A model generated the notes under the pieces. That model saw nothing but the letters and a program-made list of their open reading frames with translations, was not told where the DNA came from and made no database searches. From Gemmatimonas sp. (GTDB lineage: Bacteria > Gemmatimonadota > Gemmatimonadetes > Gemmatimonadales > Gemmatimonadaceae), in assembly GCA_025361705.1 (NCBI GenBank), contig JANYJW010000048.1:1-50477 (forward strand): DNA of 50,477 nt, read 5' to 3'. Numbering within the stretch: the stretch's first letter is position 1; each line of letters begins with the position of its first letter. Below, piece by piece: positions 1 to 50,477 of this stretch. Position numbers and translations under genes: made by a program.

Positions 1-58
1 CTTGTCGCCAAAACTGTCACCACAGCTCCGACACGACGCATTTTCGCTCGGAAACGAA

Positions 59-92
59 CGAAGCCCCACAGGTCTGTCCCTGTGGAGCTTCG
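59..92 (-). terminator. Hairpin terminator downstream of tRNA-Ile
   Basis: A 14-position inverted repeat (13 pairs, one mismatch, six-base loop) lies 11 bases past the 3' end of the tRNA on the minus strand. The bases that follow on that strand are only moderately T-rich (GTTCGTTTCC), so this is a probable rather than a canonical intrinsic terminator. Confidence 0.5.
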
Positions 93-103
93 CCTTACAT
101 CAA

Positions 104-177
<74 letters not shown>

Positions 178-276
178 AGAACCTCTAAATCTCGCCACCA
201 CATGGGGCTGGGTCAACCTCTCTGCCGTCACCGACCCCCTGCCCCACACCGTGCCCGTGCCAGGGCCCGCGCAGTA

Positions 277-639
277 TCAGCCGTCGTAATCCCCGCCGTG
301 GGGCTCCTCCTCCCCATCGAGCTCGTCGTACTCGTCGTCCAGGTCGATCAGGTCTTCGTCCACGTCGTCGACCTCGTCGTCGCCCAGCAGATCGTCCTCG
401 TCGAGCCCGAGTTCGTCGTCGTCCAGCGCGGCGTCCCCATCCTCGTCGTCGGCGTCGCCTTCATCGGAGTCCTCGTCGTCGTCGTCCTCGTCGTCGAACT
501 CGTCGTCCTCGTCGAGGTCGAGGTCGGGGTCGACGGCATCTTCCTCTTCGTCCGATTCTGCCGCGCCCAACATCCTGCGGGGATCGAGATCCGCGTCAAG
601 CAGCACCCCGGCTGCCGACGACGCCAACATGCCCGACAT
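277..639 (-). CDS. Highly acidic Asp/Glu-rich small protein
   Basis: A 120-residue protein of unknown function. After about 25 ordinary residues it is almost entirely Asp and Glu with scattered Leu, Gly and Ala (from about residue 28 to 113), so it should be strongly negative and largely disordered. The start is supported by GGAG nine bases upstream; an alternative ATG lies three codons inside. It begins 30 bases after the typA stop on the same strand and is probably co-transcribed with it. Long acidic tracts can mimic nucleic acid or bind ribosomal or basic proteins, but no domain is recognisable here and no role can be assigned. Because the tract is built from GAC/GAG codons, the opposite strand shows a spurious Val/Leu-rich frame. 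Confidence 0.65.
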   Translation of the reverse strand: MSGMLASSAAGVLLDADLDPRRMLGAAESDEEEDAVDPDLDLDEDDEFDDEDDDDEDSDEGDADDEDGDAALDDDELGLDEDDLLGDDEVDDVDEDLIDLDDEYDELDGEEEPHGGDYDG

Positions 640-669
640 GGTACTGAGCTCCGTATGCTTCGGGGTGAT

Positions 670-2505
<1,836 letters not shown>

Positions 2506-2513
2506 AGCCTTTC

Positions 2514-2542
2514 AAGATAGCGGGGGACAGGGCTAAATTCAC
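2514..2542 (-). promoter_or_regulatory. Candidate typA promoter
   Basis: On the minus strand GTGAAT, a 17-base spacer and TATCTT end eight bases before the typA ATG. A candidate promoter for the opposite gene (TTCAAG at 2511-2516, 17 bases, TAAATT at 2534-2539) overlaps it, so the two directions may compete. Pattern match only. Confidence 0.4.
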
Positions 2543-2559
2543 AGTCTGGGAGCCCGAAA

Positions 2560-3420
2560 ATGTGCGTTCCGCACGTTCCGGACCCCCTTTCCCGCCCCCG
2601 GGATCCCCAGGGCCTGATGGACGCTGAAAACTACCTGAAGCAAGTCGCCCACCTCCGCCTCGAGAGCGAGCGCCGGCTGGCCATGCTGGTGACGAGCGTC
2701 ATGTTCGTCCCCAACCTGCTGTTCGCGCTCGCCGACCGCGCGCTCGTCGCCGACCCGGCCACGCTGCACCTGCTGTACACGCTGCGTGGCGTCAACCTGC
2801 TGATGTGGCTCGTCGGCATCTGGTGCATCCGCCGCGCGCCGTCGCACGAGGCGCTGGGGCGGGTGATCTTCGCCCTGTCGCTCGGGCTCATCGTGTTCGT
2901 CCTGTGGATCTCGTGGGTGCGCCCGCCCGACAACTGGATGCCGGTGCGCACGCTCATCGTCATCTCGTTCTTTATTTTCGTCGCGTACCCCAACCGGTTC
3001 AGGGACCAGCTGATCCCGTGGGCGGTCCTGCTCGTCGGCACGCTGGGGCTGATTCTGGTGCGCTACGCCACCATGACTGCGGTCGACCGGGTCTCGGCGT
3101 TGACGCACTTCCTGCTCGCGGGGATGCTCGGCATGCTCGTGGCTCAGAACCGCCGCGCACTCGACCACGACCTCGATGCGTCCCAGGAGCGCGAGCGCGG
3201 CGCCATGGTGGGACGGGAGCGCGCGACCGCCGCGCTGCGCTCGCTCGAGGGCATCATCCCCATCTGCTCGTACTGCCACGAAGTGCGCACGGAGGCCGGT
3301 GCCTGGGAGCAACTGGACGCCTACGTGCGCTCGCGAACCGACGCCGACTTCTCGCACGGCATCTGCCCCAGTTGCTGGCCGAAACACTTTCCCGACATCA
3401 CGCCGACGCCCCGGCCCTAG
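2560..3420 (+). CDS. Multi-pass membrane protein with C-terminal double-CxxC domain
   Basis: A 286-residue protein with about six hydrophobic segments (roughly 42-62, 70-90, 100-120, 128-143, 150-168 and 181-195), a short charged helix (200-228) and a soluble tail containing CSYC (236-239) and CPSC (269-272). This tail, with PICSYCHEVR and FSHGICP, matches a small Cys module often found at the C-terminus of bacterial sensor and response-regulator proteins; its ligand is not established. The protein may therefore be a membrane sensor or redox/metal-responsive regulator. The ATG at 2560 has GGGAG seven bases upstream; ATG at 2617 would remove a proline-rich, unlikely-looking N-terminus. Its stop overlaps that of the convergent pilT gene by three bases. 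Confidence 0.8.
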   Translation: MCVPHVPDPLSRPRDPQGLMDAENYLKQVAHLRLESERRLAMLVTSVMFVPNLLFALADRALVADPATLHLLYTLRGVNLLMWLVGIWCIRRAPSHEALGRVIFALSLGLIVFVLWISWVRPPDNWMPVRTLIVISFFIFVAYPNRFRDQLIPWAVLLVGTLGLILVRYATMTAVDRVSALTHFLLAGMLGMLVAQNRRALDHDLDASQERERGAMVGRERATAALRSLEGIIPICSYCHEVRTEAGAWEQLDAYVRSRTDADFSHGICPSCWPKHFPDITPTPRP

Positions 3421-4994
3421 CGCTTCGCGCCCATCCCCGGCTTGCCCGCCGCCGCAGTCGCTGCCGCCTGCTCCTTCTGCATGTCCGACTCGGCGAACGA
3501 CATGTCCCACCCGCGCGCCTTGAGCGTGGCGACAAAGGACGGCTTGTCCACCGACTTCATCCACGCCTCCTTGGGCTCCACCTGCTTGCTCTCGACGAGC
3601 TCCAGCAGCGTGTCGTTCATTGTCACCATGCCGATGCGCTTGGACGTCTGCATGATGCTGGGAATCTGGTATGTCTTCCCCTCGCGGATGAGGTTGGAGA
3701 TGGCGTTGGTGACGAGCAGGATCTCGCGCGCCGCCACGCGCCCGCCGCCGATCTTCTTGCACAGCACCTGCGACACCACTCCCTTGAGCGACTCGCTGAG
3801 CATCGTGCGCACCTGTTCCTGACGGTCGGCGGGGAACTGGTCGATGAGGCGGTCGATGGTGCTCGCCGCCGTCGTCGTGTGCAGCGTGCCGAACACAAGA
3901 TGCCCCGTCTCGGCGGTCTCAATGGCAATGGCCACCGTCTCGAGGTCGCGCAGCTCGCCGACGAGGATGATGTCGGGATCCTCGCGCAGCGCGGCGCGCA
4001 ACGCGCTCTTGAACGAATCGGTGTGCACCCCCACCTGACGCTGCGTCACGATGCAGCTCTTGTTCTCGTGCACAAACTCGATGGGGTCCTCAATGGTGAT
4101 CACGTGGTCGCTGCGCGACCGGTTGACGAGGTCCACCAGCGCGCAGAGCGTGGTCGACTTGCCCGAGCCCGTCGGGCCGGTGACGAGCACCAGCCCCTTG
4201 GTGAGGTAGCAGAGCTTCTGCACCTCGGGCGTCACGCCCAGCTGGTCGGCGGTGACGATGTTGCTGGGGATGACGCGGAACACCGCGGCAATGCCCTTGC
4301 GGTCCTTGAGCACGTTGGCGCGGAAGCGCGCCACGCCGGTGATCTCGTACGCGAAGTCGCTGTCGTTGTGCTCGGCGAATTCCTTCTTGTTGCGGTCGGG
4401 CATGATCGACATCAGCAGGGCTTCGAGCCCGCGGTCGGTCATCGTGCTGCCCTCGACGCGCGTCATCTCGCCGCTCTTGCGGATGATGGGCGGCTCGGTG
4501 ACGCGCAGGTGCAGGTCCGAGCCACCGACGTCCACAAGCAGCCGCAGCAAGCGCTCCATCTCGCCCTTGGCCTTGGTGGGGTCGGTAAGCGCCGAGGAGT
4601 CGGTGACCGGCGGCGCCGCTTGTGCCGAAGTGGTCACGACGCCCGTTTCGAGATCGACTGCGCGAAACATGCCCGTGCGCCGTTCGAACTCGCCCTTGTC
4701 GTCCACCGTCAGCTGGCAGTGCCACTTGTTGCCCTGCAGCATGGCGCGCACCAGAAAGACGCCCTCGGCGTTGGTGTACTGGAACTTCACCGGCACCTTG
4801 CCGTCGAGGTTCGCCGACGCCTGCGGCGGCGCGATCTCCTTAAGCAACCCCACCACCTGCGGCCCGTTGAGCGCCTTGGTCAGCGGCGTGTCATTCCCCT
4901 CATGCTTGAGCGTCGAGGGCTGGTCTTCATCCAGGTACAGCGCCTCGGCGCTCTTCTGGATCATGACGCTCAGGAGTTTGTCGAGTTGGGCCAT
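3417..4994 (-). CDS. pilT: PilT-type retraction ATPase with extra N-terminal domain
   Basis: A 525-residue type IV pilus/twitching motility ATPase that would power pilus retraction at the inner membrane. Walker A GPTGSGKST is at 273-281, the Asp box ITIEDPIEF at 299-307, Walker B around ILVGELRD at 343-350 and the His box at 370-374. AISNLIREGK (431-440) corresponds to the PilT-specific AIRNLIRE motif, which favours PilT over PilB. The family is usually 340-380 residues; here about 145 extra residues precede the canonical N-domain. Residues 3-55 resemble the canonical N-domain (146-198), suggesting duplication. The C-terminus ends in an Ala/Lys-rich tail. No other pilus gene is present in the window. 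A repeat element fills the upstream gap to the CDF gene. Confidence 0.9.
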   Translation of the reverse strand: MAQLDKLLSVMIQKSAEALYLDEDQPSTLKHEGNDTPLTKALNGPQVVGLLKEIAPPQASANLDGKVPVKFQYTNAEGVFLVRAMLQGNKWHCQLTVDDKGEFERRTGMFRAVDLETGVVTTSAQAAPPVTDSSALTDPTKAKGEMERLLRLLVDVGGSDLHLRVTEPPIIRKSGEMTRVEGSTMTDRGLEALLMSIMPDRNKKEFAEHNDSDFAYEITGVARFRANVLKDRKGIAAVFRVIPSNIVTADQLGVTPEVQKLCYLTKGLVLVTGPTGSGKSTTLCALVDLVNRSRSDHVITIEDPIEFVHENKSCIVTQRQVGVHTDSFKSALRAALREDPDIILVGELRDLETVAIAIETAETGHLVFGTLHTTTAASTIDRLIDQFPADRQEQVRTMLSESLKGVVSQVLCKKIGGGRVAAREILLVTNAISNLIREGKTYQIPSIMQTSKRIGMVTMNDTLLELVESKQVEPKEAWMKSVDKPSFVATLKARGWDMSFAESDMQKEQAAATAAAGKPGMGAKR

Positions 4995-5002
4995 GGGAGG
5001 GG

Positions 5003-5058
5003 ACGATTGGGGATTGGGACTCAGGATTGCGATCCAGGATCACGAATGCGGACTGCGA
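5003..5058. repeat. Degenerate repeat element upstream of pilT (family B)
   Basis: The gap between pilT and the CDF gene consists of a loosely 7-bp-periodic sequence. It contains a 19-mer (GGACTCAGGATTGCGATCC, 5017-5035) whose exact reverse complement lies upstream of uvrA at 41994-42012. Relative to the downstream gene both copies have the same orientation and lie about 20 bases before the start codon. Confidence 0.7.
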
Positions 5059-5976
5059 CTAGCGATGGGGGACACACTCGGCCAGTTCCTGCCCTTCAAT
5101 CTGCACCGTGACGTGGCCGATGCCGAATCGGACCATGGCGGCGTGGGTCTGCTCGAGGGCGGCCTGATGCTCGACGGTCTGCGGCACCACCACGTGGACG
5201 CTCATGGCCACCATGCCGCTGGTGACCGTCCAGACATGGAGGTCGTGCACCGACGCCACACCCGGCACCGCCGCCACCGCGGCGCGCACGGCGTCGAGCG
5301 AGATGTGAGGCGGAACGGCCTCGAGCAGCACGTCCACCGACTCGCGCACCAGGCTCCACGCGCCGCGGACGATGAGCACGGTCATCACGATGGAGGCAAT
5401 CGGGTCGGCCAGCGTCCAGCCGTAGTACCGCACGGCCAGCGCCGCGACGATGGCCGCCACCGAGCCGAGGAGGTCGCTGAGCACGTGCAGGTAGGCGCCG
5501 CGCACGTTGAGCGAGTGCGCGGCACCGGCGTGCAGCAGGCGCGCCGCGACGATGTTCACCAGCAGGCCGCCAACCGCGACCACCAGCATCACGCCGCTCT
5601 CGAGCGGCTCAGGGTTCCGCAGGCGACCCACCGCCTCCCACACGATGCCGGCGCTCACCAGCAGCAGCACCGAGCCGTTGAGGAACGCCGCGAGGATTTC
5701 CCAGCGCAGGTACCCGAACGTCTTGCTGGCATTGCCGGGCTGCCGGCTGAACCAAGCCACGAACAGCGACAGTCCCAAGCCGCCGACGTCGGTGAACATG
5801 TGGCCGGCGTCGGCAAGCAACGCCAGCGAGTTGGACATCAGCCCGCCGACGACCTCGGCAAAGAAGAAGACGAGGGTGATCCAGAGGGCGGCCTTGAGGC
5901 CGGCCGTTGCCGCGGCGTGATGGTGGTGCGTATGCGCGCCGGCACCGGCCGCGTGGCCCTGCGCGGCACTGCCCAC
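5059..5976 (-). CDS. Cation diffusion facilitator metal exporter (CzcD/ZitB type)
   Basis: A proton-coupled exporter of Zn2+ or a related divalent metal in the inner membrane. From the GTG at 5976 it is 305 residues, the normal CDF length. A His-rich stretch (residues 15-20) precedes six hydrophobic segments. The transport-site motifs are in TM2 (HMFTD, 59-63) and TM5 (HVLSD, 164-168). The C-terminal cytoplasmic domain (about 215-300) carries HDLHVW, typical of the ferredoxin-like dimerisation domain. No ATG lies near; GTG at 6027 would add 17 residues. It is divergent from the corC-like gene. Whether the substrate is Zn, Co or Cd cannot be told from the sequence; a zinc uptake locus lies at 29.5-33 kb. 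Confidence 0.92.
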   Translation of the reverse strand: MGSAAQGHAAGAGAHTHHHHAAATAGLKAALWITLVFFFAEVVGGLMSNSLALLADAGHMFTDVGGLGLSLFVAWFSRQPGNASKTFGYLRWEILAAFLNGSVLLLVSAGIVWEAVGRLRNPEPLESGVMLVVAVGGLLVNIVAARLLHAGAAHSLNVRGAYLHVLSDLLGSVAAIVAALAVRYYGWTLADPIASIVMTVLIVRGAWSLVRESVDVLLEAVPPHISLDAVRAAVAAVPGVASVHDLHVWTVTSGMVAMSVHVVVPQTVEHQAALEQTHAAMVRFGIGHVTVQIEGQELAECVPHR

Positions 5977-6093
5977 GCGGCCCTTGGCCAGCGGGGCGCA
6001 GTCGTCCCGCGCGCCAGGGTCGCTCACGCGCGCGCCACGCGCGCCGCACACCGCGCACGCGACCCGCGCTGGCGTGGCTGGTTGCGCCGTCGG

Positions 6094-6099
6094 TACGTT
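6094..6099 (+). promoter_or_regulatory. Candidate -10 box of the corC-like gene
   Basis: TACGTT lies six bases before the GTG start and no Shine-Dalgarno is visible. No clear -35 is present. It is one of several start-proximal TAnnTT boxes in this window. Confidence 0.3.
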
Positions 6100-6105
6100 T
6101 GACTC

Positions 6106-7395
6106 GTGCTCTCGCGACTTGGCATCATCGTGCTCTTGCTGCTCCTCAACGGCTATTTCGTCGCGGTGGAGTTTGCGTTGGTGCGTGCACGCCGCACGCG
6201 CCTGCAGGCCATGGTGAGGGCCGGCGACCCGATTGCCCGGTTCGCCGTGCGCGCTACGGACAATCTGGCGCGTGTGCTCTCGGCGAGCCAGTTGGGGATC
6301 ACCACGGCCTCGCTGGGGCTCGGGTGGGTGGCCGAGGAGTCCATCGGGCATGTGTTCGAGGGGTGGTTCGCGCTGCTGCCATTTGCCATCGAGGCCGGCC
6401 TGCGTGTCAGCCTTGGGGCCGCGGTGGCACTGATGGCCGTGACGTACCTGCACGTGGTCTTCGGCGAACTCGCGCCGCGCGCGGCCGCGCTGCAGCACCC
6501 CGAGTTGTGGGCCAAGTGGCTCGCGCCGCCGCTCCTCGCCTTTGCGTGGCTCGTGCGCCCTTTCACGATGCTGCTGAACGCCTCCGCCTCCGGCGTGCTG
6601 CGCCTCTTCGGCCAGCGCCTCGACGGGGCGCACGACAGCGTGCATTCGCCCGACGAGCTGAAGGTCATCGTCGAACAGAGCCAGCGCGAAGGGGAGATCG
6701 AGCAGCAGGACGCCGACCTCATTGGCGCCGTGTTCGAGTTTTCCGAGAAGAACGCCCGCGAGGTGATGACGCCGCGCACGAACATCGTCGCCCTGAACGC
6801 CGAGGCGACGCTCGACGAGGTGCTGGCGATCGTGGAGGATGCCGGCTTCTCACGCTATCCCGTGTTCGAGGAGTCCCTGGACAACGTCGTGGGCATGGTG
6901 CACGCCAAGGATCTGTTGCCGGTGCTGCGCCATCGCCCGGCGACGTTTTCGATGGCGAGCGTGATGCGCGACGTGCACGCGGTGCCCGGATCGCGCGAGG
7001 TGGAGGAGGTACTGGCCGACTTCAAGCGTCTCAAGGAGCACATGGCCATTGTGCTTGATGAATACGGCGGCACCGCCGGCCTGGTGACCATGGAGGACCT
7101 GCTCGAGGAGCTCGTGGGCGAAATCCTCGACGAGCACGACGAGGGGGCGGCCACCACGGACGGCGCAACGCCGGGCGAGACGCTCATCCCGGGGCAGGCG
7201 GAGATCGGCGACGTCAACGAGCACTACGGCCTGCACGTGCCGGACGACGACTACACGTCGGTCGGCGGCTTCGTGTTTGGTCTGCTGGGCTGCCTGCCGC
7301 AGGTGGGCGACCGCGTGAGCGGCGGTGGCGCGGCGTTCACCGTGCGCGCCATGGACGGCCGGCGAATCGCCATGCTGGAGATGCAGCGCGACTGA
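6106..7395 (+). CDS. Hemolysin-C/CorC family protein (DUF21, CBS pair, CorC_HlyC)
   Basis: A 429-residue integral membrane protein. The N-terminal DUF21 domain (about 1-195) has three to four hydrophobic segments. Two CBS domains follow (about 215-335), beginning after the characteristic REVMTPR segment, and a CorC_HlyC domain lies at about 345-428. Members are linked to Mg2+/Co2+ efflux or resistance and bind adenine nucleotides through the CBS pair; true hemolysin activity is not implied. The GTG at 6106 is chosen because the hydrophobic helix starts immediately and no earlier start fits. It is convergent with pdxA, with only three bases between stop codons. Confidence 0.92.
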   Translation: MLSRLGIIVLLLLLNGYFVAVEFALVRARRTRLQAMVRAGDPIARFAVRATDNLARVLSASQLGITTASLGLGWVAEESIGHVFEGWFALLPFAIEAGLRVSLGAAVALMAVTYLHVVFGELAPRAAALQHPELWAKWLAPPLLAFAWLVRPFTMLLNASASGVLRLFGQRLDGAHDSVHSPDELKVIVEQSQREGEIEQQDADLIGAVFEFSEKNAREVMTPRTNIVALNAEATLDEVLAIVEDAGFSRYPVFEESLDNVVGMVHAKDLLPVLRHRPATFSMASVMRDVHAVPGSREVEEVLADFKRLKEHMAIVLDEYGGTAGLVTMEDLLEELVGEILDEHDEGAATTDGATPGETLIPGQAEIGDVNEHYGLHVPDDDYTSVGGFVFGLLGCLPQVGDRVSGGGAAFTVRAMDGRRIAMLEMQRD

Positions 7396-7398
7396 GGC

Positions 7399-8280
7399 TC
7401 AGGTCCGGGTCGCCAGCCGCGCCGCAAGCAGCATCGCCTCGATCATCGACGAGGCATCCGCCTTCCCCTGACCCGCAATGTCGAGCGCCGTTCCATGGTC
7501 CGGCGACGTACGTGGAAACGGCAGGCCAAGCGTCACGTTCACCGCCGCGCCGAACGACGCCACCTTGATGGCCGTCATGCCGACATCATGATAGGGCGCA
7601 ATGACCACGTCGAACTCGCCGCGCATCGCCCGCACGAAGACGGTGTCTGCGGGGAACGGCCCCAGCAGTCCATGGGCCCGCGCGGCGGGCGCGAGCAGCG
7701 TGTCGTCCTCGTGACCAAAGCGGCCGCCGTCGCCGGCATGCGGGTTGAGCGCGCACAGCGCCAGGCGCGGCGCGGCAATGCCAAAGGCCGTGCGCAACCC
7801 CTCGCGCGTCACCCGCGTCACGCGGCCAATGAGTTCAGCCGACAGCAGCCCCGGCACGTCGCGCAGCGGCACGTGCGTGGTGGCGAGCACCACGCGCAGG
7901 CGATCGCTGGCCAACATCATCGCCACGTCACGTCCGGTGAGCGCGGCGAGCATTTCGGTGTGGCCAGGATAGTCGAACCCGCCGGCCAGCAGTGCGGCCT
8001 TGTCGATGGGTGCGGTGACCATCGCGTCGGCCTCGCGGGCCTGGCACATCGCCACGGCCCGCGCGATCGCCTTGCCGGCCAGCCGCCCGGCATTGGCGTC
8101 ACTCTGCCGCGGATGCCACTCGCCAATCGACGCGTCCACCGGGCAGTCGAGCCCGGCCGGACCCACCACCACCCAACGACACGCGCTCGCCACCCGAGGG
8201 TCGGCGAGCGCCTTGCACACGATCTCCGCGCCAATGCCGCGCGGGTCGCCCAGCGTGATGGCGAGGCGCGGCAGCGTCAC
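7399..8280 (-). CDS. pdxA: 4-hydroxythreonine-4-phosphate dehydrogenase
   Basis: PdxA oxidises 4-phosphooxy-L-threonine in the DXP-dependent pathway to pyridoxal phosphate. The 293 residues contain TLGDPRGIGAE at the N-terminus, YPGHTE near 104-109, LNPHAGDGG, PYHDVGM and RTSPDHGTALDIAG, including the metal-binding His residues. It is somewhat shorter than the usual 320-335. The GTG start overlaps the surA stop as GTGA, implying translational coupling. The surA-pdxA order is the same as in Escherichia coli, where the two are also neighbours. Confidence 0.95.
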   Translation of the reverse strand: MTLPRLAITLGDPRGIGAEIVCKALADPRVASACRWVVVGPAGLDCPVDASIGEWHPRQSDANAGRLAGKAIARAVAMCQAREADAMVTAPIDKAALLAGGFDYPGHTEMLAALTGRDVAMMLASDRLRVVLATTHVPLRDVPGLLSAELIGRVTRVTREGLRTAFGIAAPRLALCALNPHAGDGGRFGHEDDTLLAPAARAHGLLGPFPADTVFVRAMRGEFDVVIAPYHDVGMTAIKVASFGAAVNVTLGLPFPRTSPDHGTALDIAGQGKADASSMIEAMLLAARLATRT

Positions 8281-9611
8281 ATTCGGATGGACACGTAGAG
8301 TTCCTTGCGCAGCTGATCGAGGATGCGACGCGCCGTCTTTTCCTGCGACAGCTGGGCGCGAATGCGATCGCGCACGTCCGACATCTTCATGTCACCGCCT
8401 TCTTCGACAGACGTCAGCTGCAGCACCACAATCTTGCTCAGCCCGCTTTGCGGGTTGGGAATGGCAAACGGCCCAACGAACGCACCGGCCTGCTGGCCCT
8501 TCATCGCCTCGCGGTACTCGGGGAGCAGCGAGTCGCGCGGATACGGGTCGGCCATGAGGCGCAATTCCGCATCGTCGTGATGCTTGGTGACGAGCGAGTC
8601 GTACGACGAGCCCTTGCGCCACACGGTGAGGACCGAGTCGGCCTCGCGCCGCGCCCGCGCTACGTCATTGGAGTCGACGTTCCAGCGCAGCAGGATGTGG
8701 CGGGCCTTCACTTCGGCCGGCCGCACGCGGTCCACGCGAATGATGTGCGCGCCGAAGACCGTCTCGACCGTGGGGCTGACGATGTTGGGATTGAGATTGA
8801 ACATCATCTGGTCGAACGCCGGCACCATCATCCCGCGGCGCGCCCAGCCGAGGTCGCCGCCCAACTCCTTGGAGCCGGGATCCATCGACTCGCGCTTGGC
8901 CACCACCTCGAAGTCCGTCCCCTTGGCAATCTCGGCGCGCAGGGAGTCCATCTTGGCGAGCGTCGCCTTGCGGCTGGACTCGCTCGGCTTGGGCGTGATG
9001 ATGATCTGCCGGAACGTCACCGTGGCCGGGCGCTTGGGCAGCTGGCTCTTGGCCGCCGCGAAGGCCTCGGTGATTTCGGCCTCCGAAATGGCCACGGACG
9101 GCATGCGCCCCTTGGCCTTGAGCGAGTCGATGGCCCGCTGCTGGAACAGGTCGCGCTTGGCCTTGTCCACGCGGATGCGTCGCAGTTCATCGATGTTGCC
9201 GAACCCCTCGCCCTTGAGCGCGTCGCGATACTCCTGCTCCGTCTTGAACTGGTCGCGGATGCGCTTCATGTCACCTTCGACCTGCGCCAGCACTTCGGCG
9301 TCGGTGACTTCGATCTTGTAATTCTTGGCGGTCGTAATCAGCACTTCCTGATCCACGAGGTCGCTGATGACACCGCGTGCGTAGGCCGCAAAGGTCGCCG
9401 AATCGTCAGGCACCTGCGCACCGCGCTGCCGCTGGAAGTTGATGTACTCCTGCACCTCGCTCCACATGATGGGCTTGGTGCCGACCACGGCGATGACCCT
9501 GTCGACCGGCACTTCGCGCAGCGGAACCGCCGCCGCGCCCTGCTGGCCAATGGCCGGCAAGGCGACGACGGCGCTGAGCAGCGCCACCCGGGAGAGCATA
9601 CGGACGTTCAT
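8277..9611 (-). CDS. surA: Periplasmic peptidyl-prolyl isomerase/chaperone SurA
   Basis: A 444-residue exported protein that should escort unfolded outer-membrane proteins. It has a signal peptide (about 1-22, ending in AIGQ), a SurA N-terminal chaperone domain and two parvulin-like regions. The first begins near VTFRQIIITP and is well preserved (GGDLGWARRGMMVPAFD, GAHIIRVD). The second begins at VKARHILLRW and is more divergent. Its ATG shares one base with the upstream stop (TAATG) and its stop overlaps pdxA. The preceding gene is a second parvulin, so the two probably work together in outer-membrane biogenesis. Confidence 0.92.
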   Translation of the reverse strand: MNVRMLSRVALLSAVVALPAIGQQGAAAVPLREVPVDRVIAVVGTKPIMWSEVQEYINFQRQRGAQVPDDSATFAAYARGVISDLVDQEVLITTAKNYKIEVTDAEVLAQVEGDMKRIRDQFKTEQEYRDALKGEGFGNIDELRRIRVDKAKRDLFQQRAIDSLKAKGRMPSVAISEAEITEAFAAAKSQLPKRPATVTFRQIIITPKPSESSRKATLAKMDSLRAEIAKGTDFEVVAKRESMDPGSKELGGDLGWARRGMMVPAFDQMMFNLNPNIVSPTVETVFGAHIIRVDRVRPAEVKARHILLRWNVDSNDVARARREADSVLTVWRKGSSYDSLVTKHHDDAELRLMADPYPRDSLLPEYREAMKGQQAGAFVGPFAIPNPQSGLSKIVVLQLTSVEEGGDMKMSDVRDRIRAQLSQEKTARRILDQLRKELYVSIRM

Positions 9612-11107
9612 TAAGGCTTCTTGACGGGTTCAGCCGCCTTCTTGGCGGGCTCGGCCGGAGCTGCCGGAGGGGCACCGGCGGCAGGCGCCGCACCGGGCAT
9701 CGGCACGGCCGACGCGGGCTGCTGCGCGGCACGCGTCGAGTCGGCCACCTGACGGATCTTGGTGGCGCGCTCCAGCGCGCGCTCGATGCCGGCCGTCACG
9801 ATGCGCGACTCATACTTGCCGCGCAGCGCCGAGGCGATGGGCTCGGGGATGTTCACGAACTGCGCCTTCTCGGACAACAGGAGGTCGAAGTACGTGTCGA
9901 TGCGCGACGCCGCCAGCCGTTCACGCTCCGACGTCGTCTTGGCCGAATCCTTGAGAAGGACGGGGAGCACCTTCAGTTCCGACATGGCGCTGGCCACCTG
10001 CGAATAGAAGGCGCCGCGAATGTTCACGAGGGCGGCGGTATCGGGCAGCGCCTTGACGCTGTCGGCCGCCTTGAGCACCAGTTCGTTGCGCGTGATCTGC
10101 TTGAGGAAGTACGGAATGGCCGTGTCGGGCGCCGACGCGATCTGCTCGCGAATGCGCGACTGCGGCGGCATGGCGTTCATCCACTGCACGAGGCGCGCGG
10201 CGGTCAGGCTGCCGCCCTTCCACGTGGCGAGCGCCGTCTTGTCGGTGCGGTGCGCGTCGAGGTCGGCGGCCACGGCCTTCACCAGCTTGGACGCACCCGA
10301 CTTCACCTGCACGTCGGCCCCCTTTTCCATGCCGGCCATGAAGATGCTCTCGGCCTTCTGCGTCGCAATCTGCCCATACGACTTCGCGAAGTCGGCGGCC
10401 ACCTCGGCATACGTCTGGCGCATGACGATGTGGTAGCCAAACTGCGTTTCGAAGACGCCGGAGATCTCGCCCGGCTTGAGCGCCTTCACGGCCGCGTCGA
10501 ACTCGGGGACCATCGCGCCCGGCGCAAAGACGCCGAGCGAGCCGCCGTTGGCCTTGGAACCGTCCATCGACTTGGCCTTGGCGACGTCGGCGAAGTTGGC
10601 GGCCGTCACGGTCTTGCGGATCTTCTCGAGCGCGCTGCGCACCGAATCGCGCTGCTTGGGCGTGGAGCCATCGCGCGGCGACATCAGCAGGATGTGGCGC
10701 GCGGCGAACATCTCGCCCGCGGCGTACTTGGCGGGCAGCGAGGCGCTGTCGACCTTGCCCCATTCCTTGGACACGTGCTGGTAGAAGGCCTTGGACTTCT
10801 CCTGCGCCACGGCCGACCACATGGCCGCGTCGGCCATCTTCTCATCGCGCAGCGTGTCGTCGTGCGCGCCGGCGTAGCCAAGCAGCTGGTACGAGATCCA
10901 GACTTCGGTGACCGCGTTGGCGACGTCCTTGCGCAGCGGCACCTTGGCGTTGCCGAGCAGGTCGGCCAGGCGGGTGACCGACAGTTCCTGCGTGCCGGCG
11001 CGGGCCACCACGTCGACGTGGGCCGTGAGCGCCTCCTTGAAGCCGTCGCAGGCGGCGATGCCGAAGGTGGCGACCAGCGTGGTGGCGAGGATGACGTTGC
11101 GCTTCAT
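9611..11107 (-). CDS. PpiC/SurA-type foldase lipoprotein
   Basis: A 498-residue predicted lipoprotein with one clear parvulin domain (AARHILLMSPRDG through GYHIVMRQ). From the ATG at 11107 the N-terminus is a signal peptide ending in the lipobox IAAC, so it should be anchored to a membrane, like PrsA-type foldases. An upstream TTG at 11164 is in frame but would bury the signal peptide. The long C-terminal region is helical and ends in a Pro/Ala/Lys-rich tail (about the last 50 residues). It lies 76 bases after mfd and overlaps surA by one base. Confidence 0.88.
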   Translation of the reverse strand: MKRNVILATTLVATFGIAACDGFKEALTAHVDVVARAGTQELSVTRLADLLGNAKVPLRKDVANAVTEVWISYQLLGYAGAHDDTLRDEKMADAAMWSAVAQEKSKAFYQHVSKEWGKVDSASLPAKYAAGEMFAARHILLMSPRDGSTPKQRDSVRSALEKIRKTVTAANFADVAKAKSMDGSKANGGSLGVFAPGAMVPEFDAAVKALKPGEISGVFETQFGYHIVMRQTYAEVAADFAKSYGQIATQKAESIFMAGMEKGADVQVKSGASKLVKAVAADLDAHRTDKTALATWKGGSLTAARLVQWMNAMPPQSRIREQIASAPDTAIPYFLKQITRNELVLKAADSVKALPDTAALVNIRGAFYSQVASAMSELKVLPVLLKDSAKTTSERERLAASRIDTYFDLLLSEKAQFVNIPEPIASALRGKYESRIVTAGIERALERATKIRQVADSTRAAQQPASAVPMPGAAPAAGAPPAAPAEPAKKAAEPVKKP

Positions 11108-11183
11108 CGAATGGAAGGGAAGGCGGGCGTTGCTCGACCACCCGGCGAAAGCGCCGACGGCCAACAGTCCCGTAATTGATGTG

Positions 11184-14100
11184 TTACTTCAGCTCAGGCC
11201 CAATTGTTCGCAGCGCGCGCACGAGCCCCTCAAGCATGGAAGAGGCACCCAAGCGCGTCAGCTTCAACGACAAGGGCTGCACCCGCCGGACATCCACCTG
11301 GAACTGGACGTCGCGGAACACGGCGGCCAGGGGCTTCATGCGCGGCAGCGCATCGGCCCGAAAGTTAACACGGGCCTCCTCTCCGCGCACCAGGACGCCC
11401 TCGATCCCCAGACGCCCCCCGATCAGGCGGAGGGTGGCGGCCGCCATGTACGCCTCGGCGGGGGGTGGCAGCGGCCCGAATCGGTCGCGCACCTCCTCCC
11501 GCAGGGTCGCAATGGCCTCCACGGACGCGGCGCTGGCCAGCCGGCGGTAGAGGTCCAGCTTGGCATCGGGCGAGGCGATGAAATCGTCCGGCAGGAAGCA
11601 CGGCACATCCATGGTGACGTCCGCCGGCGCCGGCGGCGGGGCGTCGACCCCCCGCTGGACGCGCTGCACGGTCTCCTCGAGCATGCGCAGATAGAGGTCG
11701 AACCCCACCGCGTGCACGAAGCCCGACTGCTCGGGCCCCAGCAGGTTGCCAGCGCCGCGCAGTTCGAGGTCCTTGAGCGCCACGTTGTAGCCGGCCCCCA
11801 GCTCCGTGTGGTGCTCCAGCACCTTCAGGCGGCGCTCCGCCTCGAGGTCCACCTGCACGTCGGGCACCATCAGGTAGCAATAGGCGCGGCGGTGCGACCG
11901 CCCCACGCGCCCCCGCAGCTGGTACAGCTGGGCGAGGCCAAACCGGTCGGCGCGGCTGACGAACATCGTATTGGCGTTGGGCACGTCGAGGCCGCTCTCG
12001 ACAATCATCGTGCTCACCAGCACGTCCACTTCGCCGCCGACAAACTGCGACATCACGTGCTCGAGGTCGCGTTCGCGCATCTGCCCGTGCCCCACCGCCA
12101 CGCGCGCCCGCGGCATCAGCCGGCGCAGGTGGTCGGCCACGGCCTCGATGGTCTCGATGCGGTTGTGCACCACGAACACCTGTCCGCCACGGTCGAGTTC
12201 GCGGGCGATGCCCTCCTCGAGCAGGCCGTCGTCCCACGGCTCCACAAAGGTGAGCACGGGCGACCGGTCGCGCGGCGCGGTCTGCATCAGCGTCAGGTCG
12301 CGCAAGCCGGCCAGCGCCTGATGCAGCGTGCGCGGAATCGGCGTGGCCGTGAGCGTCAGCACATCGGTCTCGAGCTTGAGCTGCTTGAGTCGCTCCTTGT
12401 GCTTCACGCCGAACCGGTGCTCCTCGTCCACGATGATCAGCCCGAGCTGCTTGAACTCCACGTCGGGCGAGAGCAGGCGGTGGGTGCCGATGACGATGTC
12501 CACCGTGCCTGCCTGCAACTCGACCAACTCGGCCTTTTGCTCCTTGGATGTCTGAAAGCGCGACAACACCGCCACGCGCACGGGGAAGTCGGCCAGCCGC
12601 TCGCCAAAGGTGCGCGCGTGCTGTTCGGCGAGGATCGTCGTGGGCACGAGCACTGCCACCTGCCGCCCACTCTGCACGGCCTTGAAGGCGGCGCGCACGG
12701 CAATCTCGGTCTTGCCGTAGCCCACGTCGCCCACGAGCAGGCGGTCCATGGGCCGCGGGCCTTCCATGTCGCGCTTGACGTCCAACGTGGCGCGCAGCTG
12801 GTCGGGCGTGTCCTCGAACAGGAAGGAGCTTTCGAGCTGCTTTTGCCACGCTCCATCGGGGTGGTGCGACGGCCGGTGCGCGATGTGTCGCCGCGCGTAC
12901 AGGTCGAGCAGCTCGTGTGTCATCTCCTGAATGGCCGCGCGCGTCTTGTCGCGCTGCTGTGACCACTTCTTGCCGCCCAGCCGGTGCAGGCGCGGCGGCG
13001 GCGCGTCCTCGGAGAGGTCGCCCGAGTGGCGGAAGCGCTCCACCTGGTCGATGCGATACAGCGGGACGTTGAGCCGGTCGCCCCCCTCGTACTCGATGAC
13101 GATCACCTCGATGGTGCTCTCGGCGACGAAGATCGTCTCCATGCCGCGATAGATGCCGACCCCGTGCTCGAGGTGCACCACGAAGTCGCCGGGCTTGAGC
13201 GCGCCCACGAGTTCCAGCGCCGTCCCTGCCGCATATCGGCGCGCGCGGCGGATGCGCCGGTCGCGCCGAAAGATCTCGTGGTCGGTGAGCACGCGCAGGC
13301 CGTCGGGCTGGCCGCGCGGCGGAATCACGAAGCCGCCACCGAGCACGCCGATGGTGAGCGCCGGCAGCACCTCGCTTCCCCTGGCGCCGAGCAGTTCCTC
13401 GAGACGCTCCGCCTGCCCGCTGTTGTCGCAGAGGATCACGGTGGGGGTCCGGTCGGACACAACGGCGCGCAGCCGCGCCATGTCGCGCTCAATCGGCTCG
13501 GGCGGCCTCAGCGGGAAAAGAACGCCCGCGTCGCCTTCCACGGCCCCCACGATGTCGAGCGTGGCAAAGCCGCGCAGGGCGCGGCGCGCGATGTCGGGCG
13601 GCTGCAGCAGTTCGTCGCGGTCGGCGGCGGCCTCGCCGCGCCGGCGCGCGAGATCCAGATGGTGCGCCGCCTCGTCCCAGGTGCGCAGCAGCTCTGGTTC
13701 CACCTGCACGCCCTCGGGCACAACGACCAGCGTGTCCGGCGGCCACAGCGCGGCGAGCGAGGTGCGTTGGTCGTCGGTCGGCGCGAAATCGTCATTCGAG
13801 GGCACGACGTCAACCGGCAGCACCACCACGCGCTCCACCGCGCGCGTCGTCCGCTGCGACGACAAGTCGAACTCGCGCAGCTCCACCAGATCGTCGCCCC
13901 AGAATTCCAGACGCACCGGAGCGGGCATGCCAAACCCGTACACGTCGACGATGCCGCCGCGCACCGAGAACTGCGCCACGTCCTCCACCATCTCGGCACG
14001 CTCAAAGCCCACGCGCTCCAGGTGCGCCGCCAGATCCTCGAGCCGCCAGACGGCGCCGCGCATGAGCTCGAGCCGCGCTTCGGCCAGTGCGCGCGGCAGG

Positions 14101-14492
14101 CGCGTGCGCTCCTGCGTGGCGCGCACCGTGGTCACGAGCACGCGCACGCTGCCGCGGCTCAGCCGTTCGAGCGTCTCCACGCGCTCGCCCGCCACTTCGG
14201 CGTGCGGCTCGACCTCGCCAAAGCCCTCGCGCGACGGATAGAGCGAGACAAATCCCTCACCGAGGATCGCCTCGAGATCGGCGAGCCATCGCTCGGCCTC
14301 GGGCACCTGGTCGGCGACCACGACGTGCAGGCGATTGGGCGACTCGGTGGCAAGCGCGGCGACGAGCAGCGCATCGCCCGAGCCCGCGAGCCCTGCCACG
14401 GGCAGCACGGCGCCCGGGCGCGGCATGCGCGCACGCAACGCCTGAAACTGAGGCAGCGCCGCGAGGCGCTCAAGCAGCAGTGGCAGCGACAT
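11184..14492 (-). CDS. mfd: Transcription-repair coupling factor
   Basis: A 1102-residue DNA translocase that removes stalled RNA polymerase and recruits UvrA. The N-terminal UvrB-like module is followed by the RNA-polymerase interaction (CarD-like) domain around [16 protein letters not shown]. The superfamily 2 helicase has Walker A in [14 protein letters not shown] in VDEEHRFGV and motif VI in QLRGRVGRS. The C-terminal TRCF domain ends the protein. ATG 14492 is chosen because it follows the VWA gene stop by two bases and gives the normal 1100-1150 length. Its repair partner uvrA is at 42 kb. The position inside a DUF58/VWA/foldase operon is unusual. Confidence 0.96.
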
Positions 14493-14494
14493 CG

Positions 14495-16300
14495 TCAGGC
14501 CGCGCCGTCGTCGTCGCGGCGCGAGACCCACGTCTCGGCGGCAAGCAGCAAGAGCGCGCCAACAAGCAAACCAACGATCAGCGGCCGCGGCGACGTGTCG
14601 GACCACGCACGGGCCGCGAGGAGCGCCGGATCGCCAATGCCCTGCGTGGCGCGCCCGCCGAACCTGGCAGCGATGGCCGTGGCCGGCACGCGATCGAGCA
14701 CCGACTCGGCCGGCTCGGGCGCCACCACCACGGCACCGGCGCGTTCGCCACCGCGCCGCAGAAAGTACACGCCGGTGGCAGCAGGCACCCGAAAGCGCGC
14801 GCCCTGCAGCGGCTGCACCACGCCGTCGTTCAGTTCGAGACCCGTGGCCCACGACGGGCGCACCAGCGACGACGACGGCGCGACGTCGTACACCGGGCCC
14901 GCATCGGTGGCGAGACGGCGCGCGATGGTGCGATCGAGCCACGGCAGAAACGACGCGCGCAACGGAAGGTCAGCATCGGCGGGGTCGAGCGACACGGCCA
15001 TGAGCACCCACCCGTCGCCCGCCACGACCAGAGGCTCCGCCCCTGCGCGCACCAGCGTATCGCCCGGCGCATCCCCCTGGCGCTGGAGTTCGTAGAATCG
15101 CTGCGCCGTGGCACCATCGAGTCCATCGCCGCGCAGCTGCACCGGCCCCGCGCGACGCTCGCCCAGCCGCCACGGAATGCGCGCGCGCTCGAGCGCCCGG
15201 TTGGCGAGCGCCACGCGCACCGGATCGGCCGGCGCGACAATCAGCGCCGGTAACGCCAGGAGGTTGTCGGCGCTGGTAATCGCCACACCGCCGCCGTCCT
15301 TCACCCGGCCGTCGGCCGCCAGCGCCGCAATCGCGGTGCGCGCAAAAGCGCCGGCCGCAGCATCGGCATGCGCCGCAGGGGCATCGCCCACGTGCACGGC
15401 AAACGGGCGCGCGTCATCGCCGCGCAACTCGTCGGGCGGTAACTCCACGATGCCAGCCGTCCACCCGTGCGCCGCCGGCGTGGCGCCCGCCTCAATGGTC
15501 CCGCCCGGCGCGACGGTGCCGCGCGCGAGCGTGCTCGACCCCAGCGCGGCGCGCCATGTAACCACGGAGTGCGTGAGCACCGTGGCGCGCAGCGTGCCGC
15601 GTGGCGCCCAGTGCGGCGGGTCGGTGACGACGCGCGTGACGGCGCGATTCGCCGGGGGCGGCGTGGTGGGTGCGTAGATGAGCACCGGCGCGGCGGGCGC
15701 GGCGAGCTGTGCCGGCCACGCGGTCGCCTGGCCGTCTGTGACCACCACCACACGCGCCGACGGAAGCGCTGCGCCGCTGGCGAGCGCCGCGCCGGTGCGC
15801 ACGGCCGCCGCGAGGTTGCCCGCACCCGCGAGCGGCGCTGCGCGATCGACCGCCGCGCCCACGACCGATGCCGATCCGCCGGTCACCGCACCATCGGCCG
15901 TCACCAGCCAGACGCGATCGCTCGTGCGCGCGGCGCCCAGCACCCCGTGCGCCACCTCCTGCAGCGCAGCCAGCACCGAGCGCCCGTCCACCACGGCGCC
16001 GGTGCTCATCGAGTTGTCGAGCACCAGCACGAGGCCCGTGGGGCCGTGTCCCGCCACGCCGAGCCTGGCGAGCGGACGAGCCGCGGCCAGCGCGATGAGC
16101 AGCACGATGGCCACGCGCAGCAGCATCAGCAGGACGTTGCGCACCTTGAGCTCGCGCGCGTGCTCCTGCTCCGCGCGCAGCAGGTAGCGCACGGCTGGAA
16201 AGTCGATGCGCATGTCGACCTTGCGGCGGCGCAGGTGCAGCCAGAGCGGCACCGCGGCGGCAAGGCCGAGGAGCAGGGCCAGCGGTGCGAGCAGGCTCAC
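14495..16300 (-). CDS. BatA-like membrane protein with von Willebrand A domain
   Basis: A 601-residue membrane protein. An N-terminal aerotolerance/BatA-type region (1-80) contains two hydrophobic helices. A VWA domain (about 88-235) follows with the MIDAS sequence DNSMS at 95-99 and a VTDGQ strand. A long extracytoplasmic region and a final hydrophobic helix (about 573-592) before a short charged tail complete it. Such proteins are usually encoded with MoxR ATPases and DUF58 proteins and are thought to act in envelope stress or metal-dependent assembly; no MoxR is present here. The GTG start overlaps the DUF58 stop as GTGA and the stop is two bases before mfd. Confidence 0.88.
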   Translation of the reverse strand: MSLLAPLALLLGLAAAVPLWLHLRRRKVDMRIDFPAVRYLLRAEQEHARELKVRNVLLMLLRVAIVLLIALAAARPLARLGVAGHGPTGLVLVLDNSMSTGAVVDGRSVLAALQEVAHGVLGAARTSDRVWLVTADGAVTGGSASVVGAAVDRAAPLAGAGNLAAAVRTGAALASGAALPSARVVVVTDGQATAWPAQLAAPAAPVLIYAPTTPPPANRAVTRVVTDPPHWAPRGTLRATVLTHSVVTWRAALGSSTLARGTVAPGGTIEAGATPAAHGWTAGIVELPPDELRGDDARPFAVHVGDAPAAHADAAAGAFARTAIAALAADGRVKDGGGVAITSADNLLALPALIVAPADPVRVALANRALERARIPWRLGERRAGPVQLRGDGLDGATAQRFYELQRQGDAPGDTLVRAGAEPLVVAGDGWVLMAVSLDPADADLPLRASFLPWLDRTIARRLATDAGPVYDVAPSSSLVRPSWATGLELNDGVVQPLQGARFRVPAATGVYFLRRGGERAGAVVVAPEPAESVLDRVPATAIAARFGGRATQGIGDPALLAARAWSDTSPRPLIVGLLVGALLLLAAETWVSRRDDDGAA

Positions 16301-17214
16301 GGGAGCCGCCGCCGCGAGAGAAAGGCGCGCCGCACCGGAATCACGAACGGCGAATCGGTGTAGATCGGCTCATACGCGGCGCCGGCGCCCGCCAGCTTCG
16401 AGCGCCACTCGGCAATGGCCTCGACCACCGTCGCCCGGTACGCGGCGCGCACGTCGCCCACCGTGGCCTCAACTTCCGTTCCCGTCTCGGGATCGACGAA
16501 GACCAGTTCTGCCCCCTGCACCGACAGGTCGCGCTCGGCGGGATCGAGCAGGTGCAACACCGTCACCTGATGCCCCGCCCCGCGCAGCGCCTGCACGGCT
16601 TCAATGGTCTCGTCCGGGTCGAGGAGCAGGTCAGAAACGACAATGACCATTCCCGGGCGCGGCACGAGGCGCGCGGCGCGCATCAGCGCGCCTGGCGCAT
16701 CGCTCCCCGCGCCTGCGCCGGGCTCGGACAGCGCGGCGAGGATGCGCCGAAAGTGCAGGTCGCGCGAGCGCGGCGGCAGCACCGTGCGCACGTCGTCATC
16801 AAAGCGGATGAGCCCCACGGCATCGCGCTGCTTGAGCAGGAGCAGCGACACCGCGGCGACGAGCGTCTCGGCGTAGGCGATCTTGGTGAGGCGGCCGGGC
16901 GCACCCGACCAGTGCATGGACTTCGACACGTCGAGGACGACGGTGGCCCGCAGGTTGGTCTCTTCCTCGAAGAGCTTGATGAGCCACTTGTCGGCGCGCG
17001 CGGCCATCTTCCAGTCCATGTACCGCAGGTCGTCGCCGGGCTGGTATTCCCGGTGCTCGGCGAACTCCACCGAGAAGCCCTTTTTGCGCGAGCGGTGCAG
17101 GCCGGTGAGGAAGCCCTCCACGATCCAGCGCGCACGAATTTCCAGCCCGCCGAGCGCGTGCAGCTGGGCGGGGTCGAGGAGTTCGGGGCGTTGCGCGTTG
17201 GCCGGGCTGGTCAT
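16297..17214 (-). CDS. DUF58 domain protein
   Basis: A 305-residue DUF58 protein. The family signature (YQPGDDLRYMDWK, 58-69) is followed by DVSKSM at 95-100, which resembles the MIDAS of a VWA domain. DUF58 proteins accompany MoxR ATPases and VWA proteins; their biochemical role is unsettled. It is the first gene of a run that continues through VWA and Mfd. TACTAT lies 11 bases before the ATG and no Shine-Dalgarno is apparent. It is divergent from lepA, with 115 bases between. Confidence 0.92.
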   Translation of the reverse strand: MTSPANAQRPELLDPAQLHALGGLEIRARWIVEGFLTGLHRSRKKGFSVEFAEHREYQPGDDLRYMDWKMAARADKWLIKLFEEETNLRATVVLDVSKSMHWSGAPGRLTKIAYAETLVAAVSLLLLKQRDAVGLIRFDDDVRTVLPPRSRDLHFRRILAALSEPGAGAGSDAPGALMRAARLVPRPGMVIVVSDLLLDPDETIEAVQALRGAGHQVTVLHLLDPAERDLSVQGAELVFVDPETGTEVEATVGDVRAAYRATVVEAIAEWRSKLAGAGAAYEPIYTDSPFVIPVRRAFLSRRRLP

Positions 17215-17273
17215 GGAGCGATGTAATAGTACGCAGCGGGCCGGGAAAACGCGGGCACGGCGGGTTTTGCGGC

Positions 17274-17302
17274 TTGGAGCCGGCGCCGCAGGTGGCTAAC
17301 TT
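17274..17302 (+). promoter_or_regulatory. Candidate lepA promoter
   Basis: TTGGAG, a 17-base spacer and TAACTT lie in the DUF58-lepA divergent gap, with the expected transcript start about 20 bases before the GTG. The match is weak. Confidence 0.28.
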
Positions 17303-17329
17303 GTAAGGCTGACCCTCAACCGCTGTGCC

Positions 17330-19126
<1,797 letters not shown>

Positions 19127-19127
19127 G

Positions 19128-19155
19128 CGGTAGACGGCTGACGGTAGACGAGACA
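19128..19155. repeat. Heptad repeat (family A), locus 1
   Basis: Immediately after the lepA stop are four 7-bp units: CGGTAGA, CGGCTGA, CGGTAGA and the degenerate CGAGACA. The complement (TCTACCG) is the same family as the repeat before the HD gene at 37.28 kb. Confidence 0.65.
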
Positions 19156-19162
19156 AGACGGC

Positions 19163-19206
19163 ACGGGGGAAACGGCATGCGGAATGCCATTTCCCCCGTT
19201 CTTTTC
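19163..19206 (+). terminator. Intrinsic terminator of lepA
   Basis: A ten-pair outer stem (ACGGGGGAAA with TTTCCCCCGT) continues after one mismatch into GGCAT/ATGCC and is followed by TCTTTTCTT. It is the clearest rho-independent terminator in the window and separates lepA from the next operon. Confidence 0.88.
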
Positions 19207-19244
19207 TTCGTGCTGACATGCCGCGGTTTCGTTACTCTTCTCTC

Positions 19245-20240
19245 GTGCCTTCCCTCGTCATCCAGACGTCGTTTCTTGGCGACACCATTCTCACCACGCC
19301 GTTGCTCGCGACGCTGGCAGCGCGCGGGCCGGTGGACGCGGTCGTGACGCCATTGGGGGCCACGATCCTGCGCGGCAATCCCGCGGTGCGAGAGCTCGTG
19401 GTGTTCGACAAGCGGGGCGCCGACGCCGGCCTTCGCGGGGTGCGCCGCATGGCGAGCCGGCTGCGCGCCGGGGGCTACACGACGGCGTACATGGCCCAGG
19501 GGTCGCTGCGCAGCGCCGTGCTCGCCCGGGCCGCGCACATCGCCCGCCGGGTGGGCTTCGACACCTCGGCGGGACGTTCCCTGTACACCGAGCGCGTGCA
19601 CTACCACCGCGAGCAGCATCACGCGGAGCGCCTGTGGCGGCTCGCGGCTGGTGACGACGCGCCGTCACCCGATGCCGACGCCATCCGGCCGCGGCTCTAC
19701 CCCGGCGCCGACGAGCGGGCGCAGGTGGACGCGCTGCTCGCCGGTTTCACCGGCGGCCCCCTGGTGGGTCTCGCGCCGGGCAGCATCTGGGGCACCAAGC
19801 GGTGGCCGCACTTCGCCAGCCTCGTCGCCGCCATCGACGGCGTGCGATTCGCCATCATCGGCAGCACCGAAGACTCCACCGTCGCCGAGACCGTGGCATC
19901 GGTGGCCGCCGACCGGGTGCTCGACGTCACCGGTCGCCTGTCGCTGCTGGCGAGCGCCGAGTTGATATCGCGCTGCGCGGTGCTCGTGGCCAACGACTCG
20001 GCGCCCACGCACCTCGCGTCAGGGGTCGGTACGCCGACAATCACCCTGTTCGGTCCCACGGTGCCGGAGTTTGGCTTCGGGCCGCTCGCGCCGCGCTCCG
20101 AAACATTGGGCGTCGACGCCCTGCCCTGTCGCCCGTGCCACCCGCACGGACCGCGCGAATGCCCGATGGGACATTTCAGCTGCATGCGGTCGCTGGAGGC
20201 CTCGCGAGTGGCCGCGCGCGTGCGCAATTTGCTGGCATGA
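19245..20240 (+). CDS. Glycosyltransferase family 9 (heptosyltransferase-like)
   Basis: A GT9 enzyme expected to add ADP-heptose or a related sugar to lipopolysaccharide core at the inner membrane. The start VIQTSFLGDTILTTPLL fits the conserved GT9 N-terminus, and the nucleotide-binding region has LAPGSIWGTKRWP and VANDSAPTHLAS. A Cys-rich tail (CRPCHPHGPRECPMGH) is seen in many heptosyltransferase II-like proteins. GTG 19245 gives 331 residues and places the conserved motif at the very start, with TACTCT six bases upstream; ATG 19218 would add nine residues only 12 bases after the lepA terminator. Its stop overlaps the ROK kinase start as ATGA. It opens the eleven-gene run. Confidence 0.9.
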   Translation: MPSLVIQTSFLGDTILTTPLLATLAARGPVDAVVTPLGATILRGNPAVRELVVFDKRGADAGLRGVRRMASRLRAGGYTTAYMAQGSLRSAVLARAAHIARRVGFDTSAGRSLYTERVHYHREQHHAERLWRLAAGDDAPSPDADAIRPRLYPGADERAQVDALLAGFTGGPLVGLAPGSIWGTKRWPHFASLVAAIDGVRFAIIGSTEDSTVAETVASVAADRVLDVTGRLSLLASAELISRCAVLVANDSAPTHLASGVGTPTITLFGPTVPEFGFGPLAPRSETLGVDALPCRPCHPHGPRECPMGHFSCMRSLEASRVAARVRNLLA

Positions 20241-21229
20241 CCGACTCCCTCAAATACGTCGTCGGTGTCGACCTGGGCGGCACCAATCTGGTGGTGGGCG
20301 CCATGCCCTCGGACGGCAGCCGCGAACTCGGCGTGCACACGCTGCCGACGCGCGCCGATCTAGGCGCGGATGCCGTGGTCAACCGCATCTGCGAGATGAT
20401 CGAGACCACCATCGCCACCGTCATGCGCGAGACCGGCGCCGTGCGCGCGCAGATTGCCGGCGTTGGCATCGGCTCGCCGGGGCCGCTCGACCGCGAGAAG
20501 GGGCTGGTCATCGTCACGCCGAACCTCGGCTGGAAGGACTTTCCGCTGCGCGACCGCGTCGGTGACCAGGTGCACCTGCCCGCCACGCTCGACAACGACG
20601 CCAACTGCGCCACACTCGGCGAGTGGTGGCTCGGGTCGGCGCGCGGCGGCCGCAACGTGGTGGGGTTCACGCTCGGGACGGGCATTGGCGGCGGTCTCAT
20701 CGTCGACGGCCGGCTGTATCACGGCGCCAGCGACGTGGCCGGCGAGATTGGGCACATGACCATCGAGGCCAATGGCCGGCGCTGCGGCTGCGGCAACTAC
20801 GGCTGCCTCGAGGCATACGCGTCAGGCCCGGCCATCGCGATGCGGGCCCGCGAGGCACTGTCCAATGGCGAGCCGTCGACGCTGCGCGCACTCTGCGGCG
20901 GCGACCTGTTGAAGCTCACGGCGGCCACCGTCTACCGCGCATCGGAGACCGGCGACACGGTGGCGAGCGACGTAGTGCGCGAGACCGCGCGCTTTCTCGC
21001 CATTGGCGTGGCCAACATTCTCAACGTCTTCAACCCCGACGTCGTGGTGCTTGCCGGCGGCGTAGCCAAGGCGGGCGATTCGCTTTTCGTGCCGCTGCGC
21101 GCGGAGGTGCGCCGCCGCGCCTTCAAGCCGGCGGTGGACGCCTGCCGCATTGTGCCGGGCGCCCTCGATGGCAGCGCGGGCATGGTGGGCGCGGTGGCAG
21201 CATTCCTCGCCGAACACCCGGTGGCGTGA
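20237..21229 (+). CDS. ROK-family sugar kinase (glucokinase-like)
   Basis: A 330-residue ROK kinase that would phosphorylate glucose or another hexose with ATP. The phosphate-binding loop is VDLGGTN near residues 10-16, the catalytic region is LDNDANCATLGEWW, and the ROK zinc motif runs from GHMTIEANGRRC to CGCGNYGCLE with its Cys ligands present. FNPDVVVLAGGVAKAG marks the second nucleotide-binding segment. No repressor-type HTH is present, which favours kinase over regulator. The start overlaps the GT9 stop (ATGA) and its own stop overlaps the next start (GTGA). Confidence 0.92.
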   Translation: MTDSLKYVVGVDLGGTNLVVGAMPSDGSRELGVHTLPTRADLGADAVVNRICEMIETTIATVMRETGAVRAQIAGVGIGSPGPLDREKGLVIVTPNLGWKDFPLRDRVGDQVHLPATLDNDANCATLGEWWLGSARGGRNVVGFTLGTGIGGGLIVDGRLYHGASDVAGEIGHMTIEANGRRCGCGNYGCLEAYASGPAIAMRAREALSNGEPSTLRALCGGDLLKLTAATVYRASETGDTVASDVVRETARFLAIGVANILNVFNPDVVVLAGGVAKAGDSLFVPLRAEVRRRAFKPAVDACRIVPGALDGSAGMVGAVAAFLAEHPVA

Positions 21230-22206
21230 CGAAGCGCCGGGTCGGCGTCCTTGGCACCTTCGTCTGGGACGTGATCTACGGACGGGACGTCAGGACGGTC
21301 CCGGTGCAGGAGTGGGGCGGCATCACGTACGCGCTTGCCGGCTTCGACGCGGCGCTCCCGGACGACTGGGAGGTGGTGCCCCTCGTGAAGGTGGGTGACG
21401 ATCTCGCAACGGAAGCCCGCGCCTTTCTGCAGACGCTGCGGCGGCTGGCGCCGGACGCGGCCCCCGTGGCCGTGCCGTATCCCAACAACCGCGTGGAGCT
21501 GCGCTACGTGGACGACGCGCGCCGCAGCGAGGTGCTCACGGGCGGCGTGCCTGGGTGGACGTGGCAGGGACTGCAGCCGCTGCTCGCCGGGCTCGACGCG
21601 CTGTATGTGAACCTCATCTCGGGGTTCGAGCTCGACCTCGAGACGGCGATGCTGCTGCGCCAGCATTTCCGCGGCCCCATCTACTGTGACCTCCACTCGC
21701 TCGTGCTGGCCGTGCAGCCGTCGGGCCTGCGCACCCTGCAGCCGCTGCCACGCGTGGCCGAGTGGTGCCGCTGCTTCGACCTGCTGCAGGTGAACGAGGA
21801 CGAGTTGTCGATGCTGGCCCCCGACGGGTTGGCGCTGGCGGCCACCGCGCTGGCCAACGGCGTGCAGTCGCTGGTGGTCACGCTGGGTGCGCGGGGCGCG
21901 GTCTACTTTGCGCCGTCGCACTTTGGGCGCCTGGCCGATCGCATCGCCGGATTGCCTCCGCTCGCGTTGTCAAGTGGCGCCCTGCGCACAGCGTTGCTCG
22001 CGCCGAGTGCCCATCAGGTCCGCGTCAAGGGGGATCCCACCGGGTGCGGCGACGTGTTCGGCGCTACCTATTACTCACGGCTGCTCGCGGGTGATATTAT
22101 GACGGATGCGCTGCGGGCGGCCCTCAATGCCGCCGCCCGCAATGTCGAGCACCGCGGAGCCACCGGGCTCGCGCATTTCCTCCGTGGAGAACTGAGTCCC
22201 TCGTGA
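21226..22206 (+). CDS. PfkB-like carbohydrate kinase
   Basis: A 326-residue protein with a ribokinase-like fold. The C-terminal signature GDPTGCGDVFGATY (about 273-286) contains the catalytic-base Asp of PfkB kinases in the form GCGD rather than the usual GAGD. An early glycine pair (WGGITYALAG) matches the substrate lid region. The substrate is not evident. The neighbouring GT9 makes a heptose or nucleoside sugar kinase tempting, but the sequence does not prove it. GTG start and stop both overlap neighbours by four bases. Confidence 0.82.
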   Translation: MTKRRVGVLGTFVWDVIYGRDVRTVPVQEWGGITYALAGFDAALPDDWEVVPLVKVGDDLATEARAFLQTLRRLAPDAAPVAVPYPNNRVELRYVDDARRSEVLTGGVPGWTWQGLQPLLAGLDALYVNLISGFELDLETAMLLRQHFRGPIYCDLHSLVLAVQPSGLRTLQPLPRVAEWCRCFDLLQVNEDELSMLAPDGLALAATALANGVQSLVVTLGARGAVYFAPSHFGRLADRIAGLPPLALSSGALRTALLAPSAHQVRVKGDPTGCGDVFGATYYSRLLAGDIMTDALRAALNAAARNVEHRGATGLAHFLRGELSPS

Positions 22207-23084
22207 ACGTCATCACCGTGCCGGGGTCGCTCGACGACCAGACCTTCGAGTCCGTGCTGGAGCAGATCGCCAAGCTCCCGGTCGACGCGCGACTGCTCGT
22301 GGACGCCCGCAACACCACGTGGGCGTCGCCCTATGGGCTGACGGCGCTGCTGACGCTGGCGCAGACGCGCGAGGAAAAGCCGCAGTTCTTTCCGCCGGAA
22401 AAGGAGGACACCGCCTCCTACTGGTCGCGCGCCAATTTCTTCAGGTACGCGGACGACCTGTTCGAGATCAAGGGACGCGTGCCCAGCCAGCGTACCGAGC
22501 GCGAGTCGACGACGCTGCTGGAAATCACGCCGGTGTCCAAGAGCGACGACGTGCACACGGTGGTGGAGCGCATCCAGAGCAAGGCGGCGCACATCATCAC
22601 GCAGAACCTCCACCTCGAGTCGCGCGCCGTGCTCGGGTTTGCGATGACGCTGTCGGAGGCGTGCCAGAACATCGTCGAGCACGCCGGGCGCGGCGGGTGG
22701 GTGGCCGTGCAGAACTACAACTACCGCAAGCGGATGGGGCGGCACGTGGTGCAGATCGCCGTGTGCGACGCGGGCATCGGCATCCGCCAGTCGCTCGAGA
22801 GCGGCAACCGCCGGCCGCTGACCGACCGCTGGGACGATGGCCAGGCGCTCGAGACGGCCGTGATGCAGGGCATGAGCCGCTTTCCCGACCACGGCCGCGG
22901 CCAGGGCTTCAAGGGAATTCGCGGCTATCTGGGCAAGTGGTCGGGCAAGCTTGCGGTGCGCAGCGGCACATCGCGCGTGGCCATTGTCCCACCCTGGGAC
23001 GACGATGTCCCGCGCCGCGACCATCTCTCGCCCATGCCGGGCACGCAATTGCTGATCATGATTCCGGAAAAGGTCGAGCGCTGA
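22203..23084 (+). CDS. STAS-like/HATPase anti-sigma-type kinase
   Basis: A 293-residue cytoplasmic protein. Residues 1-90 look like a STAS-type alpha/beta domain (LLVDARNTTWASPYGLTALL). The rest is a GHKL ATPase with N-box SEACQNIVEHA (around 155-165), G1 CDAGIGI and G2 GQGFKGIRGYLG. No dimerisation/phosphoacceptor His domain and no membrane segment exist, so it resembles SpoIIAB/RsbW-type protein kinases more than a two-component sensor. The next gene encodes a STAS-like protein, its likely partner. Start GTG overlaps the kinase stop (GTGA). Confidence 0.85.
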   Translation: MNVITVPGSLDDQTFESVLEQIAKLPVDARLLVDARNTTWASPYGLTALLTLAQTREEKPQFFPPEKEDTASYWSRANFFRYADDLFEIKGRVPSQRTERESTTLLEITPVSKSDDVHTVVERIQSKAAHIITQNLHLESRAVLGFAMTLSEACQNIVEHAGRGGWVAVQNYNYRKRMGRHVVQIAVCDAGIGIRQSLESGNRRPLTDRWDDGQALETAVMQGMSRFPDHGRGQGFKGIRGYLGKWSGKLAVRSGTSRVAIVPPWDDDVPRRDHLSPMPGTQLLIMIPEKVER

Positions 23085-23653
23085 TGATGTCACCGCATAC
23101 CATCGACGTCTGCCAGGTGCTGCGCAGCGCCGTCAACCAGAACTACGGCAACCTCCTCACCCGCGACACGGGCATGGCGGTGCGCCACCAGATTGAACGC
23201 GAACTCGCGGCCAACCGCGAGGGCGGCATCACGTCGCTCGACTTCTCGAGCATCGGCATGATGGACTACTCGTGCGCCGATGAGGTCGTGGCCAAGCTGC
23301 TCGTGCTGCTCCAGAACGACGACATCACGCGCGGCGGGTACGTGGTGTTCTGCGGCATTGGCGAGGAACATCTCGAGCTGGTGGAGTCGGTGCTCACGCA
23401 CCACGGCCTGGCGCTGGTCTGCCTGTGCGACGACGGCTGCGCGCGGCTGATTGGCCGCGCCAGCGACGCCGAGCGGCGCGCGTGGGAGATGGTGCGCATC
23501 CGCGGCCACGCGGCCCCGGCCGAACTGGCCGACGAGTTCGGCTTTGGCGAGGAGATCGTGGCCCGGGTGCTCGATGACCTCTCGCGCCGCCGCCTCGTGC
23601 GCCGCAACAGCACGGGCTTCATTGCGCTCGACGTGCCCGACACGGTGCAGTAA
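23084..23653 (+). CDS. STAS-like (DUF4325-type) protein with winged-helix C-terminus
   Basis: A 189-residue protein. Residues 45-75 (SLDFSSIGMMDYSCADEVVAKLL) have the pattern of STAS/DUF4325 domains that pair with GHKL ATPases. Residues 128-180 look like a winged helix (RAWEMVRIRG, PAELADEFGFGEEIVARVLDDLSRR and a final beta hairpin). Partner-switch antagonists normally lack a DNA-binding domain, so the fusion is notable: the output may be direct transcriptional control. The ATG overlaps the previous stop (TGATG); a second ATG follows directly. Confidence 0.82.
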   Translation: MMSPHTIDVCQVLRSAVNQNYGNLLTRDTGMAVRHQIERELAANREGGITSLDFSSIGMMDYSCADEVVAKLLVLLQNDDITRGGYVVFCGIGEEHLELVESVLTHHGLALVCLCDDGCARLIGRASDAERRAWEMVRIRGHAAPAELADEFGFGEEIVARVLDDLSRRRLVRRNSTGFIALDVPDTVQ

Positions 23654-23958
23654 TGACGGGCGGCTACAATCCTCCCCTGCAGGTCGTCGGCTTCATCTCC
23701 ACCAAGCGCGGCGACGCGGAGCGCGGGCCCGCCGTGCACCTGCGGCCCGACGACGCCGCCTTGCGCGGCATCGTCGACGGCACGGTGGTCTGGATCTACG
23801 GGCCGCGCCGGCACGACCTGGCGCAGGCCATCGTCGACGACACGATTTCCCGCGGTGGCGTCGTGGTGCGCGATGTCGCGGGCATCGCTCCCACCGAAAT
23901 CATCCGCCTCGTGCGCGTCGACGCCGATCGCCCCGTGCTGAATCCCAAGCCGGTCTGA
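23653..23958 (+). CDS. Small conserved-looking protein of unknown function
   Basis: A 101-residue soluble protein, not recognised. It appears mostly beta, with hydrophobic strands (LQVVGFIS, TVVWIYG, GVVVRDV, IIRLVRV) separated by charged turns. The segment VHLRPDDAALRGIVDGTVVWIYG faintly recalls a double-psi beta-barrel as in molybdopterin-binding domains. Its start overlaps the STAS-winged-helix stop as TAATG and it ends three bases before the PLP enzyme, so it is firmly inside the operon and likely functionally tied to the regulatory pair. Confidence 0.75.
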   Translation: MTGGYNPPLQVVGFISTKRGDAERGPAVHLRPDDAALRGIVDGTVVWIYGPRRHDLAQAIVDDTISRGGVVVRDVAGIAPTEIIRLVRVDADRPVLNPKPV

Positions 23959-23961
23959 CCC

Positions 23962-25128
23962 ATGGCACCCTCCAAGAAGCCTGCTCGCCCCCACGCCCTC
24001 GCCACGCTGGTGCTCCACGCCGGCGAAGGACCGCACGCCGCGGGCGACCCGGTGGTGTCGCCGCTCGTGCAGTCCGTGAACTACGTGCAGGAACCGGGCG
24101 GCGACGACAACCTGATGTACACGCGGTACGGCAACACGCCCAACGCGGACCGCATCCAGAAGCGCATCGCAGCGCTCGAGGGCGCGGAAGCGGCACTGAT
24201 GCTGGCCAGCGGCATGGGCGCAACGGCGTGCGGCCTGCTCGCCCTGCTGCGCCCCGGCGACCACCTGCTGGCCAGCCAGTACATCTACGGCGGCACGCAC
24301 CGGCTGCTCACCGAGGAGTTCACGCAGATGGGCATCGACGTCACACTCGTCGAGCCCTTCGAGCCGCGCGCGTGGCGCAAGCGCCTGCGCAAGGAGACGC
24401 GCGCCATCTTCATCGAGTCGCCGGTCAACCCGACCTGCCGCGTGCTCGACATGCGCGGCGTCTCGCTGCTCACCAAGGAACTCGGCATCGCCCTCGTGGT
24501 CGACTCCACGTTCGCGAGCCCGGTCAACTTCCGCCCGCTCGAGCACGGCGCCGACGTCGTCATCCACTCGGCCACCAAGTTCCTCAACGGCCATCACGAT
24601 GTGCTCGGCGGCATCGTCTGCGGCACCGCCCCGTACATCGACGAGGTGCGCCAGAAGGAAATCGTGTGGGGCCAGACGCCCGATCCGTTTGCGTGCTGGC
24701 TGCTCGAGCGCGGACTCAAGACGCTCGACGTGCGGGTGCAGCGGCAGAACGAGTCGGCGATGGCCATCGCCGAGTGGCTCGAGGGGCGCAAGGAGGTGCG
24801 GCGATGCCACTACCCCGGCCTCGCCAGCCACCCGGATCACGAAGTCGCCGCGGACCAGCTCGACGGATTCGGCGGCATGATCGCGTTCGAGCTCGCCGGC
24901 GGTGCGCGCTCGGCCGACCGCTTCGCCAAGCGGCTCAAGCTGGCGCGCTACGCGGCCAGCCTCGGGGGCGTCGACACGCTGGTCAGCGAACCGCGCTACT
25001 CGTCGCACGCGCGGCTGACGGCCGACCAGCGCGCCCACATCGGCATTCCCGACGGGTTCATCCGCCTCAGCGTCGGACTGGAGGACGTGCATGACATCAT
25101 CGCGGACCTCGAGCAGGCGCTGCGCTAG
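23962..25128 (+). CDS. Cys/Met metabolism PLP-dependent enzyme (cystathionine gamma-synthase/lyase family)
   Basis: A 388-residue fold-type I PLP enzyme of the trans-sulfuration family. YTRYGNTP (53-60) supplies phosphate-binding Tyr/Arg, SGMGA (83-87) sits over the cofactor, D181 in VDSTFASP contacts the pyridine nitrogen and K206 in SATKFLNGH is the Schiff-base lysine. The SVGLED segment near the C-terminus is also conserved. The sequence does not separate cystathionine gamma-synthase, beta/gamma-lyase or O-acetylhomoserine sulfhydrylase. It is spaced three bases from each neighbour. Confidence 0.93.
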   Translation: MAPSKKPARPHALATLVLHAGEGPHAAGDPVVSPLVQSVNYVQEPGGDDNLMYTRYGNTPNADRIQKRIAALEGAEAALMLASGMGATACGLLALLRPGDHLLASQYIYGGTHRLLTEEFTQMGIDVTLVEPFEPRAWRKRLRKETRAIFIESPVNPTCRVLDMRGVSLLTKELGIALVVDSTFASPVNFRPLEHGADVVIHSATKFLNGHHDVLGGIVCGTAPYIDEVRQKEIVWGQTPDPFACWLLERGLKTLDVRVQRQNESAMAIAEWLEGRKEVRRCHYPGLASHPDHEVAADQLDGFGGMIAFELAGGARSADRFAKRLKLARYAASLGGVDTLVSEPRYSSHARLTADQRAHIGIPDGFIRLSVGLEDVHDIIADLEQALR

Positions 25129-25131
25129 CCG

Positions 25132-25851
25132 ATGATCCGCTTCTCGCACGTGCACAAGTCGTTCGCGCGCACCGGCGCGGCGCTCGCCGACGTCTCGTTC
25201 CAGGTGAACAAGGGCGAGTTCGTGTTCATTACCGGTCCCAGCGGCGCCGGCAAGAGCACCATTCTCAAGCTCTGCTTCTTCGACGAGCGGCCCTCGCAGG
25301 GCGAGGTGAAGGTGTACGGCATCAGCTCGGCCACGTACACGCCGGCTGACGTGCCCCGGCTGCGCCGGCGGCTGGGCATCATCTTTCAGGACTTCCGGCT
25401 GCTCGAAGACCGCAGTGTCGAGGCCAACATCGCCTTTGCGCTCGAGGTCACGGGCACGCCGGCGGGCCAGATTGCCGGGCGCGTGGCGCGATTGCTCGCC
25501 CAGGTGGGACTGGCCGCCAAGGCGACGGCCATTCCCCGCGAGTTGTCCGGTGGCGAGCAGCAGCGCGTGGCGATTGCGCGCGCGCTGGCCAACGATCCCG
25601 TCGCGCTCGTCGCCGACGAGCCCACGGGCAACCTCGACGAGCGCGCCACGCGCGGCATCTTCCAGCTCTTCAAGGACATCAACGCCAGCGGCACCGCCGT
25701 GCTGATGGCCACGCACGACCTCGACCTCGTGCGCCGGTCGGGGTGCCGCAACATCGAGATCAACCGCGGGCAGCTCGTGTTCGACTCGGCGGCCGATGGC
25801 GGATTCCGCGCCTCCGGTGCCTCGCCCATGATGGAGGAGGACGACGCATGA
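25132..25851 (+). CDS. ftsE: Cell-division ABC ATPase FtsE
   Basis: A 239-residue ATPase that with FtsX forms an ABC-like complex at the septum controlling peptidoglycan hydrolases. Walker A GPSGAGKST is at 35-43, the signature LSGGEQQRV near 138-146, and Walker B ALVADEPTGNLD follows. The length, slightly over the usual 220-230, comes from a Ser/Ala/Met tail. The following two genes encode FtsX and EnvC, confirming the assignment over a generic LolD/MacB-type ATPase. Its stop overlaps the ftsX ATG (ATGA). Confidence 0.93.
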   Translation: MIRFSHVHKSFARTGAALADVSFQVNKGEFVFITGPSGAGKSTILKLCFFDERPSQGEVKVYGISSATYTPADVPRLRRRLGIIFQDFRLLEDRSVEANIAFALEVTGTPAGQIAGRVARLLAQVGLAAKATAIPRELSGGEQQRVAIARALANDPVALVADEPTGNLDERATRGIFQLFKDINASGTAVLMATHDLDLVRRSGCRNIEINRGQLVFDSAADGGFRASGASPMMEEDDA

Positions 25852-26696
25852 GGCTCGCCTTCCGCGAGGCACTGCTCGCCTTCCGGCGCGCGCCGATGCT
25901 CAGCGCGCTCTCCATCACGACCATCGCCTTTTCGCTCTTTGCCTTTGGCCTGTTCGGGCTGGTAGCGCTGAACATCCGCAACGCGCTGCAGAAGGTGGAA
26001 GACCGCGTCGAGATCCGCGCGTTCATCGCCGACGGCACCGGCGCCGAGGCGACGAGCGCGGCGCTGGGCGACATCGCGGCCTTTCCCGAGGCGGCGTCGG
26101 TGCGCCTCGTCACGCAGACGCAGGCGCTCGACCGGGCGCGCCTCGAACTGGGCGAGTTCAGTGACGTCTTTGAGGAGGGCATCCTGCCCGCCTCCATCGA
26201 AGTGCGTCTCAAGACCGGCTTTCGCGACCCCGCGACGGTGCGCGCCGTCGCCAAGCGCATCGAGGTCTACGACTTCATCGACGACATCCGCTTTGGCGAG
26301 GAGTGGGTGGAGAAGCTCCACCGCCTGCGCAACATCGCCACGCTGGCCGGTGCCACGCTCGGGCTGACGTTTGCCGTGGTCGCGATCATCATCATCGGGT
26401 CGACCATCCGGATGGCGGTGATGGCGCGGTCGCGCGAGATCGCCATCATGCGCCTCGTCGGGGCGACCAACGGCTTCATTCGCGCGCCGTTTCTCATCGA
26501 GGGCTTCCTGAAGGGGACGCTTGGCGGCGCGCTGGCGCTCGTGCTCGCGTGGGTGGCGCTGGCGATCATCAATCGCTTCGTCGTGCAAGCGACGTTCTTC
26601 GATCCCTGGATGGGCGCCGTGGGCGTGGTCGCGGGCGCGTGCATCGGACTGGCGGGGTCGGCGCTGAGTGTGGGGCGCCATCTGAAGCGCGTATGA
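25848..26696 (+). CDS. ftsX: Cell-division ABC permease FtsX
   Basis: A 282-residue inner-membrane protein. TM1 is at about 18-42, the extracellular loop with a PLD-like domain at about 50-160 (EIRAFIADG, ASIEVRLK), and three further hydrophobic helices at about 170-195, 220-245 and 253-272. REIAIMRLVGATNGFIRAPFLIEG is the conserved FtsX segment. The large loop is the part that contacts periplasmic hydrolase activators such as EnvC, which is the next gene. Confidence 0.94.
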   Translation: MRLAFREALLAFRRAPMLSALSITTIAFSLFAFGLFGLVALNIRNALQKVEDRVEIRAFIADGTGAEATSAALGDIAAFPEAASVRLVTQTQALDRARLELGEFSDVFEEGILPASIEVRLKTGFRDPATVRAVAKRIEVYDFIDDIRFGEEWVEKLHRLRNIATLAGATLGLTFAVVAIIIIGSTIRMAVMARSREIAIMRLVGATNGFIRAPFLIEGFLKGTLGGALALVLAWVALAIINRFVVQATFFDPWMGAVGVVAGACIGLAGSALSVGRHLKRV

Positions 26697-27943
26697 GGCG
26701 GCAGATGGCAGATGCCTTCCGACGCTGCCGCCGATGGCCGGCACGCCTGGCGCGCGCCGTGGCCGTCTCTGCCATCTGCCTTCTGCCATCTGCCATCTCC
26801 GCCCAGCAGCCCCAACCCGCCACACAGACCCCCGCCGAGCGCGCCAAGGTGCAGCGCGACGAACTGGACCGGGTGCGCGCAGAGCGTGAACGACTCGAGG
26901 CGCGCATGCGGGAATTGCAGGGGACGGCGCACGACCTCAGCGAGGAACGCACCAACATCGAGCGGCAGGCCGACGCCACGTCGCGCCTCGTGCGCTCGCT
27001 CGACAGCCAGATTGGCGCGCTCGCTGGTGAGGTCGACAACGCCACCTCGGGCCTCGTGATTGCGCAGGACGAACTGGTGATCAAGCGCTCCATGCTGCAG
27101 CGGCGCGTGCGTGAGATCTACAAGCGCGGCGCGCTCTACTCGCTCGAGGCGCTGCTGTCGGCGCAGTCCTTCGGCGCGCTCGTCGCGCGCTACAAGTACC
27201 TGCACCTCGTGGCCCAGCGCGACCGCGCGCTCGTGCGGCGCGTGGAGCTGCTCAACGACCAGATTTCCGGCACGCGCACCCAGCTGGTGCGCCTGCGCGG
27301 CGAGATGGAGCTGAGCCGGGAGCAGAAGTCCGAGGAGGAGCGTCGCCTGCGCGAGCTGGAGAGTGCGCGCGGCAAGTCGCTGGCCAAGGTGCAGCAGTCG
27401 GCCCGCCAGACTGAGGTGCGCCTGCAGCAGATTCAGCGCGACGAAAAGCGGTTGGGCGACCTGATCGCCGTCTTCGAGGCCGAGCGTCGGCGCGCCGTGG
27501 CCGCGCGCCCCAACGCGCCGGCGGCCCTGAGCACGCTCCGCACCAGCGACTTTGGTCGGCTTGACTGGCCCGTGGAAGGGCAGATCCTCTATCGTTTTGG
27601 CCGCGTGGTGAACGCCAATAACACCACCACCCGCTGGAACGGCATCGGCATCGGCGCGGCGGCCGGCACCGCGGTCAAGTCGGTGGCTGCCGGCAGCGTG
27701 GTGCTGGCCGAAGCATTCGGCACATATGGCCAGACGGTGATCGTCAGCCACGGCGACGGCGATTTTTCGGTGTATGGTTCATTGGCACGGCTGGACGTGC
27801 GCAAGGGACAGACGATCCAGAAGGGACAGGTCGTGGGCGCCGTCGGGCGCACGGATCCCGACCTCGATGCTCATCTGCACTTTGAAATGCGACCCAAGGG
27901 ACGCGCCGTGGACCCGCTCGAATGGCTGCGCAACCGGAAATGA
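26693..27943 (+). CDS. envC: EnvC-like murein hydrolase activator (coiled coil and degenerate LytM/M23)
   Basis: A 416-residue exported protein. A signal peptide (1-37, SAISA then QQ) is followed by a long coiled coil (about 45-270) and a LytM domain (about 290-412). Where active M23 peptidases have HxGIDI, this has WNGIGIGA, so the first zinc ligands are missing, as in Escherichia coli EnvC (an amidase activator, not an enzyme). A later HLHFEM, usually degenerate in EnvC, is retained. Its position directly after ftsEX (ATGA overlap) supports activation of septal amidases through FtsX. Unusually, the signal-peptide core is encoded by tandem 7-bp repeats. Confidence 0.9.
   Translation: MRRQMADAFRRCRRWPARLARAVAVSAICLLPSAISAQQPQPATQTPAERAKVQRDELDRVRAERERLEARMRELQGTAHDLSEERTNIERQADATSRLVRSLDSQIGALAGEVDNATSGLVIAQDELVIKRSMLQRRVREIYKRGALYSLEALLSAQSFGALVARYKYLHLVAQRDRALVRRVELLNDQISGTRTQLVRLRGEMELSREQKSEEERRLRELESARGKSLAKVQQSARQTEVRLQQIQRDEKRLGDLIAVFEAERRRAVAARPNAPAALSTLRTSDFGRLDWPVEGQILYRFGRVVNANNTTTRWNGIGIGAAAGTAVKSVAAGSVVLAEAFGTYGQTVIVSHGDGDFSVYGSLARLDVRKGQTIQKGQVVGAVGRTDPDLDAHLHFEMRPKGRAVDPLEWLRNRK
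26700..26797. repeat. Heptad repeat (family A), locus 2, within the envC signal-peptide region
   Basis: The left arm GGCAGATGGCAGAT (26700-26713) is inverted relative to four in-phase units TGCCATC, TGCCTTC, TGCCATC and TGCCATC (26770-26797). The units encode the hydrophobic core and end of the EnvC signal peptide; the left arm encodes its first residues. Confidence 0.8.
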
Positions 27944-28146
27944 TCACCAGGCGTTGCGCCGTCTGCAGCCGGCTGCGCGCCTACGAGACGGACGACCGCT
28001 ACTGCATCGTGTGCGGATCGGACGCCCTGGAAGCCGCGTGCTCCTGTGGACGCGGGTATGACTTTGCGCTGCACGAAACGGGTGAGCTGCTGCATTGTCC
28101 GCGGTGCGGGAAACGGCTGCGGGGTCGGGATGGAGAGTTTGAATGA
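27940..28146 (+). CDS. Small double zinc-ribbon protein
   Basis: A 68-residue protein with two likely zinc sites: C6, C9, C22 and C25 (CAVC and CIVC), and CSC (34-36) with CPRC (53-56). No enzyme domain is present, so it is probably a nucleic-acid or protein adaptor of unknown role. ATG 27940 overlaps the envC stop as ATGA; an in-frame ATG at 27922 inside envC is possible. It is the last gene of the eleven-gene run. Confidence 0.75.
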   Translation: MITRRCAVCSRLRAYETDDRYCIVCGSDALEAACSCGRGYDFALHETGELLHCPRCGKRLRGRDGEFE

Positions 28147-28210
28147 CGATTCGGGGCTGAGATCCCGGGTTCGGATCGGAAACCGCAATTCGCGATGCCG
28201 ATTGGCGATG
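28147..28210. repeat. Degenerate repeat element upstream of nfo (family B)
   Basis: The gap before the endonuclease IV gene is filled by GATTCGG/GGCTGAG/ATCCCGG-like 7-bp steps. The beginning resembles the pilT-upstream element (GATTGGG/ACTCAGG/ATTGCGA) in the same register. It is clearly related in style but more diverged than the pilT/uvrA pair. Confidence 0.45.
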
Positions 28211-28226
28211 TACAGGTGAGGCACTG

Positions 28227-29432
28227 ATGTCCCCCACAAAGCGCGCTGGCTCGACCAAGGTCGCCGCCACAAAGACAGCCACCCGCAAGAATCCCCCGAC
28301 CAAGAAGCTGGTCTCAAAACCAAAGCCGACACCCAAGAAGCCGACACCCAAGAAGCCGGCACCCAAGAAGCCGACACCCAAGAAGCCGGCACCCAGGAAG
28401 CCGGCACCCAGGAAGCCGGCACCCAAGAAGCCGACACCCAAGAAACAGGTGCTGAAGCCGACCCCAGCACCCAAGCCCGCCGCTGCGCCCCGTCCCAAGG
28501 CCGAGCGCGCGGTCGCCGTGCCGAAAACCGGCGTCATCCCGCCGGCCGCCGGCGCCTCACCCTACGACATCCCCTACGCCGGGGCGCCGTTGGGTGCGCA
28601 CGTCAGCACCTCTGGCGGCATCGCGGCCGCGCCGCCGCGCGCCGTGGACATCGGCGCCACCGCCATGCAGGTCTTCACCAAGCAGGCGAGTCAGTGGAAG
28701 GAACGGATGCCGACTGCCGCCGAGGTGCAGGCCTTCCGCGCGGCGCTCGCCGCCACCGGGGTGGGCTTCGTCAACGCGCACGACAGCTACCTCATCAACC
28801 TGGCATCGCCCAACCCCGCACTCCGCGCCAAGTCCATTGGTTCTTTTGAATTCGAGATGCGCCGCAGCAATGCGCTGGGCCTCGACGCCGTCGTGTCGCA
28901 CCCCGGCAACTTCATGGACGACCGGGCCAGCGGCATCGCACGCAACGCCGACGCCATCATCGAGGTGCTCGAGCGCGTGGCCGGCCCCACGCGCTTGCTC
29001 ATGGAACTCACCGCCGGTCAGGGCACCGTCATCGGCTCGAGCTTCGAGGAAATGGCCGACCTGCTCGCGCGGCTTCCGGCCGCGCTGCAGGCCCGCGTGG
29101 GCGTCTGCCTCGACACGGCGCACGTCTTCGCCGCAGGCTACGACCTGGCCAACGATTTCGATGGCGTGATGACGCGCTTCGGCGACGTGCTGGGCTTCCA
29201 TCGCCTCGGCCTGCTGCACCTCAACGACTCCAAGGCGCCGCTGGCGTCGCGCAAGGACCGCCACGAACTCATCGGACTGGGCTCCATTGGCGAGTGGGCG
29301 TTCCGGCGGATCATGACGGACCAACGGTTCGCCGACATTCCCAAGGTGCTCGAGACACCCAAGGGCGACGACATGATCACCAACGACCGCCGGATGCTGC
29401 GCAAGCTGCGGGGGTTCGCCGCCGGGCGGTGA
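28227..29432 (+). CDS. nfo: Endonuclease IV with Lys/Pro-rich N-terminal tail
   Basis: A 401-residue apurinic/apyrimidinic endonuclease for base-excision repair. All nine trinuclear-zinc ligand positions of the family are visible: HDSYLINLA, VSHPGNF, MELTAG, CLDTAH (Asp and His), LHLNDSK, DRHELIG (Asp and His) and LETPKG. The catalytic domain (about 116-401) has the usual ~280-residue size. The first 115 residues are extra: a basic, low-complexity tail with eight PKKPT/PKKPA-type pentapeptides (36-73) that resembles histone H1 tails and probably binds DNA non-specifically. The start is supported by GTGAGG five bases before the ATG. Confidence 0.95.
   Translation: MSPTKRAGSTKVAATKTATRKNPPTKKLVSKPKPTPKKPTPKKPAPKKPTPKKPAPRKPAPRKPAPKKPTPKKQVLKPTPAPKPAAAPRPKAERAVAVPKTGVIPPAAGASPYDIPYAGAPLGAHVSTSGGIAAAPPRAVDIGATAMQVFTKQASQWKERMPTAAEVQAFRAALAATGVGFVNAHDSYLINLASPNPALRAKSIGSFEFEMRRSNALGLDAVVSHPGNFMDDRASGIARNADAIIEVLERVAGPTRLLMELTAGQGTVIGSSFEEMADLLARLPAALQARVGVCLDTAHVFAAGYDLANDFDGVMTRFGDVLGFHRLGLLHLNDSKAPLASRKDRHELIGLGSIGEWAFRRIMTDQRFADIPKVLETPKGDDMITNDRRMLRKLRGFAAGR
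28332..28445 (+). repeat. 15-bp coding tandem repeat (PKKPT/PKKPA/PRKPA)
   Basis: About eight near-identical 15-bp units of the form CCCAAGAAGCCGACA encode the basic tail of the nfo product. Units differ by single bases (Lys/Arg, Thr/Ala), and such repeats can change copy number without a frameshift. Confidence 0.9.
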
Positions 29433-29453
29433 CTCATTTCAACCAGAAACAGG

Positions 29454-29486
29454 CGGCGCCTGCGGAGATGTGCTCCGCAGGCGCCG
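29454..29486. terminator. Bidirectional hairpin between nfo and znuB
   Basis: A perfect 14-pair stem with a five-base loop sits between the two convergent genes. Flanking T-richness is weak on the plus strand and moderate on the minus strand (CTGTTTCTGG). Confidence 0.7.
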
Positions 29487-29508
29487 TCCTTGCATCCCGC
29501 CGGTGGCG

Positions 29509-30351
29509 CTACACCAGTTCGCCTTTCTTCAGGCTCACGCCAATGGTGACGATGACCAGGGCGAGCCCGCACGCGCACACGATGGCCGCGCCCGTGGGCA
29601 GGTCCATGGAAAACGATGCCCATAGCCCAACCAGGCTTGCCGCCGCGGCAATGCCCCAGCCCACCATCAGTCGCGACTTCCACGTCTGCGCGAGCATCAC
29701 GCTGCACACGGCGGGCACGATGAGATACGCAAAGGTCAGCAGCACACCCGCCACACGCACGAAGAACACGACGACGACGGCGAAGGCGGCGTAGAACAGA
29801 AAGTCCCAGAGCCGCACCTTCAAACCCGAGGCAGCCGCCGCCTTGGCGTTCTCCGAAATCAGCGCGAAGTGCCTGTGGAACGCGGCAAAGAACCCGGCGA
29901 GCGCGGCAAAGATCACGGCACGCTGCGCCACGTCGCCCGCCGTGACGTTGAGGATGTCACCGGTGAGCAGGTGCTCGAGTTCCTCCTTGCCGCCCGCCAC
30001 CCGGCTGAGCAGGAGAATCACGCCCGCGGCGGCCACCACGAAGGTGATGCCGATGATCGCCTCCTGCGGCACGTGCTGCTTTTCGCTGTTGCGCGACCAG
30101 CTGAACAACGCGGCGCCGAGGAATGTGACGGCGAGCGAAATCCAGAAGGAGATGCGGTCGCTGAAGCTGTAGCCCATGATCAGCGCCACGCACGTACCCA
30201 GCGTCGCCAGCTGCGCGAGGGCGAGGTCCACGAAGATCACCTCGCGCTTCACCACATGCAGGCCGAGGTACACAAGCAGCGGCGGCAGCAGCAGGCACGC
30301 CGCCAGCGGCCACTTCATGACCTGCCACGCCACATCAAAATCGACATGCAT
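29509..30351 (-). CDS. znuB: Metal (zinc/manganese) ABC transporter permease
   Basis: A 280-residue ZnuB/MntB-type permease with about eight hydrophobic helices spanning 12-275. Segments typical of the family are IFVDLALAQLATLG near the N-terminus, the cytoplasmic GDILNVTAGDV loop and VLLTFAYLIVPAV. It starts one base inside the substrate-binding protein stop (TAATG), so the two are coupled. No cognate ATPase (ZnuC) is present in the window. Confidence 0.92.
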   Translation of the reverse strand: MHVDFDVAWQVMKWPLAACLLLPPLLVYLGLHVVKREVIFVDLALAQLATLGTCVALIMGYSFSDRISFWISLAVTFLGAALFSWSRNSEKQHVPQEAIIGITFVVAAAGVILLLSRVAGGKEELEHLLTGDILNVTAGDVAQRAVIFAALAGFFAAFHRHFALISENAKAAAASGLKVRLWDFLFYAAFAVVVVFFVRVAGVLLTFAYLIVPAVCSVMLAQTWKSRLMVGWGIAAAASLVGLWASFSMDLPTGAAIVCACGLALVIVTIGVSLKKGELV

Positions 30352-31280
30352 TATTTCTTCTCCTGAAGCGCAGTGGCCAGCGTGTGCACGATCGAGTCCA
30401 TCAGGTCGAAGTACGTCGCGGTGTTCGCCTTCGCCCCAGGCTGCTGCGCGACGTCCAGCACCGCGGCGTCCGTCTGCCGGGCGACGGTCTCCGCCGTCTT
30501 GCGATTCTGGAACGGCTGCACGAGGATGACCTTCACCTTCTGCGCCCGCATCGTGGCGATGACCGCCGCCAGATGGATGGGCGACGGTTCAATGCCCGGC
30601 TTCGGCTCGAGCGTCTCGACGACATCGAGCTTGTATCGCTCCGCCAGGTAGACGAAGTCCTTGTGGTACGTCACGATCTTCGCACCGCGAAACGGCTCCA
30701 GCGCCTTCTGCCATTCCACGGACTTCACGTCGAGCGTGGCGAGAAACGTCCTGAGGTTGTCCCGGTAGAGCGCCGCCGACGCCGGATCGACTTTCGCGAG
30801 ATGCTCGGCGATCTGCGCGACGACGAGCCGGACGTTCAGCGGATCGATGAGAAAGTGCGGATTGCCCATCGCGTGCACATCGCCCTTGGAGCGATCGAAC
30901 GACGTGGGCACCTCGAGCATGCGCACGCCAAGCGACGCCGACACACGGCCGGGCGCGCCGGCGGCAATCTTGTCGTTGCGTGCGCTTTCGAGCAGCGGCG
31001 GCAGCCAGCCCACTTCGAGTTCGGCGCCGCCGTCGATGAGCACGTCGGCCCGGTTGAGCGTCACGACGTGACTCGGCTTGGCATCCACGAAATGCGGATC
31101 TTCCGTGGGCTTGGCCAGCGACTTCACGTCCACGGCGTCGCCGCCGATGGCCTTGGCCAGCGCCGCCAGGTCGGGCGTGGTGGCCACGACGTTGAGCTGT
31201 CTTGCCGCGCGGGGAATTTCGGCGCCCGTCGTCGAGAGCAGGGCGCCCGCGGCCACGAGCAGTTGCGTCAGGGTTGTCAT
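30351..31280 (-). CDS. znuA: Zinc/manganese ABC substrate-binding protein
   Basis: A 309-residue cluster A-I (TroA/ZnuA-type) binding protein with an N-terminal signal peptide (about 1-20). Metal ligands are expected in EDPHFVDAKPSH, GNPHFLID and TYHKDFVYLAERY, plus a late acidic residue. It lacks the His/Asp-rich loop that many zinc-specific ZnuA proteins carry, so manganese specificity is possible. ATG 31280 directly precedes the hydrophobic core. It is encoded between the outer-membrane protein and the permease. Confidence 0.9.
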   Translation of the reverse strand: MTTLTQLLVAAGALLSTTGAEIPRAARQLNVVATTPDLAALAKAIGGDAVDVKSLAKPTEDPHFVDAKPSHVVTLNRADVLIDGGAELEVGWLPPLLESARNDKIAAGAPGRVSASLGVRMLEVPTSFDRSKGDVHAMGNPHFLIDPLNVRLVVAQIAEHLAKVDPASAALYRDNLRTFLATLDVKSVEWQKALEPFRGAKIVTYHKDFVYLAERYKLDVVETLEPKPGIEPSPIHLAAVIATMRAQKVKVILVQPFQNRKTAETVARQTDAAVLDVAQQPGAKANTATYFDLMDSIVHTLATALQEKK

Positions 31281-31297
31281 GGTGTTCCGGGTGACCG

Positions 31298-32605
31298 TTA
31301 GAATTTGTGGGCGGCGTGCGCGCCGAGGAGGAACTCGAACTGCATCAGCACGGTGTGATCGTTGCCGATGCCCGCGCGGTGATCGTAGTTGTACTGCAGC
31401 CGGAACTTGGAGTACTCCGTCGGGAACCAGGTCATGTTGGTCGAGTAGCGCGTCCGGTTGGCGCGCTCCACAGTGGCGTACACCGGCACGGCCATGCCGT
31501 CGCCCCTGGCATAGTCGGCGCGCAGGCCGGCAATCAGCATGGGCTTGATGCCCCACTGCAGCTGCGCATAGGCTCCGTTGTCGCGGAGTGTCTCGCCAGG
31601 CAGCACCCGGTTGGTGTCAAATGCCACGCGGGTCGCTGCCCCGTACCGGCGCACCAACCCCTCGCTCTGGAACGAGACGAACGGAAAGCCCATGTGTGCC
31701 GTGGGCGACTTCCACTTCCAGTACACGTCGGCGCCATAGATCTGCGTCTGCGCGCCGGGGCCGGAGTTGTTGGGCCCGAACGCCCCCGACACGCCCATCA
31801 GCAGCGTCTGCGTGTCCGTCAGGTCCACCGAAGTGGCGATGCGCGGGACATACAGCAGGTCCGCTGCGCTTCCCACCGCGCGATCGGCCGGTGCGCCCGC
31901 GTGAATGGCCGATGATTCGTCCGACCGGAAGCTGTAGGTCGTCGTGCCGGCGCTGTTCATCACGGCCAGCGTCGCCTCGGTGTAGAACGACGTGGGAAGC
32001 AACCAGGAAATCCGCAGCCCCTGGCTGCGCAGCCCCTCGGGGCCGAACATGCGATTGAGCGCCAGCGGCTGATCGGCAAACGCCCACGCATGCGGATGCT
32101 GCGCATTCTGCCGGCCAAACTCGGCAAAGAACTGCCCGCCCTTCACCTGCAGGTTGCCGGGCAGCGACGTCGTGAGGAAGTACATCTCCTCAAGCTCGAC
32201 GCCCGTTTCACCCTTCGCGTTCAGCTTGTAGACGATGTTGGCGAACGCCTTGAGGTACGGGTCCACCGTGCCGTCGAGCGCGAGTTCGGCATTCGGAATG
32301 GCGAATCCCCGCGCGTGCGGCTCGTGGTCGCCCACTTGGAGCGCCCCAAGGTCCTTGGCGGTCGACCATCCGAAGTCGGTGAGGCCGACGAAGCTCACAT
32401 TCATGTACGAGCCCGAGGCACGCGCGGGAGCGGCCGGCGGCGGGGCGGCAATCACGCTGTCAAGCCTTGCCTGCGTGGCGGCAAGCGCCGTGGCGAGTGA
32501 ATCGAGCGTCCGTTGCTGCCTGCGAGCGGTGGAATCGGGAACCTGTTGGGCGCCGGCCGTGTGGGACACACACAGCAGGACGCCGACGAGCACGGCGTTT
32601 CGCAT
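31298..32605 (-). CDS. Outer-membrane beta-barrel protein linked to zinc uptake
   Basis: A 435-residue protein with signal peptide (1-20, AGAQQ) and a short coiled-coil region (about 25-55), then alternating beta-strand sequence ending in an aromatic C-terminus (LLGAHAAHKF). The segments FAIPNAELALDGTVDPYLKA and EEMYFLTTSLPGNLQVKGG resemble a barrel family often annotated as zinc-regulated TonB-dependent receptor, although no plug domain or TonB box is visible, so porin-like is safer. It lies 17 bases upstream of znuA. A GC hairpin at 32665-32684 lies in the gap behind it. Confidence 0.78.
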   Translation of the reverse strand: MRNAVLVGVLLCVSHTAGAQQVPDSTARRQQRTLDSLATALAATQARLDSVIAAPPPAAPARASGSYMNVSFVGLTDFGWSTAKDLGALQVGDHEPHARGFAIPNAELALDGTVDPYLKAFANIVYKLNAKGETGVELEEMYFLTTSLPGNLQVKGGQFFAEFGRQNAQHPHAWAFADQPLALNRMFGPEGLRSQGLRISWLLPTSFYTEATLAVMNSAGTTTYSFRSDESSAIHAGAPADRAVGSAADLLYVPRIATSVDLTDTQTLLMGVSGAFGPNNSGPGAQTQIYGADVYWKWKSPTAHMGFPFVSFQSEGLVRRYGAATRVAFDTNRVLPGETLRDNGAYAQLQWGIKPMLIAGLRADYARGDGMAVPVYATVERANRTRYSTNMTWFPTEYSKFRLQYNYDHRAGIGNDHTVLMQFEFLLGAHAAHKF

Positions 32606-32689
32606 GGCGTTTTCTGGTGGAAACGGGAGAGGGTGCCGCGACGATCACGGCACGGGACACCGCACCGCCGCGATTGCGCGGCGGCGGCC

Positions 32690-33046
32690 TCAGCCCAGTG
32701 TCGGTGGCGCCCTGGAGAGATTGTCCGGCGCGACCAGCGTCAGTTGCAGAACCGCCGCATACGCATACCCGACGCGTCCGCCTTCCATGGACACGAGCAA
32801 CGCCGCCGGCGCGGTGGGCGCGTGGCCGAGGAGCGTCCGCGCACTGCAGACGAGGCACGTCCCCTCATCGTGCGCGAACAGATGGCGGCTTCCCAGCGCC
32901 TCGATGTGCGAGTCGCGCCGGACGTCGTCCCGCCGCTCGAGCATGGGCGACAACGCAATGACCGCCTGCAGCGCAAAGAGCGCCACGGCGACCGATCGAC
33001 GCCAGGACGTCAGCGCCTGCAGTGTGCCACGAGCAACGGGGAGCAT
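32690..33046 (-). CDS. Small membrane protein with CxxC motif (DUF2946-like)
   Basis: A 118-residue protein with one N-terminal hydrophobic helix (about 17-36), a His-containing segment and CLVC preceding a second weakly hydrophobic stretch. It resembles small metal-associated DUF2946-type proteins often found near outer-membrane metal receptors. A role in periplasmic zinc handling is inferred from position as first gene of the znuA/znuB cluster. TAATCT lies nine bases before the ATG. Confidence 0.62.
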   Translation of the reverse strand: MLPVARGTLQALTSWRRSVAVALFALQAVIALSPMLERRDDVRRDSHIEALGSRHLFAHDEGTCLVCSARTLLGHAPTAPAALLVSMEGGRVGYAYAAVLQLTLVAPDNLSRAPPTLG

Positions 33047-33343
33047 GATTGTCGGAGATTACCCGTGTTGAGCCGTTCGCGCTAGGCGTTGAGCGCGCGC
33101 GCCTGGAACTCACTGCCTGGAACGCACTGGGCCCATGATACCCCGGGTACGACGCGGTGATCCGGGCCGACGGCGAACGCGTCACGCATCGTCACACGTC
33201 AGCAGGCCGAGCCACGGCGCCGTATCACAAGTACGCAGGATGGCACCGCTGTGGTCGGAGTGTGCCTGTCAGGGGATTTCGGCGCCTTTTCGGCCATTCC
33301 CCTGACCGTCCCCGGCGTGCCGCACGTATCTTTTACGACTACT
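33047..33343. other. Divergent intergenic region between zinc locus and malic enzyme
   Basis: 297 bases without a convincing gene. It holds a 14-bp tandem direct repeat (GCCTGGAACTCACT then GCCTGGAACGCACT, 33101-33128). A TATCTT box at 33327-33332, 11 bases before the malic enzyme ATG, is a candidate -10. I found no convincing Zur-type palindrome. Confidence 0.6.
33101..33128. repeat. 14-bp tandem direct repeat, possible operator
   Basis: Two adjacent 14-bp units differ at one base. The location upstream of two divergent transcription units would suit a regulator binding on one face of the helix, but no known operator matches. Confidence 0.45.
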
Positions 33344-35596
33344 ATGAAACGTCAAGACGCGCTCGATTATCACTCCCGTGGCCGCCCCGGGAAGATTGCT
33401 GTCGTTGCCACCAAGCCACTCGCCAATCAGCGCGATCTCGCGCTGGCCTACTCGCCCGGTGTCGCCGAGCCCTGCCTCGAGATCGAAAAGAACCCCGAGG
33501 ACTCCTACAAGTACACGGCACGGGGCAACCTGGTCGCCGTCATCTCCAACGGCACCGCCGTGCTGGGGCTCGGCAACATCGGCGCGCTCGCCGGCAAGCC
33601 GGTGATGGAAGGCAAGGGCAACCTCTTCAAGCAGTTTGCCGACATCGACGTCTTCGACCTGGAAATCGCCTCCGAGGATCCCGAGGAGATCATCCGGTTC
33701 TGCCAGTTGGTGGAGCCCACGCTCGGCGGCATCAACCTCGAGGACATCAAGGCGCCCGAGTGCTTCTACATCGAGGAGAAGCTCAAGGCGACGATGAACA
33801 TCCCCGTCTTCCACGATGACCAGCACGGCACCGCCATCATCTCGGGCGCCGCGCTGCTCAACGCCGTGGAGATCGTGGGGAAGAAGCTCGACGAGATCAC
33901 GGTGATCTTCAGCGGTGCCGGCGCCTCTGCCATCTCGGTGGCCGAGCACTACGTGCGCCTCGGCGTGGACCGGGCCAAGATCACCCTGTGCGACCGCAAG
34001 GGCGTCATCTACGCCGGCCGCGACAAGGACATGGAGCCGCACAAGGCCAAGTTCGCGCACGAGACCACGAACCGGACGCTGGCTGACGCGCTGGTTGGCG
34101 CCGATGTGTTCGTCGGCCTCTCGGCCGCCGGCGCCTGCACGCAGGACATGGTGAAGGGGATGGGGCCGCAACCCATCATCTTCGCGCTCGCCAATCCGAC
34201 CCCCGAGATCCTGCCCGAGGAAGTGAAGGCGGTACGCCCCGAGGCGATCGTCGCCACCGGCCGCAGCGACTACGCCAACCAGATCAACAACGTCCTCTGC
34301 TTCCCGTTCATCTTCCGCGGCGCGCTCGACGTGCGCGCGACGACGATCAACGAGGAAATGAAGATGGCGGCCACGCGCGCGCTGGCCGAACTGGCACGCG
34401 AGCCGGTGCCCGAGTCGGTGACGGCGCTGTACGGCCTGAGCAAGGTGCAGTTCGGCCCCGAGTACATCATCCCGTTCCCCTTCGACCCGCGCGTGCTGCT
34501 CTATGTGGCGCCCGCCGTGGCGTGGGCGGCGATTGCCAGTGGCGTGGCCAAGAAGGAGTTCCTCGACATGGACGCGTACCGCGACCAGCTCGAGGGGCGA
34601 CTGGGGCAGTCCCGAAGCATCATGCGCGGCATCCAGATGCGCGCGCACCGCAACCCGAAGCGCGTCGTCTTCGCCGAGGGCGAGGATCCCAAGGTCATCC
34701 GGGCCGCGTACCAGCTGGCCGACGAAGGCATCGCCACGCCAATTCTGCTGGGGCGTCCGGAACAGATGCAGGCGAGCATCGCCGACCTGGGCCTCGACCT
34801 CAAGGGCATCACGATCATCGATCCCAACACCTCGGCCGAGCGTGAGCGCTACGCCACGGAGCTCTGGGCGAGGCGACAGCGCCGCGGCCTCTCGCGCGAC
34901 GAGGCAACGTCCCTCATGGGACGCGGCATCTACTTCGCGTGCCAGATGGTGAACAGCGGAGACGCGGACGCCGTGGTGGCCGGCCTCAACAAGCACTATC
35001 CCGAGACCATCCGCCCCGCACTCGAGGTCGTCGGCGCCGACCCGAAGCACAACCTGGTGGCCGGGTTGTACATGATGATCATCAACAATCGCGCCATCTT
35101 CTTTGGCGACACCACGGTGAACATCGATCCGACGGCGACGCAACTCGCGTCCATTGCGCAGTCGGCGGCGCGCCTGGTGCGCACCTTTGGCATTGAGCCG
35201 CGCATCGCCATGCTGTCGTTCTCCAACTTCGGCTCGGTCAAGCACCCCGAGGCGACCAAAGTCGCGGACGCGGTCAAGATTCTGCGCGAACGCGAGCCCG
35301 ACCTGATCGTCGACGGAGAGATGCACGCCGACACGGCGTTCGACGAGAACGTACTCGCCATGCGCTATCCGTTCAGCCGCCTGAAGCAGGAGGCGAACGT
35401 GCTCATCTTCCCCATGCTCAGCGCCGGCAACACGTCGTACAAGCTGCTCTCGCGGCTTGGCGGGGCGACGGCCATTGGCCCCATCCTCGTTGGCATGAAT
35501 CACCCGGTGCATGTGCTTGAGCAGGGCGCCGAGGTGCAGGACATCGTCAACATGGCGGCCGTGGCCGTCATCGACGCACAAGAACGCTCGCGCTGA
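33344..35596 (+). CDS. maeB: NADP-dependent malic enzyme with phosphotransacetylase-like C-terminal domain
   Basis: A 750-residue MaeB-type protein converting malate to pyruvate and CO2. The malic domain carries [27 protein letters not shown] and the NAD(P)-binding [14 protein letters not shown]. From about residue 430 a phosphate acetyltransferase-like domain follows ([30 protein letters not shown]-like end), which in this family is regulatory and usually not catalytic. ATG 33344 starts at the conserved [13 protein letters not shown] region; an in-frame GTG 31 codons upstream would give an unlikely N-terminus. The mRNA may be nearly leaderless. pckA follows after a hairpin. Confidence 0.96.
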
Positions 35597-35603
35597 TCTG
35601 TAC

Positions 35604-35629
35604 CCCGGGCCCCCGAATGGGGGCCCGGG
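35604..35629 (+). terminator. GC hairpin between maeB and pckA
   Basis: A perfect 11-pair GC stem with a GAAT loop, followed by TCGTTCC rather than a T-run. pckA starts only 25 bases later, so it could be a weak terminator, a processing site or an mRNA stabiliser. Confidence 0.55.
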
Positions 35630-35654
35630 TCGTTCCACACCAGAGGACCCCCTC

Positions 35655-37274
<1,620 letters not shown>

Positions 37275-37279
37275 GCGAC

Positions 37280-37300
37280 CCGTCTACCGTCTACCGTCAC
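37280..37300. repeat. Heptad repeat (family A), locus 3
   Basis: Three units CCGTCTA, CCGTCTA and CCGTCAC fill most of the 29-base spacer between the pckA stop and the HD-protein ATG, where a ribosome-binding site would be expected. Confidence 0.7.
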
Positions 37301-37303
37301 TCG

Positions 37304-38524
37304 ATGGCCTTCATCCGCGACCCCCTCTGGAACAACATCCGCATCGACGGCCCTTTCCTGCGGCTCGCCGACACAGCGGTCGTCCAACGCTTGCGCTATG
37401 TGCGCCAGCTGGGGCTCGCGCATCTGGTCTACCCGGGCGCCACGCATTCGCGGTTCGAGCACGCACTGGGCGCGTATCACCTGGCCAACCGCACCATCGC
37501 CCGTCTCGATGACGCCGGCATGCTCGACCGCGTGGCGCCCGACGAAGCGGAGATTGTGGTGGCTGCGGCGCTGCTGCACGACGTGGGGCACTACCCGTTC
37601 TCGCACGCGCTCGAGGAAATCGGCGCGATGCACCACGAGGCCGTCGCCGAGCCGATGATCACCGGCGGCGAAGTGGCCGCCATCCTGCGCTCCGAGATCG
37701 CCGCCGACGCCCCCGAGCGCATCTTCGCGCTGATGCGCGGCGCAAGCGACTCCCCGCTACAGGGGCTCATCAGCGGTTCACTCGACCTCGACAAGACCGA
37801 CTACCTCAAGCGCGACGCGCTGATGTGCGGCGTGCCGTACGGCGAAATCGACGTCGACCGTCTGCTGCACGCCCTCGTCATCGTCGACGACCCGCACCTC
37901 GGCCACGCAGCCATCGGCGTGCTCGAGAAGGCGCTCAGCGCGCTCGAGTCGCTGCTGTTTGCCAAGTACCAGATGTTCCGCAACGTCTACTGGCACCACG
38001 CGGTGCGCAGTCCGACGGCGATGTACAAGCGGCTGGTGGACGATGCGCTGCGGGCGGGCGCCCTGCAGGCCGGCGAACTGGTGACGTACACCGACGAGGG
38101 ACTGCTGCACGCCCTGCGCGAACGCGCACCCAGCGCACTGCTCGACGCCATCCTCTCGCGCCGACTCTACAAGCGCGCCATGGAGTGCCCGGCCGCCGAG
38201 CTCGATGGCATCGATCTCGAGTGGATTGCCGAGGATCGCGAGCGCTCACGCCGCGCCGAGGATGCGATTGCGGCCTCGCTTGGCCTGGCGCCCGGCGAGG
38301 TGCTCATCGACTATCCGCAAAAGGAGCAGATGCTGGGTCTCGACATCCCCGTGCTCACGCGCGACGGTCGCGTGGAACGGCTCACGAGCGAAGGCATGGC
38401 CGGCGCCATCAACTTGCCCATGCTCGCCGACCAGCTCTACCGATCGGCGCGCTGGCTGCGGGTGTTCACCGTGAAGCGCGTGACGATCAGCAATGACGAG
38501 GTCCTTCGGCTGCTCGGCGTGTAG
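37304..38524 (+). CDS. HD-domain phosphohydrolase (dNTPase/SAMHD1-like)
   Basis: A 406-residue metal-dependent phosphohydrolase. H48, SRFEH (49-53) and HD (92-93, in LLHDVGHYPFSHALEE) supply metal ligands and fit the dGTPase/SAMHD1-like branch, as does the DLDKTDYLKRD segment supplying the later Asp. The substrate could be dNTPs, but related proteins also hydrolyse other nucleotides. The start is placed at the conserved FIRDPLWNNIRID beginning. No Shine-Dalgarno is visible, because the upstream spacer is a 7-bp repeat. Downstream it is convergent with the FkbM gene across another repeat. Confidence 0.88.
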   Translation: MAFIRDPLWNNIRIDGPFLRLADTAVVQRLRYVRQLGLAHLVYPGATHSRFEHALGAYHLANRTIARLDDAGMLDRVAPDEAEIVVAAALLHDVGHYPFSHALEEIGAMHHEAVAEPMITGGEVAAILRSEIAADAPERIFALMRGASDSPLQGLISGSLDLDKTDYLKRDALMCGVPYGEIDVDRLLHALVIVDDPHLGHAAIGVLEKALSALESLLFAKYQMFRNVYWHHAVRSPTAMYKRLVDDALRAGALQAGELVTYTDEGLLHALRERAPSALLDAILSRRLYKRAMECPAAELDGIDLEWIAEDRERSRRAEDAIAASLGLAPGEVLIDYPQKEQMLGLDIPVLTRDGRVERLTSEGMAGAINLPMLADQLYRSARWLRVFTVKRVTISNDEVLRLLGV

Positions 38525-38543
38525 CACGCCGCCAGCAGCGCCT

Positions 38544-38592
38544 GCTGTCTGCTATGTGCCGTCTGCCACCTGCCGCCTGCCATCTGCCATCT
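38544..38592. repeat. Heptad repeat (family A), locus 4
   Basis: Seven in-phase units: GCTGTCT, GCTATGT, GCCGTCT, GCCACCT, GCCGCCT, GCCATCT and GCCATCT. On the minus strand they encode the last residues and the stop codon of the FkbM methyltransferase. Confidence 0.85.
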
Positions 38593-39448
38593 CGCGGCGC
38601 GGCGTCAACACCAGCCACGACTGCGGCTGGGTGCGATGCTCCTGCATCAGCTGCTCCAGCGTCTCCGGCATCCGCGATCGCCACGGCTCGGCCACGCCGG
38701 GCGGGAGGTGCGCCAGCACCCGGTCTTCGGTGGCAATTCGCCGGACGTCGTGCGTCGGCAGGAATCGCAGGACCATGACCGGCTCCGACGGCGTGGCCGC
38801 CGGCCCATGGCATTCCACGAGAATCGTCGCGCGCGCCAGCGCAGGGACCGCGACCGGATCGAGCAGCACGTGCTCACCGCCATCGATGTCGCACACCACC
38901 AGCACACCGAGCCCGTCGCCGATCACCGCATTGAGGTCCGGCGTGTCGCAGAACCCACCCACGTGCACGCGGTCGGCCACGCCATTGGCCGCCACCGCAT
39001 CGCGCAGCATACCAAGCGCCTCGCCGTCACCCTCGAATGCCAGCACGCGCGTGGTCGGCATCAGCCGGGCGAGACCCACCGCGTAGTAGCCGTAGCGTGC
39101 GCCCACGTTGATCACCGTGGGAAATGCGCGGGCGCTGAGCTCGTGCACCACGCCAAACAGCTCGTGCTCGTAGGTGCCCAGCAGTTCGGGCGCGGCCGGG
39201 TATCCAGTCAGCTGCATCCCTGCAAACGGCCCGCTGAGCACGCGATCACGGCCGAGCGCACGCAGGCGGCCGAACAGGAAGCGGCGGCGGGGGCGGAGCA
39301 CCCAGCGCAGTGCACCACGCAGCGGCGCCGGCAGGTCGATGAAGGCCTGCAGCCACGGGCCGCTGTGCTCGACGGAGACGCGGCCCGTCACGGTCTGCCA
39401 CAACAGCCGCAGCGCTCCAGGCCGCGGATCGTCGCCGCGCGCCGTCAC
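38552..39448 (-). CDS. FkbM-like SAM-dependent methyltransferase
   Basis: A 298-residue protein. The SAM-binding motif I is INVGARYGYYAVGLAR (about 113-128), followed by VLAFEGDGEAL and VVCDIDGGEH, consistent with a Rossmann-fold methyltransferase of the FkbM type, often acting on glycans or lipids. The substrate is unknown. The GTG start overlaps the upstream small gene stop (GTGA). The last 13 residues (EMADGRRQVADGT) are encoded by tandem 7-bp repeats, which suggests that repeat insertion replaced the original C-terminus. Confidence 0.8.
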   Translation of the reverse strand: MTARGDDPRPGALRLLWQTVTGRVSVEHSGPWLQAFIDLPAPLRGALRWVLRPRRRFLFGRLRALGRDRVLSGPFAGMQLTGYPAAPELLGTYEHELFGVVHELSARAFPTVINVGARYGYYAVGLARLMPTTRVLAFEGDGEALGMLRDAVAANGVADRVHVGGFCDTPDLNAVIGDGLGVLVVCDIDGGEHVLLDPVAVPALARATILVECHGPAATPSEPVMVLRFLPTHDVRRIATEDRVLAHLPPGVAEPWRSRMPETLEQLMQEHRTQPQSWLVLTPRREMADGRRQVADGT

Positions 39449-39624
39449 TCGGCCTTCGAGCGTCCGTGCGCTTCGGCGAGCTTGCGGGCGATGCCGCGAT
39501 AGAAGGCGGCATCCGCCGGCTTTCCCTGCTGATCGAGCGCGAGCGCACAGCTCTCGAGCGCGTAGAGGATGTTGCCGAGGTACAACTCGGACAGTGCACC
39601 GACGGTCTCGGGCTGGTCGCTCAT
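39445..39624 (-). CDS. Small helical protein of unknown function
   Basis: A 59-residue protein, mainly alpha-helical (LSELYLGNILYALESCALALDQQG, then AAFYRGIARKLAEAH). No domain is recognised. ATG 39624 is preceded by AGGCGG and begins 14 bases after the PP2C stop; its own stop overlaps the FkbM start. Its tight placement suggests an accessory or adaptor to the phosphatase or methyltransferase. Confidence 0.65.
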   Translation of the reverse strand: MSDQPETVGALSELYLGNILYALESCALALDQQGKPADAAFYRGIARKLAEAHGRSKAE

Positions 39625-39637
39625 CGCGCCGCCTGTC

Positions 39638-40393
39638 TCAGACGTTTTCGCTGGGCTCGAACCCGACCACCTGGATGACAATCGCCGTGATGTTGTCCAG
39701 GCCACCGCGGCCATTGGCCTCGGTGATCAGCGCGTCAACGATGCGTCCCGGCCCCGAGCGCGCCAGCAGGATCTGCTGCAGGCGCCGGTCGTCCACCATG
39801 CCCGTGAGGCCGTCCGACGCCACGAGGAAGACGTCGCCGGGCCGCGCTTCGCCGGCGTACAGGTCGGGCTCCACCGACTCCCCCGCCCCCACGCAGCGCG
39901 TGATGACGTTGCTGTAGGGATGGTAGCGCGCCTGCTCGGGTGTCAGCAGCCCGGCGTCCACCTGCTCCTGCACGTACGAATGATCCTTGGTGATCTGGAT
40001 CAGGGCGCCATCGCGCAGCATGTAGATGCGCGAGTCGCCGATCTGGCCAATGAGATAGCGGTCATCGGCGAGCACGAGCACCGAGGCCGTGGTCCCCATG
40101 CCCTGCTTGTCGTTCTCGGCCAGCATGCGGTCGTAAATCGCGCGGTTGGCGTCGCGCATGGACTGTGCCGTGCGGTCGGCGGCGTCCGCCTGAACGAGGC
40201 TGTCGAGCTGCAGCAGGGCGCGCGCCACGATCTGCACGGCCATTTCGCTCGCCACTTCGCCAGCGGCATGCCCGCCCATGCCATCAGCCACCATGAAGAC
40301 CCCGCGCCGCGCATCCGCCTCGGCAAAGAAGGAGTCCTCGTTTCCGGACCTGACCATACCCACATCTGAACGCGCGGCAACGGCTAGGTGCAC
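39638..40393 (-). CDS. PP2C-family Ser/Thr protein phosphatase (Stp/PrpC-like)
   Basis: A 251-residue manganese/magnesium-dependent phosphatase. The motifs are SDVGMVRSGNEDSFF, VADGMGGHAAGEVAS, GTTASVLVL, IGDSRIYMLRDG, VASDGLTG and GGLDNITAIVI, with the acidic metal ligands present. Length is typical of the soluble bacterial PrpC/Stp group. The GTG start is three bases after the FHA gene stop, so the phosphatase is co-expressed with a phosphothreonine-binding protein. No Ser/Thr kinase gene is in the window. Confidence 0.94.
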   Translation of the reverse strand: MHLAVAARSDVGMVRSGNEDSFFAEADARRGVFMVADGMGGHAAGEVASEMAVQIVARALLQLDSLVQADAADRTAQSMRDANRAIYDRMLAENDKQGMGTTASVLVLADDRYLIGQIGDSRIYMLRDGALIQITKDHSYVQEQVDAGLLTPEQARYHPYSNVITRCVGAGESVEPDLYAGEARPGDVFLVASDGLTGMVDDRRLQQILLARSGPGRIVDALITEANGRGGLDNITAIVIQVVGFEPSENV

Positions 40394-40396
40394 GAG

Positions 40397-41833
40397 CTAT
40401 CGCCCCGTGGTGAGCAGCACTGCCAGCAACGACGCGCCGGCAGCGGCAATGGCCATCATGAACGCAATCGTCGCCGCGCACCCCTTCTTCTTCACCTCGG
40501 CCTGAACGGCCTCGGCCTTCTGAGGGGCCGGCTTGCGAATCTGGTCGGCGGACATCGCAGCAATTGCGCGCGTGCCACCGCCCACATCACCGGCAACCGC
40601 CACCGGCCGGAAGGTCATCTTGATGCCGCCAAAGCGGACGTCGGGCGCGCCTTCGACGCGCTGTTCGCCCTGCACGCGCCGACCGCCGACGTACGTGCCG
40701 TTGGTCGAGTCCTGGTCGACTATGAACCATCCGCCGTCGCGCTTCTGGATCTTGGCGTGCGAGTCCGACACGCTCTCGTCGTTCAGCGCGACGTCATTGT
40801 GCGCGCCGCGTCCGACGTTGGTGAGCGCCGAGTGGATTTCGAACTTCGTCCCCTTCTGCGGCCCCTCGTTGATGATCTCGAGCGTGGCCATTGGCGTGCG
40901 CCCCGCCGGCGCCGGCTTGGCGGGTGCAGGAGCGGGTGCAACGGGCGCAACGGGCGCAACGGGTGCAACGGCCTGCGGCTCAGTCGGCACGAGCACCACC
41001 GGCGCGGCCGGCGGCACAGGCGCGGCAGACGGCACGGCCGCCGAAACGATGGCGGACTCGAGATCCAGCGTGAACTCGGGCAGGTCGGTGGCAGGCGGCA
41101 TTACCGGAACCGCAACCGGAGCGGCCATCGGAGCAGCTGGCGCAACCGGCGGCGCAGGCGCCGGCGGCGCGACCTTGGCCGTGTCAGCGTAAAATCGGAA
41201 CTCCTCGGGACCGAGCTTCAGTACGTCACCGCGACCCAGCACCTGCTTCTGCTCCACGCGCACACCGTTCACGAACATGCCGTTCGTGCTCAGGTCGGTC
41301 AGGTGGTAGCCCCCGGGCATCGGCACGATCTCGGCATGCTTGCGCGACACCTCGGACGACGGAATCACCACGTCGTTCCCCACTTCGCGCCCAATGGTGA
41401 TGCCGTCGTCGGGAATGGAGTACTCGCGACCATCCGTGAGCGACACCAGCCGGCCCCCGCGTGCGAGCGTCGGCTTGGCCGGCGCGCCCGCCCGTGCGGC
41501 ACGGGCCATCTCGGCCACCTGCGCGCCCGACACGAACTGCGTGCTCCCGCCCTGACTGGCGTCGCCAAAGCGCAGCTCCTCACCCGCAATCTCCACCTTG
41601 TCTCCGTGGAGGATCGGGCTCGGTTCGACGCCTAACTGCACGCCATTCACCAAGATGACCGCATTGGGCGCATCGCGCCTGATCACGGCGCTCCCGTCTG
41701 GCGCAAGCGTCACAACAGCGCGCGCTGACGCCTCGTCGCCGGGCAGCCGAAGGGCGGCTCCGTCATAGCAGCCGACCGTCAGACCGTCCTCGGGGACGGG
41801 ATATTGTTGACCGTGTAACTGGAGGTACGCCAT
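40397..41833 (-). CDS. Tail-anchored protein with three FHA-type domains
   Basis: A 478-residue protein. A degenerate FHA-like domain (about 1-95) is followed by two canonical FHA domains: about 130-215 (GITIGREVGNDVVI, SRKHAEI, STNGMFVNG) and about 325-410 (NVGRGAHNDVAL, DSHAKI, STNGTYVGG), which should bind phosphothreonine. An Ala/Pro/Val-rich linker (about 220-315) separates them. The C-terminus is a single hydrophobic helix (about 452-474) with a two- to four-residue tail, so the FHA domains should face the cytoplasm. A good promoter lies directly upstream, with no leader. The next gene is a PP2C phosphatase. Confidence 0.92.
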   Translation of the reverse strand: MAYLQLHGQQYPVPEDGLTVGCYDGAALRLPGDEASARAVVTLAPDGSAVIRRDAPNAVILVNGVQLGVEPSPILHGDKVEIAGEELRFGDASQGGSTQFVSGAQVAEMARAARAGAPAKPTLARGGRLVSLTDGREYSIPDDGITIGREVGNDVVIPSSEVSRKHAEIVPMPGGYHLTDLSTNGMFVNGVRVEQKQVLGRGDVLKLGPEEFRFYADTAKVAPPAPAPPVAPAAPMAAPVAVPVMPPATDLPEFTLDLESAIVSAAVPSAAPVPPAAPVVLVPTEPQAVAPVAPVAPVAPAPAPAKPAPAGRTPMATLEIINEGPQKGTKFEIHSALTNVGRGAHNDVALNDESVSDSHAKIQKRDGGWFIVDQDSTNGTYVGGRRVQGEQRVEGAPDVRFGGIKMTFRPVAVAGDVGGGTRAIAAMSADQIRKPAPQKAEAVQAEVKKKGCAATIAFMMAIAAAGASLLAVLLTTGR

Positions 41834-41842
41834 GGCTTCGGG

Positions 41843-41871
41843 AAGCTACCCGCCGCCCGAGGGGGTGGCAA
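41843..41871 (-). promoter_or_regulatory. Promoter of FHA-PP2C operon, probably leaderless
   Basis: On the minus strand TTGCCA (41871-41866), a 17-base spacer and TAGCTT (41848-41843) end nine bases before the ATG. Five of six -35 bases match the sigma-70 consensus. Transcription would begin at or within a few bases of the start codon. Confidence 0.6.
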
Positions 41872-41944
41872 CCCTGCGGAGCCCGCTCTGCGGAGCCCGC
41901 TCCCGCCCTCGGATCGACTCCGGTCACCGACCCTTGCGGGCGAC

Positions 41945-42016
41945 GTGCAAATCGCGACCGAAATCCACGATCGCAAGCCCGGATCGCTCTCCCGGATCGC
42001 AATCCTGAGTCCAGAT
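41945..42016. repeat. Degenerate repeat element upstream of uvrA (family B)
   Basis: A loosely 7-bp-periodic sequence rich in GATCGC/ATCGCAA steps fills the FHA-uvrA gap. The segment 41994-42012 is exactly the reverse complement of 5017-5035, the element upstream of pilT. Confidence 0.7.
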
Positions 42017-42018
42017 CC

Positions 42019-42024
42019 TAAATT
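42019..42024 (+). promoter_or_regulatory. Candidate -10 box of uvrA
   Basis: TAAATT lies six bases before the uvrA GTG, immediately after the repeat element. No consensus -35 is seen; the repeat occupies that position. No LexA-type palindrome was recognised. Confidence 0.3.
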
Positions 42025-42030
42025 GCCGCT

Positions 42031-44865
42031 GTGCCCGATTTCATCCGCATCCGCAACGCCCGTCAGCACAACCTGAAGGGGATCAACGTCGATCTGCCAC
42101 GACGCGCGATCACGGTGATCACGGGGCCGTCGGGATCGGGCAAGTCGTCGCTGGCGTTCGATACGATCTACGCCGAGGGGCAGCGCCGCTACGTCGAGTC
42201 GCTCTCCGCGTATGCGCGGCAATTCCTCGAGCGGATGCAGAAGCCGCTGGTCGACTCCATCGAGGGACTCTCGCCGGCGGTGGCCATCGAGCAGCGGAAC
42301 CCGGTGCGCACGTCGCGCTCCACGGTGGGCACCGCCACGGAAATCTACGATTATCTGCGTCTCCTTTGGGCGCGGATCGGGCGCACCCTCTGCCCCACCT
42401 GCGGCCGCGAACTGCGCCCCGACACGCCACAGGGCGCCGCCGATCAGGTGATGGCCCTGCCGACCACCACGCGGCTTCAGGTCACGTTCCCACTGCGCCT
42501 CTCGGGCCTCGTGTCGCACACGGTGGCCGTGGAGAACCTGCGCGCCGAGGGCTTCGTACGCGTCATCGCCGACGGCGTCGCCTACCACGTGGACGACCTT
42601 GGCGGCAGGAAGCCCGACCTGACCAAATGCGCGGAGGTGCTCGTCGTCACCGACCGACTCGCGGTCGACGCCACCCTGCGCAGCCGCCTCACCGACGCCA
42701 TCGAGACCGCCTTCCGCGAAGGCGACGGTGACTGCGTGGTGGTGGTGGACTCGCCGCCGCAGGCGGCGCATCTGCCATCTGACGTCTCCCATCTGGCATC
42801 ACGCGCTCAGCGACTGCGTTTTACCACGCGCTTCGAGTGCCCCGAGCATCACACCCGCGCCCCACACCCCACCCCCCAGCTCTTTTCGTTCAACAATCCG
42901 CGCGGCGCGTGCCCCACCTGCAACGGCTTCGGCGCCACGCTGGAATACGATCTCGCCCTCATCGTGCCGCACCCGGAGCGCACCCTGCGTGAGGGCGCCA
43001 TCGACCCGTGGACCAAGCCGCGCTACGACAACAAGCGCCGCGCCCTCGCCGAGGCGTGCAAGCGCGAGGGCATCGCGCTCGACCGCCCGTGGCACGACCT
43101 CGCCGACAGCCAGCGCGAGTTCCTGCTGCGGGGAAAGGCCAAGGGCTTTGTCGGGATCATCCGCCACCTCGACTCGCTCGAGGAAAAGAAGTACAAGCAG
43201 TACATCCGGGTCTTCCTGCGGCAGTACCAGTCGGCGATGACCTGCACCGCGTGCCACGGTGCGCGGCTGCAGCCCGAGGCGCTCAACGTGCGCATTGGCG
43301 GCCGGACCATCGCCGACGTCACGGCGATGCCGGTGGAACTGCTCAACGCCTGGCTCGACACGCTGGTGCTGACCCCGGCCGAACGGCAGGTGGCCGCCCA
43401 CATCTGGCGCGAAGCGCGCGACCGCGTGCGATTCCTGTGCGAGGTGGGGCTGACGTACCTCACGCTGGACCGCGCCACGCGCACGCTCTCGGGCGGCGAG
43501 GCGCAGCGCATCGGGCTGGCCAACTCGCTGGGGTCGCGGCTGGTCGACGCGCTCTACGTGCTGGACGAGCCGAGCATCGGCCTGCACCCGCGCGACATGG
43601 ACCGGCTGCTGCGCCTGCTGGCACGCTTGCGCGACGGAGGCAACACCGTGCTCGTGGTGGAGCACGACCTCGAGGCCGTGCGCGCGGCCGACTGGATGCT
43701 CGAACTCGGCCCCGAGAGCGGGGAGCGCGGCGGACACGTGGTGTACAACGGCCCCGTGTCCGAGGCGGGCGCCAACTCGCTCACCGGGCAGTACCTCACG
43801 AATGCGCGCACCATTCCGGTGCCAGCCAAGCGCCGCAAGCCGTCGCGGTGGATCACGCTGTCTGGAGCCCGCGCGCACAACCTCCGCGGGGTCGACCTGG
43901 CGATCCCGCTCGGTGCGCTCACCGCCGTCACCGGGGTGTCCGGCTCGGGCAAGAGCACGCTGGTGCACGACGTCTTCTACCACGCACTCGAGGCGGCGCT
44001 CACCGGCGATCACAGCGCGCGGCAACATCTGGGCGAGACCGTTGGCGAGTTCACATCACTCGTGGGCAGCGAGTCGGTGGATGCCGTGGTGCTCATTGAC
44101 CAGGAGCCCATCGGCCGCAGCCCACGCTCCAATCCCGTGACGTACGTCAAGGCGTACGACGAGATCCGCCGCATCTTTGCCGCGCTCCCCGAGGCGAGGG
44201 CGCGCCGCTACACGCCGGGCACATTCTCGTTCAACGTGAAGGGCGGACGCTGCGACAAGTGCGAAGGCGCTGGCGCCATCGCCGTGGAAATGGTCTTTCT
44301 CGCCGATGTCTTTGTGCCGTGCGACGAGTGCGACGGCAAGCGATTCAAGCCCGACGTGCTGGGCGTGAAGTACTTCGGGCGTTCCGTGGTTGATGTGCTC
44401 GAAATGACCATCGACGAGGCCATACGGTTCTTCCCATACGAGGAGAAGCTCGGGCAGGCCCTGTGGCACATCCAGCAGGTGGGACTCGGCTACCTGCGGC
44501 TCGGCCAAGCCGCCACCACGCTGTCGGGCGGCGAGGCGCAGCGCCTCAAGATTGCGCGCGAACTCGCGTTCTCGTCCAAGAAGTCCGGGCGCAAGCTCTA
44601 CATCCTCGACGAACCCACCACCGGGCTCCATCTCGAGGACATCCGCAAGCTGGCCCACGTGCTCGAGCAGCTGGTGGACGCCGGGCACACCGTGGTGCTC
44701 ATCGAGCACAACCTCGACGTCATCAAGCTCGCTGACTGGGTGGTGGACCTCGGCCCCGAAGGGGGCGATGGCGGCGGCAAGGTGGTGGCCACGGGCACCC
44801 CTGAGCAGGTGGCGAACGTGGCCGGTTCCCACACCGGCCGCTGGCTCAGGACGGTCCTCACCTGA
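42031..44865 (+). CDS. uvrA: Excinuclease ABC subunit A
   Basis: A 944-residue damage-recognition ATPase of nucleotide excision repair. Two ABC modules are complete: Walker A GPSGSGKSS (32-40) and GVSGSGKST, two LSGGEAQR signatures and two Walker B segments (VLDEPSIGLHP, ILDEPTTGLHL). Zinc-binding Cys pairs are seen in CPTCG, CPTCNG, CTACHG, CDKCEG and CDECDG. The GTG start fits the conserved IRIRNARQHNLKGI opening. Around residues 246-258, between the UvrB-binding/signature region and FECPEH, an in-frame stretch (AHLPSDVSHLASR) is encoded by five 7-bp repeats and is probably an insertion. Mfd, its partner in transcription-coupled repair, is at 11-14 kb. Confidence 0.97.
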   Translation: MPDFIRIRNARQHNLKGINVDLPRRAITVITGPSGSGKSSLAFDTIYAEGQRRYVESLSAYARQFLERMQKPLVDSIEGLSPAVAIEQRNPVRTSRSTVGTATEIYDYLRLLWARIGRTLCPTCGRELRPDTPQGAADQVMALPTTTRLQVTFPLRLSGLVSHTVAVENLRAEGFVRVIADGVAYHVDDLGGRKPDLTKCAEVLVVTDRLAVDATLRSRLTDAIETAFREGDGDCVVVVDSPPQAAHLPSDVSHLASRAQRLRFTTRFECPEHHTRAPHPTPQLFSFNNPRGACPTCNGFGATLEYDLALIVPHPERTLREGAIDPWTKPRYDNKRRALAEACKREGIALDRPWHDLADSQREFLLRGKAKGFVGIIRHLDSLEEKKYKQYIRVFLRQYQSAMTCTACHGARLQPEALNVRIGGRTIADVTAMPVELLNAWLDTLVLTPAERQVAAHIWREARDRVRFLCEVGLTYLTLDRATRTLSGGEAQRIGLANSLGSRLVDALYVLDEPSIGLHPRDMDRLLRLLARLRDGGNTVLVVEHDLEAVRAADWMLELGPESGERGGHVVYNGPVSEAGANSLTGQYLTNARTIPVPAKRRKPSRWITLSGARAHNLRGVDLAIPLGALTAVTGVSGSGKSTLVHDVFYHALEAALTGDHSARQHLGETVGEFTSLVGSESVDAVVLIDQEPIGRSPRSNPVTYVKAYDEIRRIFAALPEARARRYTPGTFSFNVKGGRCDKCEGAGAIAVEMVFLADVFVPCDECDGKRFKPDVLGVKYFGRSVVDVLEMTIDEAIRFFPYEEKLGQALWHIQQVGLGYLRLGQAATTLSGGEAQRLKIARELAFSSKKSGRKLYILDEPTTGLHLEDIRKLAHVLEQLVDAGHTVVLIEHNLDVIKLADWVVDLGPEGGDGGGKVVATGTPEQVANVAGSHTGRWLRTVLT
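42769..42803. repeat. Heptad repeat (family A), locus 5, inside uvrA
   Basis: Five in-phase units CATCTGC, CATCTGA, CGTCTCC, CATCTGG and CATCACG lie within the uvrA reading frame. The frame is intact on both sides. Confidence 0.75.
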
Positions 44866-44881
44866 AAGGTCGCGCCCCCGC

Positions 44882-44910
44882 TTGAATTACCCGGTTCTCA
44901 CAGGTAATTT
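44882..44910 (+). promoter_or_regulatory. Promoter of tRNA-Asn
   Basis: TTGAAT, a 17-base spacer and TAATTT place the expected transcript start a few bases before the mature tRNA at 44921. It is AT-rich in an otherwise GC-rich context. Confidence 0.55.
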
Positions 44911-44920
44911 CATGATTCCT

Positions 44921-44992
44921 TCCCGAGTAGCTCAGGGGTAGAGCAGACGACTGTTAATCGTCGGGTCGGGGGTTCAAATCCCTCCTCGGGAG
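44921..44992 (+). tRNA. tRNA-Asn (anticodon GTT)
   Basis: A standard cloverleaf of 72 bases. The acceptor stem is TCCCGAG with CTCGGGA, discriminator G, D-arm AGCTCAGGGGTAGAGC, anticodon GTT at 44953-44955, and T-arm GGTTCAAATCC. CCA is not encoded. It is followed directly by a strong hairpin. Confidence 0.96.
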
Positions 44993-45000
44993 CTGAAGAA

Positions 45001-45037
45001 CACCACGGGGCGCCGGCGTTGCCGGCGCCCCGTGGTG
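45001..45037. terminator. 17-pair hairpin between tRNA-Asn and the hybrid kinase
   Basis: A perfect inverted repeat (CACCACGGGGCGCCGGC with its complement) and a three-base loop. On the minus strand it is followed by T-rich TTCTTC, so it fits best as terminator of the kinase gene; it can also end the tRNA transcript. Confidence 0.8.
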
Positions 45038-45039
45038 CG

Positions 45040-46926
45040 TCAAATGGCTGCGGCCTGGAGGCGGGCGACGGCGGCCTGCAGCTCGGACAGACGCACTGGC
45101 TTGTTCAGCACGGGCTGCGTTTGGGACTGCAGGAACTCCTGCAAATCGCCGCGAAACGCGCCGCCGGTCACAAAGATCACCCGCTCGGCCAGCACCGGGT
45201 CACGCGCCATCAGCTCCAGGTAGAACCGCTGTCCACCGCCATCGGGCATCACCACGTCCGACAGAATCGCGTCGAAGGCGAGGCTCGCCCGGGCCAGTCC
45301 TTCGGACACGGTCGCGGCGGTCTCCACCTCGAAGACTTTGCCGAGGTACCGGCGCATGGCCACGCGCACGAGGTCATCGTCGTCGACCAGGAGCACCCGC
45401 GGCCGGGGCGCCGTGGCTGACCCTGCGGTGGAGGTGCGCAACTCCGGTGGACGGCGCTTGGGAGTGCTGACTTCGGGCGCGTCCCCCATCACCAGCCGCA
45501 TGGTGACCTCCGTGCCCACGCCGGCGATGGAGCGCATGGCAATCGTGCCCCCCATCGTCTCCACAAGCCCCTTCGCCACGGGGAGGCCAAGACCGCTCGA
45601 ACGGCCAAACTCCTTGGTGGTGAAGAACGGTTCGAAGGCCCGCAACGCCACGTCCTCCCGCATGCCGACGCCATTGTCCCGCACCGTCAGCACCACACGC
45701 CCGTCAGCGACCGCCGCCCGGACGTCCACTACCCCGTCGCGGCCATCGGGGACCGCCTGAACGGCGTTCTGGACGATCGCAGCAATCGCCTCTTCGAGCG
45801 CCGTGGCCATGCCGAGTACCCAGAGCGATGCATCGACGTGTGTGGCGATGGTGACATCGGGGCGCGACACGTCACGCGCCGAGGCAACTGCGGCCCGCAC
45901 GGCGACGCCCAGGCTCGCGCCAATGCGCGGGCCGTCGGCGCGGTCGGCACCGCCCGCCATCGCCCCCAGCTGGCGCACGATGCGCGTGACGCGCTCCACG
46001 GCGGCCAGCGAAATGTCGACGCACGCACCGAGCTCGGCCAATCCTCCGCGCCGCGTGAGTTCCAGGCGCGCATCGTCGAGGCTTGCCTTGATGGCCGCCG
46101 TCGGGTTGTTGAGTTCGTGCGCGATGCCGGCGGCGAGCCGCCCCACCGTGGCCAGGCGTTCGGCACGCGACAGGTCGCCGGTGCGGCACGCAAGTTCACG
46201 CGTGCGCTCCTCCACGCGCGCCTCGAGTTCCACGCGCAACCGCTCAAGGGCCAGCCGGTCATCGACGGTCTGCCGTACGAGGGCGGCGCCGAAGGCGAGG
46301 GCCGCCACGAAAATTCCCTCGGGCAGCACATACGGCAGCGGCGACCAGTCGAACGACACCCCAATGTCCAACGCGGTCGCCACGGCGAGCGAGGCGAATG
46401 CCGTGGCCGTGTAGCCGGCGAGCGGCAGCTGCTTGCGCCAGTCGTTGAGTGCCCGCAGGAGCACGGCGAGGAGTGTCCCGAAGATGACGCCGAATGCGAC
46501 GTAGCCGAGCACGGTCGGCGCGGGCTCGTAGTAGACCGCGTGGATGAGCGCGACCCTTCTGGTGTTGATCTCGGGAGCATACGTCCACCCCGGCACCAGG
46601 CTGACGACCAGCACGAGTCCGAGCGCCGACTGCATCACCCGGTACGACCACTCGCCCAGGTGGCCACCGCGACGCGCGACATGCTTGACGGCGATTGCGA
46701 CAAACAGTGCGCCAATGGCGATCGCAAAACCCGACTGGGCCGACCGCGCGAACGGTGAGAAGCTGGCGACATACCCCATGCCGTCCATCAGCGAGTAGAC
46801 GCTCGCCGTGATGAACAGGCTCGATGGCAGCATGTCACGCCGCTCGCCCGATGTCCGGCCAACGAGGCGGGCAAAGACCCCCACCAGCAAGGACACGGCG
46901 GCAATGAAGACAGAGGCGATGAACAC
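45040..46926 (-). CDS. Membrane hybrid histidine kinase with C-terminal receiver
   Basis: A 628-residue sensor. About seven hydrophobic helices span 1-220 with no sizeable extracytoplasmic domain. A short coiled coil (222-258) leads to HisKA (H270 in IAHELNNP). The HATPase_c domain follows, with N-box AIVQNAVQAV, G1 DNGVGM and G2 GLGLPVAKGL. A linker and a receiver (about 510-628) come next, with VDDDD, phosphoacceptor D557 in LSDVVMP and K609 in NKPV. The presence of a receiver without an output domain implies phosphorelay to another protein or feedback control. GTG start. It is divergent from the fasciclin gene across an AT-rich region. Confidence 0.93.
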   Translation of the reverse strand: MFIASVFIAAVSLLVGVFARLVGRTSGERRDMLPSSLFITASVYSLMDGMGYVASFSPFARSAQSGFAIAIGALFVAIAVKHVARRGGHLGEWSYRVMQSALGLVLVVSLVPGWTYAPEINTRRVALIHAVYYEPAPTVLGYVAFGVIFGTLLAVLLRALNDWRKQLPLAGYTATAFASLAVATALDIGVSFDWSPLPYVLPEGIFVAALAFGAALVRQTVDDRLALERLRVELEARVEERTRELACRTGDLSRAERLATVGRLAAGIAHELNNPTAAIKASLDDARLELTRRGGLAELGACVDISLAAVERVTRIVRQLGAMAGGADRADGPRIGASLGVAVRAAVASARDVSRPDVTIATHVDASLWVLGMATALEEAIAAIVQNAVQAVPDGRDGVVDVRAAVADGRVVLTVRDNGVGMREDVALRAFEPFFTTKEFGRSSGLGLPVAKGLVETMGGTIAMRSIAGVGTEVTMRLVMGDAPEVSTPKRRPPELRTSTAGSATAPRPRVLLVDDDDLVRVAMRRYLGKVFEVETAATVSEGLARASLAFDAILSDVVMPDGGGQRFYLELMARDPVLAERVIFVTGGAFRGDLQEFLQSQTQPVLNKPVRLSELQAAVARLQAAAI

Positions 46927-47217
46927 GGCGGATCCGGGGTGGTGGGCGAAGCACTCAGATTCAGTATCGGCTCACCGTTGGACCGGATTGAGAGGTGTTG
47001 GTCCACATTAGAGGTATGTAAGAGTCCTCTTTTTGCTTACATATTGCCCCGGAAGTCCCCGACTGCGCGCGACTGGTAGATTCCGGTATCTTATTTACCT
47101 ATTTTCGAGCCGGTCTCGATTGGCCGACGCCGCATCGACTGCCCGCATCGCCACGGGGGGCGTGGGGCGTCGACCGCGAACTCCCGCGTTCCAAGACCCC
47201 AGAGCGAGGTGACCCAC
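46927..47217. other. AT-rich divergent intergenic region
   Basis: 291 bases between the hybrid kinase and the fasciclin gene without a gene I can support. The part 46990-47110 is notably AT-rich for this chromosome. It contains TATGTAAG/CTTACATA and AGAGG/CCTCT-TTTT inverted repeats, and GGTATCTTATTTACC at 47085-47099, which includes a TATCTT -10-like box. Confidence 0.65.
47010..47043 (+). promoter_or_regulatory. Overlapping alternative inverted repeats
   Basis: AGAGG (47010-47014) can pair with CCTCT (47026-47030), followed by TTTT. The longer TATGTAAG (47015-47022) can pair with CTTACATA (47036-47043). The two stems interleave, so they cannot easily form together. As DNA, the 8-bp palindrome could instead be a regulator site. 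Confidence 0.4.
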
Positions 47218-47760
47218 ATGCGCGCAGCCCGTACCGCCATCCACGCCGTCGTCGTTGGTCTCTCGCTCGTCGCCTGCGGCGCTCCGGCCAGCAACGGCGC
47301 CTCCGCCGATGCGGCGCCAGCAGTCGGTCAGGCAAACGTGCAGGACAACGAGTCGGTGAAGGATGTCGTGAAGATCGCCGTCGGGTCGAAGGACCACACC
47401 ACGCTGGTCGCCGCGCTGCAGGCGGCCGACCTCGTGAACTCGCTGGCGAACGCGGGGCCATTCACGGTGTTTGCCCCCACCAACGCCGCCTTCGACAAGC
47501 TGCCCAAGGGCACGGTGGACGACCTGCTGAAGCCGGCCAACAAGGAGAAGCTGCGCCTGGTGCTGCAGCACCATGTCACGACATCCGCCCTCGACGTCGA
47601 CCAGTTCAGCGACGGCCAGGTCGTCGCGATGGCTGATGGCGCGAGCGCCACGATCCACAAGAAGGGCGCCGACACCTTCATCAACGAGGCGAAGATCATC
47701 GCGTCGGTGCGCGGCTCGAACGGGATGGTGCACGTGATTGATGGGGTGTTGGTGCCTTGA
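47218..47760 (+). CDS. Fasciclin (FAS1) domain lipoprotein
   Basis: A 180-residue exported protein. The signal peptide ends in lipobox LVAC (C20), so it should be lipid-anchored. After a Gly/Ala/Asn linker, a single FAS1 domain spans about 45-180, with FTVFAPTNAAFDKLP and the final NGMVHVIDGVLVP hallmark. FAS1 domains mediate adhesion. ATG 47218 has GAGGTGA six bases upstream; a GTG at 47209 overlaps that Shine-Dalgarno and is unlikely. Confidence 0.94.
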   Translation: MRAARTAIHAVVVGLSLVACGAPASNGASADAAPAVGQANVQDNESVKDVVKIAVGSKDHTTLVAALQAADLVNSLANAGPFTVFAPTNAAFDKLPKGTVDDLLKPANKEKLRLVLQHHVTTSALDVDQFSDGQVVAMADGASATIHKKGADTFINEAKIIASVRGSNGMVHVIDGVLVP

Positions 47761-47768
47761 GATAGGGG

Positions 47769-47868
47769 ATGGCGGATGGCGGACGGCAGACGGCAGTCAT
47801 CCGCCATCCGCCATCCGCCATCTACCATCTACCATCTACCATCTGCCATCCGCCATCCGCCATCTGTA
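47769..47868. repeat. Heptad repeat (family A), locus 6, with inverted arm
   Basis: Nine perfect in-phase units at 47799-47861 (three ATCCGCC, three ATCTACC, one ATCTGCC, two ATCCGCC) are preceded by an inverted arm of GGCGGAT, GGCGGAC and GGCAGAC units (about 47769-47796). The whole can fold into a long hairpin. This is the longest array in the window. Confidence 0.92.
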
Positions 47869-47872
47869 GCTT
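47843..47872 (+). promoter_or_regulatory. Candidate promoter of GT4 gene, built from repeat
   Basis: CTGCCA, part of a heptad unit, lies 18 bases before TAGCTT, which is six bases upstream of the ATG. The layout parallels the FHA promoter (TTGCCA, 17, TAGCTT, nine bases, ATG). Confidence 0.4.
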
Positions 47873-47878
47873 CCCCCC

Positions 47879-48937
47879 ATGCGCATCGTCCACCTGCTCA
47901 ACCACGTCGACCGCACAGGCAACGGCATTGTGCATGTGGCCGTCGACCTGGCCTGCATGCAGGCACGCGAGGGGCACGACGTGTGGGTGGTCTCGAAGGG
48001 CGGCGCGTATGAGCCGCTGCTCGCACGGCACGGCGTGCGCCACGTGCGCATGGACCAAGGGCGGCGTCCGCTCACGCTGCTGCGCGCCCTCGCAGCGCTG
48101 CGCACGCTCCTCCGCGACGCCCGGCCCGACATTGTCCATGCGCACATGGTCACCGGCTACGTTCTGGCGCGCGTCCTGCGCCCGTTCGCGCGCTGGCGGC
48201 TCGTCACCAGCGTGCACAACGAGTGGCAGCGCAGCTCCACCCTGATGGGGGGCGCCGACCGCGTGATCGTCATGAGCGACAATGCCGTGGCGCGGCTTGC
48301 GGCGCGCGGCATGCCGCGCGAGCGCCTTCGGCCGGTGCGCAACGGCACGGTGGGAAGCCCGCGCCTGACGGAGGATCCGCACGACGCCGTCGCCCTGCAC
48401 CAGCCGGCCATCGTCACCGTGGCTGGCCTCTACGAACGCAAAGGCATCGCCGATCTCATTGCGGCCTTCGACGCGCTCGCGCCATCACATCCGGATGCGC
48501 ACCTCTACCTCGTCGGCGAAGGTCCCGACCGCGTGCACTTCGAAGCCCAGGCGCGCGCCTCGGCGGCGCACGCACGCATTCACTTTGAAGGATTCCGGGC
48601 CGCACCGCGCGCATACCTGCGTGAGGCGGCGGTCTTTGTGCTCGCGTCGCACGCCGAGCCGGGCGGCCTGGTGCTGCCCGAAGCGCGCGATTGTGGGTGC
48701 GCCATCGTCTCCACGAACGTGGACGGCTCGCCCGAGCTGCTCGACGACGGACGCGCCGGCGTGCTGGTGCCGCCGTGCGATGTCCCCGCACTGACGGCCG
48801 CCATCTCCCGACTGCTTGACGACGCCCCCGCGCGTGAGCGCCTGCGCACCGCAGCGCGGGCCAACCTCGACTGGCTGCGCATCGACCGCCAGCACGCCGA
48901 AACGCTCGCCGTGTACGCCGAGGCGCGCGCCGTCTAG
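47879..48937 (+). CDS. Glycosyltransferase family 4-type (GT-B fold)
   Basis: A 352-residue retaining glycosyltransferase for envelope or exopolysaccharide sugars. The N-terminal half starts MRIVHLLNHVDRTGNGIVHVAVDLA, with HAHMVTGYVLARVL and HNEW. The C-terminal GT1 domain has TVAGLYERKGIADLIAAF, LYLVGEGPDR and the nucleotide-sugar Glu motif SHAEPGGLVLPEARDCG. The ATG is directly preceded by CCCCCC, without a Shine-Dalgarno. It is convergent with the DsbA-fold gene, four bases apart. Confidence 0.92.
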   Translation: MRIVHLLNHVDRTGNGIVHVAVDLACMQAREGHDVWVVSKGGAYEPLLARHGVRHVRMDQGRRPLTLLRALAALRTLLRDARPDIVHAHMVTGYVLARVLRPFARWRLVTSVHNEWQRSSTLMGGADRVIVMSDNAVARLAARGMPRERLRPVRNGTVGSPRLTEDPHDAVALHQPAIVTVAGLYERKGIADLIAAFDALAPSHPDAHLYLVGEGPDRVHFEAQARASAAHARIHFEGFRAAPRAYLREAAVFVLASHAEPGGLVLPEARDCGCAIVSTNVDGSPELLDDGRAGVLVPPCDVPALTAAISRLLDDAPARERLRTAARANLDWLRIDRQHAETLAVYAEARAV

Positions 48938-48941
48938 CGCC

Positions 48942-49574
48942 TCACGCGCGACGGAATGCGCCCGACGACCGCAACGGTGACGAAAAGAACTCGGCGATGT
49001 CGGCGGCCGGCTGCAGCCCCCACAACACGCGCCCGTCGGAGCGGACCAGCCGCGGCACGCCGCCGAGCCGGAAGGTCGCCCAGTCCATCTCCCATTCATC
49101 GGCAAGGCGGTGACCCGCCGGGCCATCGAGGTCCACCCAGCCGGGGACGCCAGCCCATGCCGCCACCGCGTTGATCACGGCGCCGTCGGAGATATCCTCG
49201 CCGCGCACCCAGAGTGCCGCGCCAAGCGCCCGGCGAAATGCCGCAGCGCGGGGCGCGTGTTGCCGATGCACGCACGCCACCGCCGCAATCGCGCGGCGCG
49301 TGTTGGGCTTGATGGGCGGCGCGAACATGGCGACCTCGGGCGCATCACGATGCACCGCATCCACGTCGTCCTCGAGCGCACGCATCACGCGCCGGTCACC
49401 GAGGCGCGGCGGCGCAGGAAGCGACGGGTCGTGCTGCACCCCGCGCCATTCGCACTGGTTGATGTAGCCCAATGCCTCGAGCCGCGCCGACAGCGCGTGG
49501 CTGTACGGACAGTTGAGGTCGGCGTAGAGCGTCGCCTTGACGACGGACGCCTGACGCACGTCGGACTCAGTCAC
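48942..49574 (-). CDS. DsbA-fold thioredoxin-like protein with CPYS motif
   Basis: A 210-residue protein of the DsbA/FrnE/2-hydroxychromene-2-carboxylate isomerase superfamily. The active-site position reads NCPYSH, so the second Cys of CxxC is Ser, which argues against disulfide oxidase activity and for isomerase, glutathione-dependent or reductase-like chemistry. GGVPRLV near residue 182 is the cis-Pro segment of the thioredoxin fold (TFRLGGVPRLV). No signal peptide is present, so it is cytoplasmic. The GTG start overlaps the stop of the upstream gene as GTGA. Confidence 0.8.
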   Translation of the reverse strand: MTESDVRQASVVKATLYADLNCPYSHALSARLEALGYINQCEWRGVQHDPSLPAPPRLGDRRVMRALEDDVDAVHRDAPEVAMFAPPIKPNTRRAIAAVACVHRQHAPRAAAFRRALGAALWVRGEDISDGAVINAVAAWAGVPGWVDLDGPAGHRLADEWEMDWATFRLGGVPRLVRSDGRVLWGLQPAADIAEFFSSPLRSSGAFRRA

Positions 49575-50477
49575 GGACGGCGACCGCCGCGCGCGCCGGC
49601 GCCGCCGCCCACGGCGGGCGCCGAGAGGGCGTTCCAGTGCACGATGGCGTTGAACGCGAGCGCCCACGCCCCCTGCGTCTGCCAGCGCCAGAACGGACGC
49701 GTGGCAAACAGCACCACGTGCCCTTGTCCCACGGGCGCATCCACCACGGCCGCCTTGCCCGCCAGTTCGGCGCCGCCATTCATCTGCCCCGAAATGAGCA
49801 GCGAGTCGGCCACCGCGTGAAAGCGCACGATCACCCGGGGCTGCAGCGCGCGCACCGCCGCCGTGTACACCGAGTCCGTCTCGGATTCGGCAGCGCGGGC
49901 GGCGCCCGCACCGCCGCTGCCCACCTGCAGCAGCGGCGCGTTGCTGAAGAAGAGCGGGAACTGCTTGTCGTCGTACCCATACAGGATCGGGCTCGCCGCC
50001 GTCACCGCCTGGGCGCGGAAGACGCCGCCGCGCGCCTGCAGCGCCCGCGGCTCGACCACGCTCACGCCCGACGTGATCTGCAGGCTGATGGGCAGGTTCA
50101 CCGCCCCGCCCTCGACGAGCAGCAAGCCGCCGCGTGCGACAAACTGCTGCAGCGCCGCCACACCATCCATGCCGATGCCATCGCGCACGTCGTCGGTTTC
50201 GTCGATCTCGCCCAGGCTTGGCGTGGCCGCGGTCTTCTTCCACGGCACCGCGGGCCCGATCTTCGGCCGCCCGTTCACCAGGGTGCCCACGGCGCCGGCG
50301 TTGGGATACACCACCACATCAAAACGCTCGAGCACGCCCGGCTGCCTGAACTTCTGGTCGCTGAGATACGTGTACGGAATCCCGAGCTTGTCAAACGTCA
50401 TGCGCGCCCAGCCTTCCTCCTGCGTGCTGCTCCACGAGTGCGCCAGCGCAATCCGCGGCAGCTGCACCATGTGCTGC
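49571..50477 (-). CDS. M14 zinc carboxypeptidase-like protein, C-terminal part (truncated at window edge)
   Basis: The open reading frame continues beyond the window, so only about 300 C-terminal residues are visible; the Met near the edge is not a credible start. The region begins with LPRIALAHSWSSTQEEGWARMTFDKLGIPYTYLSDQ, followed by RFDVVVYP and a FVARGGLLLVEGG segment. It resembles the class-I-amidotransferase-like C-terminal domain found in large exported M14 peptidases. The catalytic zinc domain would be outside the window, so the peptidase call is an inference from this domain. Confidence 0.7.
   Translation of the reverse strand, partial: QHMVQLPRIALAHSWSSTQEEGWARMTFDKLGIPYTYLSDQKFRQPGVLERFDVVVYPNAGAVGTLVNGRPKIGPAVPWKKTAATPSLGEIDETDDVRDGIGMDGVAALQQFVARGGLLLVEGGAVNLPISLQITSGVSVVEPRALQARGGVFRAQAVTAASPILYGYDDKQFPLFFSNAPLLQVGSGGAGAARAAESETDSVYTAAVRALQPRVIVRFHAVADSLLISGQMNGGAELAGKAAVVDAPVGQGHVVLFATRPFWRWQTQGAWALAFNAIVHWNALSAPAVGGGAGARGGRRP

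Follow-up and report, generated by a model that had tools for sequence, protein, structure and literature searches.

A dispersed family of gene-bordering heptamer repeats in Gemmatimonas

REP and BIME elements, which occur with RAYT transposases, are dispersed intergenic inverted repeats, and the STRR of heterocystous cyanobacteria are dispersed short tandem heptamers with units of their own. Reports of gene-bordering heptamers come from several phyla and offer no established cause. In Xanthomonas and Nostoc, the units are GGGAATC and GGGGA(C/T)T, two Xanthomonas genomes hold 186 and 183 heptamer sites (89% and 93% of them intergenic), inverted (convergent) pairs are frequent, and sites shared by species vary in length and sequence (PMC4692102). 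The TAACTGA direct repeats have a scattered distribution among Beggiatoaceae, cyanobacteria, and Bacteroidetes, and some sets overlap gene ends. They are built on one fixed unit, related heptamers being rare as direct repeats, and comprise one inverted repeat versus 169 direct sets, together with 819 singletons (PMC4679880). In another report, STRR denotes a fingerprinting method (PMC5088731). We found no account of such arrays in Gemmatimonadota in the open-access literature searched.

We analyzed a 50,477-nucleotide stretch of Gemmatimonas DNA (hereafter, the window), which is the entire contig C63 of genome G000, a 93% complete MAG of 2,970,821 bases in 71 contigs. The best matches of the HD-domain protein encoded in the window are Gemmatimonadetes/Gemmatimonas MAGs, several of which come from groundwater, followed by Gemmatimonadaceae, and we therefore place the host in this family. 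A sequence-only reading of the window had proposed six sites of a degenerate 7-bp tandem repeat. A period-7 scan with the degenerate unit CCRTCYR recovered all of them, with best scores per site, in order, of 15.5, 22.0, 15.5, 25.0, 17.0, and 54.0, whereas five first-order Markov copies of the window scored no higher than 12.5 (Table 1). The unit given in that reading, ATC(T/C)(G/A)CC, describes a real heptamer repeat but is too narrow because the sites at 19128 and 37280 carry the CCGTCTA variant. Its spans identify the six sites, for which tighter limits were measured, but its maximum of nine units is too low for the largest array, which has nearly 10. Inverted arms, proposed for two sites, were seen at 26699-26798 and 47767-47866.

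Table 1. Heptamer arrays of the window, with scores from the CCRTCYR period-7 scan and their gene setting
Feature	Position	Strand	Score	Setting
Heptamer array, unit CCGTCTA	19128..19150	-	15.5	Begins 1 nt past the lepA stop codon (19126); LepA domains (Pfam)
Short left arm, CCATCTG	26699..26714	-	12.5 (alone not above the shuffled maximum)	Directly after the stop codon (26696) of an ftsX-like gene; FtsX by Pfam
Right arm, CCATCTG/CCTTCTG	26768..26798	+	22	Precedes the M23 peptidase gene or lies at its start
Heptamer array, CCGTCTA	37280..37298	+	15.5	Occupies most of the space from the PEP carboxykinase stop (37274) to the start of the HD-domain gene (37304)
Degenerate array following the HD gene	38542..38592	+	25.0 (best; period-7 scan)	Encodes the stop and roughly the final 13 codons of a convergent - strand gene (38552-39448)
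Heptamer array inside uvrA (42031-44865)	42769..42800	+	17.0 (best)	Length-variable loop; reading frame kept
Left arm, purine-rich on +	47767..47796	-	23.5	Just past the stop codon (47760) of the fasciclin-domain gene
Right arm, nearly 10 units CCATCYG/CCATCTA	47798..47866	+	54	Stops 12 nt before the glycosyltransferase start (47879)

The comparison within the genus covers 11 genomes including G000, with one genome per species. Junctions orthologous to that of the M23 peptidase gene bear heptamers in G003, G001, and G005, and at the array between the PEP carboxykinase and HD-domain genes the congeners show, by eye, variation or absence. The product of the convergent gene next to the HD gene ends 0-4 residues past an LTPR-like motif in seven of nine relatives and later in two. 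In the uvrA loop, we read the heptamers as clear in seven of nine genomes, degenerate in one, and absent in one, and their units differ. The RNA of the paired arrays before the glycosyltransferase gene (47755-47884) has an MFE of -53.1 kcal/mol, corresponding to a z of -4.0 relative to dinucleotide shuffles. Elsewhere in the window (28300-28444), there is a 15-bp tandem repeat of about eight copies, AAGCCGACACCCAAG, apparently within an ORF, whose unit is unrelated to the heptamers.

The six arrays of the window are part of a genome-wide heptamer family with the unit CCDTCYR. A search of all of G000 (2.97 Mb) for the 19-mer CCATCYGCCATCYGCCATC gives 204 overlapping matches, compared with 4 for the reversed pattern; the sequence-only reading had named a lack of genome-wide enrichment as one outcome that would speak against the family, and the enrichment is strong. 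The 21-mer (CCDTCYR)x3 has 268 overlapping matches in G000 and is found throughout the genus (11 of 11 genomes, G000 included). Its occurrence across a sample of the phylum is patchy (43 of 395 genomes, 10 of which belong to the genus, and thus 33 of 385 elsewhere). Many of these 33 genomes have just a few matches, and match numbers like those of the genus are reached by a handful of genomes from two further genera in the family (g31 and g32). Heptamer arrays in low number were also noted in G012, which belongs to the same family (genus g3).

Array calls in G000 (score of at least 13) were made in a 404-kb sample consisting of the window and of up to 20 kb from the start of each of 20 of the 71 contigs, 8 of which were already known to carry arrays. 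The sample gave 26 arrays; of the 19 obtained with six altered control motifs together, 15 coincide at least in part with true arrays, leaving 4 outside them. Array density was 6 to 11 per 100 kb in the sampled stretches of five genomes of the genus. The stretches of G268 (18 kb) contained no array and were dropped from further use. Single units do not share this enrichment, since seven unit 9-mers outside arrays are near the Markov expectation in six genome samples; GCCATCTGC, for example, was observed 10 times outside arrays in the G000 sample, compared with 9.1 expected. In IMG/VR, fifteen stretches (L245-L259) contain a perfect CCATCTG or CCGTCTA 21-mer.

The arrays had been described as lying inside as well as between genes, and both placements were observed: 70 of 77 arrays in five genome samples are outside called genes, and the uvrA array is intragenic. 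Most arrays adjoin gene borders, and many end within a few nucleotides of start codons. Genes were called with a simple codon-usage script, which gives approximate start positions; with the starts of this caller, an SD-like motif precedes none of 30 array-led genes, compared with 467 of 1639 others. In six G003 loci (L163, L164, L169, L171, L177, and L180), arrays of TAGACGG variants often provide, as judged by eye, the TAG stop codon of the bordered gene and sometimes also its last codons.

The arrays are polarized with respect to the genes that they border. Tandem Repeats Finder was applied to the intergenic regions sampled in six genomes, limited to lengths of 30 to 600 nt (1006 regions), and reported arrays in 247 of them, the purine- or pyrimidine-rich ones being led by periods 7, 11, 10, 14, 13, and 22. 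After exclusion of 68 arrays of mixed composition, 100 of the 122 purine-rich arrays were closer to the left gene, and 100 of the 122 pyrimidine-rich arrays were closer to the right gene. Overall, the purine-rich strand points outward from the gene in 200 of 244 arrays of all periods, and it does so at convergent (46/52), divergent (25/29), and co-directional (129/163) junctions. Heptamers alone follow the nearer gene in the same way in 83 of 95 cases, regardless of gene direction, and 17 of 19 arrays in two other genera agree. Array-free junctions have the same polarity in a weaker form (purine fractions of 0.52-0.58 in the left 25 nt and 0.43-0.51 in the right 25 nt). The purine-outward rule is common to unrelated units, suggesting a shared constraint at gene borders.

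Where two arms face each other, the purine-rich arm comes first in 33 of 33 heptamer pairs at the sampled junctions and in 38 of 38 paired junctions of all repeat families. Outside the counted samples, one reversed pair with the pyrimidine-rich arm first was seen by eye in L038, downstream of the HD gene (~1990-2040). The two arms of a pair are alike. Across all families (38 intergenic regions), their summed similarity is 24.5, whereas permutation gives 14.3 on average and 19.4 at most, but the own partner is the best within-genome match in only 17 of the 38 pairs, and some pairs join unlike families. The unit-variant difference between heptamer arms is 0.642, compared with 1.2 when permuted within the genome (1 of 5000 as low; n = 25, the pairs out of 33 in which each arm has at least two full units). 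A mirrored order of unit variants was not found between the arms of 29 pairs (combined z of 1.25). Therefore, the arms match by composition and not as a copied string, and fold-back copying gained no support. The arms are spaced by 1 to 190 nt (38 pairs), and the sequence between them looks unshared by eye among the junctions inspected. An association with terminators was likewise unsupported: when arrays were masked, which shortens the array-containing regions, perfect stems of at least 9 were no commoner in these than in array-free regions (++, 0.09/0.11; --, 0.03/0.10; +-, 0.27/0.39; -+, 0.00/0.05). A terminator-like hairpin between the arms was noted by eye at some junctions.

The mixture of units differs between genomes. 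CCATCTG contributes 55 of the 116 clean units sampled from G000, and CCGTCTA contributes 71 of the 100 sampled from G003. G003 lacks CCATCYG 19-mers but has 209 matches to the reversed pattern, in keeping with units of the CCGTCTA kind. Drift in base composition does not account for the difference, as CCATCTG and CCGTCTA are equal in G+C. Over 152 arrays, the effect of the genome label on unit composition (between minus within) is 0.439, compared with a maximum of 0.124 in 2000 permutations. The effect is 0.254 without G003 (permutation maximum 0.134) and 0.192 without G003 and G010 (1 of 2000 permutations as high), at which point it almost merges with the permuted values. With the comparison limited to G000, G005, and G006, 79 of 2000 permutations are as high as the observed 0.078; these three are not clearly distinct. 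The arrays of G000 have a mutual distance of 1.72 compared with 1.65 to those of G001, so they are no closer among themselves. A unit "dialect" is clear in some species (G003 and G010) and weak in others, including G000.

We compared 139 pairs of orthologous junctions, which are not mutually independent because some junctions recur. Both sides carry heptamers in 13 pairs; a heptamer array faces no array in 7 and another kind of array in 4; and the remaining pairs are other/other (6), other/none (18), and none/none (91). Heptamers are present on 37 of the 278 sides, from which ~2.5 double pairs would be expected under independence, compared with the 13 seen; this excess suggests that part of the dispersed appearance comes from old sites that were rewritten. 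In the 13 double-heptamer pairs, orthologous arrays are separated by a mean distance of 1.57. The corresponding value is 1.38 when unlinked arrays are taken from the same genome and 1.87 when they are taken from the other one. Orthologous arrays are closer than unlinked same-genome arrays in 6 of 13 pairs and closer than unlinked other-genome arrays in 9 of 13; these counts indicate that ancestry is still visible, within pairs that are few and not independent. The sequence-only reading had called for a check of presence and absence at orthologous junctions, and presence, length, and unit all differ between congeners. Identical arrays at identical positions, which it had held to speak against a spreading repeat, were not the rule, since arrays at shared positions are mostly of different sequence. 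Arrays in the same place with another spelling or length in sister genomes suggest that the repeats are rewritten and not simply inherited.

Periods differ as well. Repeat families of 8, 10, 11, 13, and 24/25 bp are also intergenic in the genus. The junction before the glycosyltransferase gene (window 47761-47878) has orthologs in nine congeners, none of which has a heptamer by eye. Four have 11-mers of one kind, one has another 11-mer, one an 8-mer, and one a 10-mer (also by eye); of the other two, one has a mixed array and one is without an array. The left neighbor appears to be different in G006. Tandem Repeats Finder reported an 11-mer in G001 and a 10-mer in G005 at this junction. At three junctions, G003 has 10-mers related to CTCTGTCGTT, whereas G005 has 11-mers. 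An exact 22-base dimer of the 11-mer is absent from the whole of G000 and G003, occurs 39-200 times in six genomes, and occurs 1-6 times in three. Across orthologous junctions, the site often persists while the unit, and even the period, turns over. A period-10 scan with CTCCGTGNCC gave 25 matches in 400 kb of G003, and a second G003 family (L164, L167, and L170) has long imperfect inverted arms with CCGGTCTCCGTGTTGAA- and CTCCGTGGCCCTCCG-like words.

We tentatively favor, at a likelihood somewhat short of even, a dispersed gene-bordering repeat family that is shaped by slippage and by copying between arrays, has no dedicated mobility enzyme, and is partly selected for its strand. Arrays would lengthen and shorten by polymerase slippage. 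Copying between arrays might homogenize those of one genome and re-seed new or decayed sites, and it could proceed by ectopic recombination or by template switching in replication. Selection probably helps to maintain the polarity, since the pyrimidine-rich strand beside a start codon contains neither ATG nor Shine-Dalgarno-like purine runs. Purely local birth, in which each array arises by slippage from a chance seed and the likeness reflects a mutational or structural preference for the motif, is distinctly unlikely. Slippage has been published as an idea for the bacterial excess of heptamers (cited in PMC4692102), and in three of the six genome samples the units are mixed and scarcely differ between genomes. 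However, three observations are not readily accounted for by slippage alone: the recurrence of a single unit skeleton at many unlinked sites across 11 genomes; the sharp unit mix of some genomes, with units of equal G+C differing strongly between them; and the absence of the family of one period, the 11-mer, from two whole genomes (G000 and G003). The seven unit 9-mers near the Markov expectation outside arrays also speak against chance seeds. DNA uptake sequences have dialects in the Neisseriaceae, and uptake words are normally scattered singly. The heptamers have many copies, intergenic inverted pairs, and lineage differences in common with them, and the units could be imagined as recognition words for natural transformation; because the frequency of single units outside arrays is close to that expected in six samples (GCCATCTGC, 10 versus 9.1 in G000), we regard this as exceedingly unlikely.

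A mobile element with an enzyme of its own, whether REP/RAYT-like, templated by a reverse transcriptase, or phage-borne, might insert the arrays, and the inverted arms do look like terminal inverted repeats; one of the two perfect 21-mers is also present in each of the fifteen IMG/VR stretches. We consider such an element very unlikely because, among the 11 genomes of the genus, Y1_Tnp (RAYT-type) has a match in two and none in nine, RVT_1 has no match in 10, and array-rich G000 is among those without either; in addition, the sequence between arms looks unshared by eye and the arm spacing varies from 1 to 190 nt. In G000, Pfam gave no match to Y1_Tnp or to RVT_1, an absence that is not proof in a 93% complete MAG. 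The earlier statement that no transposase is nearby was checked by Pfam on ten window proteins and by whole-genome searches for these two families. Of the sequence-only reading of the heptamers as a whole, the dispersed family comparable to described ones stands, whereas spread by its own means gains no match in the two enzyme families; that the repeat spreads "by itself" is plausible. It is unlikely, if not strongly so, that the arrays are selected functional RNA elements, with a pyrimidine-rich, SD-free leader bound, for example, by ribosomal protein S1 and a purine-rich trailer after the stop codon, whose complementary arms may pair and whose unit differences would follow a co-evolving binding protein. 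The many arrays ending a few nucleotides from start codons, the 0 of 30 led genes with an SD-like motif, the matched arms, and the better folding of RNA 47755-47884 than of its shuffles are consistent with this, as is the similar placement of the TAACTGA heptamers of Beggiatoaceae, for which S1 was proposed (PMC4679880). However, sites come and go among congeners (7 heptamer/none and 18 none/other of 139), the polarity is equal at convergent junctions, which have no leader (46/52), species differ in period at one junction, and arrays are found inside uvrA. Given the gaps left by slippage alone, the lack of an enzyme in the two searched families, and the improbability of uptake words, slippage combined with copying between arrays is the reading that we favor.

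Somewhat doubtful, in our estimation, is a genome-wide concerted evolution in which a trans-acting process would rewrite unlinked arrays to the species dialect, period included, while the sites persist together with their inverted arms and purine-outward orientation. The change of period would then correspond to 11-mers being replaced by 10- or 7-mers, and such concerted rewriting, if true, would be a bacterial counterpart of satellite-DNA turnover. Loss of a repair gene found no support as a cause of the arrays, since absence of full-length MutS1 or SbcD-like matches does not track them. No match to full-length MutS1 was obtained in G000, G005, G008, and G009, and MutS1 is present in the equally array-bearing G001-G004, G006, G007, and G010. 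A MutS1 match over the cut-off occurs in 34 of 41 relatives, and SbcD-like matches occur in all 41, 3 of these being over the model cut-off.

Dispersed gene-bordering heptamers are already known from Xanthomonas, Nostoc, and Beggiatoaceae, and the family described here is a variation of a known type. With eleven sister genomes that have differing unit mixes and periods at comparable junctions, copying, local birth, and selection become testable by comparison. The family differs from STRR in its host (Gemmatimonadaceae) and in its unit (CCDTCYR), and from REP/BIME in that G000 has no Y1_Tnp match and shows no fixed hairpin sequence. Like the arrays of G000, the heptamers of Xanthomonas and Nostoc have a period of 7 and many dispersed, mainly intergenic sites. 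Their G-rich units also resemble those of G000 in the outward purine- or G-rich strand and the convergent pairs (PMC4692102). They differ in that the main units here, GGCAGAT and TAGACGG, hold GG only, without tracts of at least 3 of the G-quadruplex type, and in that the unit mixes of this genus differ by genome, with other periods at sister junctions. The TAACTGA repeats resemble this family in that arrays abut start codons and SD motifs are rare (PMC4679880). Unlike the TAACTGA repeats, this family has units that vary within CCDTCYR, frequently paired arms, and singletons in close to the expected number.
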